This document shows, in pieces, positions 1-64,000 of a stretch of 64,000 nt of DNA. The position numbers were made by a program, and so were the translations under genes. Position 1 is the first letter of the stretch. The number at the start of each line of letters is the position of its first letter. The stretch is from Thermoproteota archaeon (GTDB taxonomy: Archaea > Korarchaeota > Korarchaeia > Korarchaeales > Korarchaeaceae). The notes below the pieces were generated by a model. That model was not told the origin of the DNA, did not search any database, and worked only from the letters and a program-made list of their open reading frames with translations. The stretch lies in contig JALSOH010000004.1 in the NCBI GenBank assembly GCA_026986575.1, forward strand, positions 62,001-126,000, given 5' to 3'.

Positions 1-1206
1 CAAGTAGGCGAACAGCACCGAATAGGGACCAAGCAGGTAGTCTGCTTTCTTGGAGAACCTGTAAGCTAGGGCCAGTAGATAGGAGAAGATAAGGGAAGCT
101 GCTACCGCTCCTAATATTCCCCAATCCAAGAGAGGCCCTCCTATCAAGGTCGCCGTAGTTGATACAGTCCTCCTACCTCCCACGTAGATGCTTATCAAGG
201 TTCTAGGGCCGTAACGCGTACCCCTGATGAGTCCAAGGGAGGATAGAGCCGCTAGATGCACCCAACCACCGGTAACCGGTCTGAGGGCGTAGAGCCTGAC
301 TATCGTGTCAAGGGCCGCTATCGTGATGGTCGGCCTGTAGAGAACTGAGAGAAGTGGGTTTTGAGCCAATCCCGTGGTCAGCGATCTGATCGCACCTACT
401 CCGAGGAAGAAAGCGGCAGCCACCAGCAGTCCCAAGAAAACTTGCTTGTAATTGACCATCTTCCTGTGATAAAGGACGGCGAGGGCCATCAGTATGTAAG
501 CTATCATCTCAGTCCTGAAAGCTAAGAAAAACGAGGGGATAAACCCAATCAGGGTCAATGAGTAGGCCTCGCACTTTCTCAAATCCAACGAGGAGAGGAG
601 GAACGCGGTGCCGGGAACGGTGGTCCAAGCGAGGTAGTTGAGGAGGGGAGACAGACCCCTCCTGAGCTCATCGTTCAAGAGAGGGAGGCCTCCCACCCTA
701 GATATCTGCATGATGAAAGCTATGTAACCTAACAGGAACATGGCAGCACCGAGGAGGATAACTAACCCCCTGTTATCGATAACACGAAGGTCTTCCTCCT
801 TGTAGGCTAGGAAGATCCCCGAAGCCATCACGAGTACGGTGAAATAGATTAGGATCATGGTTAAGGTCGAGACCCTGACCATTGACGACCAGAAGAACAG
901 GAGAAAGCCTAAAGGGAGCATCCACGGGGAGAGCAGTATCTCCACCAACCTATCCAGAGGGAGACCTATCCTCCACCGCGGAGCTAGCTTGCCCACCCCT
1001 GAGGTGAGTGGATTGATGAGGTTGCAGGTCCTCCTAAGAGCTTTCAGGAAGATGGAGGATCGGGCAGCTGATGATAGGATTTCGTACGAGGTGACAAGGA
1101 GCCTGTAGGTTAGGCTGGTCCTGACTAATTTAGGTATACCGAGTCTCCTCCATATTCTCCCCAAGATGGAAGTGCTGAACGCTCTTAGTAGAAGGGAAAT
1201 CAGCAA
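1..1206 (-). CDS. Wzy-like polytopic membrane protein, oligosaccharide repeat-unit polymerase type (partial)
   Basis: The minus-strand frame stays open from a TTG at 1206 to the window edge (402 codons, 3' end missing), with a GGGGGATC ribosome site just upstream. The product is very hydrophobic, with about ten membrane segments in the visible part. After a basic amphipathic N-terminus come helix pairs and a loop carrying RPTITIAALDTI and RYGPRTL, a layout that resembles archaeal O-antigen/oligosaccharide polymerases of the Wzy kind. That family acts at the cytoplasmic membrane, joining lipid-linked glycan units. The gene follows the DUF4330-like gene by about 10 nt, so they are probably co-transcribed. 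No catalytic motif can be verified, so the family call is tentative; the open frame and membrane nature are solid. Confidence 0.6.
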   Translation of the reverse strand, partial: MLISLLLRAFSTSILGRIWRRLGIPKLVRTSLTYRLLVTSYEILSSAARSSIFLKALRRTCNLINPLTSGVGKLAPRWRIGLPLDRLVEILLSPWMLPLGFLLFFWSSMVRVSTLTMILIYFTVLVMASGIFLAYKEEDLRVIDNRGLVILLGAAMFLLGYIAFIMQISRVGGLPLLNDELRRGLSPLLNYLAWTTVPGTAFLLSSLDLRKCEAYSLTLIGFIPSFFLAFRTEMIAYILMALAVLYHRKMVNYKQVFLGLLVAAAFFLGVGAIRSLTTGLAQNPLLSVLYRPTITIAALDTIVRLYALRPVTGGWVHLAALSSLGLIRGTRYGPRTLISIYVGGRRTVSTTATLIGGPLLDWGILGAVAASLIFSYLLALAYRFSKKADYLLGPYSVLFAYL

Positions 1207-1216
1207 AGTGATCCCC

Positions 1217-2101
1217 CTATGGCTTGGGGATGAATGTCAGCCTAGTAACATCTATGGCGTCCGACAGGGGTCGCGCGTTATCTAGCAGGTTGGCATACAC
1301 CGAGACTCCTGTAAGTGGTTCATCCGTGCCAATGTAAACGTAAGCAGCGTCCAGCATGGCGTTGGTGTAATTAACCCCCAGCTCCCTGAGTATCGAATCA
1401 ATCTCCCTCAAATCATCGGATGTGAGGGCCACCTTCTGCGTGTAGTCGAATTTCATTGTTATGAAAGAGTCACCCAAGTAAACGTATATGAAGCCCCAAG
1501 GGATTCTCTCGTAGATCTTCCACTTAAGCTGAGTGTAAAGGTACGCGCTCGGTTTGAGGCCGGGCACGTCAATGACCAGTGAGGACCTAGCCTTCACAAC
1601 CCTGACGCCGTACTCCCCCGCTACCTTTCCGCTTATTTCCTCAAGCTTGTCCGCTATCTTGCTAACACTGTCAGCCTTTATCGGATAGGTGTAGATCCTG
1701 ATGACTGAGGGGGCGGTCGTCTTGAAGGTTATTTTCGAGGCTGCTATGTCCTCCACGTAAGCATTCGGACCCCCGATGGTTATCCTCTTACCTTTGTACC
1801 ATCCAAAAAGTCTCGTCTCATAAGACCAAGTTATGAGGACATCATCATGGAACTCCGTCCCGTTGGTGGTCCACACGCCGTCTATCCTAGCCTCGACTAT
1901 GTATCCCATGGTGGAAAGTCTGGTGAACTCCAAGGCCGCATTTCTGATATTGAGGCCGGAGTACGCGTTGACCTCCTGAGGTGGGGGAAGTAGGTTCTCA
2001 TAGGCGTAATAGCCAGCGAATGCGACGATTATTAGAATTAAAAAAAGATCGAAGGCGTTAACGCCAAAGATCTTGCCGCTTTTCCTGTCTATTAGCCTCA
2101 T
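1217..2101 (-). CDS. Membrane-anchored protein with DUF4330-like N-terminus
   Basis: This 294-residue protein opens with MRLIDRKSGKIFGVNAFDLF followed by one transmembrane helix (about residues 18-34, LILIIVAFAGYYAY). That opening is typical of DUF4330 proteins. The rest is predicted to lie outside the membrane and is beta-rich, without cysteines or recognisable catalytic motifs. DUF4330 proteins have no established function and often sit near envelope or polysaccharide genes, which agrees with the Wzy-like gene directly downstream. The thermosome stop codon lies 9 nt upstream, so read-through from the chaperonin promoter is possible. Function unknown. Confidence 0.6.
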   Translation of the reverse strand: MRLIDRKSGKIFGVNAFDLFLILIIVAFAGYYAYENLLPPPQEVNAYSGLNIRNAALEFTRLSTMGYIVEARIDGVWTTNGTEFHDDVLITWSYETRLFGWYKGKRITIGGPNAYVEDIAASKITFKTTAPSVIRIYTYPIKADSVSKIADKLEEISGKVAGEYGVRVVKARSSLVIDVPGLKPSAYLYTQLKWKIYERIPWGFIYVYLGDSFITMKFDYTQKVALTSDDLREIDSILRELGVNYTNAMLDAAYVYIGTDEPLTGVSVYANLLDNARPLSDAIDVTRLTFIPKP

Positions 2102-2110
2102 CCCGCGTTT

Positions 2111-3772
2111 TCAGTCGAACTCAGATTTAAACTCACTGCCGCCCTCCTCTTCTCCTTCCTCGCCCTTACCTTTACCCTTCTCCTCGTAAGGCTTCGCCGC
2201 GATTATGTCGTCGGTCTTGATTATCAGTATAGCAGTCTCAGTAGCAGCAGCTATGGCGTTCTTGACTCCTCTGTAGGTGTCGACCACGCCCAGCTCCTTC
2301 ATGTCGGCGATCTTGCTGTTCACCGCATCTATTCCGACGAATATGTTCCCGGACTTGTGGGCGTTCCTTATCTCCACTAACGCATCCACGGCATCCATTC
2401 CGGAGTTCTCAGCAAGTATCCTAGGTATGCTCTCCAACGCGTTGGCGAAGGCCTCCATGGCTAGCTGCTCCTTGCTCTTCTCGGTGTGAGCGTAGTCCTT
2501 CAGCCTGAGGGCCAGCTCGGCCTGTATGGAGCCGCCTCCGTAGAACACCTTGCCGTCCTCCACGACGTTCCTCACCACATACAGAGCGTCCTTCAGGCCC
2601 CTCTCGGCCTCATCCAGTATGGTATCGGCGCCCGCCCTGAGGAGTATGGTCACGGCCTTGGGGTTCTCGCACTCCTGTATGAAGATCATTCTATCATCTC
2701 CTATCTTCCTCTCCTCGACCAGGCCGGCGTGACCCAGCTCGGCCTCAGTGAGGTCGTCCAAGTTGTTCACTATCTTTCCACCGGTTGCCTTCTCTATCCT
2801 CTGCATGTCCTTCTCGCTGACCCTCCTCACGGCCATTATGCCGTGCTTCGCTAGGAAGTGCTGGGCCACCTCATCTATGCCCTTTTGGCAGAACACCACG
2901 TTCGCTCCGGTGGCAGCTATCTTCTCCACCTTCTCCCTGAGTATCCTAGTCTCCTGCTCTATGAACTCCCTGAGCTCCTGAGGCGAGGATATCTGGATCT
3001 CCAAGTCAATCTCGGGCTTCTTTATCTCCAAGGAGAGGTTGAGTATTGCTATCTTGGCGTCCTTCACCCTCTTGGGCATGTCCCTGTGTACTACCTCCTT
3101 ATCGAGAACGACGCCCCTTATGAACTCGGTATCAGAGAGGCTCCCTCCCTTCTTCTTGACTATCTTGACGTTGTCTATGTCTACATATCTCTTGTCCCCT
3201 TTCCTCTCCTCAACAGCCTTGACAGCCTTGACGGCAATCTCGGCCAGCTTCTTCTTCTCGGCACTTATGAGCTTGCTGCTCATGGCGGTCTCAGCCACCT
3301 TCTTCAGCCACTCCTCGTCGTCTGGATTGACCTCTATGGCCAGCTTCTCCAGCTCCTGCTCCACGAACTTGAGGGCCTTCTCATATCCATCTATTATGAT
3401 AGTCGGATGTATGTCCTTCTGGAGGAGGTTCTCGGCCTCAGTGAGGAGCTCCCCGGCTAGCACAACGCTGGTGGTGGTGCCGTCACCTACCTCCTTATCC
3501 TGAGCCTTGGCCAGATTGACCATAAGCTTCGCAGCGGGATGGGCTACCTCCATCTCCTGCAGAATGGTGGCTCCGTCGTTGCTTATGGTGATGTCCCCCA
3601 AGGAGTCGACTATCATCTTATCCATTCCCTTGGGCCCTAGGGTGGTCTTCACGGCATCCGCTATCGCGCGAGCGGCCATTATGTTTATCCTCCTAGCCTC
3701 CTCACCCCGGGTCCTAGTGGTTCCCTCCTTCAGTATCAGGACGGGTCTTCCTCCTATAGTCGCTAGGGCCAT
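2111..3772 (-). CDS. thsA: Thermosome subunit (group II chaperonin)
   Basis: ATP-driven cytosolic protein-folding chaperonin that forms double rings with a built-in lid. The 553-residue product has the family's usual length. Signatures include TTLGPKGMDKMIVDSLGD near the N-terminus, NDGATIL, the ATPase motif GDGTTTSVVLAGELL, and VVEDGKVFYGGGSIQAELA in the C-terminal equatorial part. The C-terminus is an acidic, glycine-rich tail that ends in SEFKSEFD rather than the common GGM-type end. The ATG at 3772 is preferred to two in-frame TTG codons just upstream because GGAGGTGA sits about 6 nt before it. A divergent intergenic region of about 125 bp separates it from the phosphorylase gene. Thermosome genes are usually heat-inducible. 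Confidence 0.97.
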   Translation of the reverse strand: MALATIGGRPVLILKEGTTRTRGEEARRINIMAARAIADAVKTTLGPKGMDKMIVDSLGDITISNDGATILQEMEVAHPAAKLMVNLAKAQDKEVGDGTTTSVVLAGELLTEAENLLQKDIHPTIIIDGYEKALKFVEQELEKLAIEVNPDDEEWLKKVAETAMSSKLISAEKKKLAEIAVKAVKAVEERKGDKRYVDIDNVKIVKKKGGSLSDTEFIRGVVLDKEVVHRDMPKRVKDAKIAILNLSLEIKKPEIDLEIQISSPQELREFIEQETRILREKVEKIAATGANVVFCQKGIDEVAQHFLAKHGIMAVRRVSEKDMQRIEKATGGKIVNNLDDLTEAELGHAGLVEERKIGDDRMIFIQECENPKAVTILLRAGADTILDEAERGLKDALYVVRNVVEDGKVFYGGGSIQAELALRLKDYAHTEKSKEQLAMEAFANALESIPRILAENSGMDAVDALVEIRNAHKSGNIFVGIDAVNSKIADMKELGVVDTYRGVKNAIAAATETAILIIKTDDIIAAKPYEEKGKGKGEEGEEEGGSEFKSEFD

Positions 3773-3843
3773 CAACAATCACCTCCTGTGCTATGCGACT
3801 TTACACTTGCCAAATACAGGCATGAGTCATGAACAACCATGAG

Positions 3844-3853
3844 TTATAAAAAT
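3844..3853 (+). promoter_or_regulatory. TATA-like box for the MTAP/PNP-family gene
   Basis: TTATAAAAAT lies in the AT-rich divergent spacer between the thermosome and the phosphorylase. A start about 25 nt downstream gives a leader of roughly 25 nt before the ATG at 3898. The GTG at 3880 would be almost leaderless and carries six extra residues that are not typical of the family. Confidence 0.5.
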
Positions 3854-3897
3854 TACCACATCCCGTAGAAAACAAAGGAGTGAAGAGAGGGCCCAGT

Positions 3898-4713
3898 ATG
3901 GTGAGAGTGGGGATAATAGGGGGCAGTGGTATTTACAGGTTGTTGGAGAATCCAGTAAGGAGGGTACTGAGCACTCCCTTCGGTGAAGCAACAGTCTTCC
4001 TAGGGGAGTTCGGAGGGGAGGAGATAGCTTTCATACCCCGACACGGTGAGAAGCACGAGATCCCTCCCTTCAAAGTCAATTACAGAGCTAATCTCTACGC
4101 TCTGAACCTGTTAGGAGTTGAGAGGATCATGGCTACAAATGCTGTCGGGGCGATCAACCCGGAACTGGCTCCTGGGACCTTTGTCATTCCTGATGACTTC
4201 ATAGATTTAACTAAATGTAGGGAAGTAACGTTCTATGATGGAAAAACAATTCTCAAAGTAAGGGGCAGAGAAGTGGGGGGTGTGGTCCACGTATCCATGA
4301 CCCCCTATACCTACTGCCCGGAGATAAGGGGTGCATTAAAGGAGGCAGCTCAGGAGCTGGATTTGGAGATCGTAGACAGAGGTGTTTACGTATGCGCAGA
4401 GGGAAACCGGTTTGAGACACCAGCTGAGATAAGGGCTATGAGGATATTGGGCGGTGACATAGTCGGAATGACTGGATGCCCCGAAGCCGCGCTCGCTAGG
4501 GAGTTGGCCATGTGTTACGCTAGCATCTCCGTGGTGACTAACTATGCTGCTGGTGTCGGCGGCAGAGTCAAACTCACGCATGAAGAGGTCCTAGAGACAT
4601 TCTCCAAGAGGATAAAAGATCTTTCAGAGATCCTCAAGAGGGCAGTAGGGAAGATACCGGTCAAGAGGTCCTGTCCGTGCGGTGAAGCATTGGACGAGTT
4701 CCTCGGTAAATGA
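3898..4713 (+). CDS. MTAP/PNP-family purine nucleoside phosphorylase
   Basis: Phosphorolysis of a purine (methylthio)nucleoside for purine or methionine salvage, in the cytosol. It starts MVRVGIIGGSGIYRL, a typical family opening. Further motifs are RHGEKHEIPPFKVNYRAN (phosphate and ribose site), GAINPELAPGTFVIPDDFID, NRFETPAEIR and MTGCPEAALARE. The base-site segment reads VVTNYAAG, with Asn where adenosine-type MTAPs usually have Asp. In this family that substitution is associated with 6-oxopurine preference, so methylthioinosine, inosine or guanosine is possible. The C-terminus has a CPC (CxC) motif, as in hyperthermophilic homologs where CxC helps disulfide exchange. An upstream in-frame GTG at 3880 is an alternative start. 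Confidence 0.85.
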   Translation: MVRVGIIGGSGIYRLLENPVRRVLSTPFGEATVFLGEFGGEEIAFIPRHGEKHEIPPFKVNYRANLYALNLLGVERIMATNAVGAINPELAPGTFVIPDDFIDLTKCREVTFYDGKTILKVRGREVGGVVHVSMTPYTYCPEIRGALKEAAQELDLEIVDRGVYVCAEGNRFETPAEIRAMRILGGDIVGMTGCPEAALARELAMCYASISVVTNYAAGVGGRVKLTHEEVLETFSKRIKDLSEILKRAVGKIPVKRSCPCGEALDEFLGK

Positions 4714-4812
4714 TTGTCAATATTTTTGACTAAATATGACGCGCGTGTAGTTCATACTATATGGATTTTTAATTTCTCACTGGCCGGGTTCCGAGATCAG
4801 GGGAACCACGAG

Positions 4813-6030
4813 GTGGCACTCTTGAGGACGAGAAAGGTCTTGACGCTGGACGATCTCTCTCTGGATGGCAAGAAGGTCTTTCTAAGGGCCGATATGAATG
4901 TCCCCATCGGGGAGAATGGGGAGATCATGAACAACGAGAAGATCAAGCAGGCCGCGAAGACCCTCAAGGAGCTCATAGAGAGGGGATCCTCCGTGGTTAT
5001 CGGTACCCATCAGGGGAGACCCGGAAGTAGCGACTTCATAAGCACAGAACCTCACGCACAGGAGCTCAGCAAGGAGGTAGGTCTAGAGGTTAGATATGTA
5101 GATGGCGTCATATCCAAGGAGATAAGGGAGCAGATAAAGAAGCTAGAGCAAGGTGAGGTCCTCCTACTAGAGAACCTGAGGTTCATGGCGGAGGAGAACA
5201 TAGAGGGGGATCCTCGGGATCTCATCAAGACGCACTTCGTCCAGAGACTCGCGCCTCTCTTCAATATATACATCAATGACGCCTTCCAAGCGGCACACAG
5301 GAGTCAGCCATCTCTGGTCGCGTTCCCTTACTTGATGCCAGCCGCGGCCGGAAGGAACATGCAGAAGATGATAGCTGAGATGGCGGAGATCGATGCGATT
5401 AGGGGAAGGAGGATCTTCATACTGGGGGGCGCCAAGGTCAGCGATAAGCTGAAGGTCATGGTCCACGCCATAAGGAACGGGAAGGCAGCGGAGGTCCTGA
5501 CCGGCGGGCTCCTCGGTATCATTATCGCTCATGCGGCGGGCCACAAGCTCAATGGAGATCTTAAGAAGATAAGGGACTTGGACCTCCTCCTGCCCGCTGC
5601 TAGGGAGATACTTAGGCTGGGGGAGGGGAGGGTCTTCTACCCTGTGGACTTCGTCGTGAAGATGAGGGACGGCAGCTTGGAAAATGTGCCGGTTTACGCT
5701 GTGCCGGAGGACGGCAAGATAATAGATATAGGCTCGGGTACGATAGAGATATACAAGGAGAGATTGAAGGGAGCTGATTTGGCTGTGGCTAACGGGCCTA
5801 TGGGCATCTTTGAGAGGCCAGAGTCCCGGAGGGGTACTCTGGAGATAGTCAAGGCCATGGAGAAGTACGCCAAGGAGTCCGTACTCTGCGGCGGGCACCT
5901 CAGTACCGCAGCTAACATGGCTGGAATAAAGGGTAGCAGGGTTTACACGGCTGGTGGGGCCGTGCTCTACGGGCTAGCAGGCCTCCCCCTGCCAGCAGTA
6001 GATGCTCTCAGGGAGAGTAGTAGGAGATGA
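4813..6030 (+). CDS. pgk: Phosphoglycerate kinase
   Basis: Glycolytic and gluconeogenic enzyme interconverting 1,3-bisphosphoglycerate + ADP and 3-phosphoglycerate + ATP. The GTG at 4813 gives 405 residues, normal for archaeal PGK. The open frame runs back to 4714, but that stretch is AT-rich promoter sequence coding for nothing PGK-like. Seen are the substrate motifs VFLRADMNVPIG and GTHQGRPGS, the AFQAAHRSQPS segment, GGAKVSDKLKVM, the nucleotide segment NGPMGIFE, and GGHLSTAANM near the end. GGGGA precedes the start. The stop overlaps the next start by 4 nt (ATGA), which implies translational coupling to the GAPDH-like gene. Confidence 0.95.
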   Translation: MALLRTRKVLTLDDLSLDGKKVFLRADMNVPIGENGEIMNNEKIKQAAKTLKELIERGSSVVIGTHQGRPGSSDFISTEPHAQELSKEVGLEVRYVDGVISKEIREQIKKLEQGEVLLLENLRFMAEENIEGDPRDLIKTHFVQRLAPLFNIYINDAFQAAHRSQPSLVAFPYLMPAAAGRNMQKMIAEMAEIDAIRGRRIFILGGAKVSDKLKVMVHAIRNGKAAEVLTGGLLGIIIAHAAGHKLNGDLKKIRDLDLLLPAAREILRLGEGRVFYPVDFVVKMRDGSLENVPVYAVPEDGKIIDIGSGTIEIYKERLKGADLAVANGPMGIFERPESRRGTLEIVKAMEKYAKESVLCGGHLSTAANMAGIKGSRVYTAGGAVLYGLAGLPLPAVDALRESSRR

Positions 6031-6782
6031 TGAGAGTAGGGATAGTGGGCCATGATCCCTACACTATTCCCATTGCTGATTGTCTGGAGAGGCAGCCGGA
6101 CATTAAGGTAATTGGCGCCTATAACCACGATATAACTCCTTTCTCTCGACCGATTTCTAAAAGGCTGAATATTTACTGCAGTGAATCCAGCTTGGAGCTC
6201 TTCAAGGAGATGGGGATAAAGGTATCCGGTTTCTTGGACGACTTCATAGAGGGGACCGATGCCTTCTTGGAGTATAGTGTAAAGGAGTACTCCGTGAGAA
6301 TCTCCTACGGCAGCTCAGGTATGATTGTAAAGCCCTACGAAGTACTGCTGGAGAGGTTATCTTTAGGTCTTCCCCTTCAGGACATCTCCATGGAGGAGAT
6401 ACGTGACGAACTTTTTTGCTGCCCGTACTTCAGGGCGTTTCGTTTAACTGTGAAGTTGAGAGACGATCTAAGCTTGGGAGAGGTTAGAGAATCTCTCCTC
6501 AGGTCTTCCAGAGTGGTGGGCATCTCCGGCCGAGATCTATACCTGCAGGATCTGTGCGCCTTCCTCCCGGTATCCTTCCCTCACTCCATCTTCTCCGTGA
6601 ATGCCCTCCTCAGCTCAGTGAAGGTGGCGGGGGAGGAGGTTGAGATGATCTCCCTGCTGGGATACCTGCTCCCCTTACCGGAGGTTGTGGATACCCTGAG
6701 GGAGTCGGAAGGTGTTAAGAGGGAGTTCTCCCGGTCGATGACCGATGAATACCTAAGTATTAAAGGCGGGCTGATCATCTAG
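6027..6782 (+). CDS. Shortened GAPDH-like protein lacking the catalytic segment (likely pseudoenzyme)
   Basis: 251 residues. The first about 85 follow the NAD-binding half of archaeal type II GAPDH: MRVGIVG, KVIGAYNHD, then KRLNIYCSESSLELFKEMGI and VSGFLDDFIEGTDAFLEYS. The last about 110 follow the GAPDH C-terminal part: FRAFRLTVKLRDDLSLGEVR, SSRVVGISG, and VNALLSSVKVAGEEVEMISL followed by LPEVVDTLRES. The middle, about 90 residues in true GAPDH with the catalytic Cys motif (SCNTT), is missing, and the dinucleotide glycine motif is broken (GHDPYTI). Family membership is my reading of the alignment. Lack of activity follows from the missing residues. It overlaps the pgk stop by 4 nt, so a regulatory or PGK-binding role is conceivable. 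Confidence 0.65.
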   Translation: MMRVGIVGHDPYTIPIADCLERQPDIKVIGAYNHDITPFSRPISKRLNIYCSESSLELFKEMGIKVSGFLDDFIEGTDAFLEYSVKEYSVRISYGSSGMIVKPYEVLLERLSLGLPLQDISMEEIRDELFCCPYFRAFRLTVKLRDDLSLGEVRESLLRSSRVVGISGRDLYLQDLCAFLPVSFPHSIFSVNALLSSVKVAGEEVEMISLLGYLLPLPEVVDTLRESEGVKREFSRSMTDEYLSIKGGLII

Positions 6783-6804
6783 AGTGTGAGAGGAGGGGAT
6801 CTCC

Positions 6805-8796
6805 TTGGAGGAAATGCAGGAACGTAGTCCAACTGGAGGTGCGTTCACCTTCAGGTCTATAACTCTCTCCTTGGCCTTCGGCTTGTTCATGCTCTTCGCT
6901 CAGACGGTCATGAGGAGCGCGGCCGGTTACAGCTGGACCGGCGAGGCCGCTCTGGTGGTACTCACCGTGGCCTACGCCCTCTCCACTGTGAAGGGCAATC
7001 CCTTGTCTATCGGGGAAATGGGCGTCATATTCGGGTCCATAGAGGTCATCACCGTGCTGTTCGTTGGTTGGCAGTACATTCTGCCCTCTTGGGCCAGAGC
7101 TGGACTCGCTAAAGATTTCCCTTTGAGAGGAATACTGCCTGAGTTCTTAGTTCCCAAGGATCAGGAGGCCCTAAGAGCTCTACTGTTAGGTGGGAGGGTC
7201 AACTGGTCTGCTTGGATACTCCCCCTGACCTACGCCGTTCTCTTCGCTGTAATCCTGTCCCTATTCTCCTACCTTAACATCATACCCTTCAGGAGATTTT
7301 ACTTGGAGAAGGAGAAGCTGATCTTTCCAGTGGCCACGGTCAGCGCCAAGTTCTCTCAACTGGTTAAGGAGAGAAGAGGGGGTCTCAGGTGGCTGTGGCT
7401 CGGCGTATTGGCTGGATTCAGCATCAGCCTCTTCCAGAAGGGACACCTGCTCCAAGCAATATGGGAGGACTTCCCGGCTGCCGAGCTAAGGATCGATCTA
7501 ACACCTTGGCTCCAGCAGTTCTTCCCAGGAGGAGCCTTTGGCATGGATCCTGGGACTCAGATAACCCCAGATCTGCTGGCATGGGCGTTTCTCATACCCC
7601 TAGAGATTCAGGTGTCCATGTGGGCAACGGCCATCGTGGCCTTCCTCTTGGTTCCTCCCATCCTAGTGAGAATGGGTCTCCTGCCGTACGAACCAGGTCA
7701 CGATTTCGCTTTTTACTCCTCAAATGCTGCAGTGAACGGCCCTCTTCCGTGGTACCACATATCAACGGGTCTCTACCTAGCTGTGGGACTCATCCCCCTT
7801 ATACTCGGGTATAGGTACATCAGGGACAGTTGGAGGGCTTGGGAGGACGAGCCTCTAACGAGGAAGTGGCTCGTGATCGGATGGCTGCTCACCTTCGGCG
7901 CCAGTACTCTCATGATAATGGTTCTGGGGGTAAGCCCGCTCATAGCCTTGGTGCTCGTTATCCTACACCTCATGTACTGGCACGGCTACGTTTGGACGAT
8001 AGGAATGGGCAACTGGATAATCCCCGTGGATTTGGGTATCAGGGGTATCGTGGACAACGCGTTCTTCGCTTCAGGCATGTTCCAGCGCGCCTCCTCGGAT
8101 GCGTTCTTCTCAGGTGCGGCCTCAGCTATGATGACCGACGCGGCGTCGGCTCAACCCACTGCCTCGGCGGAGAGCTTCAAATACGCTAAGTCCATAGGGA
8201 TGAGGGCTAGGGAGATGTTCAAAGCCCAGCTCATGGGACTACTATTTGGGGCGGTGGTGGGAGGCGTCTTGCTGCTGGTGTCGTTCCACGCATGGGGAGC
8301 GGCGAAGAAGCCCCTAGACATGGCCTCTCCCATCTATCCGAATGTGGGTCTCCTCTCAGTGATGGGCGATTTAGCTGGATGGAAGCTGGAGTACTTCTTG
8401 GAGGGTCTTGCAATAGGGGCTATCGTCTTCCTGCTGAAGGGAGGCATACCTTGGCTCGGTATAAGCGCCGTTGGAGTGCTGTTCGGTCTCTTGATACCCC
8501 AGTACGCCATCCTCTACATGATATCCAGCCTGTTCAGATATCTGACGAGGAGATATGGAGGCCAAGAGTTCTTCTGGGAGACTGCAGTCCCCTTCGTGGC
8601 GGGATTCGCCATAGGAGGAGTCCTCAACGTCATGGGGACGAGCTTAGTGGTGATTATGAGGTCGAGCCCGCTCGAGCCCCTGGCCAGCATAGTCGGCGTG
8701 ATCATCCTGCTGACTGTGATCCTACCCTCCATTAGGGCCTACATGTCCTTCTCGCGTAAGGGGATTGAGGAGGAAATCGGGGAGGTGAGTGATTGA
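6805..8796 (+). CDS. OPT/YSL-family-like transporter
   Basis: Polytopic membrane protein of 663 residues with about 14-16 hydrophobic segments. Its layout parallels oligopeptide/metal-chelate (OPT) transporters. PFRRFYLEKEKLIFPVATVS matches the family's conserved segment after the early helices. An AMMTDAASAQPTASAE...AREMFKAQLMG stretch corresponds to the later 'QD.K.G...GA....Q' region, and the C-terminal third ends with repeated Gly-rich helices. Substrates in the family are oligopeptides or metal chelates; this one's substrate is unknown. The start is the TTG at 6805 after GGGGATC; an ATG at 6814 with GGAGG is equally good. It overlaps the next gene's start by 4 nt. Confidence 0.6.
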   Translation: MEEMQERSPTGGAFTFRSITLSLAFGLFMLFAQTVMRSAAGYSWTGEAALVVLTVAYALSTVKGNPLSIGEMGVIFGSIEVITVLFVGWQYILPSWARAGLAKDFPLRGILPEFLVPKDQEALRALLLGGRVNWSAWILPLTYAVLFAVILSLFSYLNIIPFRRFYLEKEKLIFPVATVSAKFSQLVKERRGGLRWLWLGVLAGFSISLFQKGHLLQAIWEDFPAAELRIDLTPWLQQFFPGGAFGMDPGTQITPDLLAWAFLIPLEIQVSMWATAIVAFLLVPPILVRMGLLPYEPGHDFAFYSSNAAVNGPLPWYHISTGLYLAVGLIPLILGYRYIRDSWRAWEDEPLTRKWLVIGWLLTFGASTLMIMVLGVSPLIALVLVILHLMYWHGYVWTIGMGNWIIPVDLGIRGIVDNAFFASGMFQRASSDAFFSGAASAMMTDAASAQPTASAESFKYAKSIGMRAREMFKAQLMGLLFGAVVGGVLLLVSFHAWGAAKKPLDMASPIYPNVGLLSVMGDLAGWKLEYFLEGLAIGAIVFLLKGGIPWLGISAVGVLFGLLIPQYAILYMISSLFRYLTRRYGGQEFFWETAVPFVAGFAIGGVLNVMGTSLVVIMRSSPLEPLASIVGVIILLTVILPSIRAYMSFSRKGIEEEIGEVSD

Positions 8797-10136
8797 CCCT
8801 CATATTCACACCCCTCGGCATAAGGGGGATTTTTGGAGATGGCATTGACTCGGCTGTAGTTGAGAGGATAGCTAACATCTTCGGTAGAGAGCTAGGAGAG
8901 GGAAGTTTGGTGGTCGTCGGGCGGGATACCAGGCCTAGCGGATACGTACTGGACAAGGCGGTCGTCTCGGGCCTGCTTTCGGCGGGGGTCAATGTGCTCA
9001 ACATAGGCATAGCCCCTACCCCAACGATAGAGTGGGCCGTCGAGAGGTATGATGCGGATGGTGGAATCATCATATCGGCCAGTCATAACCCCCCTGAATG
9101 GAACGCCTTGAAGCTGATAGGGAAGAAGGGGCTGCTCCTCCATCCGGACGAAATGGAGAGGCTCAAGGATAGGTTCGAGAAGGAGGAATTCAGGTCGGTT
9201 CCTTGGAGCGATATAGGTATGGAGGAGGTCGTCGACGTAACTGGGGACTACTTGGAGGACCTGCTGAACTTTGTGAACATCGATGCGATCTCGGAAGCGG
9301 GTTTTAAGGTAGTACTGGACGTTAACGGAGGCGCCGGTGCTTACGTCACGCCCTACCTCCTCCAATCGCTGGGATGTAAGGTCAACACGCTGAACTCCTC
9401 GCCCGGAATATTCGTCAGGGAGATGGAACCTAGGCCCGATACTCTCCAAGACCTGTCCAAGGTCGTCGTATCTACAGGAGCGGATGTGGGTTTCGCCCAT
9501 GATACCGACGCCGACAGGCTTACCCTCGTAACCGAAGAGGGAGAGGTGCTCTCCGAGGACATCACCCTCGCGCTGGTCGTCGATTATATCCTGGAGAAGA
9601 GAGGCAGAGGTTCCCTCGTGGTGAACGTAGCTTCCTCCAAGATGTTCGATGATATTGCGAGGAAGAGGGGGGCTAAGATATACAGGACCCCTGTAGGCGA
9701 GGCCTACGTGGCTCACAAGATGAGGGAGATCGGTGCCACGGTGGGCGGCGAGGGGAGCTGCGGAGGGGTCATACTGCCCGACTTCCACATGGGAAGGGAT
9801 GGTCCTCTCGCCGCGGCGCTCATACTTGAGATAATGGCCTCCAAGGGGAGGAGCATAAGCGAACTTGTCTCTGAGCTCCCTAAGTATCACACGATAAGGG
9901 CTAACTTCCCGAGAAGGAGGGATTGGGATTCGCTGAAGAGGGACCTCATATCCCTCGGTGAGAGGAGGGGCATGGAGATCGATCTGACTGACGGGGTCCG
10001 ACTCTCCGACTTGGAAGTCTGGGGGCTGATCCGTCCCTCCAAGACCGAACCTAAGATAAGGGTCCTTGTGGAATCGGACGATCGCTCCAAAGCTGAGGAG
10101 TTCTTGAGAGAAGTGAAGAGGGTCGTAGCTGTGTGA
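8793..10136 (+). CDS. glmM: Phosphoglucosamine/phosphomanno-mutase family enzyme (GlmM-like)
   Basis: Alpha-D-phosphohexomutase, 447 residues. The four expected sites are present: the phosphoserine loop IIISASHNPPEWNALKL (catalytic Ser about residue 99), the metal loop DTDADRLTL (family DxDxDR), the sugar loop GEGSCGGVILPDFHMGRDGP, and the phosphate-binding loop RPSKTEPKIRV near the C-terminus. The sugar loop has GEGSCGG where GEGNGG is common. Archaeal members convert glucosamine-6-P to glucosamine-1-P for UDP-GlcNAc synthesis, or act on mannose or glucose phosphates; sequence alone does not settle which. The start is a TTG overlapping the transporter stop. A GlmU-like protein is encoded at 33.6-34.8 kb and could act in the same pathway. 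Confidence 0.88.
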   Translation: MTLIFTPLGIRGIFGDGIDSAVVERIANIFGRELGEGSLVVVGRDTRPSGYVLDKAVVSGLLSAGVNVLNIGIAPTPTIEWAVERYDADGGIIISASHNPPEWNALKLIGKKGLLLHPDEMERLKDRFEKEEFRSVPWSDIGMEEVVDVTGDYLEDLLNFVNIDAISEAGFKVVLDVNGGAGAYVTPYLLQSLGCKVNTLNSSPGIFVREMEPRPDTLQDLSKVVVSTGADVGFAHDTDADRLTLVTEEGEVLSEDITLALVVDYILEKRGRGSLVVNVASSKMFDDIARKRGAKIYRTPVGEAYVAHKMREIGATVGGEGSCGGVILPDFHMGRDGPLAAALILEIMASKGRSISELVSELPKYHTIRANFPRRRDWDSLKRDLISLGERRGMEIDLTDGVRLSDLEVWGLIRPSKTEPKIRVLVESDDRSKAEEFLREVKRVVAV

Positions 10137-10140
10137 ACGA

Positions 10141-10632
10141 TCAGTCCTTCCCTTTCTTCTTCCCCTTCTTATCTTTGGAGGACTTGCCAGATCCTCCCTT
10201 AGGGATGACCAGCTTTCCAGTTATCTTGTCGGAGAACCTCTTCCAAGCTGATCCCAAGCCGCTGAGGGCTATTATCATGAAAGATAGTGCCGTGAAGGGC
10301 GCGTCCGGGTAGCCCACGAATATGGCCGATATGAAGCCCACTAGGGGTATCATCAGGCCGGAGTAGTAGGCAGCCTTCCTGTACAGAGCTCCTAACTCGC
10401 TCTCATTCAGATTCTCTGAGAACACTATCCTCCTCACGTATCTGTCGGACATTATGAAGAGGAAGAGGGCTATCACCATGAACAGGACACTCAGCATGGC
10501 TCCCAGTTCCCTACTCACTAGAGTGATCCTCAAGGATAGGAAGGTCGCTAGGAATACCATGAGAGCCGGGATAACCGCCATCCAAGCGGTGAATTCCCTG
10601 TAACCATTCAGAGCGGATTCGATCGGTTTCAT
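10141..10632 (-). CDS. Small membrane protein with lysine-rich C-terminal tail
   Basis: 163 residues, unrecognised. Four hydrophobic helices are visible (about residues 16-35, 43-60, 90-108 and 112-128). A cytoplasm-like tail follows, made almost entirely of Lys, Gly, Ser and Asp (from about residue 143, GGSGKSSKDKKGKKKGKD). Such basic tails can bind ribosomes or nucleic acids, as in Oxa1-type insertases, but the membrane part shows no insertase motif. The gene is convergent with the mutase gene, with a 4-nt gap, and divergent from EF-1A. Confidence 0.6.
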   Translation of the reverse strand: MKPIESALNGYREFTAWMAVIPALMVFLATFLSLRITLVSRELGAMLSVLFMVIALFLFIMSDRYVRRIVFSENLNESELGALYRKAAYYSGLMIPLVGFISAIFVGYPDAPFTALSFMIIALSGLGSAWKRFSDKITGKLVIPKGGSGKSSKDKKGKKKGKD

Positions 10633-10665
10633 GTTCGGCCCTCAGATTCGAGGGTTACGTTTAGG

Positions 10666-10676
10666 TTTAAAAATGC
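10666..10676 (+). promoter_or_regulatory. TATA-like box for the EF-1A gene
   Basis: GGTTTAAAAAT lies about 50 nt before the EF-1A ATG, giving an expected leader of about 25-30 nt. It is in the divergent spacer with the Lys-tail membrane protein gene. Confidence 0.5.
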
Positions 10677-10724
10677 GCACAGTCATGGACCGGTAGAGAT
10701 ACCCGTAGGTGATAGGGTGATAAG

Positions 10725-11993
10725 ATGGCCGAGAAGGAGCACGTGAACCTGATCTTCGTGGGACACGTCGACCACGGAAAGTCGACGCTGATAGGGAGGA
10801 TGTTCTTCGATCTCCAGCTAGTGGAGGAGCTTCCTCCCGAGGAGCAGGCAGCTGACGCCCAGTTCGCTTGGCTCGTGGATAGGCTCAAGGAGGAGCGAGA
10901 GAGGGGTATGACCATCGACCTCTTCCATACCAAGATCGAGACGCCCCATAAGATGATAACCATTATAGACGCCCCTGGACACAGGGACTTCGTCAAGAAC
11001 ATGATCACCGGAGCCAGCCAGGCCGACGCCGCTATACTCGTGGTCTCCGCCAAGTCGGGAGAGGGCGTCCAGGCCCAGACCATAGAGCACGTCTTCCTGA
11101 TCAAGACATTGGGAGTTAACCAGCTCGCCGTCGCCATATCCAAGATGGACGATCCGACCGTGAACTACAGTAAGGAGAGGTTCGAGGAGGTCAAGGCTCA
11201 GGTGGCTGAGCTCCTCAGGAAGGTGGGATACGACCCCGACAAGATACAGTTCATCCCTGTGAGCGGTCTGAAGGGAGATAACGTGGTCAGGAAGAGCGAG
11301 AATATGCCTTGGTACAACGGTCCGACTCTCTATGAGGTGCTCGATACGTTCTCCGCGCCGCCCAAGCCGGTGGACAAGCCCCTCAGGATACCCATACAGG
11401 ATGTGTTCTCCATAACCGGAGTCGGTACCGTCGTGGTAGGTAGGGTGGAGACCGGCGTGATCAAGCCTGGCGACAGCATAATCATAGAGCCCCTCGGCAA
11501 GACCGCGGAGGTCAAGAGCATAGAGATGCACCACGAGAAGCTCGACAAGGCCGAGCCCGGTGACAACATAGGGATAAACATCAAAGGCATCGATAAGAAG
11601 GAGATCAAGAGGGGAGACGTTATAGGTCACCCTGACAACCCGCCCACCGTCGCCAAGGAGTTCACCGCCCAGATAGTGGTGCTGCAGCACCCGACCGCCA
11701 TAGCTCCAGGTTACACGCCCGTTATACACGCTCACACCGGACACATGGCATGCAAGATGGTGTCCATAGAGAAGAAGATCGATCCGAGGAGCGGTCAGGT
11801 CATCGAGGAGAATCCGAGCTTCATAAGGAGGGGAGAGGCTGCCATAGTGAAGTTCCAGCCGCTGAAACCCTTCGTGATAGAGAAGTATAGCGACTTCCCG
11901 CCGCTCGGTAGGTTCGCGGTCAGGGACATGGGTATGACCGTCGCTGCTGGCATAGTGCTCGACGTGGTTCCGATGGAGAGGAAGAAGAAGTAA
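10725..11993 (+). CDS. tuf: Translation elongation factor 1-alpha (EF-Tu family)
   Basis: GTPase that delivers aminoacyl-tRNA to the ribosomal A site. 422 residues, a normal archaeal length. G1 is GHVDHGKST at about residues 13-21. The switch region reads [18 protein letters not shown], where most homologs have TIDISLW or similar. G3 is DAPGHRDF and G4 is in AVAISKMD (usually NKMD; here SKMD). Domain II and III motifs such as [13 protein letters not shown] and [14 protein letters not shown] are present. The next gene is uS10, the usual archaeal neighbour. Confidence 0.97.
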
Positions 11994-12003
11994 ACCCTCC
12001 ATC

Positions 12004-12013
12004 ATTTTTATTT
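12004..12013 (+). promoter_or_regulatory. T-rich element between EF-1A and uS10 (TATA box or terminator)
   Basis: ATTTTTATTT lies 11 nt after the EF-1A stop and about 37 nt before the uS10 ATG. By position it could be a separate uS10 promoter or a U-rich terminator for EF-1A; both are common in archaea. Confidence 0.35.
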
Positions 12014-12045
12014 AGCAGTGAGATGTCCCGGTGAGTGGTGGTAAA

Positions 12046-12363
12046 ATGCCCGAGGTACTGAGGATAGAGATGGTCAGCACCAATCCCAAGAGCTTGGACC
12101 AAGTAAGCAGGATGTTCAAGGAGATGGCCGAGAAGATGGGGGTCAGGGTTAAGGGCCCGATACCTCTGCCGACCAAGAGGCTCAGGGTTACCGCTCTCAG
12201 GAATCCCTCGGGTGAAGGGACGAACAGGTACGACAAGTACGAGCTGAGGATCCACAAGCGTATAATAGACATCCCTAACCCTGACGAGAGGTATATCAGG
12301 AGCATAATGGGTGTCACCATCCCCGAAGACGTCAAGATAAGCATAGTCATGCTGACTACCTGA
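12046..12363 (+). CDS. rpsJ: 30S ribosomal protein uS10
   Basis: Component of the small-subunit head. 105 residues from the ATG at 12046 (MPEVLRIEMVSTNPKSLD), the usual length, with GGTGG just upstream. An in-frame GTG at 12031 would add five residues. Seen are the conserved GPIPLPTKRLRVT and YELRIHKRIIDI segments, which in uS10 form the tip loop and beta sheet. Immediately downstream of EF-1A, as in many archaea. Confidence 0.96.
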   Translation: MPEVLRIEMVSTNPKSLDQVSRMFKEMAEKMGVRVKGPIPLPTKRLRVTALRNPSGEGTNRYDKYELRIHKRIIDIPNPDERYIRSIMGVTIPEDVKISIVMLTT

Positions 12364-12404
12364 CCTCGGACAACTGTTTTAGGGGATCCTCCCCCTAGCC
12401 CCTG

Positions 12405-13499
12405 ATGGATGTACTGATCCTAGCTGATGATTTAACTGGCGCTTTAGACACGGCCTCTCAGTTTGGGCGCGGTTCCTTCGTCGCCCTGAACCGGGAACTC
12501 GCCGGATACAAATGGAAGTACGTATCCCTGAGCACAGACACTAGGCTCGCCGCCCCTAAAGAGGCTGAAAGGAGAGTCAGAGAAATCTTAGAGGTCATTC
12601 TAGAATCCATCGGCCCGAGATACCTGTACAAGAAGGTAGATTCCACTATGAGAGGGAACGTAGGTGCCGAGCTGAGCCCCATAGTTTCGATGTTAGATTC
12701 TCCCTTGCCCTTCACCCCGGCTTATCCCGAGCAGGGAAGGACCGTGCTAAATGGTCGACTGTACATTCGGGGCGTTCCCCTAGAGGAAACGGAATACGTG
12801 AGAGAGCTGCCCATTGTCTCCTCTCTAATAGAGGAGATAGTGAGAGCCACATCTCCCGATCTGACGGTGGGTTACTGGGGAGAGGGTGATTCGGGTATTC
12901 TGATCGCCAAGGAGGTCCCCGACAGGAAGGCTTTGTCCCTCTTCTTCCGTGAGATTTACGACTATCGAGTGATGGGAGGTAGCGCAGGACTAGCTCTGGA
13001 GCTGGCCCGGTGGATAGGGGCTGAGAAAGGAGGGACCCCCAGGGCAAAAGGTCCCATCCTATTCGTGTCAGGATCGGAGAATGAGGTGGCGATCAGGCAG
13101 CTCGAAGCCCTCTCAAAGGAGATACCCGTTCTGGAGGCTGATGATTCCGGTATAGAGGAGGTCGCCCGAGTACTTAGGGAGGGAGGAGATGCGGCAATTC
13201 GCTTCAGCCTAGCCAAGGTGAAGCCCAGTACGCTTGAGAGGATCCGCCGTTTGCTCCATGAGATTGGGGGACTGGTAGTGGTAGGTGGGGAGACCCTCAA
13301 GAGATTGATAGAGGGAATGGGAATAGCAGGTGTGGAGATAGGGGAGCCTCCAGAAGAGGGGCTTGCTGCCGGATGGATAGTGGGTGGACCGATCGATGGT
13401 CTACCCATAGTAACTAAGGCGGGAGGGTTCGGAAAGGAGACCACGCTTATCAGGGTGAGGAGGTGGTTGCGTGAGGCAGATCTTGATAACTATGGGTGA
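12405..13499 (+). CDS. Four-carbon acid sugar kinase family protein (DUF1537, OtnK/DtnK type)
   Basis: ATP-dependent kinase for four-carbon sugar acids such as erythronate, threonate or related. 364 residues. N-terminal motifs are VLILADDLTGALDTA (substrate-binding DDLTG), LYKKVDSTMRGNVGAEL (KxDSTxRG) and TPAYPEQGRTV. The C-terminal ATP-binding part has a Gly-rich VVVGGETLKRLIEG and GEPPEEGLAAGWIVGG. Bacterial relatives act with a PdxA-family dehydrogenase, which is encoded immediately downstream and overlaps this gene by 29 nt. A TATA-like GTTTTAGG at about 12376-12383 lies about 25 nt before the ATG, so the mRNA may be leaderless. A hairpin (TAGGGG/CCCCTA) falls between them. The true substrate is unknown. 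Confidence 0.85.
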   Translation: MDVLILADDLTGALDTASQFGRGSFVALNRELAGYKWKYVSLSTDTRLAAPKEAERRVREILEVILESIGPRYLYKKVDSTMRGNVGAELSPIVSMLDSPLPFTPAYPEQGRTVLNGRLYIRGVPLEETEYVRELPIVSSLIEEIVRATSPDLTVGYWGEGDSGILIAKEVPDRKALSLFFREIYDYRVMGGSAGLALELARWIGAEKGGTPRAKGPILFVSGSENEVAIRQLEALSKEIPVLEADDSGIEEVARVLREGGDAAIRFSLAKVKPSTLERIRRLLHEIGGLVVVGGETLKRLIEGMGIAGVEIGEPPEEGLAAGWIVGGPIDGLPIVTKAGGFGKETTLIRVRRWLREADLDNYG

Positions 13500-14424
13500 T
13501 CCCGCTGGGATAGGCCCCGAGGTCGTCGCGAAGTCCCTAGCTCGACTGAGTAGCGGGAGACCCATCACAGTAGTGGGGTGCAAGAGGTGTCTAGAGGAAA
13601 TATCGGAGCTCTGCGGTTTGAAGTTGAGGTTCTCATCCGTAGATGAGCCGACGCACCTTGTGGACAGCGTTCCAGTGATAGATATGGGTGGCGAGGATGT
13701 CCCGAAGGGGAGGGCGACTCCTATGGGTGGTGCTTATTCATACAGTTATGTGGTGAGGGCGGCGGAGCTGGTGAAGGAGGGAAAGGCCAGCGCCTTGGTG
13801 ACCGGACCCGTGAACAAGCTGGCCGTCAACATGGCTGGAATCAAGTTCACTGGTCACACCGAGTTACTCGCGGAGCTGGCCGGAGGTGCGAAAGTCAAGA
13901 TGCTCTTGTATCTGGACGAATTGAGGGTGAGCCACGTCACCACGCATATCCCATTGAAGGATGTCCCCACCTCCATAAATGAGGAGGAAATTTCTCTGAC
14001 CGTTCGACTGACGGCCTCCTTCCTGAGGAGGTTGGGTGAGGAGGTTAACATCGCGGTGGCAGGACTGAACCCCCACGCCGGGGATGGGGGTGTGATGGGA
14101 AGGGAGGAGATCGAAATTATAGGTCCGGCCGTTGAGGAGCTCAAGAGTCAAGGGATCGGGGTAGAAGGCCCTTTGCCACCTGACACTGTCTTCCTCAGAG
14201 CGTTGAAGGGAGAGTTCAATGCAGTCGTGGCCATGTACCACGATCAGGGTCACATACCAGCCAAGATGATAGGCTTCAATAGAGCGGTCAACGTGACTCT
14301 GGGACTGCCCTACGTGAGGACCTCCGTGGATCACGGGACGGCTTACGACATAGTTGGCAAGTGCGTGGCCGATGAAGGTAGCATGCTTAAGGCTTTAGAG
14401 CTGGCATTCAGGTTGGCTGAGTAG
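13471..14424 (+). CDS. pdxA: PdxA-family 4-phospho-hydroxyacid dehydrogenase
   Basis: 317 residues; starts LITMGDPAGIGPEVVAKSL, the PdxA signature. Metal and substrate residues are seen in KFTGHTELLAE, AVAGLNPHAGDGG and AMYHDQGHIPAKM (three His sites). GLPYVRTSVDHGTAYDI is the conserved C-terminal motif. PdxA oxidises 4-phosphohydroxy-L-threonine in vitamin B6 synthesis. The PdxA2 branch oxidises 4-phospho-erythronate or -threonate made by OtnK/DtnK kinases. The overlap with such a kinase, and the absence of other B6 genes here, favour the PdxA2-type role. The start is GTG with GGAGGTGG upstream. Confidence 0.88.
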   Translation: MRQILITMGDPAGIGPEVVAKSLARLSSGRPITVVGCKRCLEEISELCGLKLRFSSVDEPTHLVDSVPVIDMGGEDVPKGRATPMGGAYSYSYVVRAAELVKEGKASALVTGPVNKLAVNMAGIKFTGHTELLAELAGGAKVKMLLYLDELRVSHVTTHIPLKDVPTSINEEEISLTVRLTASFLRRLGEEVNIAVAGLNPHAGDGGVMGREEIEIIGPAVEELKSQGIGVEGPLPPDTVFLRALKGEFNAVVAMYHDQGHIPAKMIGFNRAVNVTLGLPYVRTSVDHGTAYDIVGKCVADEGSMLKALELAFRLAE

Positions 14425-14425
14425 G

Positions 14426-15667
14426 ATGGTTCTCTATTCCATCAGGTACGGGGAGAGTTACCTGAGCCTCCACCTCCCTGATGAGGTTCAGGTAGTTGGG
14501 ATAGGTCCTAACGACGTTACTCCCTTGGAGGATGTAGGGGATGCGCTGCAACGCGCCCTGAGGGGTTTGGATGGGATCATTCGCCCGGGTAGGGGAGTGG
14601 CTATAATTGCCGACGATGTTACAAGACCGACTCCCACTGCAGACATCCTCCCACTCCTCCTAGACTACCTAAATTCAGCTGGTGTGAGCGATGATGACAT
14701 TCTGCTGCTGGCCGCCTTGGGAACGCACAGACCCATGACTCAAGGGGAGTTGGAAAGGAAGTACGGAGAGGCGATGGAGAGGGTCGAGGTCGTTCAACCC
14801 GACTATAGGGATCCGGAAAAGCAGGTTATAGTCGGATCGATGCCTGACGGGTCTCCCATCGAGGTGAGCGACGTCCTAACGAAGGTGGATTTATCGATAG
14901 GCGTGGGGATGGTTACCCCTCACCACGTCTCCGGATTCTCAGGTGGATCGAAGATTGTCCTGCCCGGGGTGTCCGGTGAGAGGACGGTGGGAAACATGCA
15001 CTTGCTAAGCGCTAGACTGAGGAGGAGTTTCTTGGGAGTGAAGGAAAACCCCGTGAGGGCTCTCATGGACTTGGTTGCAGAGAGGGCCAGACTGAGGGGG
15101 TTGGTGGAGGTAGTCGTCGATGGGATGGGGAGGCCCACTTGGGTGGGTGCGGGCGGTGTTAGGGAGGTCTTTTCCGAGGCGGTCGCCGAGGCTAGACGCG
15201 TGTATGAAGTTGAGACTCCCAGCAACCTCGATTTGGTGATCGCCAGCAGTTATCCAGCTGATATAGAGTTTTGGCAGGCCCACAAATCGTTATATCCGGC
15301 TGAGATGATCCTCAGGGACGGGGGAGTCCTCATACTCGCTACACCCTGCCCTGAGGGCGTGGCCGTCACTCATCCGGAGGTATTGGAGCTGGCTGGATTG
15401 AGCCCTGAAGAGATAGATGCCAAGGTCAGGAGGGGAGAGGTAGAGGACCCCGTGGGTGCTGCCAACTCCATGGTCTGGTCCAAGGTGAGATCTAGGATAA
15501 AGGTAGTCATAGTCTCCGATGGAATCTCCGAGGAAGAAGCCAGATCTATTGGCTTCTCTTGGTATGGGGATCTGCAAGAGGCCATAAATTCGGAATTGAA
15601 ATCCTTGGGAGGTAAACCCAGAGTGGCCATCATGAGGAACGCTCCAGAGCTGCTCCCCAAGGTGTAG
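14426..15667 (+). CDS. larA: LarA-family nickel-pincer racemase/epimerase
   Basis: 413 residues, the normal LarA length. DDVTRPTP (about 63-70) and LGTHRPMT (His101) match the LarA substrate-side motifs. HHVSGFSGGSKIVLPG contains Lys176, equivalent to the Lys that binds the nickel-pincer nucleotide. His192 lies 16 residues further on, the same spacing as K184/H200 of lactate racemase. The family racemises or epimerises alpha-hydroxy acids (lactate, malate, gluconate and others). It starts 1 nt after the PdxA stop, so it belongs to this three-gene unit and probably supplies or inverts a sugar-acid or hydroxy-acid substrate. Cofactor-synthesis genes (larB/C/E) are not in the window. Specificity unknown. 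Confidence 0.85.
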   Translation: MVLYSIRYGESYLSLHLPDEVQVVGIGPNDVTPLEDVGDALQRALRGLDGIIRPGRGVAIIADDVTRPTPTADILPLLLDYLNSAGVSDDDILLLAALGTHRPMTQGELERKYGEAMERVEVVQPDYRDPEKQVIVGSMPDGSPIEVSDVLTKVDLSIGVGMVTPHHVSGFSGGSKIVLPGVSGERTVGNMHLLSARLRRSFLGVKENPVRALMDLVAERARLRGLVEVVVDGMGRPTWVGAGGVREVFSEAVAEARRVYEVETPSNLDLVIASSYPADIEFWQAHKSLYPAEMILRDGGVLILATPCPEGVAVTHPEVLELAGLSPEEIDAKVRRGEVEDPVGAANSMVWSKVRSRIKVVIVSDGISEEEARSIGFSWYGDLQEAINSELKSLGGKPRVAIMRNAPELLPKV

Positions 15668-15754
15668 CGCCGGGGGAGGGATTCGAACCCTCGCGGCCCG
15701 GAGGGCCACCCGCTCTCAAGGCGGGCACCTTGGTCCTGGCTCGGCCACCCCGGC
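15668..15754 (-). tRNA. tRNA-Ser (anticodon TGA)
   Basis: Class II tRNA with a long variable arm. The acceptor GCCGGGG pairs with CCCCGGC and the discriminator is G. The T arm contains GGTTCGAATCC and the anticodon loop is CTTGAGA, giving TGA (Ser UCA). No CCA is encoded. The gene directly abuts the convergent larA stop. Confidence 0.95.
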
Positions 15755-15810
15755 TCGAGCGATGCTCGCGGGCTCCGGGGTATAAATGCGAGGGGGAATA
15801 AAAAGGTGAA

Positions 15811-16209
15811 TCACTTGAGCGGCACGAACTTGCTGGATCTGGTGGCTCCCTTACCGGGTTTACCGTGCCTCACTATCCTGTTGGTCATCGCGAACTCTCC
15901 CAAGTAGTGCCCTATCATCTCGGGGACTATGGTTATCTCGACGAACTCCTTCCCGTTGTGGACAGCTATCTTCGCCCCCACCATCTCGGGGAGGACGGGC
16001 ATGTCCCTCCTGTGGGTCCTTATCACCTTATCTATGCCCTTGCTCCTGTACTTCCTGATCTTCTCCAAGAGCTTCTTGTTCTCAGGAGATAGACCTCTCT
16101 TCAGAGTCCTTCTGATTCTAGCTGGCATCACCTCTGCCAGCTCATCTAGAGTCATGCTCTGGAGCTGCTCCAGCGTATAACCCCTGTACCTGAATTCCTT
16201 GGAGGACAT
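15811..16209 (-). CDS. rpsS: 30S ribosomal protein uS19
   Basis: 132 residues from the ATG at 16209 ([17 protein letters not shown]), chosen because GGTGAC lies 4-10 nt upstream. Archaeal uS19 features are [35 protein letters not shown] and [19 protein letters not shown], with a C-terminus ending in RSSKFVPLK. It is the last gene of the L3-L4-L23-L2-S19 run. The genes that usually follow (uL22, uS3) are absent and a tRNA gene lies there instead. Confidence 0.96.
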
Positions 16210-16248
16210 ACATGTCACCAGCACTTACGCCATAAATAAAGGTTGGGC

Positions 16249-16983
16249 TCAGAGGCCAGCCCTCCTCTTGGCCCTACCGGTCTTCCTAGCGGCTATGTGT
16301 CCGACCTTCTGCCCTGGTGGGGCCGTCCTAGCCACGGTTGTTGGCTTGCCAGGCCTCTTGTGGGATCCGCCACCGTGCGGGTGGCTGACCGGGTTCATGG
16401 CCACGCCCCTGACCACGGGCCATCTCTTCGGGTGGGTCCTCTCGTGGTAGTACTTGAGACCGGCCTTCATGAATGGCTTCTCTATCCTGCCGCCACCAGC
16501 CACTATACCTATAGTGGCCCTGCATCTGGCGTCCACGAACTTCTCCTTTCTGGAGGGGAGCCTCAAGAGGACTCTGTCTCCCTCGTGAGAGAACACTAGA
16601 GCGTAGGTCCCACTCCTCCTAGCTATCTTTCCTCCGTCTCCCGGCCTTATCTCCACATTAGATACTAGGGTTCCATCAGGTATATCGGCTAGGGGAAGGA
16701 CGTTTCCCGTCTTTATCTCGGCTCCAGGACCTATTTGTATCTCCTGACCCTCGTATACTCCTTCAGGAGGCACGTAGTAGAACTTGGTGCCATCCTCGAG
16801 CTCCACTAGGGAGATCGGAGTGTGCCTCCCTGGCTCGTGCAGTATCTCCTTTATGATCCCTCTCACGAGGTCACTCAGCCCTATCTGAGGCGGGTACTTC
16901 ACGGGAGCTATCTTGAGATGATCCCTAGATCTGAACTGGATACCTCCCCTTCCCCTCCTCTGAACCAGTATACGCTTACCCAT
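16249..16983 (-). CDS. rplB: 50S ribosomal protein uL2
   Basis: 244 residues. Core protein of the peptidyl-transferase region. MGKRILVQRRGRGG is the archaeal N-terminus. YYVPPEGVYEGQEIQIG and the C-terminal VRGVAMNPVSHPHGGGSHK contain the conserved His-rich loop. The basic tail ends in KTGRAKRRAGL. The uL23 gene ends 4 nt upstream. Confidence 0.97.
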   Translation of the reverse strand: MGKRILVQRRGRGGIQFRSRDHLKIAPVKYPPQIGLSDLVRGIIKEILHEPGRHTPISLVELEDGTKFYYVPPEGVYEGQEIQIGPGAEIKTGNVLPLADIPDGTLVSNVEIRPGDGGKIARRSGTYALVFSHEGDRVLLRLPSRKEKFVDARCRATIGIVAGGGRIEKPFMKAGLKYYHERTHPKRWPVVRGVAMNPVSHPHGGGSHKRPGKPTTVARTAPPGQKVGHIAARKTGRAKRRAGL

Positions 16984-16987
16984 ATCA

Positions 16988-17269
16988 TCACCCTATTATG
17001 CCCAGCTTGGCAGCAACATCCGAGGCCCTATACTCGGGACTGAGCTTCACATATGCTTTCTTCCTGCCGTCTATGGTAATTATGGTCCACACCCTCTCTA
17101 CTTTGACGTCTAAGGCTTCCTCGACAGCCCTTTTTATCTCCTTCTTGTTGGCCCTCCTGTCCACGAAGAAAGCCAGCTTGTTCTCCTCGTTGATCATCCT
17201 AACAACTTTCTCGGTGGAGATTGGGGCCTTCAGTATCTTGTAGGGATCGAAGTCGCTTATCTTAGGCAA
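16988..17269 (-). CDS. rplW: 50S ribosomal protein uL23
   Basis: 93 residues. Tunnel-exit protein that docks SRP and chaperones. Archaeal signatures are [38 protein letters not shown] and the C-terminal [20 protein letters not shown]. It overlaps the uL4 gene by 8 nt. Confidence 0.97.
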
Positions 17270-18050
17270 TACCCATCACCTCCTCCAAGGAACGGAGGGC
17301 TCCCTCCGTCCACAGGGTCAGCCTCCCCGGAACACCTCCCGGGGCCAAGTGGATCACGCTCAGGTTCCTGAGAGCAACGACATCAACTCCGGGTATGTTC
17401 CTAGCGGCTCTAGCTACCGGAGAGCCCTCGTTGAGGTATATTATGAGCGGACCCCTAGCTCTCTGTCTGACCCTTCCCCTCATCTTACCTCGTCCGGCCC
17501 TTATCTTCTTGAACCTCCTCTTGGTCCTGTCCAGCTCGTCCTTCAGGCCTAGCTTCAGCAACAGGGAGTAGAGTTCAGATGTCTTAGATATACCTTCCAG
17601 ATCGTCCGTCACTACCAAGGGAACATGGTCCAAATCCACCCTATGCCGGGCCTTGACCAAGTCTATCCTCCCAGTCGCCGCTATGGCCGATAGGATGGCC
17701 AGTCTCCTCTCCTTCTTGTTCACTCTCTCCCAGATGACCTTCCAAGATCTGGGTGCCGTGGTCTTAGCGCCGCCCACGGTCATGACCGCTCTAGCCGCCC
17801 TGCTGGCAGCGGGATAGCCTCTACCCTTCACCCTAGGTACCCTAGCCACTCCGTGACCCGCGCCCCAAGATTCAGCCGACGTCCTGAGTCCAGCTAGGGG
17901 ATCCCTACCTTGGGGCTGTATCCTAGCGGTCAGTTGAGATAGGTAGGTCCGCCTTATGGTGTCGGGCCTGACCTCCATGTCGAAGATGGAGGGGAGCTTC
18001 ACCTCCCCTATCCTCTCACCGTTCAGATTGAACACTGGGACCGAGACCAT
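17262..18050 (-). CDS. rplD: 50S ribosomal protein uL4
   Basis: 262 residues. Archaeal/eukaryotic uL4 motifs are the N-terminal [18 protein letters not shown], the tunnel-loop segment [19 protein letters not shown] and [20 protein letters not shown], and [15 protein letters not shown] further on. uL4 lines the exit tunnel. It lies 4 nt after uL3. Confidence 0.97.
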
Positions 18051-18054
18051 GTAA

Positions 18055-19062
18055 TCACCTCTTTAACCAGCCCACGGAGCTCACATAGCTTATCTCGGGC
18101 TCTGGGAGTTCCTCGTACTTGGGCCTTATCGGGTGCCTCATGAACACGAACCTCTTCGCTGGACCGGGTATCGATCCGGAGAGGACAACATACTGGCTCT
18201 TTAGGATCCCGTAATTCTTGAATCCACCCTTGGGTGTTACGTTCAGGGCTCCCTCCTCTGACAGGTCGGCCATCATCAGTATCCTCTTGTTGTACTCCGT
18301 CCTCTTGTGGTAACCAGTCTGGCCAGCCCTCGGGACCCTCCAAGTTACATAGGGCGGATGCCTAGATCCCAAGCTCCCGACCCTCCACCTGCCCTTACCG
18401 GCCTTATGCCTGAGCAGCTCGACTCCGAACCTCCTGACGACTCCCTGCCAACCATGCCCCTTGGTGACCGCGGTAACATCGACTAGTTGACCCACTTTGA
18501 AGACTTGGTTCACCTTGACCTTGGAGCCCACCAAGGACTGGGCGTACTCAAGCCTCTTATCCATCGATCCGCCCTTAATCGGAATCTCGAGGAATTCCGG
18601 TTTCTTCTTGTGTATTCCCGCCAGATCAGGTCTGGTGTAGGCTAAAATCCTAACCTCCTCTATCCTGTCCTTGTTAGCCTCCACCCTAGACAAGGCCTCG
18701 TCCCAGTTGTCAACTCCATCGCCTATGGTGAGAGTTCTGGAGATCAGATCATTCTGCTCGATTTTGAGGGCTGTGGTCACGGCCTTCAGCCCGTAGTAGG
18801 TTCCCACGTAGGGCCTGAAGCCGACCACCTCTATTGGAGGGGTCTCCACCACGGTGGAGGCTAGGGTCACGGGTTGACCTATGTTGAGCTTACCTGGCCT
18901 ATCCTCCTTCATCATGACGTGAATCATGCCCACCTTATAGCCTGGGAAGGCCACTAGGGTCGGCTCCTCAAGGGGCAGTTCAGGGTAGGATCTGAAGACT
19001 GCCTTCTGAGTTCTAGCCCTCTTCCGAGGAGCGAACTGTAGCGAACCGTGTCTTCTGGGCAT
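18055..19062 (-). CDS. rplC: 50S ribosomal protein uL3
   Basis: 335 residues from the ATG at 19062 (MPRRHGSLQFAPRKRA), the usual archaeal N-terminus. An in-frame start at 19092 would add ten untypical residues. GGGGTG precedes the ATG. Conserved segments are VAFPGYKVGMIHVM, TAVTKGHGWQGVVRRFG and HPPYVTWRVPRAGQTGYHKR. It is the first gene of this ribosomal operon. A TATA-like TTTAATAAA at about 19108-19116 on the same strand fits its promoter. Confidence 0.97.
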   Translation of the reverse strand: MPRRHGSLQFAPRKRARTQKAVFRSYPELPLEEPTLVAFPGYKVGMIHVMMKEDRPGKLNIGQPVTLASTVVETPPIEVVGFRPYVGTYYGLKAVTTALKIEQNDLISRTLTIGDGVDNWDEALSRVEANKDRIEEVRILAYTRPDLAGIHKKKPEFLEIPIKGGSMDKRLEYAQSLVGSKVKVNQVFKVGQLVDVTAVTKGHGWQGVVRRFGVELLRHKAGKGRWRVGSLGSRHPPYVTWRVPRAGQTGYHKRTEYNKRILMMADLSEEGALNVTPKGGFKNYGILKSQYVVLSGSIPGPAKRFVFMRHPIRPKYEELPEPEISYVSSVGWLKR

Positions 19063-19189
19063 TACTAGCACCCCGTTAACTTTCCAACACAAGACAAGCT
19101 TGGGGTTTATTAAAGTTTGGTATGTCAGGAGGGCCCTCTCCTGTGAAGACAGCGAACTTCAGCGGCATGCTCGATGCCGTCCTTGTATA

Positions 19190-19600
19190 TCATAGATCCA
19201 GAATAACCACGGCCCTCCAGAGGTCTCCCTCTTTCTCCACTTTGAGTTTGTAGTAGGTGACTGCTTTCACCTCGGTCTTGGGCTTGTGCCTCTCAGGATC
19301 CACTAGTTCGCCCCACGCCTTGCCCCTGAGCTTGGTACCTTGGATCATGACCTCAAACTTCGAGAACACCAAACCCTCCACATCCGTGATGAACAGAAGC
19401 TCTGACAGCCATGAATGGAGAAGTAGGGAGAGGTCCTCGGATTCCAATTCCAGCTCCTTCTCCACAACTGGATTAACGCTCTCGACATCCACCATTACCT
19501 CATACATGGCGAGGGCTGCCTCCTCGAAGAGGGAGTTCAGATCGCTAGCCCATACCTCGAACCCCACATCAGCCTCGACATCCACCAGCTTCCTGCCCAC
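19190..19600 (-). CDS. Archease (RtcB cofactor)
   Basis: 136 residues. Archease makes the RNA ligase RtcB a multiple-turnover enzyme by aiding guanylylation. Family pattern: VDVEADVGFEVWASDLNSLF (usually DHTADVG; the His-Thr pair is Glu here, the metal-site Asp is kept), LLLHSWLSELLFITDVEGLV, and KPKTEVKAVTYYKLKVE with the terminal LDL. The start is the GTG at 19600 because GGGGTGATATA precedes it and overlaps the upstream stop. The longer frame to 19639 would run into the membrane protein gene. RtcB itself is at 41.2 kb, not adjacent. Confidence 0.9.
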   Translation of the reverse strand: MGRKLVDVEADVGFEVWASDLNSLFEEAALAMYEVMVDVESVNPVVEKELELESEDLSLLLHSWLSELLFITDVEGLVFSKFEVMIQGTKLRGKAWGELVDPERHKPKTEVKAVTYYKLKVEKEGDLWRAVVILDL

Positions 19601-19604
19601 TATA

Positions 19605-20477
19605 TCACCCCGGGGGCAGGACGACAACGTAACTATCATCTACCCTAGCCGTCCTAGTCTTCCAAAACGGTTTAACTGAGTCGAATACGAAGATATATCC
19701 TTCCTTCTCCTCTATTGAGCTTATGAAGGCTGAAACGGGGTAATCGGTGATCCTATCCCTCGTCGAGTTTATCTCTACGTCGAGGACGCCGGGAGCAGTG
19801 TGAGACACTTCCATTATGGTGGAGTTGTAGGTAAACTCCTTGGTCTCGCCGGGATTGAGCTTCAGAGTCCCATTTATGATGAGGGTCCCATTCATGAACA
19901 TGGTTATGTTCCCCAATAGCTTGCTCATCCTCTCATAGTCTGATCCGATCGACAAATTGTAGACACCGGAGATGAGTATCTCCCCTTTAGATAGGGTTAC
20001 CTCCGTGTGACCTAGTATGACTTTCGTTAGGTCTCCCATTTTGGCGTAAGAACCGATGTATATGTCCTCTATGTTGTGGTCCGTGAGCTTCAGGTAAACG
20101 GCATTGTATCCGGCTAGAGGTCTCTCGTCGGGACCAACGATTCGACCGTCTATCGTCTGTATGGGGTATATACCACCCCAAGATGCCCTCACAACGTAGA
20201 TGGGAACTCCTGGACCCATCAGATTAATAACTAAGGTCCAGATCAGGAGGAGAGCTAAGAACGATGATCCCAAGGCCTCCCTGTATAGTTTCATCAGTCC
20301 CATGTCCTTCAGTTCGTCCCCCCAGAGTTTGAGGGAGAGGGGCGTAACGAGGAAGTAAGCAAGCAAGAAGAAGCTCAGTCCCTCCATCGGAGTGAGTCCA
20401 GCAATACCGCTCACTAGCCCGACTAGGGACGATAGAGCTACCCTGAAGTAGTAGACTTTGTGCTTTGGCTTCATCAT
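19605..20477 (-). CDS. EMC6-like membrane domain joined to an extracytoplasmic domain
   Basis: 290 residues from the ATG at 20477. The frame continues upstream to 20570 but that would overlap the divergent RqcH gene. Residues about 10-90 form three hydrophobic segments, with ALSSLVGLVSGIAGLTPMEG then AYFLVTPLSLKLWG and a C-terminal helix pair. These resemble the compact EMC6/Rab5-interacting family of membrane insertase cofactors. A third helix near residue 90 leads into about 190 residues of beta-rich, Asn/Thr-rich sequence with many N-x-S/T sites. I find no catalytic motif there. EMC6-like proteins are usually only about 100 residues, so the extra domain is unusual. The family call is tentative. 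Confidence 0.5.
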   Translation of the reverse strand: MMKPKHKVYYFRVALSSLVGLVSGIAGLTPMEGLSFFLLAYFLVTPLSLKLWGDELKDMGLMKLYREALGSSFLALLLIWTLVINLMGPGVPIYVVRASWGGIYPIQTIDGRIVGPDERPLAGYNAVYLKLTDHNIEDIYIGSYAKMGDLTKVILGHTEVTLSKGEILISGVYNLSIGSDYERMSKLLGNITMFMNGTLIINGTLKLNPGETKEFTYNSTIMEVSHTAPGVLDVEINSTRDRITDYPVSAFISSIEEKEGYIFVFDSVKPFWKTRTARVDDSYVVVLPPG

Positions 20478-20496
20478 GCCCCAGTAACCAATTGAA

Positions 20497-20504
20497 TATA
20501 TAAA
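20497..20504. promoter_or_regulatory. TATATAAA box shared by two divergent genes
   Basis: The 51 bp between the EMC6-like gene (start 20477, minus) and rqcH (start 20529, plus) contains only one TATA-like element, TATATAAA. It reads as TTTATATA on the other strand. Its centre is about 23 nt from the minus start and 28 nt from the plus start, the spacing expected for leaderless transcripts in both directions. Confidence 0.5.
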
Positions 20505-20528
20505 GGGAGCTGACCTGAGAAAGGCTGT

Positions 20529-22430
20529 ATGGGACGTAAGAGGAAGATCACTGGCTTGGATCTCAGGCATCTGGTCAGAGAGCTGCTCTCTCTGGAGGGT
20601 AAAATACTTAAGAAAGCGTACATGCTGGATGATGGTGTCTTTTCCCTCGTCTTCTATCCAGAAGTTGATGGGAGCAGAGAGCTCGTGATCGACCTGAGCG
20701 GCTTCATCTTTCTGACAGACCTCAAGTGGCCAAAACCTCGGAGCCCGCCGTCATTCATCATGGCCCTCAGGAAGCACTTAGAGGGTAGGAGGTTCACTGA
20801 GATATCCCAGATAGGAGTTGAGAGAATCCTCCGATTATCTTTCAGTGATATGCAGCTTGTAGTGGAGCTGTTTGGCGGAGGGAACCTCATACTCGCTCAG
20901 GAAGGTGAGATCCTTTTGCCACTCAAGAGGGTCGAGTTTAGGGGTAGATCCATCAAGCCCGGCGAGATCTACCGGCCACCAGCTGGTCCGGGGATTGAGC
21001 TGGATCCTAGAGACAGGGATGCCATACTAGCGCTCCTCAGGGAAGGTGTGAGGGAGAAACTGCCCCTGTGGAAGGTGTTGATAGGATCCTTCGGGGTGGG
21101 CCCCCCTTACACGGACGAGATCTCTCACCTGACGGGTGTGGATCTGAAGTCACCGCTACCCGAGACCGAGGTTCCCATCGATGAGATTGCTGATCTGATC
21201 CATTCATTCCTCAATAGGGAGACGGAACCCGTGATTTACGTTCAGGGCGATGAAGTGGTGAACTTCTCGGCCTTTCCGCTAACTCACCTCCAGATGGAGA
21301 GGAGAACCGTATCTAGTTTGTCTAGAGCGATTCAGCTCTATTATACCGCTAAGAGGCCTGAATACGAGGAAGACCCGAGGATAAGGTCGCTGGAGGTTGA
21401 GATTCAAAGGCAGGAAGAGCTGAAGAAGGAGTATGCGGAAAAGGCGGAGGAGTACAGGTCCATTGGCGATCTCATATATCTTCACTTGACCGAGGTTGAT
21501 GAGGCGCTGAGGAAGGCTAGGAAGGGGGTTTCACCTCCCCCTATAGTTTCAGTCGACAGGAAGTCCGGCAAGGTCGTGTTGAATCTGGATGGTCGGGAGA
21601 TCGAGCTAGACATGCTCAAATCAGCCACTGAGAACGCTTCCGAGTACTATAACAGGGCGAAGAAGTATCGAGAGAAGCATGAGAGGATAGATACCGCAAT
21701 TTCGTCCCTGAAGGAGAAGCTGAACAGGCTCAGAAGTGAGGCTGAGGAGATGGCTTCCAGAAAGGTCCCGACTAGGAGACGGAAGCTCCGATGGTACGAG
21801 AGATTCAGGTGGTTCTACACGTCAGGGGGCTTCTTGGTGATAGGGGGAAGGGATTCCCAAACCAACGCCGAGATAGTGTCCAAGTATTTGGACGAGAACG
21901 ATCTGTTCTTCCACGTTGACATGCCGGGGGGTTCAGTGGTGGTACTCAAGCTTGGTGGGAAGGAGCCGGATGAGGCATCAGTGAATCAAGCGGCCACCGC
22001 AGCGGGAGTGTTTTCTAGAGCGTGGAGAGAAGGTCTGACCTCAGTGGACGTTTACTACGTCAAGGGATCCCAAGTCTCGAAACACGCGCCTTCTGGACTG
22101 TATCTCCCGAAGGGGAGCTTTTACATAACTGGAAGGAGGAACTACCTGCGGGTGAGGCTCGAGGTCTGCGTGGGCTTTCAGGAGACCCCTGATGGGATCA
22201 AATTGACTGCAGCACCTCCGGGAGCTCCCTTCCTCTACTCCGTATGCCTTAGACCTGGATCCACCGGCAAGGAAGAGGCCGCAAAAGTGTTAAAGAATGT
22301 GCTGGAGAGCTGGCTGCAAGAAAACATTAAAATACGTGGGTACTCAGAACCCCCGGCGGAGCCTGTGGAAGTGAGTGTGGATAGTATAGTGAGGGCGTTG
22401 CCCCCCGGGAAAGTTACGATAGTGGAGTGA
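20529..22430 (+). CDS. rqcH: RqcH/NEMF-family ribosome quality control protein (NFACT)
   Basis: 633 residues. Binds 50S subunits carrying peptidyl-tRNA and recruits tRNA-Ala to tag stalled chains. Domain order is NFACT-N (about 1-220; ITGLDLRHLVRELLSLEGK, FGGGNLILAQEG), HhH, a long coiled coil (about 290-420), and NFACT-R (about 430-560; RWYERFRWFYTSGGFLVIGG, DLFFHVDMPGGSVVVLK, VYYVKGSQVSKHAPSGLYL). The archaeal family is normally this long. It faces the EMC6-like gene across a shared promoter and its stop overlaps the next CBS gene. Confidence 0.93.
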   Translation: MGRKRKITGLDLRHLVRELLSLEGKILKKAYMLDDGVFSLVFYPEVDGSRELVIDLSGFIFLTDLKWPKPRSPPSFIMALRKHLEGRRFTEISQIGVERILRLSFSDMQLVVELFGGGNLILAQEGEILLPLKRVEFRGRSIKPGEIYRPPAGPGIELDPRDRDAILALLREGVREKLPLWKVLIGSFGVGPPYTDEISHLTGVDLKSPLPETEVPIDEIADLIHSFLNRETEPVIYVQGDEVVNFSAFPLTHLQMERRTVSSLSRAIQLYYTAKRPEYEEDPRIRSLEVEIQRQEELKKEYAEKAEEYRSIGDLIYLHLTEVDEALRKARKGVSPPPIVSVDRKSGKVVLNLDGREIELDMLKSATENASEYYNRAKKYREKHERIDTAISSLKEKLNRLRSEAEEMASRKVPTRRRKLRWYERFRWFYTSGGFLVIGGRDSQTNAEIVSKYLDENDLFFHVDMPGGSVVVLKLGGKEPDEASVNQAATAAGVFSRAWREGLTSVDVYYVKGSQVSKHAPSGLYLPKGSFYITGRRNYLRVRLEVCVGFQETPDGIKLTAAPPGAPFLYSVCLRPGSTGKEEAAKVLKNVLESWLQENIKIRGYSEPPAEPVEVSVDSIVRALPPGKVTIVE

Positions 22431-22924
22431 TGGTTATGTGGTCTCTGCTCCCCGAGAAAGGTGAGGAACCCAAGTTCAGGCTGAAGGTATCCGAGATAAT
22501 GAACAGGAACCTGATTACCGTGACCCCTCAGGATACGGTGTTCAAGGTAGCACAGCTCATGAGCGAGCACAATATAGGCTCCGTGGTCGTGATGGAGAAA
22601 GGGGTCCTGAGGGGTATAGTCACGGAGAGGGACCTGATTTCCCGGTACATAGCTAAGAAGGACGGAAGGAAACCTGAAGAGGTTAAGGTAGAGGAAGTCA
22701 TGACTAAGGAGCCTGTCATAGTCAGGGACAACATAGATATTGATGAGGCCGCGAGGATCATGGTGGAGCACAACGTCAGAAGGCTGATAGTGGTGAACTC
22801 CAACAAGAAGGTGGTTGGGATAATCTCCTCCCGCGACATCCTGAAGGTGGCTCCGCACATATGGTTCATCCTGTCCGAGAGGTTGAGGCTAGCTAAGTCT
22901 AAGAAGGGTTGGAGCCTAGTATAG
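22427..22924 (+). CDS. CBS-domain pair protein
   Basis: 165 residues with two CBS domains, about 19-75 (VSEIMNRNLITVTPQDTVFK...GIVTERDLISR) and 85-140 (VEEVMTKEPVIVRDNIDIDE...GIISSRDILK). CBS pairs bind adenosine ligands such as AMP, ATP, SAM or NAD. There is no enzyme domain. It is the first of three consecutive CBS proteins and its start overlaps the RqcH stop. Ligand and target are unknown. Confidence 0.85.
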   Translation: MMVMWSLLPEKGEEPKFRLKVSEIMNRNLITVTPQDTVFKVAQLMSEHNIGSVVVMEKGVLRGIVTERDLISRYIAKKDGRKPEEVKVEEVMTKEPVIVRDNIDIDEAARIMVEHNVRRLIVVNSNKKVVGIISSRDILKVAPHIWFILSERLRLAKSKKGWSLV

Positions 22925-22942
22925 AGGGGGTACCCGATTTTG

Positions 22943-23764
22943 ATGGCTAAGGTAAAGGATTATATGACCGATAGAGTTGTCACTGTGACCCCCCGAGATA
23001 CCCTCGGTAGGGCCCGGAACCTCATGTTGGAGAGGAAGATAAGGCGTTTGGTTGTTGTGGAGGGAAATAGGGTAGTTGGGATAATTACCGCGACGGACAT
23101 CGCCAAGGCCTTAGCTAGGAGGGGCGCTCCTTGGAGATGGAGGAATCCGGAGAACTCCCTAATCGATAGGTTCATGACGAGGAATCCCGTAACAATAGGG
23201 CCTGATGAGCTTGTCAGGACCGCCTCCAAGGTGATGGATGAGAGGGGCATAGGGGGCCTTCCAGTGGTGAAGGACTCATCCTTGGTGGGCATATTGACGG
23301 AGACAGATATCTCTAGGTTCTTCGCCGAGAATATGAGGGGCTCCTACAAGATAAGGGATTTGATGGATGAGAACTATCAGGTGATAGCCCCGAACACCAA
23401 CTTAAAGAAGGTGGCCAAGCTGATAGCCAACGGAAACAGGGTCCTGATAGTTGGATCGGAGGGCAATTACTTAGGCATGATAACTGAGGGGGACATAGCC
23501 CTGTGGGAACCCAATCTCGCTAAGAAGTACGTTCTTATCCCATCGAGGACCGGAAGGATCAGCATGGACGTCCGGGTGAAGACCGCTAGGCATATAATGA
23601 AGGAGATAGGGATAAGGCTCAATCCCGAGGAAGATGCAGCCAAGGCTGCTAGGTACATGGTCGAGTGGGGAGTGAGTGCTATCCCCGTTTTCGATGGGAA
23701 CGAGCTAGTGGGTGTGGTCGATAAGAAGGCCCTAGTGAGAGGTGTGGCAAATGCCTCGGATTGA
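22943..23764 (+). CDS. Four-CBS-domain protein
   Basis: 273 residues made only of four CBS domains: VKDYMTDRVVTVTPRDT, IDRFMTRNPVTIGPDEL, IRDLMDENYQVIAPNTN and ARHIMKEIGIRLNPEED, each followed by a characteristic G(I/V)(I/V)(T/D) segment. The third and fourth are more divergent. The ATG at 22943 follows an in-frame TTG. Its 3' end overlaps the next CBS gene by 14 nt. Stand-alone four-CBS proteins are common in archaea; the sensed ligand is unknown. Confidence 0.85.
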   Translation: MAKVKDYMTDRVVTVTPRDTLGRARNLMLERKIRRLVVVEGNRVVGIITATDIAKALARRGAPWRWRNPENSLIDRFMTRNPVTIGPDELVRTASKVMDERGIGGLPVVKDSSLVGILTETDISRFFAENMRGSYKIRDLMDENYQVIAPNTNLKKVAKLIANGNRVLIVGSEGNYLGMITEGDIALWEPNLAKKYVLIPSRTGRISMDVRVKTARHIMKEIGIRLNPEEDAAKAARYMVEWGVSAIPVFDGNELVGVVDKKALVRGVANASD

Positions 23765-24539
23765 TGTTTCTAGGCTTATGAGGACTTCAGTCATCACGAT
23801 CGATAAGGGGGAAACTGTAGAGGTCGCATTGGACCTCATGGAGAGGAACGACGTGAACCACTTGGTCGTCACCTCCGGAGATAGGGTCGTCGGCGTGCTC
23901 AGCATAAGGGACATAATGGAGGGCTTAGGCTCGTCTAGGTTCGAGAGGATACCGGCTAGGAGGATATACGTCAGCGCCCTGATGACCGAACCTCCAGTTA
24001 CTATTGGTCCCAGAATGTCCATAGAGGAAGCAGTTTCCATTATGCTCAAAAACGGGATCGGATCGCTCCCAGTGGTGGAAGGAGATAGGTTGGTGGGTAT
24101 AATTACCGAGACTGATCTGGTGAAGTCTCTAGATTATGATGGCGATATCGAGGTCTTGGTGAAGGGAGATCACCCGAGGATAATGCCCAATGAGAGGATA
24201 GTCCATGCGAGGAATGTGATGCTTGAGAGAGGCGCTAGGATACTCCCTGTGGTGGAGGGAGGGAAGCTTATAGGCATAGTTACTGAGAGGAATCTGGCAA
24301 GGGCTTTTCTAGACGTCAGGGAAAATGTGGATCCCGTACGCATGGACAACGTGGTCAGGAAGATCTTAGTGGAGGATGTGATGGTGGAGGCCCCAAGGAG
24401 GCTCATAGGATTCGTCCCGGTGAACGAGGCCAGGGACCTCTTCCTAGAATCTGGTCTACCAGCCCTTCCCGTGGTCGACGAAGACGATAAGGTGATCGGC
24501 GTCCTCGAGAGGAGAAGCCTCCTCAGGTTCCTCGGATGA
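23751..24539 (+). CDS. Four-CBS-domain protein
   Basis: 262 residues from the ATG at 23751 (MPRIDVSRLMRTSV), with GAGGTG upstream inside the preceding gene. Four CBS domains: VSRLMRTSVITIDKGET, VSALMTEPPVTIGPRMS, a third beginning near VKGDHPRIMPNERIVHARN, and VEDVMVEAPRRLIGFVPV. It is a paralog of the preceding protein and probably arose by tandem duplication. Its 3' end overlaps the convergent DGGGP synthase gene by 17 nt. Confidence 0.85.
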   Translation: MPRIDVSRLMRTSVITIDKGETVEVALDLMERNDVNHLVVTSGDRVVGVLSIRDIMEGLGSSRFERIPARRIYVSALMTEPPVTIGPRMSIEEAVSIMLKNGIGSLPVVEGDRLVGIITETDLVKSLDYDGDIEVLVKGDHPRIMPNERIVHARNVMLERGARILPVVEGGKLIGIVTERNLARAFLDVRENVDPVRMDNVVRKILVEDVMVEAPRRLIGFVPVNEARDLFLESGLPALPVVDEDDKVIGVLERRSLLRFLG

Positions 24540-25380
24540 GGGGATCCAGTAGCATCCCCATTATTCCGAGGAACATGGAGAGTTTCAGCATGCTGCTCAG
24601 TCTCTCAGCCTTAATCTCATCTATTTTGAGCGATTCTCTAGCGGAATAGAGTAATAGGGGAAGGGAGAGGACCACTGAGAGGAGGAAGTAGGCTGGTCCC
24701 GTCAGACCAGCTAGGAGAGGTATCAGCGTCAGGACGGATGTTACAAGGATCATCAGAGAGGCGTAAACGCCTGCTCCCCTAGGGCCCATCACCACCGCTA
24801 CTGTCCTCAAGCCGTAAAGAGAATCACCTTTCAGGTCTTCCACGGTTTTCACTACCTCTCTAGCTAAGTTGGATGTGAAGGCTATCATAGAGAATAGGAT
24901 CACCTTTCCATTGAGTCCATCAGCTGCCAAGGCTCCGAATATGAGGGTAAATGCGACCCCCAAGCTGACTAAGATGTTACCTACCAAACCCATCGCTTTG
25001 ATCCATCGGGCATAGAGGTACCAAGAGAGGGCGAAGAGAGAGGCGATGATAAACTCTTCCACACCTAAGGGAATGCTCAAGGCTACCCCTATGAGGGACA
25101 AGACGATATAGGAAGTCATCGCTTCCCTAGGGGAGACCTCCCCGGATGGTATGGGTCTGTCTGGCTTATTCACCTTGTCTATGGGAGCGTCGAAGTAGTC
25201 GTTCACCGCATTACCGGCCATGAGGATGAGGGGCGGCACAACGCAAGCCAAGATCAGATTCGGAATGAGCTCAGGGAAAGCGGATGCGTTCACCCATCCG
25301 ACAAGAACTCCTAAGATGGACATTAGGGCGTTCTTGGGACGGAAGAGTCTCAAATAGCCCCTGATGTCGCCGCCCCCCAT
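24523..25380 (-). CDS. UbiA-family prenyltransferase, probable digeranylgeranylglyceryl phosphate synthase
   Basis: 285 residues, about eight membrane helices. It adds the second geranylgeranyl chain to form the archaeal core lipid. The first Asp motif is NAVNDYFDAPIDKVNKPDRP and the second is around KTVEDLKGDSLYGLRT, the typical DxxxD pair of the family. Archaeal members of this length next to general metabolism genes are usually DGGGP synthase. Other UbiA enzymes cannot be excluded. CarS, a later step of the same lipid pathway, is encoded at 53.9-54.4 kb. Confidence 0.85.
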   Translation of the reverse strand: MGGGDIRGYLRLFRPKNALMSILGVLVGWVNASAFPELIPNLILACVVPPLILMAGNAVNDYFDAPIDKVNKPDRPIPSGEVSPREAMTSYIVLSLIGVALSIPLGVEEFIIASLFALSWYLYARWIKAMGLVGNILVSLGVAFTLIFGALAADGLNGKVILFSMIAFTSNLAREVVKTVEDLKGDSLYGLRTVAVVMGPRGAGVYASLMILVTSVLTLIPLLAGLTGPAYFLLSVVLSLPLLLYSARESLKIDEIKAERLSSMLKLSMFLGIMGMLLDPLIRGT

Positions 25381-25435
25381 GGACCCACACCGGTCCCTTT
25401 TTATGGGCTAAGAAATATACCTATCGGGATCGGAT

Positions 25436-26371
25436 TTGCCTGTCAGAGTCGGTGTAGTAGGATGCGGGTGGTTCGGATCCGCCCACGCTAGGGTGTACAG
25501 GACCATAGGTGAGGCTCAACTAGTTGCTGTCATGGATATCGTTGAGGAAAACGCCAAGAGGTTGGCGGAGATTTACCATGTGAACCATTACACGTCGATA
25601 GAGGAGATGATCAGGAAGGAATCTTTGGATGCCGTGAGCATAGCTGTCACTCCGCAGTACCTCTTTCGAGCCACGAAAGAGGCTTTAGAGGCAGGTACAT
25701 CCGTACTCGTCGAGAAACCGGTAGTTATCAGCAGGGAAGAGCTCTCGAATCTGGAATCCCTTGTTAAGAGAGCCGATGGCGTCTTCATGCCTGGGTTCAT
25801 AGAACTCTTCAATCCGGCCGTATCCATGGCCAAATCGCTCTTAGATGATGAAAGAATAGGAAAACTGCTGTCTATATGGTCTAGGAGAGTAGGAAGACTC
25901 CCTAAAAAGAGTATCGGCTGGAGAATAGGTGTCTCCTTAGACTTAGCTATACATGAGATGTACGTGCAGCACCATATAGTGGGAGGGGCACCCTCAAGTG
26001 TGTCCTCCTACACGGCTAAGCTGCTGGAAGGTGAGGGAGGAGAGGACCTTGCGATATTCCTCGCTAGATTCCCAGATGGAATAGTTTCCACCATTGAAAC
26101 GAATTGGCTCACTCCATCGGGGATAAGGGAAGCGCTGATAATGGGTGACGGGGGCAGCCTCATCGTGAACTACCCTGATCAAACGGTGAGGATAGAGTCC
26201 TCAGACAGGATCGAGCAGCCGAGGATAAGGAGGAAGGAGCCTCTGCAGGGAGAACTCGCATACTTCGTGGAGCATGTGAGGAAAGGGAGTGATCCCGACA
26301 TCGGGATCGACTTGGCCAAGAATGTGCTGAACTCCTTATTCGAGGGATTGGAGAATAGGTTGGTTTTCTGA
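25436..26371 (+). CDS. Gfo/Idh/MocA-family oxidoreductase
   Basis: 311 residues. The Rossmann motif RVGVVGCGWFGSAHARVYR is at the N-terminus. VLVEKPVVISREE is the family EKP motif that contacts the nicotinamide, and DLAIHEMYVQHHIVGG carries the catalytic-type Asp and His. The family oxidises hydroxyls of sugars, inositols or sugar nucleotides. Archaeal proteins of this type near envelope genes often act on UDP-sugars, but nothing here fixes the substrate. The start is TTG. It is followed after 10 nt by the tRNA-splicing endonuclease. Confidence 0.85.
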   Translation: MPVRVGVVGCGWFGSAHARVYRTIGEAQLVAVMDIVEENAKRLAEIYHVNHYTSIEEMIRKESLDAVSIAVTPQYLFRATKEALEAGTSVLVEKPVVISREELSNLESLVKRADGVFMPGFIELFNPAVSMAKSLLDDERIGKLLSIWSRRVGRLPKKSIGWRIGVSLDLAIHEMYVQHHIVGGAPSSVSSYTAKLLEGEGGEDLAIFLARFPDGIVSTIETNWLTPSGIREALIMGDGGSLIVNYPDQTVRIESSDRIEQPRIRRKEPLQGELAYFVEHVRKGSDPDIGIDLAKNVLNSLFEGLENRLVF

Positions 26372-26381
26372 GGGTGCGGGA

Positions 26382-27458
26382 ATGCCTGTAAAGGGAAGGC
26401 TCAGGAAAGGGATGGTATATGTGTCAGAGCAGGTCGACAGACTCTATAAGCAGGGATACGGTGAGATCGTTGGTAGCGAGCTCGAGCTTCATCCACTTGA
26501 GGCTGCATTCTTAGTTTGGAGGGGAAGGTTGAGGGTACTCGGCGAATGCGGTGAAGTCGGGCTGAGGGATCTTATGAGACTCTTCGTGGGCGATCCTAGG
26601 GCCTTTTTGAAGTACGTGGTGTACAGCGATCTAAGGAGAAAGGAAAGGCTCGTCGTGTACGAGAGGTCAACTGACTTCCTCAGGCTCTATCCAAAGGGAG
26701 CTAGAGTGGGAGAGGTTGCTGCCAAGGATCTGATCCTCCCTCTCTCCGAGGATCGGCCCATACCCCACAAGTACATCTTAGACACCGTTGAGAAGGTGGC
26801 CAAGCTAAGGAAAGGTCTGATATTGGCTGTCGTGGATGACGAGATGAATGTCACCTACTACAGGGCTCAAAACTTCCTACCCGATAAGAGAACCGGATAC
26901 GATGTCGAAGAGTTGCCGGAGCTGATAGGTACCCTAGTGGGAGATAGGGTTATAGTGTTCGACGAGAGATCCGGAGATCTCTACGCTAAGGGATTTTGGG
27001 GTCATCCTCTCGGTGTGGATAAGCCCGAACCGTTCAAGCGGTACGAGGAGCCCTTGCAGCTCCCTCTAATAGAAGCTATATACCTCTCCTCTAAGGGCAA
27101 ACTGAGAGTTGAAACCTACGATGGTAAGGACCTAGACCTAGAAAAGTTGAGAAGGATCTTTTCGGAGGTGAGAGAGGGATCGAGGATCAGAGAAAGGGTG
27201 TTCAGGTACTGGAGGGATTTGGGATATGTTCCTAAGGCTGGATCCAAGTATGGAGCTGACTTCTTGATATACGAGAGAGGTCCTGGTCTCGAACATGCAC
27301 CTTACCTATGCGTAGCTGGATCAGTGGGAGATAAGGTGCGTCCCGTCGATCTGATAAGGTCTGGGAGGGTTGCTACATCGGTGAGAAAGGACCTCGTCGT
27401 ATCGCTAGTTTCTGGAGAGCATGTGATCAGCTACAAGATGTCTTGGTTCAAGCCCTGA
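26382..27458 (+). CDS. endA: tRNA-splicing endonuclease
   Basis: 358 residues, twice the length of the simple archaeal subunit, which indicates the homodimer type with duplicated halves. The N-terminal half (about 1-180) is a degenerate copy. The C-terminal half carries the catalytic triad: Tyr in GSKYGADFLIYERGPG, His in LEHAPYLC and Lys in VATSVRKDLVVSL. It cuts introns at bulge-helix-bulge sites in pre-tRNA, and the ends are then joined by RtcB, also in this window. None of the tRNA genes seen here has an intron. Its 3' end overlaps hjc by 11 nt. Confidence 0.92.
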   Translation: MPVKGRLRKGMVYVSEQVDRLYKQGYGEIVGSELELHPLEAAFLVWRGRLRVLGECGEVGLRDLMRLFVGDPRAFLKYVVYSDLRRKERLVVYERSTDFLRLYPKGARVGEVAAKDLILPLSEDRPIPHKYILDTVEKVAKLRKGLILAVVDDEMNVTYYRAQNFLPDKRTGYDVEELPELIGTLVGDRVIVFDERSGDLYAKGFWGHPLGVDKPEPFKRYEEPLQLPLIEAIYLSSKGKLRVETYDGKDLDLEKLRRIFSEVREGSRIRERVFRYWRDLGYVPKAGSKYGADFLIYERGPGLEHAPYLCVAGSVGDKVRPVDLIRSGRVATSVRKDLVVSLVSGEHVISYKMSWFKP

Positions 27459-27855
27459 TCACTCGGGCGAAGTCCTCTATCGACAGCCCCTTGGACCTCG
27501 CTGTCTCTATGTCTATGGCGATAGATCCTGATTTCAATTTCCTAGCTTCATCCATTTTCAGCAGGAAGAACTTACCTCTATCTGAGGAGAACTTCACCGC
27601 GAACCAGCACTCGCCCCCAAGCAGCTCTGCCAGCCTCCTCATAGAGGTCACCTCATCTGAGGGGATGTAAACGGTATCCTTAGATGTGGTCTTAACTTCG
27701 ATTACGGCTATTCTTCCCTTGTATCCAGCGATCACATCGCTGGATGGATGACTGGTGGACCCACTTCCTGCTATTCTCACTGCCGCTATTCCGTGCTTCC
27801 ATAACTTGTCCAAGAGATCCCTCTCTGCCCTAGTTCCCTTGGCCTTTCTCCTCAA
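27448..27855 (-). CDS. hjc: Holliday junction resolvase Hjc
   Basis: 135 residues, the usual length. Resolves four-way DNA junctions. The nuclease core is E in KGTRAERDLLDKLW, D in HPSSDVIAGYKG and IAVIEVKTT (E-x-K), matching the archaeal PD-(D/E)xK resolvase. It overlaps the stop of endA (convergent) and abuts the MetAP gene with a 4-nt overlap. Confidence 0.94.
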   Translation of the reverse strand: MRRKAKGTRAERDLLDKLWKHGIAAVRIAGSGSTSHPSSDVIAGYKGRIAVIEVKTTSKDTVYIPSDEVTSMRRLAELLGGECWFAVKFSSDRGKFFLLKMDEARKLKSGSIAIDIETARSKGLSIEDFARVIRA

Positions 27856-28766
27856 TCCCCCTCCCCCGTAAGCCTGAGGGGGCCATCTGCAGTCACGAGA
27901 ACTGTGTCCTCGTATTGGGCGACCATCATGCCTGAGACCTCGACCAAGGGAGGGTAGGGTATGAGGATCCTCTTATCCACAAGTCTGGACAGAGCATGAT
28001 TAACTCTGTGGCCGATCTCCCTGAATAACCATCTCTCGCAGAAGGGAAGTCCCTTGTAGTTCTTTTCCACTATCTTGAGAATTCTCCTCTCCATCTCATC
28101 GCGGGTCCTGCCCTTCTTCCTACCCAAGGAGAATATTAGGGGCTCCCCCAAAGGAACCACATACCCTCTGGCCTCCGGGAATGTTACGAAGGGCTCTATC
28201 GCGAAGATATCTCCATCCTTGATCCTGTAACCCATGCTTCTTCCGGTTGGGACGTTTGGAACCTCGACGCCAGCGTGGAGTTCGTATGCCCTCACCATAT
28301 GGCCAGTGAGGTTGCGTATGGGCTTGTATCCTGCTGATACTATCGTGTCATATATCGCCTCGCTGACCTCCCTTATCTTACTCCCCGGAATCATCCTCTC
28401 TATCGCCCTATCGAGCGCCTCTCTGGCAACTTGAACCATCTCCTCGTACTTCTCATCGAGAGCGACGGATCTAGCCGCATCTACTATCCACCCTTCCAAG
28501 TGGGAGCCCATGTCCAGCTTTATCAAGCCGGTTTCCGGGATCCTCAATTCGTCTCCGGGAAAGGGAGTGTAGTGAGCTGCGACCTCGTTTATGGAGAGGT
28601 TAGTGGGGAAGGCCAGTGAGTATCCCCTCTCCCTGACCAGTCTCTCGGATTCTTCAACAAGATCCAAAACGCTTGCACCGGGTTCAATCTTTCTTCTCAT
28701 CTGCTCTAGGATGTAAGAGTGCTCTTCACCCAGTTTCAAGTAAGATTCAAGCTGCTCATTATCCAT
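27852..28766 (-). CDS. map: Methionine aminopeptidase, type II
   Basis: 304 residues. Removes the initiator Met. The metal ligands are seen as Asp in GLIKLDMGSHLEGW and WIVDAARSV, His in NLTGHMVRAYELHAG, Glu in IFAIEPFVTF and the final Glu in MMVAQYEDTVLV. The insert of about 60 residues between the third and last ligands is the type II hallmark. Its start is 58 bp from the divergent Sua5/YrdC gene. Confidence 0.96.
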   Translation of the reverse strand: MDNEQLESYLKLGEEHSYILEQMRRKIEPGASVLDLVEESERLVRERGYSLAFPTNLSINEVAAHYTPFPGDELRIPETGLIKLDMGSHLEGWIVDAARSVALDEKYEEMVQVAREALDRAIERMIPGSKIREVSEAIYDTIVSAGYKPIRNLTGHMVRAYELHAGVEVPNVPTGRSMGYRIKDGDIFAIEPFVTFPEARGYVVPLGEPLIFSLGRKKGRTRDEMERRILKIVEKNYKGLPFCERWLFREIGHRVNHALSRLVDKRILIPYPPLVEVSGMMVAQYEDTVLVTADGPLRLTGEGD

Positions 28767-28824
28767 ATCCTATCGCTGGGACTCTCACGGGAGGATTATT
28801 AAATCGTTTCATCCCATTCGCCTT

Positions 28825-29445
28825 GTGAAGTGGCTGGACGTTAGGAGAGGGTGCGATGACGCCTGCGTCAGTGAAGTGGTGAGTGTGTGGTGGTCCGGAG
28901 GGCTAGTGGTCTACCCCACAGACACTGTGTATGGGCTGGGGGCAGATGCGGAGAACGAGGAAGCGGTGTTGAGGGTGTACGAGGTCAAGGGTAGGGAGAG
29001 AGACAAGCCACTGACTATAGCGGTCAGCGACTTTGACATGTTGGAGGGGTACGCCGTGTTGAACAAGGTGAGCAGGGAGTTGGTTAGGCACTTCCTACCG
29101 GGCAAGGTGACTTTCATACTGCCCAAGACCAAGAGAGTTCCGGATTCTGTGAATCCTAAGGCCATAGGTGTGAGGATCCCGAATCTGGATCTGACTCGTG
29201 ACCTCATTAGATCCTTTGGTAGGGCCGTAACGGCCACCAGCGCGAACAGGTCGGGCTCACCCCCTAAGAGAGATCCGAGGGAGGTAGCTGAGGAGATTGA
29301 GGTGGATCTACTCCTTGACTACGGCGTCCTTCCACCCAGCAGACCATCTACTGTGGTTGACCTCACGGGTGAGAGACCTGTGCTAGTGAGGGAGGGGGAT
29401 GTACCATTCGAGGAAATACTGAGGGTCTACGAGAGGGTGAGGTGA
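28825..29445 (+). CDS. Threonylcarbamoyl-AMP synthase (YrdC/Sua5 domain)
   Basis: 206 residues. Makes threonylcarbamoyl-AMP for the t6A modification of tRNAs. The YrdC core includes GGLVVYPTDTVYGLGADAEN, KGRERDKPLTIAVSD and the SANRSGSPP motif. The extra Sua5 C-terminal domain is absent, so it is the short TsaC type. The GTG start lies about 25 nt after a TATA-like ATTATTAAAT (28793-28802), suggesting a leaderless mRNA. Its stop overlaps the Kae1 start by 4 nt; Kae1 uses the product. Confidence 0.93.
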   Translation: MKWLDVRRGCDDACVSEVVSVWWSGGLVVYPTDTVYGLGADAENEEAVLRVYEVKGRERDKPLTIAVSDFDMLEGYAVLNKVSRELVRHFLPGKVTFILPKTKRVPDSVNPKAIGVRIPNLDLTRDLIRSFGRAVTATSANRSGSPPKRDPREVAEEIEVDLLLDYGVLPPSRPSTVVDLTGERPVLVREGDVPFEEILRVYERVR

Positions 29446-30419
29446 TCTCCCTAGGTATAGAGTCGACGGCCCACACCTTCGGAGTGGGGATCGTAACCTC
29501 AGAGGGCGAGATACTCGCCAACGTGTGGGACTCCTACAAGTCTCCAGAGGGGGGCATGAGGCCGCATGAGTTAGCTGAACATCATTTCAATACTGCAGTG
29601 AAGGTGATGAGGGACGCCTTGAATCGGGCTGGCCTGACCCTCTCTGACATCTCCATCATCGGTTATTCCCGGGGACCCGGAATAGGACAAGCTCTGTTAA
29701 TAGGGGCCTTCGTCGCCAGATCGCTGGCGCTGAAATATGAGAAGCCCCTAGTGGGTGTCAACCACCCCTTGGCCCACGTGGAGATAGGCAGGAAGGTCAC
29801 CAAGAGCTATGATCCCGTTGTGCTCTATGTTTCCGGCGGCAACACTCAGGTGATCACTCACAACGGCAGGAGGTATGTCGTCCTAGGAGAGACCCTAGAT
29901 GTGGGCTTGGGTAATGCTCAGGACAAATTGGGCAGAGAAATAGGACTGCCCTTTCCAGCTGGGCCGAAATTGGATAGGATGGTGGGTAAGTGGGTGGAGC
30001 TCCCCTACACCGTGAAGGGGATGGACCTTTCGTTCAGCGGCCTCCTCACCGAGGCATTGAGAAGGATAAAGTCGGGAGAGAGAGTCGAGGATGTCGTCTG
30101 GAGCTTCATGGAAGTGGCCTTTTCCATGACGATAGAAGTGGCCGAGAGGGCCTTGGCCCTGAGCGGTAAAGACGAGCTTTTATTGGTCGGAGGGGTCGCT
30201 GCCTCCCCTAGATTGAAGGAGAAAGCGGGGACTATGTGCCGCGAGAGGGGTGCCAAGCTCAAGGTGCCCCCCGTGGAGCTTGTGAGGGACAATGGGGCTA
30301 TGATAGCCTGGACCGCGATACTCTCTTATAGGATAAGGGGGGCCGAACCCATTAAGGAGTCCTCCATAAAACCCCAGTGGAGGATAGATGAGATAGAGTG
30401 GCCACTGACCGACATCTGA
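29442..30419 (+). CDS. kae1: Kae1, tRNA threonylcarbamoyltransferase subunit (KEOPS)
   Basis: 325 residues. ASKHA-fold catalytic subunit that transfers the threonylcarbamoyl group to A37. MISLGIESTAHTFGVGIV is the N-terminal signature, and NHPLAHVEIG contains the His-x3-His metal site. VLYVSGGNTQVI and DVGLGNAQDKLGREIGLPFP are the nucleotide motifs, and LLVGGVAASPRLKEK is near the C-terminus. The start is GTG inside the stop region of the YrdC gene. No Bud32 kinase domain is fused. Confidence 0.96.
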   Translation: MISLGIESTAHTFGVGIVTSEGEILANVWDSYKSPEGGMRPHELAEHHFNTAVKVMRDALNRAGLTLSDISIIGYSRGPGIGQALLIGAFVARSLALKYEKPLVGVNHPLAHVEIGRKVTKSYDPVVLYVSGGNTQVITHNGRRYVVLGETLDVGLGNAQDKLGREIGLPFPAGPKLDRMVGKWVELPYTVKGMDLSFSGLLTEALRRIKSGERVEDVVWSFMEVAFSMTIEVAERALALSGKDELLLVGGVAASPRLKEKAGTMCRERGAKLKVPPVELVRDNGAMIAWTAILSYRIRGAEPIKESSIKPQWRIDEIEWPLTDI

Positions 30420-30429
30420 GGGTGATCGA

Positions 30430-31005
30430 TTGGGAAGGAAGAAGTTCAATGTGTGCCTATCGGGTCTCACCGGGAGCGGCAAGAGTACACTAGCTAGGAG
30501 GTTGGTTGAGAGGTACGGATTGAAGAGGATATCCGGCGGAGATATACTGAAGGAGATAATAGGGGGTAAGGAGAGCCTGAAGGATCCGGGCTGGTGGGAA
30601 AGGGAGGAGGCCAGCAGGGCGATGGCCGAGAGGATGTCCAATCCGGAGCTGGATAAGGAAGTGGACAGGAGGCTCATGTCCTTAGCCTCTGAGGGAGGCT
30701 ATGTACTGGACTCTTGGACCATGGCCTACCTCTTGGAATCCGAGGACTGTATCAAGATTTTCCTGAAAGCAGATCTAGAAGTTAGGGCCCTCAGAGTAGC
30801 TAGAAGAGACAGGATAAGCTTTGATGAGGCGGTAAAGAGAATAAAATTGAAGGAAGAGGAGACTTATCGCATCTATAAGAGAATCTACGGCTTTGAGCTC
30901 GGCAAAGACCTCACCCCCTTCCATCTAGTGATAGACACCACGAGGTTAAATGCCAGCGAAGTATTCTCCATAGTAAGCAAGTTTATTGATAGTTGGCTAA
31001 AATAA
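30430..31005 (+). CDS. Small P-loop kinase, cytidylate-kinase-like
   Basis: 191 residues. The P-loop CLSGLTGSGKSTLARRL is at about 9-25, followed by RISGGDILKEI (the pattern after the P-loop in archaeal CMP kinases) and the lid segment VARRDRISFDEAVKRI. It most resembles the archaeal (d)CMP kinase/AAA_33 group. Other NMP or RNA kinases cannot be excluded. The start is TTG, 8 nt after kae1. Its last codons merge into an AT-rich segment that also holds the promoter of the MoxR gene. Confidence 0.75.
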   Translation: MGRKKFNVCLSGLTGSGKSTLARRLVERYGLKRISGGDILKEIIGGKESLKDPGWWEREEASRAMAERMSNPELDKEVDRRLMSLASEGGYVLDSWTMAYLLESEDCIKIFLKADLEVRALRVARRDRISFDEAVKRIKLKEEETYRIYKRIYGFELGKDLTPFHLVIDTTRLNASEVFSIVSKFIDSWLK

Positions 31006-31037
31006 TTAGTTATTATATTTAGATTACCTTTCAGAGT

Positions 31038-31997
31038 ATGGTTTCTTTTGTTACTAAGAAAGGCGGCGCTCGGCTCAACTTAATATTCGACGTTGGGCAA
31101 ATATGCATGATAGGAGAGATGCTGGTAAAGGGGCTGCTGGATGAGGTAGAGGAGATAGGTCAGCGATATGGCATAGTAGGGAGACGAAAAGAGCTACTCA
31201 AGATGCTGGTCGCGGTCAAAAGCGGTAGACACATACTTTTGGAGGGACCGGTGGGTGTCGGCAAGACGCTCCTCGCCAGATCGATAGCCGAATACCTCTC
31301 TAGGGACTTCGTGAGGGTAGATGGTGATGAGAGACTTAACGAAACGAAGCTTATTGGATACTGGGACCCTCCTATGGTATTGAAGAAGGGATATGTCGAG
31401 GAGGCCTTCGTCCCAGGACCCCTCACTAGGGCTGCGACCAGCGGCTCTGTCCTCTTCATAAACGAGTTGAACAGACTCCCGGAATCGGCTCAGAACGCGC
31501 TTCTCCCCGTCATGGATGAGGGTCTCATCCACATACCCCACTTAGGGACCCTGAAAGCGAAGGAGGGGTTCCTCATAATAGCCACGCAGAATCCGGAGGA
31601 GGATGTAGGCGTGCTCAGGTTATCTGAGGCCTTGAAAGACAGGTTCGTTCTCGTTAAGCTGGGATATCCTAGGAGGGAGGAGGAGGTAGAGATAGTTAGG
31701 AGGCATGTGCCCGACATCGATGATGAAACCGCCGAGATCAGCGTGGATATAGTAAGGAGCACCAGAGAACACCCGAGCATCCTGAGGGGTGGTTCAATAA
31801 GATCGTCCATAGACTTGGCGAAGATAGCGCTGATGCTGAGGGGCGATGGGGATCGCTGGTATAATGCCGCTCTTATGGTCCTACCTCAGAGGATAGAGCT
31901 CAGGGATACAGCTGCTAGCAAGGAATCCCTGATAAGAGACATAGTTAGATCCGTACTTGGAGAGGGAGAGGGTTTTCTCGAATTGAGGAGCCGTTGA
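31038..31997 (+). CDS. MoxR-family AAA+ ATPase
   Basis: 319 residues. Walker A is LLEGPVGVGKTLLARS and Walker B is VLFINELNRLPESAQNALL. Sensor 1 is LIIATQNPEE and the arginine-finger region is LRLSEALKDRFVLVKLGYP. MoxR ATPases load metals or remodel partners together with VWA proteins, and the next gene encodes one, overlapping by 4 nt. A TATA-like TTATTATATTTA at about 31011-31022 fits its promoter. The start may be the ATG at 31038 or a later in-frame Met near 31107. Partner and client are unknown. Confidence 0.9.
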   Translation: MVSFVTKKGGARLNLIFDVGQICMIGEMLVKGLLDEVEEIGQRYGIVGRRKELLKMLVAVKSGRHILLEGPVGVGKTLLARSIAEYLSRDFVRVDGDERLNETKLIGYWDPPMVLKKGYVEEAFVPGPLTRAATSGSVLFINELNRLPESAQNALLPVMDEGLIHIPHLGTLKAKEGFLIIATQNPEEDVGVLRLSEALKDRFVLVKLGYPRREEEVEIVRRHVPDIDDETAEISVDIVRSTREHPSILRGGSIRSSIDLAKIALMLRGDGDRWYNAALMVLPQRIELRDTAASKESLIRDIVRSVLGEGEGFLELRSR

Positions 31998-32992
31998 AGG
32001 CTCCGATGACAGATTATCCCCAAGTAAGGAAAATACCAAACCTTAGGGAACCTCTGGCAAGCGACTATGAGGTGCTGAGGAAAGCTGCGGAGTACTACCT
32101 GATGGAGGGTGATCTCCAAGGATTGCTGAGGATATCTAACTATAGCCAGATAGTGGTGGCTAAGGCCATATCCAAGGGCAACTTCACGCCCAAGATGATC
32201 TCTTCCCTAGAGAGAGATCCTGAGGCCGCTGTCAGGCTGTACAGGCAGGTCAGATGGAGGCTAAACGAGAGAGCTAGGAGGATGTTCAGGCGACTGGTAG
32301 CCAAGGCCGTGGTGAACTTGGTTGCAAAGGGGATGAGGGGTAATTTGGAGGAGGACAGGAGATCAGAAGCACCTTATGAAGTGGGAATGGATTTTGATGT
32401 CGAGAGGACCATCGAAGACCTAATCGAGAGGGGAAAGAAGATAGATGAGTTGGATTACAGCGATATCGTGGGTTTAGATAAGAGGAGAGGGGAGTACTCT
32501 GCTGTCGTCATAATAGATTCCAGTGGTTCCATGTCCGGCAGGAAGATACTGAGCGCTGCTACCATGGCCGCGCTGATATCTCACAAGATCAGAGGAGGTA
32601 AGTACTCCGTTATTGGATTCAACAGCGAGGCCTTTCCGATCAAGCATGCGAATGAGAGAAAGGAGTCCGTGGAGGTCGTGGAGGATATATTGGACTTGGT
32701 GCCCTTGGGTTACACCAATATAGCTGACGGCTTAATCAAGGCTCTGGAGGAGTCCAAGGGTCTGGTGAATCCGAGGTTCATATTGCTGACCGATGGAGAG
32801 TACAACGTGGGGGAAGATCCGAGAAAAGTGGTATCCCATATCAGGGGATTGCATGTAGTTTACGTAGGGAGGAGATCTTCCAGCAGAGGAGCTAAGTTCT
32901 GCAGGGACCTAGCTAGACTGGGTAACGGCAAGTTCCACGAATTGAGAGATCCGCAAGAGATACCCAGACTTATGAGGAGCATACTTAGTTAA
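31994..32992 (+). CDS. VWA-domain protein (MoxR partner)
   Basis: 332 residues. The C-terminal half is a von Willebrand A domain with the MIDAS signature VIIDSSGSMSGRK. The Thr (LGYTNIADGLIKAL) and Asp (FILLTDGEYNVGE) positions also match metal coordination. The N-terminal about 160 residues are helical and charged. MoxR-VWA pairs act as chaperones in cofactor insertion or complex assembly. No cofactor gene is close, so the client is unknown. A tRNA gene follows about 50 nt after the stop. Confidence 0.88.
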   Translation: MKAPMTDYPQVRKIPNLREPLASDYEVLRKAAEYYLMEGDLQGLLRISNYSQIVVAKAISKGNFTPKMISSLERDPEAAVRLYRQVRWRLNERARRMFRRLVAKAVVNLVAKGMRGNLEEDRRSEAPYEVGMDFDVERTIEDLIERGKKIDELDYSDIVGLDKRRGEYSAVVIIDSSGSMSGRKILSAATMAALISHKIRGGKYSVIGFNSEAFPIKHANERKESVEVVEDILDLVPLGYTNIADGLIKALEESKGLVNPRFILLTDGEYNVGEDPRKVVSHIRGLHVVYVGRRSSSRGAKFCRDLARLGNGKFHELRDPQEIPRLMRSILS

Positions 32993-33043
32993 TTCTCGAG
33001 CGGGAATATAGTTAAATATCCTTGACACTCAGATAGAGAGCGG

Positions 33044-33133
33044 GCGGGGGTGGCCGAGATAGGTCCAAGGCGCCAGCCTTAGGAGCTGGTGGGCAGTAGG
33101 CCCGCGTGGGTTCGAATCCCACCCCCCGCACCA
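33044..33133 (+). tRNA. tRNA-Leu (anticodon TAG), CCA encoded
   Basis: Class II tRNA. The acceptor GCGGGGG pairs with CCCCCGC, the discriminator is A at 33130, and CCA is encoded at 33131-33133. The anticodon stem is CCAGC/GCTGG with loop CTTAGGA. A TATA-like GTTAAATATC lies about 30 nt upstream. The VWA stop is close by. Confidence 0.95.
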
Positions 33134-33268
33134 GTCAAGCCACATTCATCACGAATGCTAATCTGGCACTTAGTCCGCTGAGATACTATCGATCTAGACT
33201 CGATTGATCCACTTGGCTGGGCATTCCAAATCAGAATCTCGCACATTGTCCTATAAGCAGTTCAAGAA

Positions 33269-33345
33269 TGGTGCGGCCGCCGGGATTTGAACCCGGGTCG
33301 CCGGCTTGGGGGGCCGGCATCCTATCCAGGCTAGACTACGGCCGC
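33269..33345 (-). tRNA. tRNA-Gly (anticodon CCC) with C at position 33, CCA encoded
   Basis: Class I. The acceptor GCGGCCG pairs with CGGCCGC, the discriminator is A and CCA is encoded at 33269-33271. The 5' half GCGGCCGTAGTCTAGCCTGG is typical of archaeal tRNA-Gly. The anticodon stem CCGGC/GCCGG encloses the loop CCCCCAA, so the anticodon is CCC. The nearly universal U33 is replaced by C at 33311 (G on the plus strand). Confidence 0.9.
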
Positions 33346-33348
33346 ACA

Positions 33349-33426
33349 TGGCGGGCCCGGGGGGACTCGAACCCCCGACCTGCGGCTTAGGAGGCCGCCG
33401 CTCTATCCTTGCTGAGCTACGGGCCC
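33349..33426 (-). tRNA. tRNA-Arg (anticodon CCT), CCA encoded
   Basis: The acceptor GGGCCCG pairs with CGGGCCC, the discriminator is G and CCA is encoded at 33349-33351. The anticodon loop CTCCTAA gives CCT (AGG), the major Arg codon in this window. A TATA-like TTATAAAT on the same strand (about 33451-33459) lies about 28 nt upstream and probably serves this tRNA and the tRNA-Gly that follows it. Confidence 0.95.
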
Positions 33427-33508
33427 TACTCAGTAGTTGAGGGTCAACCCATTTATAACTTTGACTCGGAACAAAACTTATTACGGTGATCTCCCCATAC
33501 AATGATGG

Positions 33509-33580
33509 GCCGGGTTGGCCGAGCGGTTCAGGCAGCGGGCTGCAGACCCGTAGACGGGGGTTCGAGTCCCCCACCCGGCT
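33509..33580 (+). tRNA. tRNA-Cys (anticodon GCA)
   Basis: The acceptor GCCGGGT pairs with ACCCGGC and the discriminator is T. The anticodon loop CTGCAGA gives GCA, and the short variable loop identifies class I. No CCA is encoded. Its 3' end directly abuts the stop of the convergent GlmU-like gene. Confidence 0.93.
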
Positions 33581-34810
33581 CTACCTCACTACCAGTCTTC
33601 CCTTCTTTACTCCCTTGCTCCTTCTGAGATGTTCGGTTTCGTAGAAGAGCTTCCTGAGAAGCTGCTCCTCGACCGGGTCAGGGTCCACGCCTCTGCGTGG
33701 AGCCATTCTCCTGTAGGTCCTGATGGCCGACTCGGGATCCAGCTCATAGAGGCCCCATCCTAGACTCCTAGCGTAAATGGTGAACGGAGGTACATCTTCA
33801 TGTACTAGACCATGTAGGTGCGATGCGGGACCGATCCTGACTCCCGCGTACGTCAATGTCCCTATGGAGAGCTTGGCATGATCTCCTATGAATGCGCCCA
33901 CTTTATTGAGGCCTGTCGGAACTCCTCCCACCTTGATCTCACCATAAGTGTTCTTCAAGTTGGAGGTTATGGATCCAGCTCCTATGTTCACCCACCTACC
34001 GACGTAGCTGTGTCCTAAGAATCCCAAATGATACTTGTTCGAATAGTCTGACACTATGCTAGTTGTTACCTCCCCGCCTATCCTCCCGTGCATCCCTATG
34101 TAGCTCCCAGCAACCCTAGAGCCAGTGACTATGACCGTATGCGGACCTATATAGAGAGGACCTTTGAGGTAAGCGTACGGCTCAATTTGAACGCCCTCAC
34201 CGATGACTACAGGCCCCTCCCTAGCGTCTATCGTTACAGGCCCCATCAGATCTAGTTCTTCGGGTAGGTTGACGGGATAATTCCCTAGTACTCTGATTTC
34301 CCCGAACTCCCTGCTAGCGGGTGGTTTAAAGAACTCCATCAAGTCCTTGGACAGGTGAGTGATTACCGACGTCGGGGAGACATCCCAAGGCGAGGTGAGC
34401 AGGTGAGCATCGCACGGCCTCACTTTGAATGTACCCGCGTCCCCTTTGAAGATCATGAGACTGTCATCATAATCGAGTGAGTTGACCCTAGCGGCGACCA
34501 CCTGCCCCTTGCTTACCAAGGCCTCACCGGGTTCCAGACCCCTGACCTTAGAAAGGACCTCAGGCGATATTAGACGAGAATTTAGAAGTAAAGCAGGATC
34601 TCCGAAATCGGGTTTTCTATCCTTGGGGACCTTCTCCTCATAGCCATTCCTCACGAGCCATCTCGTTCGAGTACCCAGCCACTTATCCATCCTCTCGAAC
34701 TGCTTAACTCCACCAACTACGACCTCCTGCATCAGTGTGAGGTCGGTCAAGGGGGAGATGTCACCGACCCGCGTGTCTTCGAACAGCACAACTTGGATCA
34801 TAGGCACCAT
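33581..34810 (-). CDS. GlmU-like nucleotidyltransferase/left-handed beta-helix acyltransferase
   Basis: 409 residues from the ATG at 34810 (GGTG upstream); an ATG at 34801 is also possible. The start IQVVLFEDTRVGDISPLTDL and the ARVNSLDY region resemble the alternative GlmU family described in Bacteroidetes. About residues 200-340 are hexapeptide repeats (GPVVIGEGVQIEPYAYLKGP, YIGPHTVIVTGSRVAGSYI, WVNIGAGSITSNLKNTYGEI), the acetyltransferase-type beta helix. A UDP-GlcNAc-forming role, downstream of the GlmM-like enzyme at 8.8 kb, is plausible. The true N-terminal activity is unproven. Confidence 0.7.
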   Translation of the reverse strand: MVPMIQVVLFEDTRVGDISPLTDLTLMQEVVVGGVKQFERMDKWLGTRTRWLVRNGYEEKVPKDRKPDFGDPALLLNSRLISPEVLSKVRGLEPGEALVSKGQVVAARVNSLDYDDSLMIFKGDAGTFKVRPCDAHLLTSPWDVSPTSVITHLSKDLMEFFKPPASREFGEIRVLGNYPVNLPEELDLMGPVTIDAREGPVVIGEGVQIEPYAYLKGPLYIGPHTVIVTGSRVAGSYIGMHGRIGGEVTTSIVSDYSNKYHLGFLGHSYVGRWVNIGAGSITSNLKNTYGEIKVGGVPTGLNKVGAFIGDHAKLSIGTLTYAGVRIGPASHLHGLVHEDVPPFTIYARSLGWGLYELDPESAIRTYRRMAPRRGVDPDPVEEQLLRKLFYETEHLRRSKGVKKGRLVVR

Positions 34811-34872
34811 GCTACACCTGATGGAGTTTTTTAAGTCGGATGCCATTCCACCTCTCGTAAGGGTGAAAAACT

Positions 34873-36114
34873 TTGTCCCTAACCTACGAGCGATACGAGT
34901 TCAAGAAGCTGATAAAAGAGCTGAAGGGTAAGAGGGGTAGAGGTACTGAGCTTATTTCCCTATATATCCCACCTGGAAGAAATGTTTATGATGTTATAAA
35001 GTACCTGAGGGACGAGTACGATCAAGCTAGCAATATCAAGGACAAGCTAACCAGGAAAAATGTCCAGAGCGCCATAGAGAGCATAATACAGAGGCTTAAA
35101 CTGTACCGGAAGGTACCTGAGCACGGACTGGTCGTCTTCTGTGGGGCGATACCTCAGGGCAAGGATAGAGGGACTGAGAAGATCGAGATCTACGTGATAG
35201 AACCACCAGAACCCGTCAGATCCTTCCAGTACGTATGTGACCATGAGTTCTACGTGGAACCCCTAGAGGAGATGGCCAAGGAGAAGAAGGCCTACGGCCT
35301 CATAGTTATGGACAGGGGCGGTGGCGTCATAGCCGTGCTCAGGGGCCCCAACTATAAGATAGTGGACTGGGTCACCTCAGACATACCTCCAAAGCATAGT
35401 GCTGGAGGACAGTCCCAGAGGAGGTTCGAGAGGATAAGAGAGGAGAGAGTGCACGACTTCTTCAAGAGGCTGGGGAAGAGGGCGAACGAGGCTCTCCTGC
35501 CTTTAGAGGGTGAGCTAGAGGGGATAATAATTGGAGGACCTGGAGATGCTAGAGAGAAGTTCGAGGAGGGTAACTTCTTGGATTACAGATTGCAGAAGAA
35601 GATAATCGCTAATATACCCCTATCCTACACCGAGGAGCAGGGAGTCAGGGAGTTGGTGATGAAGGCAGAAGATCTCCTTAAGGAATCCTCTCTCTACAAA
35701 GAGAAGGCTCTGGTGGAGGAGGTCTTCCGGCTCTTGGCCAAGGAGCCGGGTAAAGTAGCTTACGGGATAAGCGAGGTCGAGAAGGCTCTGAAAGCCGGAG
35801 CTGCCGAGAAGGTCTTGGTGCTGGAAGACATACCAGTGAAGAAGGTGAGGATCAGGTGCCCTCAGTGCGGCTATGAGGAGCAGAGAATCATCAGAAAGGA
35901 CAGGGAGGCTTCTCTATCTGGCTGGCAGTGCCCGAATTGCGGAGGAACGGTATACGAGGTGGAGGAGGTGGACATAATAGAGCACTTGGGAGAGATGGGA
36001 AAGCAGAGCGGAGCTGAGATCTACGTGATATCTTCGGGTACCGAATGGGGTATGCAGCTCAAAGCTCTAGGCGGCGTGGCGGCTGTTCTCCGATATGAAC
36101 TAAGGGAATACTGA
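34873..36114 (+). CDS. prf1: Peptide chain release factor aRF1
   Basis: 413 residues. Recognises all stop codons and triggers peptide release. The N domain has the stop-codon loop as SNIKDKLTRKNV, where NIKS is the usual motif (Ser is Asp here), and YVCDHEF matches the YxCxxxF motif. The catalytic GGQ is in PPKHSAGGQSQRRFERIREE. The C domain carries a zinc ribbon (CPQCGYEE...CPNCGG). The start is TTG after GGGTGA. An Mtq2-like methyltransferase, which in relatives modifies the GGQ Gln, is at 39.7 kb. Confidence 0.96.
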   Translation: MSLTYERYEFKKLIKELKGKRGRGTELISLYIPPGRNVYDVIKYLRDEYDQASNIKDKLTRKNVQSAIESIIQRLKLYRKVPEHGLVVFCGAIPQGKDRGTEKIEIYVIEPPEPVRSFQYVCDHEFYVEPLEEMAKEKKAYGLIVMDRGGGVIAVLRGPNYKIVDWVTSDIPPKHSAGGQSQRRFERIREERVHDFFKRLGKRANEALLPLEGELEGIIIGGPGDAREKFEEGNFLDYRLQKKIIANIPLSYTEEQGVRELVMKAEDLLKESSLYKEKALVEEVFRLLAKEPGKVAYGISEVEKALKAGAAEKVLVLEDIPVKKVRIRCPQCGYEEQRIIRKDREASLSGWQCPNCGGTVYEVEEVDIIEHLGEMGKQSGAEIYVISSGTEWGMQLKALGGVAAVLRYELREY

Positions 36115-36160
36115 TCCTTTGACTGTAAAATTTTATTTAGGGGAGTGGGTAGTTGGCATT

Positions 36161-36234
36161 GGGCCGGTGGCGCAGGTTGGTAGCGCGCCGCCTTCGCAAG
36201 GCGGAGGTCGGGGGTTCAAGTCCCCCCCGGTCCA
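36161..36234 (+). tRNA. tRNA-Ala (anticodon CGC)
   Basis: The acceptor GGGCCGG pairs with CCGGTCC and contains the G3-U70 wobble pair that marks tRNA-Ala. The discriminator is A. The anticodon loop TTCGCAA gives CGC. A TATA-like TTTTATTT is about 30 nt upstream. It is followed after 2 nt by tRNA-Ile. Confidence 0.95.
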
Positions 36235-36236
36235 CT

Positions 36237-36311
36237 GGGCCCGTGGCTCAGACTGGTCAGAGCGCCCGGCTGATAACCGGGAGGTCGGGGGTTCAAGTCC
36301 CCCCGGGCCCA
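36237..36311 (+). tRNA. tRNA-Ile (anticodon GAT)
   Basis: The acceptor GGGCCCG pairs with CGGGCCC and the discriminator is A. The anticodon loop CTGATAA gives GAT. It lies 2 nt after tRNA-Ala, so a single transcript is likely, and 14 nt before the PIN-domain gene, which may be read from the same promoter. Confidence 0.95.
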
Positions 36312-36325
36312 TTCGGGTGGTCGAT

Positions 36326-36724
36326 TTGAGGTACATCGTCTTGGACACTTCCTTCCTAATGGCCTTGGCGGAGCTCAGGTTCCTGAATCTGAGTGATCTG
36401 AGGAAGTTCTACCCCAATGCAAAACTAATTACCACAAAATCCGTGGTTAAGGAGCTGGAAAGTTTTCTTAAGGGGAAGAGGAGGATCGCTGCGAGTGTCG
36501 CCCTGCAGGTAATAGAGAAGCATGGCATCTCGGTAAGTGAGAGATACTGCAAGGAGGCCGATGACGATATAATGGCGTTGGCTAAGGAGCTAGGAGCCAT
36601 TGTGGCCACTTTCGATCTGGAATTGAAGGAGAGGCTGTTGACGGAGGGTGTTCCCGTTATATACCTCAGGGCGGGGAAGAAATTAGTGCTCGATGATCCG
36701 TTAAGGTTAAGTAAGGAAAGCTGA
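36326..36724 (+). CDS. PIN-domain protein, Fcf1/VapC9-like
   Basis: 132 residues from the TTG at 36326 (after GGTGGTC). The open frame extends upstream through the two tRNA genes, so that extension is not real. PIN fold: IVLDTSFLMALAE (first Asp), VVKELESFL (Glu), ADDDIMALAKELGAIVATFD (Asp pair) and the final LELKERLLTEGVPVIYLRA. The pattern matches archaeal Fcf1/Utp24-like RNases implicated in rRNA processing. It is not paired with an antitoxin gene. A generic PIN toxin remains possible. Confidence 0.8.
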   Translation: MRYIVLDTSFLMALAELRFLNLSDLRKFYPNAKLITTKSVVKELESFLKGKRRIAASVALQVIEKHGISVSERYCKEADDDIMALAKELGAIVATFDLELKERLLTEGVPVIYLRAGKKLVLDDPLRLSKES

Positions 36725-36762
36725 TCTCTGGAGTGGTAAGACCTCTCAGGGCTAGCGGGGGA

Positions 36763-37335
36763 ATGGAAGAATTGTTTTATATAACAGAGATGAGTGATGT
36801 TGGTTTCATTAAGCCTGCTGATATAACTGGGGATATTAAATCCATACTGAGGGAGCAGTTCGGCTCTAAGTACATAGGACGCTATCTCAGGGATGTGGGC
36901 CTAGTTCTGGATGTGCTTGAGGTCACGGAACTAAGCCACGGTAAGTCCATCATAGGTAGCCCCAACATATACGTCAGGGCGAAGTTCAAGGTCCTAACCT
37001 ACCTACCGCTTAAGGACGAGATAGTCGAGGGAGAGGTGGAGAACATCGTGGACTACGGGATGTTTGTCTCCATAGGTCCGATAAGCGGGTTCGTTCACAT
37101 CTCCCAGCTGGGCGATGACGTCTTCATACACAGGGCGGGGGTGCTGCAGAGCAAGAAGGCGAAGATCACCTTTAGGAAGGGGGATAGGGTCAGAGCTAGG
37201 ATAACCACGGTTAGTAAACCCAGTCCCGCGGCTCTCCTCAGAGGAGAGCCAATAGTCAGGGTCTCCTTGACGATGAGACAGCCGAAGCTCGGAAAGATAG
37301 AGGAGAAGGGGAAGGAAAAAGAGAGTCATGAGTAG
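36763..37335 (+). CDS. rpo7: RNA polymerase subunit Rpo7 (RpoE1, E')
   Basis: About 190 residues. Forms the RNA polymerase stalk with Rpo4. The N-terminal tip domain includes KPADITGDIKSILREQFGSK and IYVRAKFKVLTYLPLKDEIV. The C-terminal S1 domain is VEGEVENIVDYGMFVSIGPISGFVHISQL. The tail is basic and charged. The ATG at 36763 fits the family N-terminus; the frame runs from a GTG at 36733, and a TTG at 36772 is also possible. Spt4, eS24 and eS31 follow in the usual archaeal order. Confidence 0.95.
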   Translation: MEELFYITEMSDVGFIKPADITGDIKSILREQFGSKYIGRYLRDVGLVLDVLEVTELSHGKSIIGSPNIYVRAKFKVLTYLPLKDEIVEGEVENIVDYGMFVSIGPISGFVHISQLGDDVFIHRAGVLQSKKAKITFRKGDRVRARITTVSKPSPAALLRGEPIVRVSLTMRQPKLGKIEEKGKEKESHE

Positions 37336-37343
37336 GTGATCTT

Positions 37344-37532
37344 ATGGCTAAATGGAAGGCCTGCAGGAATTGTAAGGCTCTCACCACCGAGAACAAATGT
37401 CCTGTATGCGGATCAGATGACCTAACCTATAACTGGGAGGGCATAGTTGCCATCACAGACCCTCTACGCTCCCAGCTCGCCAAGATGCTAGGTCACGAGA
37501 AGGTGGGTATGTACGCCTTGAGGGTGTGGTGA
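37344..37532 (+). CDS. spt4: Transcription elongation factor Spt4 (RpoE2)
   Basis: 62 residues, the normal length. A zinc finger of four cysteines (KACRNCKALT...KCPVCGSDDL) is followed by the NGN-binding segment WEGIVAITDPLRSQLAKMLG. It forms the Spt4/5 processivity factor on RNA polymerase. It lies 8 nt after rpo7. Confidence 0.95.
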   Translation: MAKWKACRNCKALTTENKCPVCGSDDLTYNWEGIVAITDPLRSQLAKMLGHEKVGMYALRVW

Positions 37533-37579
37533 GGTAGAGGTTATATATTGGAGAAGTAAACGCAAGAAGGGAGGCGAAA

Positions 37580-37876
37580 ATGGAGTTGGAGATCGTCAGG
37601 CGCAGGGAAAACCCGCTGCTGCAGAGGGAAGAGATCATCGCTAGGGTGCGGTTTGAGGGAGGCACTCCATCTAGGAAAGAGATAAGAGAGGCCCTAGCCA
37701 GAGAGCTCGGGAAACCGATTGGAAACCTCTTTATCAGGAGGATCATCACAGAGTATGGGAAGGAAGAGGCCGAGGTCGTGGCAATGGCCTATAGCAGCAG
37801 GGCTTTTGCCCTACTTATAGAGCCAGACCACATAATAAAGAGGAATGAGGGAGAGGAGGAGGGAGTATCCTCATGA
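37580..37876 (+). CDS. rps24e: 30S ribosomal protein eS24
   Basis: 98 residues. Archaeal/eukaryotic eS24 with [55 protein letters not shown] and the acidic tail. It overlaps eS31 by 4 nt. Confidence 0.95.
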
Positions 37877-38040
37877 AGCACAAGCCAGTTCAAGTGTGGA
37901 AGTACTACTCCATTGAGGGGGACAAGCTAGTCAGAAAAAAGAGAATGTGCCCGAGATGCGGCTCCTTCATGGCCGAGCACAGGGACAGGTACACCTGCGG
38001 TAAGTGCGGCTATACCGAGTTCAAGAAGAAGGAGGGTTGA
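37873..38040 (+). CDS. rps27ae: 30S ribosomal protein eS31 (S27ae)
   Basis: 55 residues starting [16 protein letters not shown], short but complete for this family. The zinc finger is [11 protein letters not shown]...[11 protein letters not shown]. In eukaryotes this protein is fused to ubiquitin; the archaeal version is free, as here. Overlapping start with eS24 (ATGA-type coupling). Confidence 0.95.
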
Positions 38041-38090
38041 TCCCTCCGCTCCTACAGCGATTTTATATCGGACTCAGGGTATTAATCTCC

Positions 38091-38165
38091 GGGCCCGTAG
38101 CTCAGCATGGATAGAGCGCCGGCCTCCGGAGCCGGAGGTCGGGGGTTCGAGTCCCCCCGGGCCCG
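38091..38165 (+). tRNA. tRNA-Arg (anticodon CCG)
   Basis: The acceptor GGGCCCG pairs with CGGGCCC and the discriminator is G. The anticodon loop CTCCGGA gives CCG. A TATA-like TTTTATATC (about 38060-38068) is 25-30 nt upstream. No CCA is encoded. The following 124 bp are AT-rich and lead into the orphan gene. Confidence 0.95.
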
Positions 38166-38255
38166 CTATTCGCTAGACGTCCTGGGAATGTGCTGAATTT
38201 TTGATATGGTTTATCGTCATTGCAGAAACGACTATTGACATCAATATTGTAGCCA

Positions 38256-38276
38256 GCATTTGGCATAACTAAATGC
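38256..38276. repeat. Inverted repeat upstream of the orphan gene
   Basis: GCATTT (38256-38261) and AAATGC (38271-38276) form a 6-bp inverted repeat with a 9-nt spacer, and GGCAT/ATGCC overlaps it. It sits about 15-20 bp before the first ATG of the orphan gene and could be an operator or hairpin. The AT-rich background makes chance pairing possible. Confidence 0.3.
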
Positions 38277-38289
38277 CTGTTAGTATCTG

Positions 38290-39468
38290 ATGATAATTAA
38301 TGTTATAAATGAGATGATACCGCACTCAATTATTATGAATGGAATGTCGACGAGAAGTCGTCCTTTTAATAATTCTATTAATGAAACCATCGAGTTTTTG
38401 ACTTATCATTACCATAATTTCGTCATAGAGGACTTGTTATTTCGAACTCTTAGAGATTTTATTAAGAATCTAGTAGAGGAGCTTCAGAGAGAGTATTTCC
38501 CTTGCTGTGAGGAAACTATCAATGCCTTTGCCTGTAAGAGAGAAGTAAAGGAGTATCTCGATGTATTGTCGAAGACGCTTTACGCCACGAGCAATGAACC
38601 TGTCCGCCTCGGGGCTTTTAGAGTATTACTTCTTGAATCATATAAGCGTTTACTTGGTGATCTAGTTTTTAAGCCAAGCGGGGTTGTTGATCTTGCCCTA
38701 CACGGCATTCTAAAGGAAGAATCAGTAATATTAACCAGTAGAAATCGTGCTATGTTGAAGTCATATCACTTCGGTATAGATTATATGCTCTTAGTTGAAT
38801 ACCCTATTCCAAATAGGAAGCATAAGGTTTTCGTTCCCCTGTTCGTCATAGCGAAGTCAAGCTTTGAAACCATTAAGGAGATAGATATTATAGAGGCTAT
38901 AAGAGCCAAAATAGAAGAGCCACTAGAACGAAAGGATGGGCCTGACAATGTCACAGTGGCTTTGAGGAGTATCCCCAAGTTTACCAGAATAGTGTTAACT
39001 AGAGTAGCCACGTACAACGAAAAGATAATTGAAAAGCCCTGTGTTAATAGGGAGTATCAGAGCATACCTGTATACGGCGATCTAGCATGCGGCATTATTA
39101 GCTTAGTCTTAAAAGATTTACCGGATATGTATAAAATGGTCATTAGTAATGAGGAACTAGTCGGTATTACAATAAATGATTGGATCGTAGCACTGCTAAG
39201 TCTTGCTATACCTTTATTACAGGTAACCGTCGCGTCGGCAAATAGACCTCCTGATCCACCGGGGGGCGCGACTGTGGATGCCGTAGTTAGGAAGATACAT
39301 CAAGAGACCCTTGAGAAGATAGGAAAGGAGATTCAGCAACAACTATTTGTTATGAGGAATCACACTCTACAAGATATAAGAAGAAGTGTAGAGAAGAAGT
39401 TGAACAGTATAATAGACCACTATAGGAACTACGGGAGCACTAGCACAATGGTAGAGATGAGCACTTAA
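38290..39468 (+). CDS. Unrecognised AT-rich orphan gene
   Basis: 392 residues from the first ATG; ATG at 38335 or 38344 fits a TATA-like TTATAAAT at about 38303 better. It is much more AT-rich than its neighbours and uses codons such as ATT, AAT and TTA. Around residues 160-195, FGIDYMLLVEYP and VPLFVIAKSSFET look like the core of a PD-(D/E)xK nuclease with an altered E-x-K site, but this is weak. The C-terminal half has a hydrophobic segment (IVALLSLAIPLLQVTVASA) and a helical tail. It lies directly after tRNA-Arg, a common integration site, yet no att duplication or integrase is seen. Function unknown. Confidence 0.6.
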   Translation: MIINVINEMIPHSIIMNGMSTRSRPFNNSINETIEFLTYHYHNFVIEDLLFRTLRDFIKNLVEELQREYFPCCEETINAFACKREVKEYLDVLSKTLYATSNEPVRLGAFRVLLLESYKRLLGDLVFKPSGVVDLALHGILKEESVILTSRNRAMLKSYHFGIDYMLLVEYPIPNRKHKVFVPLFVIAKSSFETIKEIDIIEAIRAKIEEPLERKDGPDNVTVALRSIPKFTRIVLTRVATYNEKIIEKPCVNREYQSIPVYGDLACGIISLVLKDLPDMYKMVISNEELVGITINDWIVALLSLAIPLLQVTVASANRPPDPPGGATVDAVVRKIHQETLEKIGKEIQQQLFVMRNHTLQDIRRSVEKKLNSIIDHYRNYGSTSTMVEMST

Positions 39469-39577
39469 GTAACCACCGCCGCCCTTTTATAGGACACTAC
39501 TTTTAAGAACTAACCCACCAGAGGCAGAGGCTTAAGTTGAAGTTCTCTCGGGTTATTGATGAAGGAGGTGTTTCGGT

Positions 39578-39772
39578 TTGAAGGATGAAAAAGTTTGCGC
39601 AATAGAAGGTTGTAACGAACCGGCCTCGAAGGAGGTGGATAGGTCGTTTCTCCCCTTCATACAGGAGTTGAAGTTGAAGCTGAAGGAGGACACCGGGAAA
39701 AAGATACCCCTATGCAGGAAACACTACAAGATGGTGAAGCAGGTCAGGGGCGCTCAGCTCTCAGGCTTCTAG
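39578..39772 (+). CDS. Small Cys/His zinc-binding protein
   Basis: 64 residues. Metal-binding pattern CAIEGCNEPASKEV...IPLCRKHYKMV (C-x4-C and C-x2-H). A strong ribosome site (GGAGGTG) precedes the TTG start. Archaea have several such short zinc proteins of unknown role. Its 3' end overlaps the convergent methyltransferase gene by 29 nt. TATA-like TTTTATAG at about 39485-39492. Confidence 0.6.
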   Translation: MKDEKVCAIEGCNEPASKEVDRSFLPFIQELKLKLKEDTGKKIPLCRKHYKMVKQVRGAQLSGF

Positions 39773-40370
39773 GTCTGAGCTCGATAACAATCAGCTCATG
39801 AAATGCTAGCTTCCTCCTACCTAGTATGTGGGAATCGAATCCCCTCTTTCTTCCCCATTCTAGAGTCAGACGTGGCTCGTTGTAGTCCGCGTGCAGTATT
39901 GCTGCCCTTCCACCCTCTTTAATAACACGAGGAAGATCTGAGAGGAAGCGATCGATGAGTTCCCTACCCATCAAACCTCCGACCCAAGATATGGAGAGCT
40001 TGACATTGCTCGGGGGTTCCGGGAGATATGGTGGGTTGAACGTTATGATGTCGAAGGAAGAATCCCTGAAATGATTCATCAGGTCACCTTGGGCGACATG
40101 GAGGTCTACACCATTTAGCTCGGCGTTTCTACGGGCTAATTCCACTGACTCTGAGGTTAGGTCCGTTGCGAAGGTCTCGCACCCCTTCCTAGCCATGAAT
40201 ATGGCCACTATACCCGTGCCTGTTCCCACATCCAGGCATTTTAATCCTCTAAGATCTCCCCACAGGTCTACGGAGTCGAGCATGAGCAGTGAGTCCTCTG
40301 CAGGCGTATAGACCTCCCTGTGAGTCTCAATCTCGAGATCCCTCACTCTGATCTTAGCTCTCTCAGCCAA
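39744..40370 (-). CDS. Mtq2/HemK-like protein methyltransferase
   Basis: 208 residues. The SAM-binding motif is CLDVGTGTGIVAIFMARKG and the catalytic motif is FNPPYLPEPP (NPPY), as in glutamine N5 methyltransferases that modify release-factor GGQ. Archaeal/eukaryotic Mtq2 proteins have this short form without the bacterial N-terminal domain. VYTPAEDSLLMLDSV near the start is typical. Target aRF1 is encoded in this window. It overlaps ksgA by 28 nt. Confidence 0.85.
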   Translation of the reverse strand: MAERAKIRVRDLEIETHREVYTPAEDSLLMLDSVDLWGDLRGLKCLDVGTGTGIVAIFMARKGCETFATDLTSESVELARRNAELNGVDLHVAQGDLMNHFRDSSFDIITFNPPYLPEPPSNVKLSISWVGGLMGRELIDRFLSDLPRVIKEGGRAAILHADYNEPRLTLEWGRKRGFDSHILGRRKLAFHELIVIELRPRSLRAERP

Positions 40371-41077
40371 AGTATCACCTCCAGCACCTCCTCTGGAGAT
40401 AGGTGGTACGGTCTCCTATCCACATAGGGAGCTGATTCCACCTTTTCACCCACCAAGGGCCTCAGGACATTCCTGAGGGTTCTCTTCCTCCTAGAGAATA
40501 TCGTCTTGGAGTACTCGAGAATAGCTTCTCTCACCTCAGGTTCAACATCCCTAGGCTCTATCACTACTATAGCCGATTCGACCTTAGGTGGGGGTTTGAA
40601 GGCCTTCTTCCCCACTACAGCCACGATCTTCACGCTGAAAAGGAGAGAGGATATCACCGTCAGGCTTCCATATTCTGGAGTCCCGGGGGAGGCGACCATC
40701 CTCTCGGCGAATTCCCTCTGGAAGGTCATCACCGCCCTCTCGAAATCGCTCCTCGTGAGACCAATTAGGATGGTTGAGGATAGGTAATAAGGTGGGTTGG
40801 CGGCTACCTTCTCATAACCCCTGATGGGTAGCACCTCTCTGATGTCCTTTTCAACTATTTCCACCCGGGGATCGGATGATAACCTAGACTTGAGATGCCA
40901 TATCATGCTGGGATCCTTCTCCACCAATATAAGCCTCTTGGGACCTCTCTTCAGTATCTCCTCACTCAAATTTCCAGTTCCAGCCCCCAGCTCGACCACA
41001 GAATCGGTGGATCTTATTGAAAGTAGATCCGCCATGACACCGAGCCACTTCCTCGATATCATTATGTGCTGGCCCAA
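40343..41077 (-). CDS. ksgA: 16S rRNA dimethyladenosine transferase KsgA/Dim1
   Basis: 244 residues. Dimethylates two adenines in the 3' helix of 16S rRNA. QHIMISRKWLGVMADLL is the N-terminal signature. SAM motif I is VVELGAGTGNLSEEIL and the active motif is VAANPPYYLSSTILIGL. C-terminal: IFSRRKRTLRNVLRPL. A TATA-like sequence near 41130-41140 on the opposite strand separates it from the divergent RtcB gene. Confidence 0.93.
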   Translation of the reverse strand: MGQHIMISRKWLGVMADLLSIRSTDSVVELGAGTGNLSEEILKRGPKRLILVEKDPSMIWHLKSRLSSDPRVEIVEKDIREVLPIRGYEKVAANPPYYLSSTILIGLTRSDFERAVMTFQREFAERMVASPGTPEYGSLTVISSLLFSVKIVAVVGKKAFKPPPKVESAIVVIEPRDVEPEVREAILEYSKTIFSRRKRTLRNVLRPLVGEKVESAPYVDRRPYHLSPEEVLEVILWLRELRSE

Positions 41078-41172
41078 GCTCTTTTTAAGCCTCAGGAGAG
41101 ATCACCGTCCTTTGAGAATGGGGTTAACAAGCTTATATATGGTTGCATAGGTTAGCTAACGGGTGAGGAAGC

Positions 41173-44007
41173 TTGGGTGTGGAGTCTCTCTTCAGAAAAA
41201 TCGATGAAGTCAGATGGGAGCTTCCTAAAGGGTTTAAACCCGGAATGAGGGTTCCCGGGCTGGTCTTCGCCAGTGAGAAGCTGATGAGGCAGATAGAGAG
41301 GGGAGCTGTGGAGCAGCTGGCTAATGTAGCAACTCTCCCCGGCATTTACAAGTATTCGATAGCTATGCCAGACATACATGAGGGTTACGGGTTCCCCATA
41401 GGGGGGGTGGCCGCCTTCGACGCTTATGAAGGGGTAATAAGCCCCGGAGGCGTGGGCTTTGACATCAACTGCCTCTCCCCGGACTCGGAGATACTGACGG
41501 AGCATGGCTTCAGGATAAGGCTCTCGGACCTCCCCAAGAAGCCCCACGGCCTCAGGGTCTATGATGCCGAGGAGGGTCACAACGATTACTCGGACCTGCT
41601 CTTCGTGGCCGTGAGGGAGGCCGATGAGTTCGCGATCAGGCTGATCACTGAGTCGGGCCGCTCCCTCGAAGGCAGTGCAGATCACCCCATCCTGACCCCC
41701 GAAGGTTACAGGCAGATGGGGGAGCTGAGGGCCGGCGATTCCATCGTCGTGTACCCGTTCGAGGGCGTGGAGTACGAGGAGAGGAGCGGGGTGCTGCTCG
41801 ATGAGAGCGTCTTCGAGGATCATCAGGTGAGGAGGTACCTGAGGGAGAGGGGCCTGATCCCGCTGCGCTGGGAGGACCCGAGGATCGGTACGATAGCGAG
41901 GCTGCTTGGCTTCGCGATGGGGGACGGCCACCTCGGGGAGATGTCAGGGAGGCTTCACATCTCCTTCTACGGCCTGAAGGATACGCTGGAGGAGGTGTGG
42001 AGGGATCTGAAGAGGCTGGGAGTGAGCGCGAGCCTTTACACGAGGAGGGGCGATAACTCGGAGCTCAGGGTGGCCAGCAGGTCCTTCGCCCTGCTGATGG
42101 AGAGGCTCGGGATGCCCAAGGGTAAGAAATCGGAGGTCCCCTTCTCGGTCCCGGAGTGGATAAGGGAGGCGCCCCTCTGGGTGAAGAGGAACTTTCTGGC
42201 TGGCCTCTTCGGGGCTGACGGTAGCGCACCCATCTTCAAGAGGTACACGCCCCTCCCGATACACCTCACCCAGCACAAGAGGTCCGGGCTTGAGGACAGC
42301 CTCCTGGGCTACCTGAAGGACGTAGCGGACCTGCTCAGGGAGTTCGGTATATCGAGCCTCATATACAGGATAGAAACTGTAGAGGGAAGCGTCTCATACA
42401 GGCTCGTGATAGAGGGGGACGAGAACATAAGGAACTTCCTAGGAAGGGTGGGCTACGAGTACGATCCGAGGAAGAAGGAGAGGGGTCTCTGGGCCTATGC
42501 ATACCTCGTCAGAAAGGAAAGGGTGAAGGAGATCAGGCGTGAGGCGGCAGAGAGGGCCAGAGAGGTCCACAGGAGGACGGGAAGCCTGAAGAAAGCCTAC
42601 GAATCCGTGAAGGGTATGGTGAACAGGAGGTTCGTCGAGCGCTCCCTCTACTACCCGGCGGGAGACGCTAGGCCCCCGAAGGGGTTCCCGACCTTCGAGG
42701 AGTTCGTCGATGCCTATGGGCTGAGGGGTGGCATGGTCATTGAGAGGGTCAAGAGGGTCGAGAGGATGAGGCCCTCCTACAGGGAGTTCTACGATGTCGG
42801 TGTCGAGCACAGGGCCCACAACTTCGTGGCCAACGGGATGATCGTCCATAACTGTGGGGTCAGGCTGATAAGGACTGATCTGAGCGAGAATGAGGTCAGG
42901 CCAAAGCTGAGGCAGTTGGTAGACACACTATTCGCTAATGTCCCCTCGGGATTGGGCAGCAGGGGCAAGTTAAGGTTGACTCCCCAGCAGCTCGACGAGG
43001 TCATCCTGATGGGAGCACGATGGGCTGTGGAACACGGTTATGGGTGGGAGAAGGACTTGGAGCACGCTGAGGAAGGGGGGATGATGGAGGGAGCCGATCC
43101 CTCCGTGATAAGTAGGAGGGCCAAGGAGAGAGGTGCCCCTCAGCTGGGAACGTTGGGGAGCGGTAACCACTTCTTGGAGGTTCAGGTGGTCGACAAGATA
43201 TACGATCCGGAGGTGGCGAAGGTCATGGGCATAACCCACGAGGGGCAGATCACAGCCATGGTCCACACCGGAAGCAGGGGATTCGGGCATCAAGTGGCCG
43301 ACGATTACCTCAGACTCATGCTCTCCAATATCAGGAACTTGGACTTCAGGCTCCCTGATAAGCAGCTGATATGCGCTTATGCCAACACTGAACTGGCTCA
43401 GAGGTACTTCAAGGCCATGAGGGGAGCGGCGAATTATGCCTGGGCTAACAGGCAGATGATAACCAACTGGGTCAGGGAATCCTTCGAAAAAGTTTTCGGG
43501 AGGAGCGCTGAGGATATGGGCATGTGGCTAGTCTATGATGTTGCCCACAACATAGCAAAGCTGGAGGAGCATGACGTAGATGGGAAAAGGGTGAAGGTCT
43601 ACGTACACAGGAAAGGGGCTACCAGGTCCTTCCCGCCAGGTCATCCAGCGGTACCCAGCGACTACAGGGACATTGGCCAGCCGGTGCTCATTCCCGGATC
43701 TCAGGGAACGGCCTCCTATCTCATGGTGGGCACCCATCAGGCGATGAGCGAGTCCTTCGGGACCACCGCACACGGCGCTGGCAGGGTTATGAGCAGGGCA
43801 AGGGCTAAGAGGATATATAGGGGGACGCAGATAGTCCAGATGCTCGCTCAAAGGGGAATAATAGTCAAGCCAGCTTCCTTCGCAGTGGCTGCGGAGGAGG
43901 CACCGGGCGCGTACAAGGATGTGGATGAAGTAGTGAATGTCACCCATCGCGCCGGCATAGCCAAGCTCGTCGCGAGGCTCAGGCCCATAGGTGTCGTCAA
44001 AGGATAG
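41173..44007 (+). CDS. rtcB: RNA-splicing ligase RtcB, interrupted by an intein
   Basis: 944 residues: an RtcB extein of about 483 residues (normal length) and an intein of 461 residues. RtcB joins tRNA halves and broken RNAs with GTP and Mn. N-extein: PDIHEGYGFPIGGVAAFD and the metal-Cys sequence GVGFDIN|C. C-extein: CGVRLIRTDLSE, TLGSGNHFLEVQ, HTGSRGFGHQV and the guanylylation segment ending HGAGRVMSRARAKR. The intein sits exactly at the catalytic/metal-binding Cys, so no ligase forms until splicing. Start is TTG after GGGTGAGG. Archease, its cofactor, is at 19.2 kb. Confidence 0.96.
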   Translation: MGVESLFRKIDEVRWELPKGFKPGMRVPGLVFASEKLMRQIERGAVEQLANVATLPGIYKYSIAMPDIHEGYGFPIGGVAAFDAYEGVISPGGVGFDINCLSPDSEILTEHGFRIRLSDLPKKPHGLRVYDAEEGHNDYSDLLFVAVREADEFAIRLITESGRSLEGSADHPILTPEGYRQMGELRAGDSIVVYPFEGVEYEERSGVLLDESVFEDHQVRRYLRERGLIPLRWEDPRIGTIARLLGFAMGDGHLGEMSGRLHISFYGLKDTLEEVWRDLKRLGVSASLYTRRGDNSELRVASRSFALLMERLGMPKGKKSEVPFSVPEWIREAPLWVKRNFLAGLFGADGSAPIFKRYTPLPIHLTQHKRSGLEDSLLGYLKDVADLLREFGISSLIYRIETVEGSVSYRLVIEGDENIRNFLGRVGYEYDPRKKERGLWAYAYLVRKERVKEIRREAAERAREVHRRTGSLKKAYESVKGMVNRRFVERSLYYPAGDARPPKGFPTFEEFVDAYGLRGGMVIERVKRVERMRPSYREFYDVGVEHRAHNFVANGMIVHNCGVRLIRTDLSENEVRPKLRQLVDTLFANVPSGLGSRGKLRLTPQQLDEVILMGARWAVEHGYGWEKDLEHAEEGGMMEGADPSVISRRAKERGAPQLGTLGSGNHFLEVQVVDKIYDPEVAKVMGITHEGQITAMVHTGSRGFGHQVADDYLRLMLSNIRNLDFRLPDKQLICAYANTELAQRYFKAMRGAANYAWANRQMITNWVRESFEKVFGRSAEDMGMWLVYDVAHNIAKLEEHDVDGKRVKVYVHRKGATRSFPPGHPAVPSDYRDIGQPVLIPGSQGTASYLMVGTHQAMSESFGTTAHGAGRVMSRARAKRIYRGTQIVQMLAQRGIIVKPASFAVAAEEAPGAYKDVDEVVNVTHRAGIAKLVARLRPIGVVKG
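41470..42852 (+). mobile_element. Intein with LAGLIDADG homing endonuclease in RtcB
   Basis: 461 codons in frame. It begins with Cys (CLSPDSEILTEHGFRI, block A) and ends with NFVANGMIVHN before the extein Cys. Block B is SADHPILTPEGYRQM. Two LAGLIDADG-type motifs, ARLLGFAMGDGHLG and LAGLFGADGSAP, mark a homing endonuclease, and both keep the key acidic residue. The insertion site equals the one known from Pyrococcus and Methanocaldococcus RtcB inteins. By eye the codons look slightly more GC-rich than in the extein, suggesting a separate history. Confidence 0.95.
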
Positions 44008-44040
44008 ATCAATTTATTATACTCCCACCCTTTTCTCTCC

Positions 44041-44775
44041 TTGGTGTTGGATTTGAGCGGTAAAGCGTTTCTCCTAGTGGATCTCACGGTAAAGGACGCG
44101 AGGGAGGGTAAGATATACCAGACGACTGTGGAGGAGACAGCCAAGGAGTCTGGAATATACGACGAGAGGTCTGTGTACCTGCCAGTACTTGTGATACCTG
44201 GAGAGGCTGACCTCTTCCCCAAGGTGATGGAAGCACTGAAAGATCTTAACGAAGGTGAGAGTTTCGAGGTCAAATTAAGTCCTGAAGATGCATACGGCCC
44301 CTACGACAGGGGAAAGGTCAGGGTGTTCTCGGTAAAGAGGCTGGAGAGGGAGGGTATCCAGCCTCAGATCGGGGCGACTGTCTACGTGGACGGGCAGAGA
44401 GGGGTAATTCAGTCAATTACCGGTGGGAGGGTGACCATAGACTTCAACCATCCCTTGGCGGGCAGGGAACTGGTGGTGTCCGGGAAGGTGGTCAGGAAGA
44501 TAGAGAACGACTTGGAGAAGGTAAGGGCTATAGTGGCGGACTCCTTCGACGTGCCCTTAGAGGACATAAAAGTCGAGGAGGTGGAGGAGGGCGTGGTGAC
44601 CGTAGAGCTTCCTTCCAAGGCATACGTGCTGAGGGATGCCTACTCTAGGAAGATAAGGTCCCTCTCCCTGATAATGAGACATGTCAAAAGTGTTAAGAAG
44701 GTCCGCTTCCTAGAGGAGTTCGAAATCCCCAAGAAGGAGTCGGAGGCTGAAGGGTCTCAAACTCGAGAGTCCTGA
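44041..44775 (+). CDS. FKBP-type peptidyl-prolyl isomerase (archaeal long form)
   Basis: 244 residues. FKBP domain with an inserted chaperone flap, as in SlyD-like archaeal FKBPs. Seen are LVIPGEADLFPKVMEALKDL, EGESFEVKLSPEDAYGPYD and GRVTIDFNHPLAGRELV. The C-terminal about 85 residues are the archaeal extension. It assists protein folding in the cytosol. TATA-like TTTATTATAC (about 44013-44022) lies about 25 nt before the TTG/GTG starts (44041 or 44044), so the mRNA may be leaderless. Confidence 0.93.
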   Translation: MVLDLSGKAFLLVDLTVKDAREGKIYQTTVEETAKESGIYDERSVYLPVLVIPGEADLFPKVMEALKDLNEGESFEVKLSPEDAYGPYDRGKVRVFSVKRLEREGIQPQIGATVYVDGQRGVIQSITGGRVTIDFNHPLAGRELVVSGKVVRKIENDLEKVRAIVADSFDVPLEDIKVEEVEEGVVTVELPSKAYVLRDAYSRKIRSLSLIMRHVKSVKKVRFLEEFEIPKKESEAEGSQTRES

Positions 44776-44788
44776 TTGGAGGTTGAGA

Positions 44789-45232
44789 TCACCTGACCTC
44801 AACCTCGTATATCTTGAAGCCAGCCACCTTTGAGCAACCGGATAGGGGGCCAACCTCTCTCACGATCTTTATTTTGTCTCCGGGCACGATCCCCTCCGGG
44901 TTGCAGTACGGATAATTCTTGCATGAGATATCCTCACACTCCATCCCTTTATACTGCATCGTGACGCCCTCTATGAGGCCAGAAGGTAGAGCGACGAGAA
45001 TATGGGCCTTCCTCAGGGTAGCCAGCACAACTTCACCGTGTAGCGGGCAGGAGAACCTCTTCTTCCTGTTAACCTCCACGACCTCGTATATCCTGCCCAT
45101 CTCCAATCCATCAACGCACGCTGACCTCAGCTTGCAGGTCTTACACGATTCTGATATCCCCTCGAAGGTGAATTTGAACCCTCTTTTAGCTAGAGAGGAC
45201 GGTACCAAGCCCACTCTTTCCCCATCAGTCAT
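44789..45232 (-). CDS. UPF0179 family protein
   Basis: 147 residues, archaeal only. Cysteine clusters are CKTCKLRSAC, a middle CPLHG, and CEDISCKNYPYCNPEG, suggesting a zinc or iron-sulfur site. The family has no established function. Convergent with the FKBP gene, divergent from psmB. Confidence 0.88.
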   Translation of the reverse strand: MTDGERVGLVPSSLAKRGFKFTFEGISESCKTCKLRSACVDGLEMGRIYEVVEVNRKKRFSCPLHGEVVLATLRKAHILVALPSGLIEGVTMQYKGMECEDISCKNYPYCNPEGIVPGDKIKIVREVGPLSGCSKVAGFKIYEVEVR

Positions 45233-45326
45233 TTAAGTGCACCGATGCTGATTCAGCGGAATCCTTTTAATTCGATTGCCCCCAGTGAAAGGGGATAGCT
45301 ACTTAGCCTCACCTAAAGGTGGTTCT

Positions 45327-46004
45327 ATGTTCCATGATGTTAGGACTGGAGGGGCACATGCTGATGTCCCCGAGCAGCTAGAGAAGCTGCTGAAGGGAAC
45401 TACGACCGTTGGCGTCAAGTTCAGGGATGGGGTGATAATAGCCTCGGATAAGAGGGCTACGAGTGGTACCTTCGTCGCCAGCAAGAGCGCCGTCAAGACC
45501 ATACAGTTGACTGACTACGCGGTCGCTACCATTTCAGGGCTGGTCGCTGACGGGCAGTACCTAGTCAATCACGTAAAGGCCATGGCTGAACTCTATCAGT
45601 TGGATATGGAGAGGCCGCTGAACTTGAAGGGCATGGCGAAGCTCCTATCTGTGATGTTGAGGAATTACAGACCGTATTTCCTAATGGCCCACTTAATAGT
45701 GGGGGGCATAGACAGGGAGGGCCCGCATCTATTCAATGTGGACTTCTTCGGGACTTTGACCGAGGAGGATTATCTAGCCACGGGTTCTGGATCTCCCGTC
45801 GCCATTTCAGTCATTGAGGAGGGGTACTCTCCGGATATGGATAAGGAGCGCGCACTAAAGCTCGTCATCTCTGGAATGATAGCTGCTCTCTCTAGGGACT
45901 CGGCTACCGGGGATGGAATTGACGTAGTAGTCATAGACAGAGGTGGCGTGAGGTTCCTCTCTAGGGAGGAGATCACTGAGTTGTGGAAGGAGCTTTCGGG
46001 ATGA
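45327..46004 (+). CDS. psmB: Proteasome beta subunit
   Basis: 225 residues with a 24-residue propeptide. Catalytic Thr25 follows the cut site in LLKGTTTVGVKFRDGVIIAS, and DKRATSG carries the conserved Asp and Lys. LLATGSG-type and SRDSATGDGIDVVVID segments complete the active site. The start is the ATG at 45327 with GGTGG before it. The frame to 45276 would start before the expected transcript start (TATA-like CTTTTAATT at about 45262-45270). Alpha subunit and regulators are not in the window. Confidence 0.95.
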   Translation: MFHDVRTGGAHADVPEQLEKLLKGTTTVGVKFRDGVIIASDKRATSGTFVASKSAVKTIQLTDYAVATISGLVADGQYLVNHVKAMAELYQLDMERPLNLKGMAKLLSVMLRNYRPYFLMAHLIVGGIDREGPHLFNVDFFGTLTEEDYLATGSGSPVAISVIEEGYSPDMDKERALKLVISGMIAALSRDSATGDGIDVVVIDRGGVRFLSREEITELWKELSG

Positions 46005-46014
46005 GGGTGTCTGA

Positions 46015-47910
46015 TTGCAGCCCGTAGAGCAGCTGAAAAGGAGGGTGAGGGAATACCTCTCCCAGTACGCAAAGATAACCAAGGTCGATTTGGAGGGACC
46101 TTTCGTCGTCGTTTACGCGGAGGATCCTAGGGAGATATTGGATATACCTGACGCCATCACTAACGCCGCGAAGACCCTGAAGAAGAAGATCATAGTGCTG
46201 GCATCGAAACCCTTAAAGGACGAGAATGCCACCATAGAGTTCATAAGGAAGCTAGTTCCTCAGAAAGCTGAGATAATTGATATAAAATTTGTTCAGGAGA
46301 CGAACGAGGTGTACATAATTGCTAAGCGGACGGGTTACGTCGTAGGGAAGGGCGGTTCTAACATACTGGAGATCCTGAAGGAGACTGGATGGAGACCCAT
46401 CATAATAAGGGCTCCCACAATAAAATCGGCCTTCTTGGAGACTTTCTACAACATCTTGATCTCAGGATCTGTTGAGAGGAAGAGAATCCTCAAAAGGCTC
46501 TCCTCTAGGATATATAGGCCCCCAGTGGGAGCTGATAGGGGCCTGTTCATTACATTTTTGGGGGCGGCTAGGGAGGTGGGCAGAAGCGCCATCCTAGTTC
46601 ACACGGATGAGAGCACCGTGCTCCTAGATAGTGGGATAAGTGTGGGTGGTAGAAATCCCTTCCCGAGATTCGACCTTCCCATATTCAGGCTGGAGGAACT
46701 CGATGCCGTGGTGGTGACCCACGCTCACCTCGATCATTCCGGAGCCCTGCCCCTCCTGTTCAAGTATGGATACAGGGGTCCAGTTTATCTGACGAAACCG
46801 ACCAGAGACCTGATAATGCTCCTGCTCTATGATTACCTGAACCTCTCCCAGAAGATGGGGATAACACCCTTCTTCTCGTGGAGGGATGTTGTGAACCTGA
46901 TGAACCACATGATTACCTTGGATTACGGGGAGACTGTCGACATATCCCCTGACATAAAACTCACCCTCTACAATGCTGGGCACATACTGGGTTCGAGCTT
47001 GGCCCACCTCAACATAGAGAGCTCCAAGCATAACATCCTCTACACCGGAGATTTCAGATACAGGGACACCAAGCTATTGGATAAGGCTATGAGGAGGTTC
47101 CCGAGGGTGGAAACCCTCATAATGGAGTGCACATACTGTGGGGAGAGGGATGTGCTGCCCAGCCTCAGGGAGGCCGAGGAAGCACTCTTTTCCATAATAA
47201 GGGAGACGGCTGAGAGAGGAGGGAAGGTTCTCATTCCCGCCTTGGCTGTGGGGAGGGCCCAGGAAATAATGCTCTCCTTAGTAGATGGGTTCCGCAGGGA
47301 TGTACTCCCAGACATACCGGTTTACCTAGATGGTATGATCTATGACTCGACAGCGATCCATTCAGCCTATCCGGACTATCTCTCATCCTACGTCAGGAAC
47401 AGGGTCTTCAAGGAGGACAGGGATCCCTTCACCGATCCCCATTTCAACTTCATCGGTGGGCCCGATGAGAGGCCCGATGTGACCACTGGCGGGCCTGCTG
47501 TGATTATAGCTCCGTCGGGAATGCTCACCGGAGGTCCCAGTGTCGAGTATCTGAGGCTCATGGCACCGAATGAGGATAACTCCATAGTGCTGGTGAGCTA
47601 TCAGGCCGAGGGAACCTTGGGTAGGAGGATAAGGGACGGAGCTAGGGAGATCAGGGTGCCCAACGAGGAAGGTGAGATAGTCACGGTCGAGGTGAGGGCC
47701 AAGGTTCATGTCGTCGAGGGGTTCTCGGCTCATGCCGACAAGGTACAGCTCCTTACCTACCTGAATACAGTTGAGCCTAGACCGCACAGGGTCTTCCTAG
47801 TGCACGGAGAGGAGAGCAAAATAAGATCGTTCATCCCTCTAGCCCACAAGAGTATAGGCGGGATGAGGTTCTCCGCCCCCCACATAGGAGAGACGTTCAA
47901 ACTGGCTTGA
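46015..47910 (+). CDS. aCPSF1/FttA, beta-CASP ribonuclease and termination factor
   Basis: 631 residues. N-terminal KH pair (about 1-150), then metallo-beta-lactamase (HAHLDHSGALPLL is the HxHxDH motif; ILYTGDFRY) and the beta-CASP domain with GGKVLIPALAVGRAQE and VEGFSAHADKVQLL. The archaeal protein cuts nascent RNA at U-rich 3' ends and terminates transcription (FttA). Length and order are those of the family. The TTG start follows GGGTGTC, 10 nt after psmB. Confidence 0.95.
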   Translation: MQPVEQLKRRVREYLSQYAKITKVDLEGPFVVVYAEDPREILDIPDAITNAAKTLKKKIIVLASKPLKDENATIEFIRKLVPQKAEIIDIKFVQETNEVYIIAKRTGYVVGKGGSNILEILKETGWRPIIIRAPTIKSAFLETFYNILISGSVERKRILKRLSSRIYRPPVGADRGLFITFLGAAREVGRSAILVHTDESTVLLDSGISVGGRNPFPRFDLPIFRLEELDAVVVTHAHLDHSGALPLLFKYGYRGPVYLTKPTRDLIMLLLYDYLNLSQKMGITPFFSWRDVVNLMNHMITLDYGETVDISPDIKLTLYNAGHILGSSLAHLNIESSKHNILYTGDFRYRDTKLLDKAMRRFPRVETLIMECTYCGERDVLPSLREAEEALFSIIRETAERGGKVLIPALAVGRAQEIMLSLVDGFRRDVLPDIPVYLDGMIYDSTAIHSAYPDYLSSYVRNRVFKEDRDPFTDPHFNFIGGPDERPDVTTGGPAVIIAPSGMLTGGPSVEYLRLMAPNEDNSIVLVSYQAEGTLGRRIRDGAREIRVPNEEGEIVTVEVRAKVHVVEGFSAHADKVQLLTYLNTVEPRPHRVFLVHGEESKIRSFIPLAHKSIGGMRFSAPHIGETFKLA

Positions 47911-47931
47911 GCAACGCCTAAAAAGATGGAG

Positions 47932-48336
47932 TCACTCGGGACTGCGCCATATCTCCACGAACCTAGGGACTATCAGTATGGGAGGATAGCCCCTATCCCT
48001 TATCAGCACCAAGTCCCCACCCATCTCAAGAACCCTTTCCTTCAGCCTCTGTATGATGAACCTCAGCTTCTCCTCACCCTCAGCAGCCAAGTCATCGTAT
48101 CTCAGAAGAATTATATTGCCCTCGCTTATCTCATTGAGAACCTGCTCTACGTCCTCAGCGTTTCTCAGGCTCATAGGCTTTACAGTTATCGCCTTCTCAG
48201 CTAGAACTTTGGCCTTCGCCGGTTCTACCTCATAATCTAGATCTTCGTACTCGATCTCCTCCTCATATCCCTCTTCAGGGTACTCTTCCTCGTACTCCTC
48301 CTCTCCCCTTCCGAAGAGCTTTCTGAAGAAACCCAA
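47932..48336 (-). CDS. sepF: Cell division protein SepF
   Basis: 134 residues from the TTG at 48336 (GGGGG upstream; GFFRKLFGRG is the amphipathic membrane-binding N-terminus). An acidic linker EEEYEEEYPEEGYEEE follows. The SepF core is TVKPMSLRNAEDVEQVLNEI, NIILLRYDDLA and RDRGYPPILIVPRF. Archaeal SepF anchors FtsZ to the membrane; FtsZ is encoded at 57.7 kb. A TATA-like TTTAAATAT at 48380-48388 (minus strand) is upstream. Confidence 0.88.
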   Translation of the reverse strand: MGFFRKLFGRGEEEYEEEYPEEGYEEEIEYEDLDYEVEPAKAKVLAEKAITVKPMSLRNAEDVEQVLNEISEGNIILLRYDDLAAEGEEKLRFIIQRLKERVLEMGGDLVLIRDRGYPPILIVPRFVEIWRSPE

Positions 48337-48431
48337 AGTACAACCCCCACGAACTTGCTTCGATAATCCCACCTCAACACATATTTAAAGACTACTCGAC
48401 TGGGGGCATGAAAAGAGGATTTTCCTTTCCC

Positions 48432-48540
48432 CGATCGCTTTATATGGGGATAGGAGGGAATTTTCAACGGTGGTCCATTTACAGGGAGCTAATAGTACTG
48501 GCAAGTCCCGCGGATCCGATCTCGAATATCGCATCCAAAA
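48432..48540 (+). ncRNA. Candidate small RNA between sepF and lsm
   Basis: A promoter-like GCTTTATATGGGG (about 48435-48447) lies in a 258-bp gene-free stretch. It is separate from the LSm box TATTTAAAAGG at 48541-48551. Downstream, GGAT(C)CGAT (48512-48520) pairs with ATCG(C)ATCC (48528-48536) in an 8-bp stem with one mismatch and a 7-nt loop. A GGGA/TCCC pair precedes it. No open frame. It could be a small RNA or part of a long leader. Confidence 0.3.
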
Positions 48541-48594
48541 CCTATTTAAAAGGGAAATGCCCCCTTATTCAATGAACCAACGAGGGGAACTGAC

Positions 48595-48843
48595 ATGTCC
48601 AGCGCCATGAGATACCTCTCCAAGAGCGTTAACACAAACATCTTGGTATCCTTGAAGAATGGCATATTCGTTAGGGGGATATTGAGGGCCTACGACAACC
48701 ATCTCAACCTCATCTTGGATAACGCTGAGGAGATATATACCACCCCCGATGGGGAGACTAAGCAAAACAGCATAGGTAAGAGGGTTTTAATAAGGGGAGA
48801 CAACGTGATCGCCATATCCACACCGAAGATAGAGATGGAGTGA
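48595..48843 (+). CDS. LSm (archaeal Sm-like) RNA-binding protein
   Basis: 82 residues. Sm1 motif [28 protein letters not shown] and Sm2 motif [18 protein letters not shown]. Forms heptamers that bind U-rich RNA. ATG follows GGGGAACTGAC; TATA-like TATTTAAAAGG about 45 nt upstream. eL37 follows, the usual archaeal pair. Confidence 0.95.
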
Positions 48844-48856
48844 GGGGGGTACTGTT

Positions 48857-49048
48857 ATGGTGAAGGGAACACCGTCAATGGGTAGAAGGGGCAGGGGCAA
48901 GACCCACATCAGGTGCAGGAGGTGCGGACGGCACTCGTACAATGTAAGAAAGGGTTACTGTGCAGCGTGTGGTTTTGGAAGGAGTAAGAGGATGAGAAGG
49001 TACGAGTGGGCCAACAAGGTGAGGTGGAAGGGCTTAAGGGTTGTATAA
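48857..49048 (+). CDS. rpl37e: 50S ribosomal protein eL37
   Basis: 63 residues. Zinc protein of the large subunit with [22 protein letters not shown] and the basic tail [18 protein letters not shown]. It is co-transcribed with LSm. Confidence 0.95.
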
Positions 49049-49144
49049 CCCTCAATGACTGTTCAATCGGTTCACCCCTCTCTTGAGGGAGCGCCTCACG
49101 CGCAGAGAAAAGGTTAAAATTCCCATGCCATCCATGATGGTTCG

Positions 49145-49220
49145 GGGCCGGTGGCGCAGCTGGTAGCGCGCCCGCTTGGCATGCGGGAGGTCGGGGGTTC
49201 GAGTCCCCCCCGGTCCACCA
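49145..49220 (+). tRNA. tRNA-Ala (anticodon GGC), CCA encoded
   Basis: The acceptor GGGCCGG pairs with CCGGTCC with the G3-U70 pair. The anticodon loop TTGGCAT gives GGC. The discriminator is A at 49217 and CCA is encoded at 49218-49220. Close in sequence to the tRNA-Ala(CGC) at 36.2 kb. Confidence 0.95.
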
Positions 49221-49227
49221 TTTAACT

Positions 49228-49299
49228 GCCGGGGTAGCTCAGGGGGAGAGCGTCCGGCTGAAGACCGGAAGGTCGAGGGTTCAAATCCCTCCCCCGGCA
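49228..49299 (+). tRNA. tRNA-Phe (anticodon GAA)
   Basis: The acceptor GCCGGGG pairs with CCCCGGC and the discriminator is A. The anticodon loop CTGAAGA gives GAA. It lies 7 nt after tRNA-Ala, probably on the same transcript. No CCA encoded. Confidence 0.95.
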
Positions 49300-49317
49300 C
49301 TCCTTAGGGATGGTAGT

Positions 49318-50049
49318 ATGAGAAGAAATCGCGTCTCCGATTATCTCCTTAGTTCGCTGAAGAGCTACTTCGGCAGTGAAGTTGGGGAGAGACTAGCTGA
49401 TCTACTCTCCAAGACGGGAATCACCTGCTTCGATGATCTGGCCGGAGATGTTCCCGAGGAGATATTGGAGCTTGCGGAGGTAGATAGGGCTTCTTTCATG
49501 GGATTTCTCGACGAGTACGGACCTCAGGCTATTATCAAATTGAAGAGTGAATTATCTGACCTGAGCTCTAAGATCAGCGATTTGGAATCTCAGCTCAAGT
49601 GGGCTCGGGAGAGGATATTGAGCGATGTGGGCACTAGGACTTCAAGGAGGGCTAACCTGAGGAGGGAGATAGAGGCGGCGATGGGCATATTGGACACACT
49701 AGCTGGATCTGTCAGATTATGCTGTGAGCCTCATAGCTCGATAGGGGAAGAGAGGGCAAGGAACTACGCCGAGGTGCTTGATGGGGTAATTCAAAGGTTG
49801 CGTAATATTTCGACTGATCTAGGAGAGCTGGAACCTATTCTAAGGGGCTTGGAGAACATAAAGTCGTTAATGGAGCAGCGACCAGTAGCTGATGATCTAT
49901 ACCACTTAATCTCTTACTCAGTGTCCTCCCTGTCGGATCTGATGAGACTTGTCGCGGAAGACAATTCGGAAAGTAAGGTGCTGTTATGGGAGAATATCCT
50001 CCTCAAGAGCGAATTAATCTCGGCGCTGTGCAGAAAAAGGGACCGTTAG
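49318..50049 (+). CDS. Unrecognised coiled-coil protein
   Basis: 243 residues, soluble. The first about 80 residues are compact and helical (SDYLLSSLKSYFGSEVGERL, ILELAEVDRASFMGF), perhaps a helix-hairpin-like module. About residues 75-125 form a coiled coil (LKSELSDLSSKISDLESQLK). The rest is helical, with two adjacent Cys (RLCCEPH). I do not recognise the family. It begins 18 nt after tRNA-Phe and overlaps the convergent UPF0147 gene by 4 nt. Confidence 0.6.
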   Translation: MRRNRVSDYLLSSLKSYFGSEVGERLADLLSKTGITCFDDLAGDVPEEILELAEVDRASFMGFLDEYGPQAIIKLKSELSDLSSKISDLESQLKWARERILSDVGTRTSRRANLRREIEAAMGILDTLAGSVRLCCEPHSSIGEERARNYAEVLDGVIQRLRNISTDLGELEPILRGLENIKSLMEQRPVADDLYHLISYSVSSLSDLMRLVAEDNSESKVLLWENILLKSELISALCRKRDR

Positions 50050-50330
50050 TCCCTTATCCTCTCCAAGAGGCCGATTATTAGGAGGATCTCGGACCTAGTC
50101 GGGAAGGGCATGTTAATATCATTTACTATCTCATTCAGGATAGAAATGGCCTTATTGGCCCTTACCCCGTAGCTAAAGTTCTCATCTCTGAGAGCCTCGA
50201 TTGCTTCGGTCGTAGCCCTCCTTATATTCCTTGGGACGCTTCTATCCTGAGAAATCTTATCAAGCCTTTGTATGGCCTCTGATAGGAACTGCTCATACTC
50301 CTTAATCTTCTGGGACTTCTTGGTGGCCAT
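50046..50330 (-). CDS. UPF0147 family protein
   Basis: 94 residues from the ATG at 50330 (GGAGGTGATTGTT before it). Helical archaeal protein: EAIQRLDKISQDRSVPRNIR, ATTEAIEALRDENFSYGVRA and ILNEIVNDINMPFPTRSEI match the family. Function unknown. Confidence 0.9.
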   Translation of the reverse strand: MATKKSQKIKEYEQFLSEAIQRLDKISQDRSVPRNIRRATTEAIEALRDENFSYGVRANKAISILNEIVNDINMPFPTRSEILLIIGLLERIRD

Positions 50331-50425
50331 AACAATCACCTCCGAATCAAGCAGACTCCTGTAGGATCGCACCTCATCGACTTAAAAAATTATTACCTAA
50401 GCGATTAAGCTAAGGGGATCACTCG

Positions 50426-50812
50426 ATGTCGGGGAGCCTGGGGCCGGAGGAGAGAAGTAGAAAGCTTGCGGAGGCTCTGCTTAAGGGATGGAAGATGCTC
50501 CCCGAGACCTGTCCCGTCTGCGGATCTCCTCTCTTCGAAACCCCCGGTGGAGAGGTTGTCTGTGCAGTATGTGGGACTAAGGTCATCTTGGTAAGTTCGG
50601 AAGAAGAGGTGAGGATAGAGGAACAGAGGTTAGTGATGGAGAGAATAATGAGGGATCTAATAAGGCATCTGGACAGGATAATCCATGAGGCAGGTGAGGA
50701 ACTGAGTGACGACGACTTATTGAGGATAAATTCTCTACTGGAGGCGATCGAGAAGGCCAGCTCTATCTACAGGAGCTTATCTCGTCAGGAAAGGAGGCGT
50801 AAACTATCTTAG
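50426..50812 (+). CDS. ZNRD2/Sjogren autoantigen-type zinc-ribbon protein
   Basis: 128 residues. EERSRKLAEALLKGWKMLPE precedes the zinc ribbon CPVCGSPLFETPGGEVVCAVC (C-x2-C...C-x2-C), the pattern of the SSSCA1/autoantigen p27 domain. A helical C-terminus follows. Archaeal members are widespread and uncharacterised. Its last 50 nt overlap the convergent gene. Confidence 0.85.
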   Translation: MSGSLGPEERSRKLAEALLKGWKMLPETCPVCGSPLFETPGGEVVCAVCGTKVILVSSEEEVRIEEQRLVMERIMRDLIRHLDRIIHEAGEELSDDDLLRINSLLEAIEKASSIYRSLSRQERRRKLS

Positions 50813-51260
50813 ATTCCCAGCTAGACTCTTGGGCCTTTTCCATGATTTTAGAGATCAGTTCGTCGTACCCGATCCTAGATAAACCCTTCTCGAGTTTCAA
50901 TGAGACCAACGCACCTCTCTCGACCCCCCGAACATTCATCAAATAGATGTCTCTCTTGAGGTGGATGGCCCTCCCCCCACTTATGTAATAGTATCCTAAT
51001 GTCACCCTAAACCTGTGAGTCTCTCCTATGGGATCCTCAGGACCGTGGAGAATCTTTATGACATGTTTAACTGCGTTCCCACCTTGAAAGGGGGATGGTT
51101 TTCCTCCTTCTTCTAGTAGAACCACCTCGTAGGACACATAACCCTTCTTCACTTGGGGGGTAGAGCCTGACCAGAGCTCCCTCTCCTCGTGGGTCCCGTG
51201 AAGTCTCGATAGCCCTATCAGGGTCATTGACAGAACCTTCCTGCAGCTCTCTCCGCACAC
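50763..51260 (-). CDS. Unrecognised archaeal protein
   Basis: 165 residues from GTG 51260; the frame upstream has no other start before a stop. Mixed alpha/beta; VSYEVVLLEEGG, THRFRVTLGYYYISGGRAIH and ALVSLKLEKG are beta-like strands. CGESC near the N-terminus and SSCR at the end are the only Cys. A TATA-like TTTTTAACTT lies about 30-50 nt upstream. The 50-nt overlap with the ZNRD2-like gene is convergent and plausible in a compact genome. Confidence 0.5.
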   Translation of the reverse strand: MCGESCRKVLSMTLIGLSRLHGTHEERELWSGSTPQVKKGYVSYEVVLLEEGGKPSPFQGGNAVKHVIKILHGPEDPIGETHRFRVTLGYYYISGGRAIHLKRDIYLMNVRGVERGALVSLKLEKGLSRIGYDELISKIMEKAQESSWESKIVYASFPDEISSCR

Positions 51261-51344
51261 TAGGAACTCCTTACCTAATATGGGGAACCCCCGCTCTACA
51301 ACTAAGCCTCTAAGTTAAAAATGGTTCCCGGCAACCCCGGCACA

Positions 51345-52535
51345 TCAAAGTAGATCCTCGGGGCGTCGGTCTTTCAATATCTGTCTTACCCTATCCCTGT
51401 AAGGTGGCCATGTATAGACTCTCACCATCCTTGGTAGAAGGTTCCTCAGCCTACTTAAGACCGGAGAGGCCTCTAAGGGATCCAATAAAGAACCCTCCCT
51501 CCATAGGAGGGGGAGATCCGTGGATTTTATGAACTCTATACGGGGGGAGTCCACCACGAGATCGTCCTCGTTCAGGCCTGCGCGGTCCGCTATGTGAGAT
51601 TTTAGGTCGGAAACCTCTTCCTCGGAAAGGGATGCGTTGTACCACTCCTTCGCCAGTTTGAGTATGTAGCGCCTCATCAGCCTATTCATTATCTCCCTGC
51701 TTCTCCCGTCTCTCCTGAGGATATCCCACATGGTGTAGTCATCTAGTTGAAGGAAGACCTCCGGATCGTCTAAGCACCTCGCGAGATTCAATCTGTCAAT
51801 CACCGACAGCATCGCCCTCTCCAACATCAGTTGAACTGCTCTTGATGTTTTATGATAGTAGACTGTCCTGAAAGATAGTAATCGGGCCATTAGTAGGGAT
51901 TCCACTGCTTCTAAAGCTCTGGCATTGATGACGAGGTCGCCGTTAATCTCTAACGAGTTAAGTGCGATCCTATGAATGTCGACGCTATAACCAGCTCCTG
52001 TGTGATAGGAATCCCTAACGGTATAGTCCATTTTATCTGCGTCCACCGAGGAGTTTATTATTCTCGAGAGGCTCCTCCTATGATGAACTCCCTCTATCAG
52101 GTCGGTTACCTCGTTAACCCCCACACCCCATCTCCCCAAGATGTCCGATATCTCAGTACTCTTTACGAGGTGGACGCTCATCTCCTCGTGAGTCATGCCC
52201 AGAGACCTTTTCAAGATAGGCTCAAAGGAGTGAGAGAAGGGGCCGTGGCCTATGTCGTGGAGTAGGCCAGATACCCTCAGGAGAGTTACTATATCCTCAT
52301 CTCCGGATTGCTCGCTTATCCTCTTTCCCATGAGCCCTGCTAGATGCATCACACCGAGAGAATGCTCGAACCTCGTGTTCATTGCCCCAGGATAGACGTA
52401 CTCCGATCCAGGGAGCTGCTTTATCCTCCTCAGCCTCTGAAGCGGCAAAGTGTCCACTATCTCAAGCTCGAGGCGAGTCAGCTCTATATACCCGTGGATA
52501 GGGTCCTTTATTGATTTGACGTACTTCCCCATCAT
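51345..52535 (-). CDS. HD-domain phosphohydrolase (dNTPase-like)
   Basis: 396 residues. The HD metal site is RFEHSLGVMHLAGLM and LLHDIGHGPFSHSFEPIL, with the final Asp in SVDADKMDYTVRDSYHTG. This is the layout of SAMHD1/dGTPase-type proteins. Start IKDPIHGYIELTRLELEIVD is characteristic of the family's N-terminus. It may hydrolyse dNTPs or another phosphate ester. Its start overlaps the GcvH stop by 4 nt. Confidence 0.88.
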   Translation of the reverse strand: MMGKYVKSIKDPIHGYIELTRLELEIVDTLPLQRLRRIKQLPGSEYVYPGAMNTRFEHSLGVMHLAGLMGKRISEQSGDEDIVTLLRVSGLLHDIGHGPFSHSFEPILKRSLGMTHEEMSVHLVKSTEISDILGRWGVGVNEVTDLIEGVHHRRSLSRIINSSVDADKMDYTVRDSYHTGAGYSVDIHRIALNSLEINGDLVINARALEAVESLLMARLLSFRTVYYHKTSRAVQLMLERAMLSVIDRLNLARCLDDPEVFLQLDDYTMWDILRRDGRSREIMNRLMRRYILKLAKEWYNASLSEEEVSDLKSHIADRAGLNEDDLVVDSPRIEFIKSTDLPLLWREGSLLDPLEASPVLSRLRNLLPRMVRVYTWPPYRDRVRQILKDRRPEDLL

Positions 52536-52957
52536 CGGTGTTCCTCCAAGAGCCTCTCGTACTCTTCGGGTGAGAGGAGGTTCTTTATCTCCTTCTCAAC
52601 CTCCGGCCCCATCTTTATAACGAGAATCCAACCCTCTCCGTAGGGATCCTCGGTTATTGTCTCCAAACCCATCGGAATTTCATCGCTTCCCTCCTCTACC
52701 ACGCCGACCTCTCTGTTCAACTCGGAGATCTCGCCAGATAGTGGGGCATATATCTTCTCGGTGGTTTTACTGCTCTCCACCAATCCTACGGGCTCCCCTT
52801 GGCTGACCTTAGTTCCCACTGGTTTGACCTCGAGGTATGTAATATCGCCCAATTCCTCCACGGCATAGGAGGTCAGGCCCATTATAGCGGTGTCACCCTC
52901 CAGCTTAACCCACTCGTGGGTCTTGGTATAGTACCTGTCCCCAGGAACCTCGTGCAT
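52532..52957 (-). CDS. gcvH: Glycine cleavage system H protein
   Basis: 141 residues. Lipoyl carrier shuttling the aminomethyl group. Opens YYTKTHEWVKLEGDTAIMGL. The lipoylation site is Lys64 in VESSKTTEKIYAPLSGE. GGTGATC precedes the ATG. Both P subunits are at 59.4-62.3 kb; T and L proteins are not seen here. The HD phosphohydrolase overlaps its 3' end. Confidence 0.95.
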   Translation of the reverse strand: MHEVPGDRYYTKTHEWVKLEGDTAIMGLTSYAVEELGDITYLEVKPVGTKVSQGEPVGLVESSKTTEKIYAPLSGEISELNREVGVVEEGSDEIPMGLETITEDPYGEGWILVIKMGPEVEKEIKNLLSPEEYERLLEEHR

Positions 52958-53007
52958 ACGATCACCTAGTAGGATGACTCCTATTCCTTTTAATCCTTAG
53001 ATGATTA

Positions 53008-53919
53008 TCACGGGGATTCTAGGCCAAATTCGGTTATTTTGAAGGCTGCTTGACCTGGAGGCAGGTAAGAGGAGTCCTCCAAGGATACTATCACCAAGTT
53101 CTTCCTAGCCTTCCTGAAGTACAAGGTGTTGTGGGGGGTATGGCCAAGAACGAAACCGCCCTTCGAGGTGATCTCCTTACCCCATCTGACAGCGTGGACC
53201 GTGATCAGGACCACCGCGTCTAGTTCTGCGATCCTTCTAACGAGCATCAGCACCTCTTGGAGCTCTTCCTGCCTCTCTCTCAGGCCATCTAGCCCTTTAT
53301 ATCCCCTGAAAGGATAGGATATCGAATCCACGCAGACGAACCTGCTGGTACCCTCTTTGACGAAGTCAGAGGAAAGTTTGAGGGCTACCTTCAGTTGGGA
53401 TACACCCGGGGCCGAGAATACCCTCACCCTAGATAGATCCCTGTCCGCGAGGCCGTTACTGTACAGGAATGTTTTCATTCTCCCCGGAACAAAAGTCCCC
53501 TCTGTATCCAAGAATACGGCCTCCTCAGAGGCTACACCCCCTTCATGCTCATTCAGTAGAGATCTAGCTGTCATATGGAGACAGAACTGCGTTTTACCCG
53601 AGGCTGGAGGTCCGAATATGGCATTTATTGTTCCTATTTGGAACCCCCCGGCCAGTAGGTCATCTAACCTTTTGATTCCAGTACTCAGGATGAGCTTCTC
53701 TTCCCTTAGGAGTTCATCGGCAGGTATGGGTTTGAGTAGAATTGAGGCAACTGTGTCCAATATCTCTCTAGCAACTTTCCTGTCGATAGCCAGCTCATCC
53801 GCAAGCTGCTTTTCGGAGATGATGAGCAGGTCTCTAACAGATATACCCCTTTCGATGAGCTTCTTCAGGTACTCATCAGGGATCCTCCCCCTGAGGAATG
53901 AGAGGTCTTCGGATCTCAA
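53008..53919 (-). CDS. RadA-family recombinase paralog
   Basis: 303 residues. N-terminal HhH domain (about 10-60), then a RecA core. Walker A is GPPASGKT at 103-110 (RadA usually GEFGSGKT) and Walker B is FVCVDSISY at about 194-202. FVLGHTPHNTLYFRKARKN and PPGQAAFKITEFGLE are RadA-like. The L2 loop has TVHAVRWGKEI where RadA has a NQV-type sequence. It is shorter than RadA, so I take it as a paralog (RadB/RadC-like) rather than the main recombinase. TTG start overlaps the CarS stop. Confidence 0.8.
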   Translation of the reverse strand: MRSEDLSFLRGRIPDEYLKKLIERGISVRDLLIISEKQLADELAIDRKVAREILDTVASILLKPIPADELLREEKLILSTGIKRLDDLLAGGFQIGTINAIFGPPASGKTQFCLHMTARSLLNEHEGGVASEEAVFLDTEGTFVPGRMKTFLYSNGLADRDLSRVRVFSAPGVSQLKVALKLSSDFVKEGTSRFVCVDSISYPFRGYKGLDGLRERQEELQEVLMLVRRIAELDAVVLITVHAVRWGKEITSKGGFVLGHTPHNTLYFRKARKNLVIVSLEDSSYLPPGQAAFKITEFGLESP

Positions 53920-54401
53920 TGATCGACCCCCTTCAATCCTAGCCTGTGCGCTATCACATTAGTGCCCTTATGGAGCGCGGGAGTCACTACCAAGAGGAAT
54001 AGAATGGACCACATGTCTAGAGGTTCAACTGGATAAGAGAAAAGAATGGAAATTATTAGGAATCCCTCTTGATCGAGAAAGGGGGCAGAGCCACCGGCCT
54101 CTATTCCGATTCTCCTTTTTACGAACGAGCCTAGAGAATCCCCAAGCATTGCACCTAGGGAGAGGAGGAAGCCCGTTAGGGATCTTCCCTGTAGGCACCC
54201 CACTAACGTGCCAATCAGTATTCCGGAGGCGAAACCCTTGATGGTCTTGTGGTCTCCAAGTATCCTCCTTCCGTCTAGGAACTTCTTCCCCATGTCTAGG
54301 GGTCTTCCCCCTCCGAAAATGACCGGTGACATGTTAGCCATATATGAGGGTAGAATATACCAGAGGGATTTCAGGATCAGGAGCGTCAAATCTAGCATCA
54401 T
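53916..54401 (-). CDS. carS: CDP-archaeol synthase CarS
   Basis: 161 residues, four to five membrane helices. Transfers CMP from CTP to the unsaturated archaetidic-acid precursor. Signatures: LPSYMANMSPVIFGGGRPLD, RILGDHKTIKGFASGI and AMLGDSLGSFVKRRIGIEAG with APFLDQ. GGTGATAA precedes the ATG and overlaps the preceding stop. Confidence 0.95.
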   Translation of the reverse strand: MMLDLTLLILKSLWYILPSYMANMSPVIFGGGRPLDMGKKFLDGRRILGDHKTIKGFASGILIGTLVGCLQGRSLTGFLLSLGAMLGDSLGSFVKRRIGIEAGGSAPFLDQEGFLIISILFSYPVEPLDMWSILFLLVVTPALHKGTNVIAHRLGLKGVDH

Positions 54402-54404
54402 TTA

Positions 54405-54845
54405 TCACCTAACGAAGGTCACCTTATCGAAAATCCTCATGAACTGGGCGTCTAACTGAGTAAACGATGTGTAGGCCCTCACGCGGAAGGGGATTTGTCT
54501 CTCGAGGAACCTTAGTAGATTCATGGCTATCAAAAATTTCCTTCTAGCGCTACCGAACTCATTAGAGATGCTCAAAGACACAGCGTAAGGTCCGTATACC
54601 TCGTCAATGAATCCATCATATCTCCCAAGCAGGTGAGCAAGCATTAGGAGTGGATCTATTCCCCCCGATAGGGTAGCATCTATTAGCAGGAGGTTTCTCT
54701 CCCGTCCGAAGACCTCTCCGAGCATTCGGAGTGTGTACCCCTCGAAGGATACCAAGGCTACTTTAGAACCCACCCTTAGAGATTCCTCAATATCTCTCCT
54801 TAAGAGGCTTCCCTTCAAGTGAGATGGTGCTGCTATTAACTCCAT
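54405..54845 (-). CDS. Unrecognised protein coupled to the XPD-like helicase
   Basis: 146 residues from the ATG at 54845. It overlaps the helicase 3' end by 59 nt. KVALVSFEGYTLRMLGEVF and RNLLLIDATLSGGIDPLLML look like strands of a RecA-type core, the second like a Walker B (LLLIDA), but no Walker A is visible. The C-terminus AYTSFTQLDAQFMRIFDKVT may cover a further strand. Possibly a degenerate RecA-like ATPase or helicase partner. Confidence 0.5.
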   Translation of the reverse strand: MELIAAPSHLKGSLLRRDIEESLRVGSKVALVSFEGYTLRMLGEVFGRERNLLLIDATLSGGIDPLLMLAHLLGRYDGFIDEVYGPYAVSLSISNEFGSARRKFLIAMNLLRFLERQIPFRVRAYTSFTQLDAQFMRIFDKVTFVR

Positions 54846-56541
54846 CGGGGGGCACCCTTGCATCCTCAGGTAAGTATCCGTTCGAGCTAAAGAACTCATC
54901 GGCTAACTGAGGTACATCTTCAAGGGATGCAACCTTGGTCATCGCCCTCAGCCACCTAGGGAACAGGTTCAGGCACAGCTTGAACCTACCATCCGCGAAC
55001 ACCACAAATCCTAAATCGTCGGACGACCTTACAGGTCTAGCTGCCGCTTGCGCCGCGGATCTACACGCTATTAGAAGCTCGGGATTGTCGAGTCTCGAAT
55101 ATCTTCTCCATAGAGAGAGTGTGAGGGACCTGACGATACCGGGTTTCATGAACTGCATCCCCACAATCACGGATGTGGACATGTATGGCCCTGGAAAATC
55201 CTCACCCTCGCTGTTCCTGCCTCCCTGAACCCCTAGAAGTATTGCCCCCTCTCTCCAAGACCTCTTGTATCTCTCGATGAGATACGCCCTCTCTGTCTCC
55301 CTCATTCCCTTTCTCTCAACGAAGATAGGTCTCTCAACGAGCTCCTCTAGGCCAGCGTCAAGCAGTCCCTGTAAGATGTCATACGAGGAAGCGAACACTC
55401 CTATGTTCCCGAATACTCTGTGAGACAAGTCCGCTAGAGCAGTAGCTAGCCTGTAATACTCATACCTGCTTCTCTCCTCGAATCTCGTGGTGAAGTCCCT
55501 CGTTATGTACGCCTCTAGACGGCCCCATCTAGACAAGGACACCCTTCTGTAGTTAGAATCCACTAAGAATTCTCCCCTAGATCCCCTTCCACCCCATGTC
55601 CCCGATATTAGAACGACCGATTTATACTTGCTGAATATCTCCTCTAGGGTGCCCTTGGGTCTCCTGAGTAGGATGAGTCCCTCGTCGGATAGAAAGACCT
55701 TTTCTGCTTCTAGAACCTCGTCTCTCATCCATATTAGGGTCTCTCTAATCTCTTTGGGGAAGGTTCCATCACAGGCCAAGGAGTAAGCCAGATACTTCTT
55801 GGGAAGAGCGATGTAGCTCAGCCTCGATCTCTTGAAGTAGGACAGTAAATCCCTTATCCTCCAGCAGTAGTATGATATCGGGCTGAGTAGGTCCCGCTCT
55901 ATTGTGATAAAGTGGTTAGACAGCCACGCTTTTTTCAGGTTGTGACCCTCGTCTATTAGGATAGATCTTCTACCTCCGAGAGTCTCCTCCACGAACTTCA
56001 GTAAACCTTCATCCATGAGATACGCATAAGATGCGACTACCACATCGTAGTTCCCCTTAGCTATGGTCCTGAGGGATCCGTAATAGGGACATCCTTTTCC
56101 GCCCAAACCTAAGGGATCGAAACATCTCCCCGTATTTCTCTGGCTGTTTCTTGCGAAATAGGGGCACTTTCCTTCCTCTCTAAGCTCATCGCACCTCTTA
56201 TTGAAGAGGTGATAGTTTGCGATGCGGTTGGCCCTCCAGTTCAAACACAGCTCCCTCTTACCCCTCAGGGCAGCTACCTTGACCATGCTGAACCTTCTAC
56301 ATTCATCCAACACGCGATCTATCTGGCTGTGGGTCCTGACGAGATACAAGAAAGTAGCTCCAATCCTTTGTGAGAGATATTCCATAGCAGTAAGGACGGT
56401 GGCTGTCTTACCTATTCCATTCGGGGCTTCTATGAGTGTCAGACCCCTTCCACTCAATGAACGACACAGGTAAGCCAAGAGCTCCCTCTGTCCTTGCCTG
56501 AACTCATCAAAGGGAAAATGACTTTCAATTCCCTCACACAC
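54787..56541 (-). CDS. XPD/Rad3-like DNA helicase with Fe-S cluster
   Basis: 584 residues from GTG 56541. The frame continues to 56643 but that runs into the divergent gene. Walker A EAPNGIGKTATVLTA is at about 38-52. Four-Cys Fe-S region: RELCLNW, NKRCDE, GKCPYFARN, GKGCPYYGS. Motif II is ILIDEGHNLKKAW (DEGH; XPD has DEAH). QGGRNSEGEDFPG and AAQAAARPVRSSDDLG correspond to motifs V and VI. Superfamily 2, 5'-3' helicase type. TATA-like CGTATATATCG at 56561-56571 implies a leaderless start. Confidence 0.88.
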   Translation of the reverse strand: MCEGIESHFPFDEFRQGQRELLAYLCRSLSGRGLTLIEAPNGIGKTATVLTAMEYLSQRIGATFLYLVRTHSQIDRVLDECRRFSMVKVAALRGKRELCLNWRANRIANYHLFNKRCDELREEGKCPYFARNSQRNTGRCFDPLGLGGKGCPYYGSLRTIAKGNYDVVVASYAYLMDEGLLKFVEETLGGRRSILIDEGHNLKKAWLSNHFITIERDLLSPISYYCWRIRDLLSYFKRSRLSYIALPKKYLAYSLACDGTFPKEIRETLIWMRDEVLEAEKVFLSDEGLILLRRPKGTLEEIFSKYKSVVLISGTWGGRGSRGEFLVDSNYRRVSLSRWGRLEAYITRDFTTRFEERSRYEYYRLATALADLSHRVFGNIGVFASSYDILQGLLDAGLEELVERPIFVERKGMRETERAYLIERYKRSWREGAILLGVQGGRNSEGEDFPGPYMSTSVIVGMQFMKPGIVRSLTLSLWRRYSRLDNPELLIACRSAAQAAARPVRSSDDLGFVVFADGRFKLCLNLFPRWLRAMTKVASLEDVPQLADEFFSSNGYLPEDARVPPDGVNSSTISLEGKPLKERY

Positions 56542-56554
56542 CTTAAGATTGTGG

Positions 56555-57679
56555 GTGAGCGATATATACGAGAAAAGGCGCAAAATTGGGTTAATAGTAA
56601 ACCCCATAGCCGGGCTCGGCGGTCCTCTCGGCAGGAAGGGCACGGATGATCATGAGACTGTTGCTGAGGCACTGAGAAGGGGGCTCAAGAAGACCTCCTT
56701 GGAGAGGGCTGCTAGGGCTTTGAAGTTCCTCAGGGATATCGACGTGATCGTATACGCTCCAAGAGGAGAGATGGGTGGGATTTCAGTTATTTCTGCTGGT
56801 TTAGGATCTGATTTCATCCCTCTAGAGTATACGCCCTCTAGTCCCAGCACGAGGGAGGATACACTGAGGGCAGCTGAGGAGATCATTAGGAAGGGCGTTG
56901 ACCTTCTCTTGTTCTCAGGTGGAGACGGGACGGCAGCCGATGTGTTGAGAGTTGTGAATTGCAAGCTGGTGGTCTTGGGTATACCTTCAGGTGTCAAGGT
57001 GTTCTCGTCTGTGTTCGCAAAGACCCCAGAAGATGCTGGGAGAGTAGCGAGGGATTACTTAGAGGGAAAATTGGATGAGACAGTAGGAGAGGTCGTTGAT
57101 ATACCGGAGGAAGACTACAGGAGTGGCTCCTTCTCCCCCAAGGTTATCGGTACGTTGAGGATACCTCGCTCCCATTTGGTGCAGGGTAGCAAGAGCTTGG
57201 AGGCTCCAGATGAGATAGTGCTCGAGGGGATCTATAGGTACATCAGCAATAGATTGAAAGCGAGGGATTTGATCGTTCTAGGTCCGGGTAGAACTGTGAG
57301 CTTCATAGCCGCCAAGATGGGCTACAGGAAGAACCCTTCAACTGTGGATGTGATCATGGGATGGAAGTACTTGAAGGATGTGAATTACTTCGAGATGGAG
57401 TCCATCCTCGGGGGATCTCTGATCAGGCCATTAGTTGTTCTGACCCCAATAGGGGGGACCTCGTTCCTCCTTGGGAGGGGGAATCACCAGCTCGTACCCG
57501 CTATAAGGAGAGCCAATTGGAGAGAGGATGTCCTAGTAGTTTCAACTCCCTCCAAGATCAGGGGCATAGAGGAGCTGCTGGTGGATGTGGACGAGCCCCT
57601 CGAGAACGTCCCTGAATATACCAGGGTGATAATAGGTTACAGGGAGGAGAAAATAGTTAGAGTGAGGCTGACTCAGTAG
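56555..57679 (+). CDS. ATP-NAD kinase family protein
   Basis: About 374 residues. N-terminus KIGLIVNPIAGLGGPLGRKG and the kinase motif LLLFSGGDGTAADVLRV identify the NAD-kinase superfamily branch of archaeal ATP-NAD kinase-like proteins. The long C-terminal part (VLTPIGGTSFLLGRGNHQLV) is also typical. True NAD kinase activity is not certain for this branch. Start GTG 56555; TTG 56549 is possible. Ends 7 nt inside the convergent ftsZ. Confidence 0.85.
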   Translation: MSDIYEKRRKIGLIVNPIAGLGGPLGRKGTDDHETVAEALRRGLKKTSLERAARALKFLRDIDVIVYAPRGEMGGISVISAGLGSDFIPLEYTPSSPSTREDTLRAAEEIIRKGVDLLLFSGGDGTAADVLRVVNCKLVVLGIPSGVKVFSSVFAKTPEDAGRVARDYLEGKLDETVGEVVDIPEEDYRSGSFSPKVIGTLRIPRSHLVQGSKSLEAPDEIVLEGIYRYISNRLKARDLIVLGPGRTVSFIAAKMGYRKNPSTVDVIMGWKYLKDVNYFEMESILGGSLIRPLVVLTPIGGTSFLLGRGNHQLVPAIRRANWREDVLVVSTPSKIRGIEELLVDVDEPLENVPEYTRVIIGYREEKIVRVRLTQ

Positions 57680-58899
57680 AGCACGTAGGCTCTGCCTAAG
57701 GCGTCCTCTATCACGCTCACGGGATCGTACTGTCCGTCCACCGCCGTTATACCCGTGCTGATAACGGGCTGTATTGTTCCTATCTTCTCCGGTCCGAGGA
57801 CATCAGGGGATTTTATACCCGTCAGCAGGAGTATCACCCTCACGCTGTCCCCAAGCTGCTCGTCCATGTCAGCTCCTATCTTAATTATAGCGTCGCTAGA
57901 CATCCTAGATGCCACTATCTCGGTTATCTGGTGAACTTCCGTGAGTTTGAGGTTCTTCCCCCCGTATACTACTACCAAGGCCCCCTTGGCTCCATCCGGG
58001 GAGATCTCTATCAGCTGGTTCCTGAGGGCCATCTTGACCGCCTCCTCTGCCCTCCTCTTCGGATCACTGGATTCTCCTATTCCCACAGCCGCCACTCCTC
58101 CAGCAGACATGAGCGTCCTTATGTCGTTGAGATCCACATTCACCATGGTCCTCTTCCTGATGATCTCGGCTATTCCCTTCACCATTATAGCTAGGGTGTA
58201 GTCAGCCATCACGAAGGCTTTATCTATCGGGAGTTCGCCAGCAAGATGTAGGAGCTTGTCATTGGATATGAGTACGACTGTATCGGCCCATTTTCTAAGC
58301 TGTCTTATTCCCTCCTGAGCTATCTTGTATTTATGCCTCCCTTCAGTTTTGAAGGGGAGCGTCACGAAGCCTATTACCTTAGCCCCCTTGTCTTTAGCTA
58401 TCTTCGCGACTATAGGGGCGGCACCCGTCCCGGTTCCACCCCCCATACCCGCCGCTATGAAGACCAGATCCGGTCTGCTTCCTAAGGCATCCGAGATCTT
58501 GTGAGAATCTTGCTCTGCGCAGGCTCTCGCTACCTCCGGTCTTCCGCCTGCACCCAGACCGTTGGTTATGTTTTCTCCTATGAGTATCTTATGGGGAACC
58601 TCTACGCCATCCAGATGTACCTTGTCCGTGTTTATGGCGACGAGCCTAACTCCCTCGACACCCAGCTTATTCAGGTTGTGAACGGTATTGGAACCGCATC
58701 CTCCCACCCCGACTATGACTATGTTACCAGCGGAGTAGTCCTCGCTCTTCACCGGAGTGTCTAAGGAGTCGATAGCCCTCGCGGCGTCCATCATCGGCAT
58801 GCCGGATCCATCGTCGGCTGGACCATTGAAGATCCTCCTGAAGAGATCCACCATCTCCCTTCCTTGGGGAGATCCAGCCTCCTGCATCCCCTCGAACAT
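57673..58899 (-). CDS. ftsZ: Cell division GTPase FtsZ
   Basis: 408 residues. G1 region [20 protein letters not shown], tubulin motif [20 protein letters not shown], and the T7-type loop [16 protein letters not shown]. The N-terminal about 50 residues are an extra, disordered tail. Polymerises at the division site, anchored by SepF (48 kb). The start is directly coupled to the upstream RHH gene (stop TGA and start ATG share one base). Confidence 0.96.
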
Positions 58900-59060
58900 C
58901 AGTAAGCTACACCTCCAGCGTTCCTTCTCTTATATTCCCTTATGAGGAGTCTTATAGCCTCCCTTATGGCCTCACTCTTGCTCGTGAAACCGACCTCCTG
59001 GACTAGTTTCTCCAGTTCCCTCATAAGGGAGTGAGGTATATGGAACGATACCACTACCAT
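58899..59060 (-). CDS. Ribbon-helix-helix regulator coupled to ftsZ (CdrS-like)
   Basis: 53 residues: MVVVSFHIPHSLMRELEKLV is the strand and first helix, then VGFTSKSEAIREAIRLLIRE the second helix. A complete RHH/CopG fold. In Haloferax, CdrS is a short RHH protein encoded just before ftsZ2 and controls division genes; this gene has the same size and position. Its stop overlaps the ftsZ ATG (TGATG). Orthology is inference. Confidence 0.85.
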   Translation of the reverse strand: MVVVSFHIPHSLMRELEKLVQEVGFTSKSEAIREAIRLLIREYKRRNAGGVAY

Positions 59061-59074
59061 TATACCACCGAGAT

Positions 59075-59195
59075 CAATGGAATATACGTGACCTTAAGGT
59101 ATGGTTGAGATAATTGGGTAGGATGTCGTAGTGTTATTGTTAATATTTCCTTTATGAGTCCTTTATATAATAGTGTCACTTTTCGTAGTGACAAA
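59075..59195 (-). promoter_or_regulatory. cdrS-ftsZ control region: two TATA-like boxes, each with an upstream palindrome
   Basis: Proximal: GTATATTCC (59080-59088 on the minus strand), 24 nt before the RHH ATG, preceded by perfect palindrome ACCTTAAGGT at 59091-59100. Distal: TTATATAAA (59162-59170), preceded by GTCACT (59175-59180) and AGTGAC (59187-59192) separated by TTTCGT. RHH proteins bind short palindromes, so autoregulation is possible. Confidence 0.45.
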
Positions 59196-59403
59196 TCAAT
59201 GTTTTCCGGAAGTAAGGGCCGCGAGCAGGTAATGTAGCGTAAGTTGAGGGAAAATAGCTCGTTGCATCCTAAAATTGACTTTCTACTTCGATTTATCTAG
59301 GGGTGTGACCGACAAGATGTGGTATGATCACTATCATTTCCACTCCGTGCTTATGACATGGAAGTGCCATAGTGTTAAGATAATCTGGGCAGTGTAATAT
59401 CTG
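59193..59403. other. Gene-free stretch before gcvPA
   Basis: No open frame or tRNA. GAGC/GCTC pairs frame a 40-nt purine-rich segment around 59220-59262. A run ATGATCACTATCAT near 59324 is an imperfect palindrome. AGTGTAATATCTG directly precedes the gcvPA ATG. It holds the gcvPA promoter somewhere; no confident box. Confidence 0.4.
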
Positions 59404-60786
59404 ATGCCGATGCCTGCAGAGGGCTTGATACCCAATGCTTCAGATCCTATTATCTCTGAGATGCTGAATTATCTGGGCATTAATAAGTTAGAGGATCTGT
59501 TCTCCGATGTTCCCGGCTCCATCTTAATGAACGAGCCTACTGAAATCGGGAAACCTCTAACACAGTCCGAAGTGGAAGCTCTGTACAATGAAAAGCTAGA
59601 GAAGAATGTATCCGTTAAACTGAGCTTCATGGGGGGAGGGTTGGCTGATCACTACGTGCCTCCCCTGGTGGACGAATTAGTGACCAATCAAGAGTTCTAC
59701 TCCTCGTATACACCCTATCAGCCCGAGATATCTCAGGGGATCCTACAGGCACTCTTTGAATACCAGTCGCTCATGGCGGAGCTGCTGGGCATGGATGTGG
59801 TGAATGCCTCCCTTTATGACTACGCCTCCGCATTGGGCGAGGCTGGGAGGTTCTCCGTTAGGGTCACTAAGAGGAAGAAGATTCTGCTGGCGTCGACCAC
59901 CCATCCGGAGAGGAAGGCTGTATTGAAGACCTACATGGAACCCCTCGATGTCCAAATAGTTGAGATCAACCGAGAGGCTGGTGGAGAGATCTCTCTTGAT
60001 GAATTATCGGCTAATATGGATGAGGACGTTGGTATGGTGTATCTGGAGACCCCAAATTTCTTCGGCGTTGTTGAGAGGAAAATTGAGGATGCGGCTGATA
60101 TGGTGCATTCCAAAGAGGCACTTCTCGTCGTTGGAACCGACCCCCTACTGGCTGGTATAGTTAAGCCACCTGGAGAGCTGGGAGCGGACGTAGTGATTGG
60201 GGAAGGACAGCACTTGGGTGGATACATGAGCTATGGAGGTCCATCATTGGGAATATTTGCAGTGAAGAAGAGCTTCAGGCACATCAGACAGCTTCCTGGA
60301 AGGTTGATAGGGATGACCAAAACCGTTGATAAGATGTATCGCGGTTATACTATGGTTCTGCAGACAAGGGAGCAGCATATCAGGCAGGAGGAGGCTACTT
60401 CGAACATAACTACTAACTCTTCGTTGATGGCCGTGAGAGCAGCGATCTACCTAGCATTGCTTGGGCCTGATGGCATCAGGTCCGTCGCCGAGAAAATTCT
60501 ATACAATACAGAGTACCTCAAGAGGAAGCTAGGCTCTCTTCCATGCTTCAACATCCAATTCAAGGGCTCCCTTCATTTCAAGGAGATTCCCGTCGTATCT
60601 GAAGTATCTTGGAGTGAAGTGAACAGCTGGCTGTTGAGGAACGGAATCCTAGGAGCCTTTCAAGTATCCAAGCTGTTCCCGGATGTTGATCCAACTGGAA
60701 AGCTGGGCCTGCTCTCGACAACGGAGAAACACCGGCTTGCTGACTTAGATCTGCTCTTGGGACTGATGAGGGAGGTGTGCTCATGA
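59404..60786 (+). CDS. gcvPA: Glycine dehydrogenase (decarboxylating) subunit 1
   Basis: 460 residues. P1 subunit of the two-part P protein. YGGPSLGIFAVKKSFRHIRQ and PGRLIGMTKT are the typical segments, and YTPYQPEISQGILQALFEYQ is the family N-terminal signature. Decarboxylates glycine with PLP bound on subunit 2. ATG start at 59404; ATG 59410 possible. Overlaps gcvPB by 4 nt. Confidence 0.95.
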   Translation: MPMPAEGLIPNASDPIISEMLNYLGINKLEDLFSDVPGSILMNEPTEIGKPLTQSEVEALYNEKLEKNVSVKLSFMGGGLADHYVPPLVDELVTNQEFYSSYTPYQPEISQGILQALFEYQSLMAELLGMDVVNASLYDYASALGEAGRFSVRVTKRKKILLASTTHPERKAVLKTYMEPLDVQIVEINREAGGEISLDELSANMDEDVGMVYLETPNFFGVVERKIEDAADMVHSKEALLVVGTDPLLAGIVKPPGELGADVVIGEGQHLGGYMSYGGPSLGIFAVKKSFRHIRQLPGRLIGMTKTVDKMYRGYTMVLQTREQHIRQEEATSNITTNSSLMAVRAAIYLALLGPDGIRSVAEKILYNTEYLKRKLGSLPCFNIQFKGSLHFKEIPVVSEVSWSEVNSWLLRNGILGAFQVSKLFPDVDPTGKLGLLSTTEKHRLADLDLLLGLMREVCS

Positions 60787-62315
60787 ACAGGAGATACGTG
60801 CAGGCCAAGTGGCAACTCAGCGAGGGAGTCCTAGAACCCACCGTCTTCGAGTTAGGGGAAATTGAAAAGGGGGGTGTCGTAGTCGCTAAAGTGGAGGACG
60901 AGCTACGGAGAGAGGTGGGAGAGCTGGAGGATTTGATTCCCCGGGATCTCCAGAGAGGAGCTATAGGATTGCCTGGACTGACCGAGCCGGAGGTGGCCAG
61001 GCACTACAGTCATCTAGCTCAGATGAACTACGGGGTCGACAGCGGCCCTTACTGGTTAGGCTCGTGTACTATGAAGTACACGCCCAAGGTCGTGATGAAG
61101 CTGGAGTCCCATCAATCCCTCAGGAACGCACATCCCTATGCTCCCGAGGAGACTGTTCAGGGAATACTGGAGGTCCTCTACGAGCTTCAGAAGATGCTTT
61201 CCTCAATAACGGGATTGCCCAAGTTCACTCTACAGCCAGCAGCGGGAGCTCACGGTGAGCTAGTCGGGGCCCTGATCATAAGAAAGAGGTTTCTTGACCT
61301 AGGGGAAAGAAGAGATGAGATCCTCATCCCGGAATCTGCTCATGGATCCAACTTCGCCAGTGCAGCGATGGCAGGATTCAAGGTGGTCAGGATTCCGCCC
61401 TCCGAGGAAGGCACCGTGGACATGGGGGCATTGAGAGCGGCTATAAGCGAGAGAACTGCTGGAATGATGATAACCAACCCTAACACACTGGGCATATTCG
61501 AGAGCGATATACTGGAGATAGCAGATCTCCTACACTCCAATGGTAGCTACCTCTACTACGATGGAGCGAACCTGAACGCGATAATGGGGTGGGTACGCTT
61601 ATCAGATATGGGGGTCGATCTAGCCCATCTTAACATACATAAGACCTTCAGCGCGCCTCATGGTGGGGGAGGCCCGGGTGCTGGAGCTGTTGGAGTTATA
61701 GAGGAGCTAGCCGATTATCTCCCCGTCCCCTTGATAGTGAGAGAAGGTGACACCTATCGCCTAGACTACGACCTCCCCAAGAGCATAGGGAGGGTCAGGA
61801 TGTTTCACGGAAATATAGGTGTCCTCGTGAAGGCGTGGGGTTATCTAAAACTGCTAGGAAGCGAGGGTGTGAGGCTCTCATCGGGAATAGCTGTTCTTAA
61901 TGCGAATTACGTCAGGAAGAGGCTCATGGACATGGGGTTTGAGGTTCCTTACGGGAAGGACAGGCCGTGTAAGCACGAGTTCGTTATATCTCTGTCCAAG
62001 TTCAGGAGGGAGTACGGGGTCAGGGCGCTCGACTTCGCCAAGGCGTTGATGGACAGAGGGGTGCATCCACCGACCATGTACTTCCCGCCCATAGTTCAGG
62101 AGGCATTCATGATGGAGCCCACGGAATCGGATAGCTTGGAAGAGCTGGATGCCTACGTGAATGCCATGGGTGAGCTCGCCGATCTGGCTAGGAGGGATCC
62201 AGATGATTTGCTTAGCGCTCCCAAGAACACAGCTATTGGTAGGATCGATGATTCATTCGCAAACAAGAGATTGTGGTTATCTTGGAAGATATATAAGGAG
62301 AGAGAGGACAGCTAA
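60783..62315 (+). CDS. gcvPB: Glycine dehydrogenase (decarboxylating) subunit 2
   Basis: 510 residues from the ATG at 60783 (GGAGGTG five nt before). Contains LGSCTMKYTPKV, LQPAAGAHGELVGALI and the PLP-lysine motif LNIHKTFSAPHGGGGPG (Lys about 287). Works with subunit 1, GcvH (52.5 kb) and the T protein. Its last 39 nt overlap the convergent GT4 gene. Confidence 0.96.
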   Translation: MNRRYVQAKWQLSEGVLEPTVFELGEIEKGGVVVAKVEDELRREVGELEDLIPRDLQRGAIGLPGLTEPEVARHYSHLAQMNYGVDSGPYWLGSCTMKYTPKVVMKLESHQSLRNAHPYAPEETVQGILEVLYELQKMLSSITGLPKFTLQPAAGAHGELVGALIIRKRFLDLGERRDEILIPESAHGSNFASAAMAGFKVVRIPPSEEGTVDMGALRAAISERTAGMMITNPNTLGIFESDILEIADLLHSNGSYLYYDGANLNAIMGWVRLSDMGVDLAHLNIHKTFSAPHGGGGPGAGAVGVIEELADYLPVPLIVREGDTYRLDYDLPKSIGRVRMFHGNIGVLVKAWGYLKLLGSEGVRLSSGIAVLNANYVRKRLMDMGFEVPYGKDRPCKHEFVISLSKFRREYGVRALDFAKALMDRGVHPPTMYFPPIVQEAFMMEPTESDSLEELDAYVNAMGELADLARRDPDDLLSAPKNTAIGRIDDSFANKRLWLSWKIYKEREDS

Positions 62316-63218
62316 TACAACCTCGATCCCGAGAATAACTTTCACCAGCTCGTACTCCCTATTAACCCCTATTTTGATGAGGAACCACGCCAGCGACTTA
62401 TTTGGTGGAGGGATAAGGATCCCATCAGGTTCGACCCTAGCGGGGATCTTCTTCCCTGTTCTCCCCCAGCTTACGAGTTTCAGAAGGAAATCGAATCCGT
62501 GGGGAATGGTCATTATTATTAGGGGCCAATAAATTCCTCTTTGAGCTGAAATGAAGCCTATAAATCCTCCTAAGAGGAATGTCAGGATATTACCCGGAAA
62601 CACTTTGGCGGGATACCAGTTGTAGGGAAGGAAGGCCAGTATAGCGGACAGTGAGATCAGCAGGATGATCCCGTAGGCGTCACCCCTTGCGAGTAATAGA
62701 ATCGATAACGCTAGGTATATTATGAAGGAGGACCCTGCTTCGAGGCCGTTGAATCCAGCCAGAGTGTTGAAGGCGTTGGTCACGTAGATCCCGAATAGGG
62801 TCGCCGCAACTATCTGAAGGAACGGATCTTGGTGGAAGGGTGGGAATGGCTTCAGTGAGCTGTGAAACACGAGAAAGGGTACACCAGATAATACGATCTT
62901 CTCTATATTCCTAAGGCCGATAAAGTCGTCTATAAGTCCCATTGAGGCGGAAAAGACTGCAACAGTAATCAAAGGGTAAGCTTCGATTGAAGGAATTATG
63001 GATGTTGCTGGTAAGACCCCTATTAAGGTGAATGCCGCTGGTAACCCCCCTATCTTGGCTCCCCACTTTTCACGAGGTTTATGGAGATCCCTCGAAACGA
63101 GTTTCCTCCTCCTAGAGATCTTCTCCCAAGTCCCGGTAAGTAGGTAGGTGACTGTGAAGCTTGACAATATCAGACATACGCTGGCGATGATGCTGACGAT
63201 CGGATCGGCTGGAAGCAT
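62277..63218 (-). CDS. GT4-family phospho-sugar transferase (MraY/WecA-like) A
   Basis: 313 residues from the ATG at 63218 (MLPADPIVSII); the frame to 63308 would overlap the divergent gene. About ten membrane helices. Acidic loop motif MGLIDDFIGLRN, and VTNAFNTLAGFNGLEAGSS, the family N-x-x-N-x-x-D/G-like segment. PGNILTFLLGG and a basic cytoplasmic loop IPHGFDFLLKL follow. Family members move GlcNAc-1-P or similar to a polyprenyl phosphate, starting glycan assembly (as AglH). Confidence 0.85.
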   Translation of the reverse strand: MLPADPIVSIIASVCLILSSFTVTYLLTGTWEKISRRRKLVSRDLHKPREKWGAKIGGLPAAFTLIGVLPATSIIPSIEAYPLITVAVFSASMGLIDDFIGLRNIEKIVLSGVPFLVFHSSLKPFPPFHQDPFLQIVAATLFGIYVTNAFNTLAGFNGLEAGSSFIIYLALSILLLARGDAYGIILLISLSAILAFLPYNWYPAKVFPGNILTFLLGGFIGFISAQRGIYWPLIIMTIPHGFDFLLKLVSWGRTGKKIPARVEPDGILIPPPNKSLAWFLIKIGVNREYELVKVILGIEVVLAVLSLLIYLPR

Positions 63219-63258
63219 CTTTTTATCGGTGCTCATCGGTTGGCTAATGATAAAAATG
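63218..63258. promoter_or_regulatory. Interlocked divergent promoter of two GT4 genes
   Basis: Two copies of TTTTTATC face away: plus-strand copy at 63220-63227 (23 nt before the plus ATG 63247) and minus-strand copy at 63249-63256 (about 30 nt before the minus ATG 63218). Each box lies within the start region of the other gene. Confidence 0.4.
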
Positions 63259-64000
63259 CTTACTTGGATCTCCCTAACAACGCTTGCGATGGTGCTATCC
63301 CTCGTCACGTCCGAGCTGTTTCATCGGACTTTGATACCTAGGCTGGTGAGCAGGGGATATGTTTCCGAAGATGTCCACAAACCGAGTAGGCCTAAGATCC
63401 CGGAGCCAGCGGGACCCGCGGTCTATTTGTCCTTCGCCATATCTATGATGGTTGTATCGCATCTGGCTGGCAGCGTGGCACTTGAAGGAGTTGTCGCCTC
63501 AACCGGGTTGGCCTTCCTCATTGGGCTGCTGGATGATCTGTCCCCTCTAGGTCCCAAGACTAAACCTCTACTCCTGATCGTGCCTGCCCTCCTATTAGCG
63601 GTAAGTGGAGAGATAGTTCCTAGGCCCTACTTGCCCATACTAGGTAGAGCGAGGCTTTACTACATCTACTGGATCGTGCTAGCCATCATGTTCACCGTTT
63701 TCTCCAATGGTGTTAACATGATGGATGCGCTCAACGGGATGATGCCCTCCTCTGTCTTCGCTTCTACCCTGCCCCTATTGCCTGTGCTGATCACACTGGG
63801 CAGCCACACGGGCCTGCTATCGCTCACCACCCTGTATGGATCCCTGATACCCTACTACATAAGGAACAGGTACCCAGCCAAGGCATTTGGTGGCGACTCC
63901 AATTCCCTTTTCGTCGGAGCCGCTCTCGCCTCGGTAGCGGCAATATCCAACACCGAGGCCTTCTTCGCCATATCGCTACTCCCATTCATGGTTTCGGGTT
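63247..64000 (+). CDS. GT4-family phospho-sugar transferase (MraY/WecA-like) B (partial)
   Basis: 251 codons to the edge, 3' end missing. HKPSRPKIPEPAGPAVYLSF is the family start loop, LIGLLDDLSPLGPKTKPLL the acidic DD motif, and FSNGVNMMDALNGMMPSSV the N-x-x-x-x-D-A-L-N-G segment. YPAKAFGGDSNSLFVGAAL is the D-containing F-GD-N loop. These are closer to the canonical family than in its divergent neighbour, so this copy is probably the active GlcNAc-1-P transferase. Confidence 0.88.
   Translation, partial: MIKMLTWISLTTLAMVLSLVTSELFHRTLIPRLVSRGYVSEDVHKPSRPKIPEPAGPAVYLSFAISMMVVSHLAGSVALEGVVASTGLAFLIGLLDDLSPLGPKTKPLLLIVPALLLAVSGEIVPRPYLPILGRARLYYIYWIVLAIMFTVFSNGVNMMDALNGMMPSSVFASTLPLLPVLITLGSHTGLLSLTTLYGSLIPYYIRNRYPAKAFGGDSNSLFVGAALASVAAISNTEAFFAISLLPFMVSG

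Follow-up and report, generated by a model that had tools for sequence, protein, structure and literature searches.

What is a GAPDH-like gene without its catalytic core doing directly behind pgk, and does it still do anything? The gene in question, gapX, lies in a 64,000-nt stretch of korarchaeal DNA (the window). The original prediction described its product as a protein with the fold of GAPDH, translationally coupled to PGK. The features discussed here are collected in Table 1.

Table 1. Features of the gapX locus, in window coordinates.
Feature	Position	Strand	Basis or comment
MTAP-like nucleoside phosphorylase, upstream neighbour	3880..4713	+	Named by sequence and context; conserved in sister genera
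pgk, phosphoglycerate kinase, 405 aa from GTG at 4813	4813..6030	+	Pfam PF00162, E 3.7e-97
gapX, 251 aa, descended from archaeal type II GAPDH and probably non-catalytic	6027..6782	+	Homology, profiles, model
ATGA, overlap of gapX start and pgk stop, 4 nt	6027..6030	+	Shared by 15 of the 16 genus genomes
N block (gapX residues 1-87), homologue of GAPDH 1-88 and start of the Rossmann domain	6027..6287	+	Profile and blockwise comparison
GHDPYT at residues 8-13, in place of the GxGxxG cofactor loop	6048..6065	+	Alignment
Replacement middle, residues 88-134, in place of GAPDH 89-217 with the catalytic Cys	6288..6428	+	Profile, model
C-P-x-F-(R/K), residues 132-136	6420..6434	+	Sequence alignment
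C block (gapX residues 135-251), homologue of GAPDH 218-339	6429..6779	+	Profile and blockwise comparison
OPT/DUF6785 transporter, downstream of gapX in the genus	6805..8796	+	Neighbour comparison
Phosphomutase-like gene, next in block after the transporter	8793..10136	+	Named by sequence

gapX shares ancestry and overall fold with archaeal type II phosphorylating GAPDH (TIGR01546/NF003251; PDB 1b7g, 1cf2, 2czc, 2yyy). We conclude this from profile-profile alignment, a profile search of the PDB, structural comparison and gene order. With the single sequence, the N-terminus of gapX matched NF003251 (E 2.3e-7) and TIGR01546 (E 4.2e-5), both far under their cut-offs: the curated cut-off for archaeal type II GAPDH is 232.9 bits, and gapX scored 22.9 bits over residues 4-80 only. 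Scores across the genus were about 19-27 bits. The match of the single sequence to PDB 1b7g (E 7e-6) was also mainly N-terminal. A profile of 15 gapX sequences matched 1b7g with E 6.7e-16 and recovered two blocks, residues 1-87 against 1-88 and residues 135-252 against 218-339. Alignment with hhalign to 19 intact archaeal GAPDHs gave E 1.5e-15, and the two blocks taken separately gave 4e-20 and 6e-10. The C block ends in the pattern PE..D..RE....S...TD..L.I..GL. gapX matched no Pfam or PHROGs family. The proposal that both ends of the protein track archaeal type II GAPDH was therefore borne out.

The catalytic centre of GAPDH is absent from gapX. In place of about 130 residues of GAPDH (approximately 89-217), gapX has about 47 unrelated residues. 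The missing block bears the SCNTT, RRxxDP and SHHGPD motifs, and within it lies S139-C140-N141-T142-T143 (sister GAPDH numbering), invariant in the 19 intact enzymes. The glycines of GxGxxG (G9, G11 and G14 in the same numbering) are likewise invariant in those 19 enzymes, whereas gapX has G-H-D-P-Y-T and keeps the first glycine only; G8 and P11 of this altered loop are invariant across the 15 full-length gapX proteins. At the HxH positions of GAPDH, gapX has R/K136 and a non-His residue. Position 136, which aligns with an invariant His of GAPDH, is always R or K, and C132, P133 and F135 before it are invariant in all 15 sequences. Loss of the middle segment with its catalytic cysteine and disruption of the glycine-rich NAD loop, both claimed from the single sequence, thus hold against the intact family. 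Because the catalytic residues are missing, gapX is predicted to be non-catalytic.

The replacement middle appears to be gapX's own. Comparison of residues 85-133 with the middle of GAPDH found no detectable sequence relation (36 of 100 column shuffles scored as well). We also considered an alignment to GAPDH 190-217, where the order of helices and strands looks alike by eye, and rejected it for want of statistical support.

The predicted structure of gapX is GAPDH-like. Five AlphaFold2 models made with a 15-row alignment had pLDDT values from 76.0 to 93.4, and the best had a mean pLDDT of 93.4 and a pTM of 0.89. The best PDB match to the model in Foldseek was 1b7g_O, a Sulfolobus GAPDH (E 1.9e-15, TM 0.79 by query length); type II GAPDHs came first, followed by bacterial GAPDHs. 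The replacement middle was modelled as strand-strand-helix-strand. An unrelated fold, which would have spoken against the original prediction, was not obtained. As the models and the measures of selection described below show, what is left of the enzyme forms a compact protein that is predicted with confidence and evolves under purifying selection.

gapX is found throughout the host genus, a group of hot-spring archaea that is very probably Korarchaeum, and, as a full-length gene, nowhere else among the 345 genomes searched. The phylum sample comprised 29 genomes, with 16 from the host genus and 8 others from the family. Full-length gapX was present in 15 of the 16, at 40-94% identity and with no internal stop, and 47 columns were invariant across these 15 sequences. 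All other matches to the gapX profile outside the genus were in frames of at least 336 aa, the length of intact GAPDH. In all 16 genomes the gene comes directly after pgk, and in all but one the exact 4-nt overlap is present; in the window its ATG runs over the pgk stop TGA (6028-6030), as first reported. A search of related genomes for the same pgk-coupled gene thus gave conservation across the genus, rather than a gene confined to one genome and decaying there. In the literature, covered in part and as titles and abstracts, we found no account of an archaeal GAPDH that is shortened or lacks catalysis, nor of the korarchaeal case; within that coverage, the earlier remark that no protein of this form has been described stands.

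Three further observations concern the neighbourhood. In genome G006, pgk is split over two contigs (G006:C2:26850-27416 and G006:C30:4-762), probably an assembly break in a draft genome. The OPT/DUF6785 transporter gene lies between gapX and the phosphomutase gene in the host genus; in the three loci that we read from sister genera, we did not find it downstream of the intact GAPDH, and in sister genus g5 the phosphomutase gene directly follows GAPDH. Lastly, the C-terminus of PGK, LPLPAVDALRES (window positions 5983-6018), resembles gapX residues 216-227, PLPEVVDTLRES (window positions 6672-6707). This resemblance is probably a coincidence, because the gapX version descends from the PEN-D-IR motif of GAPDH and a sister PGK ends similarly.

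gapX seems to be the type II GAPDH that is native to the genus, still in the ancestral slot behind pgk. In three loci from three sister genera, the position after thermosome-MTAP-pgk is held by an intact type II GAPDH, and gapX has the same position in the host genus. Searches with tblastn found the pgk-GAPDH neighbourhood in the remaining family genomes too. Where the start could be placed, pgk and GAPDH of the sisters overlapped or were within about 7 nt of each other. A type II GAPDH above the cut-off was present in all eight other family genomes and in none of the 16 from the host genus.

The GAPDH reaction in these cells is presumably run by a type I enzyme. Type I GAPDH (PF00044), a distant fold relative of gapX, was found in 14 of the 16 genus genomes, the remaining two being 63% and 70% complete. 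None of the eight other family genomes had one above the cut-off. It is encoded by a separate gene elsewhere in the genome and is not the source of gapX. The copies that we read are open and keep both GFGRIG and SCTTN. Their best PDB matches are bacterial-type enzymes, which we take to be those of Geobacillus and Thermotoga. From this distribution, present in the genus and absent in the sisters, we infer the direction of transfer: a type I enzyme would have entered the genus, taken over catalysis and freed the native type II gene. The native gene, presumably after this displacement, lost the later half of its cofactor domain together with the beginning of its catalytic domain, including the active-site cysteine. 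We consider it highly probable that the native GAPDH has been displaced genus-wide and retained in a non-catalytic form.

Other candidates for the replacement were discarded. GAPN was rejected: the one aldehyde dehydrogenase that most members of the genus carry resembles methylmalonate-semialdehyde dehydrogenase most, and G001 and G002 are without it. GAPOR did not discriminate, since each genome tested, from the genus and from its relatives alike, had 3-12 genes of the AOR family. Loss of GAPDH altogether was ruled out when the PF00044 search found the type I enzyme. In G025, a class-level relative, there is a type I GAPDH, no type II match and a PGK at 33% identity (L145, L083), possibly a second replacement; no gapX-like gene was found beside its distant PGK.

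gapX is vertically inherited and constrained, G001 excepted. Between near species, its dN/dS was 0.055-0.12 at dS 0.2-0.9 (Nei-Gojobori); by the same measure, pgk had 0.01-0.06 and the downstream transporter gene 0.02-0.10. Distances in gapX correlated with those in PGK (r 0.92), a correlation that reflects shared descent, and the main groups agreed between the two trees. A displaced gene might be a neutral relic carried along by its operon, and the roughly threefold faster evolution of gapX relative to PGK (about 2.9 times), together with the strongly eroded copy in G001, would fit this. However, the dN/dS values are not those of a decaying relic, and the frame is uninterrupted in each of the 15 species, even at 40% identity, with its invariant columns kept. 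We regard a neutral relic as very improbable. Neither relaxed constraint nor disrupted frames, as in a pseudogene, were seen in those 15 species, and the constraint on gapX means that it does something.

G001 is a partial exception. Its gapX slot holds a 209-aa frame (L088:2544-3173) with the same 4-nt overlap with pgk. Against the gapX family profile this frame scored 15.9 bits, whereas none of 2000 shuffles exceeded 10.0; it is therefore very probably gapX in a strongly altered form. Its AlphaFold model is confident in the N half and poor in the remainder, and the three cysteines invariant in the other gapX proteins are not kept. In the gapX tree G001 sits on a very long branch; its branch in the PGK tree is far less extreme. 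The copy retains a KxxGVKVSG motif; the genome is 99% complete and is nested within the genus by PGK. Judging by the shrinkage and drastic change of this copy, at least one lineage can do without the function of gapX or has altered it. Across the genus, gapX shows no general decay, apart from the drastically diverged version in this species.

We believe that gapX probably works by binding rather than by catalysis. As judged from its sequence, what remains should no longer bind NAD(P) or oxidize glyceraldehyde 3-phosphate. Binding is a natural guess from what is retained: the beginning of the Rossmann domain, the later strands of the catalytic domain and the C-terminal helices. The residues P11, S40, C51, E82-Y83, G98, P103, R110, C132-P133 and C177 are invariant in gapX and absent from GAPDH, and may mark a new surface or site. 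These include the three cysteines that are invariant in the 15 sequences, one of them near the invariant R/K at the position of the former invariant His, and a new enzyme with a site remodelled around residues such as C132, R136 and C177 could be imagined. Against this, the cofactor loop is broken, the whole catalytic loop region is gone and G001 lacks the three cysteines. In proteins of thermophiles, a conserved cysteine may have a structural role. A new enzyme thus seems quite improbable.

If gapX acts by binding, its partner could be PGK, with which it would be made. PGK is favoured because of the exact overlap of the two genes in 15 of 16 genomes; we put it forward tentatively. The coupling is weak evidence, since pgk and GAPDH also lie close together in the sisters and the other genes of the block keep their order. 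The overlap is a legacy of the pgk-GAPDH operon that the sisters still have, and so does not by itself point to a function with PGK. The scaffold or regulator for PGK suggested in the original prediction remains a candidate role. gapX might serve a non-catalytic purpose apart from PGK, sensing a ligand or binding another partner, and sit behind pgk because the old operon was never broken. The inherited coupling is consistent with this, as are the invariant residues absent from GAPDH, which suggest a new conserved surface or pocket. No profile, however, suggests a ligand or a partner, and we consider a role apart from PGK somewhat doubtful. As a partner of PGK, gapX could be a stabilizing subunit or could dock PGK to the step that involves the labile 1,3-bisphosphoglycerate; a sensor of small ligands would be less likely than a protein partner. 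A more specific proposal seems unlikely: that gapX became a dedicated non-catalytic partner of PGK, the next enzyme of the pathway, and, being translated in overlap with it, stabilizes or channels heat-labile 1,3-bisphosphoglycerate as this passes between PGK and the newly acquired GAPDH. For the explanation as a whole, we lean towards a native GAPDH that was displaced, stripped and retained, and that now probably acts by non-catalytic binding, with PGK as the favoured candidate partner.

Pseudoenzymes derived from metabolic enzymes keep a conserved fold, have lost catalytic residues and remain under purifying selection. gapX has these features and, by its sequence, belongs to this broad class, with a putative non-catalytic role such as scaffold or regulator. 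It differs from the class in that the whole catalytic block has been replaced, and in that it arose not from a duplicate but from a single-copy orthologue whose place another enzyme took. This combination sets it apart within the class.

gapX is an apparent clear case in which a core enzyme, after non-orthologous replacement, was stripped of its catalytic core and kept under selection rather than lost. Both the stripping and the selection span the whole depth of the genus, including species at 40% identity in gapX. GAPDH-like matches beside pgk in genomes of this genus should not be annotated as a working enzyme. gapX itself offers a natural test for a non-catalytic role of GAPDH beside PGK.
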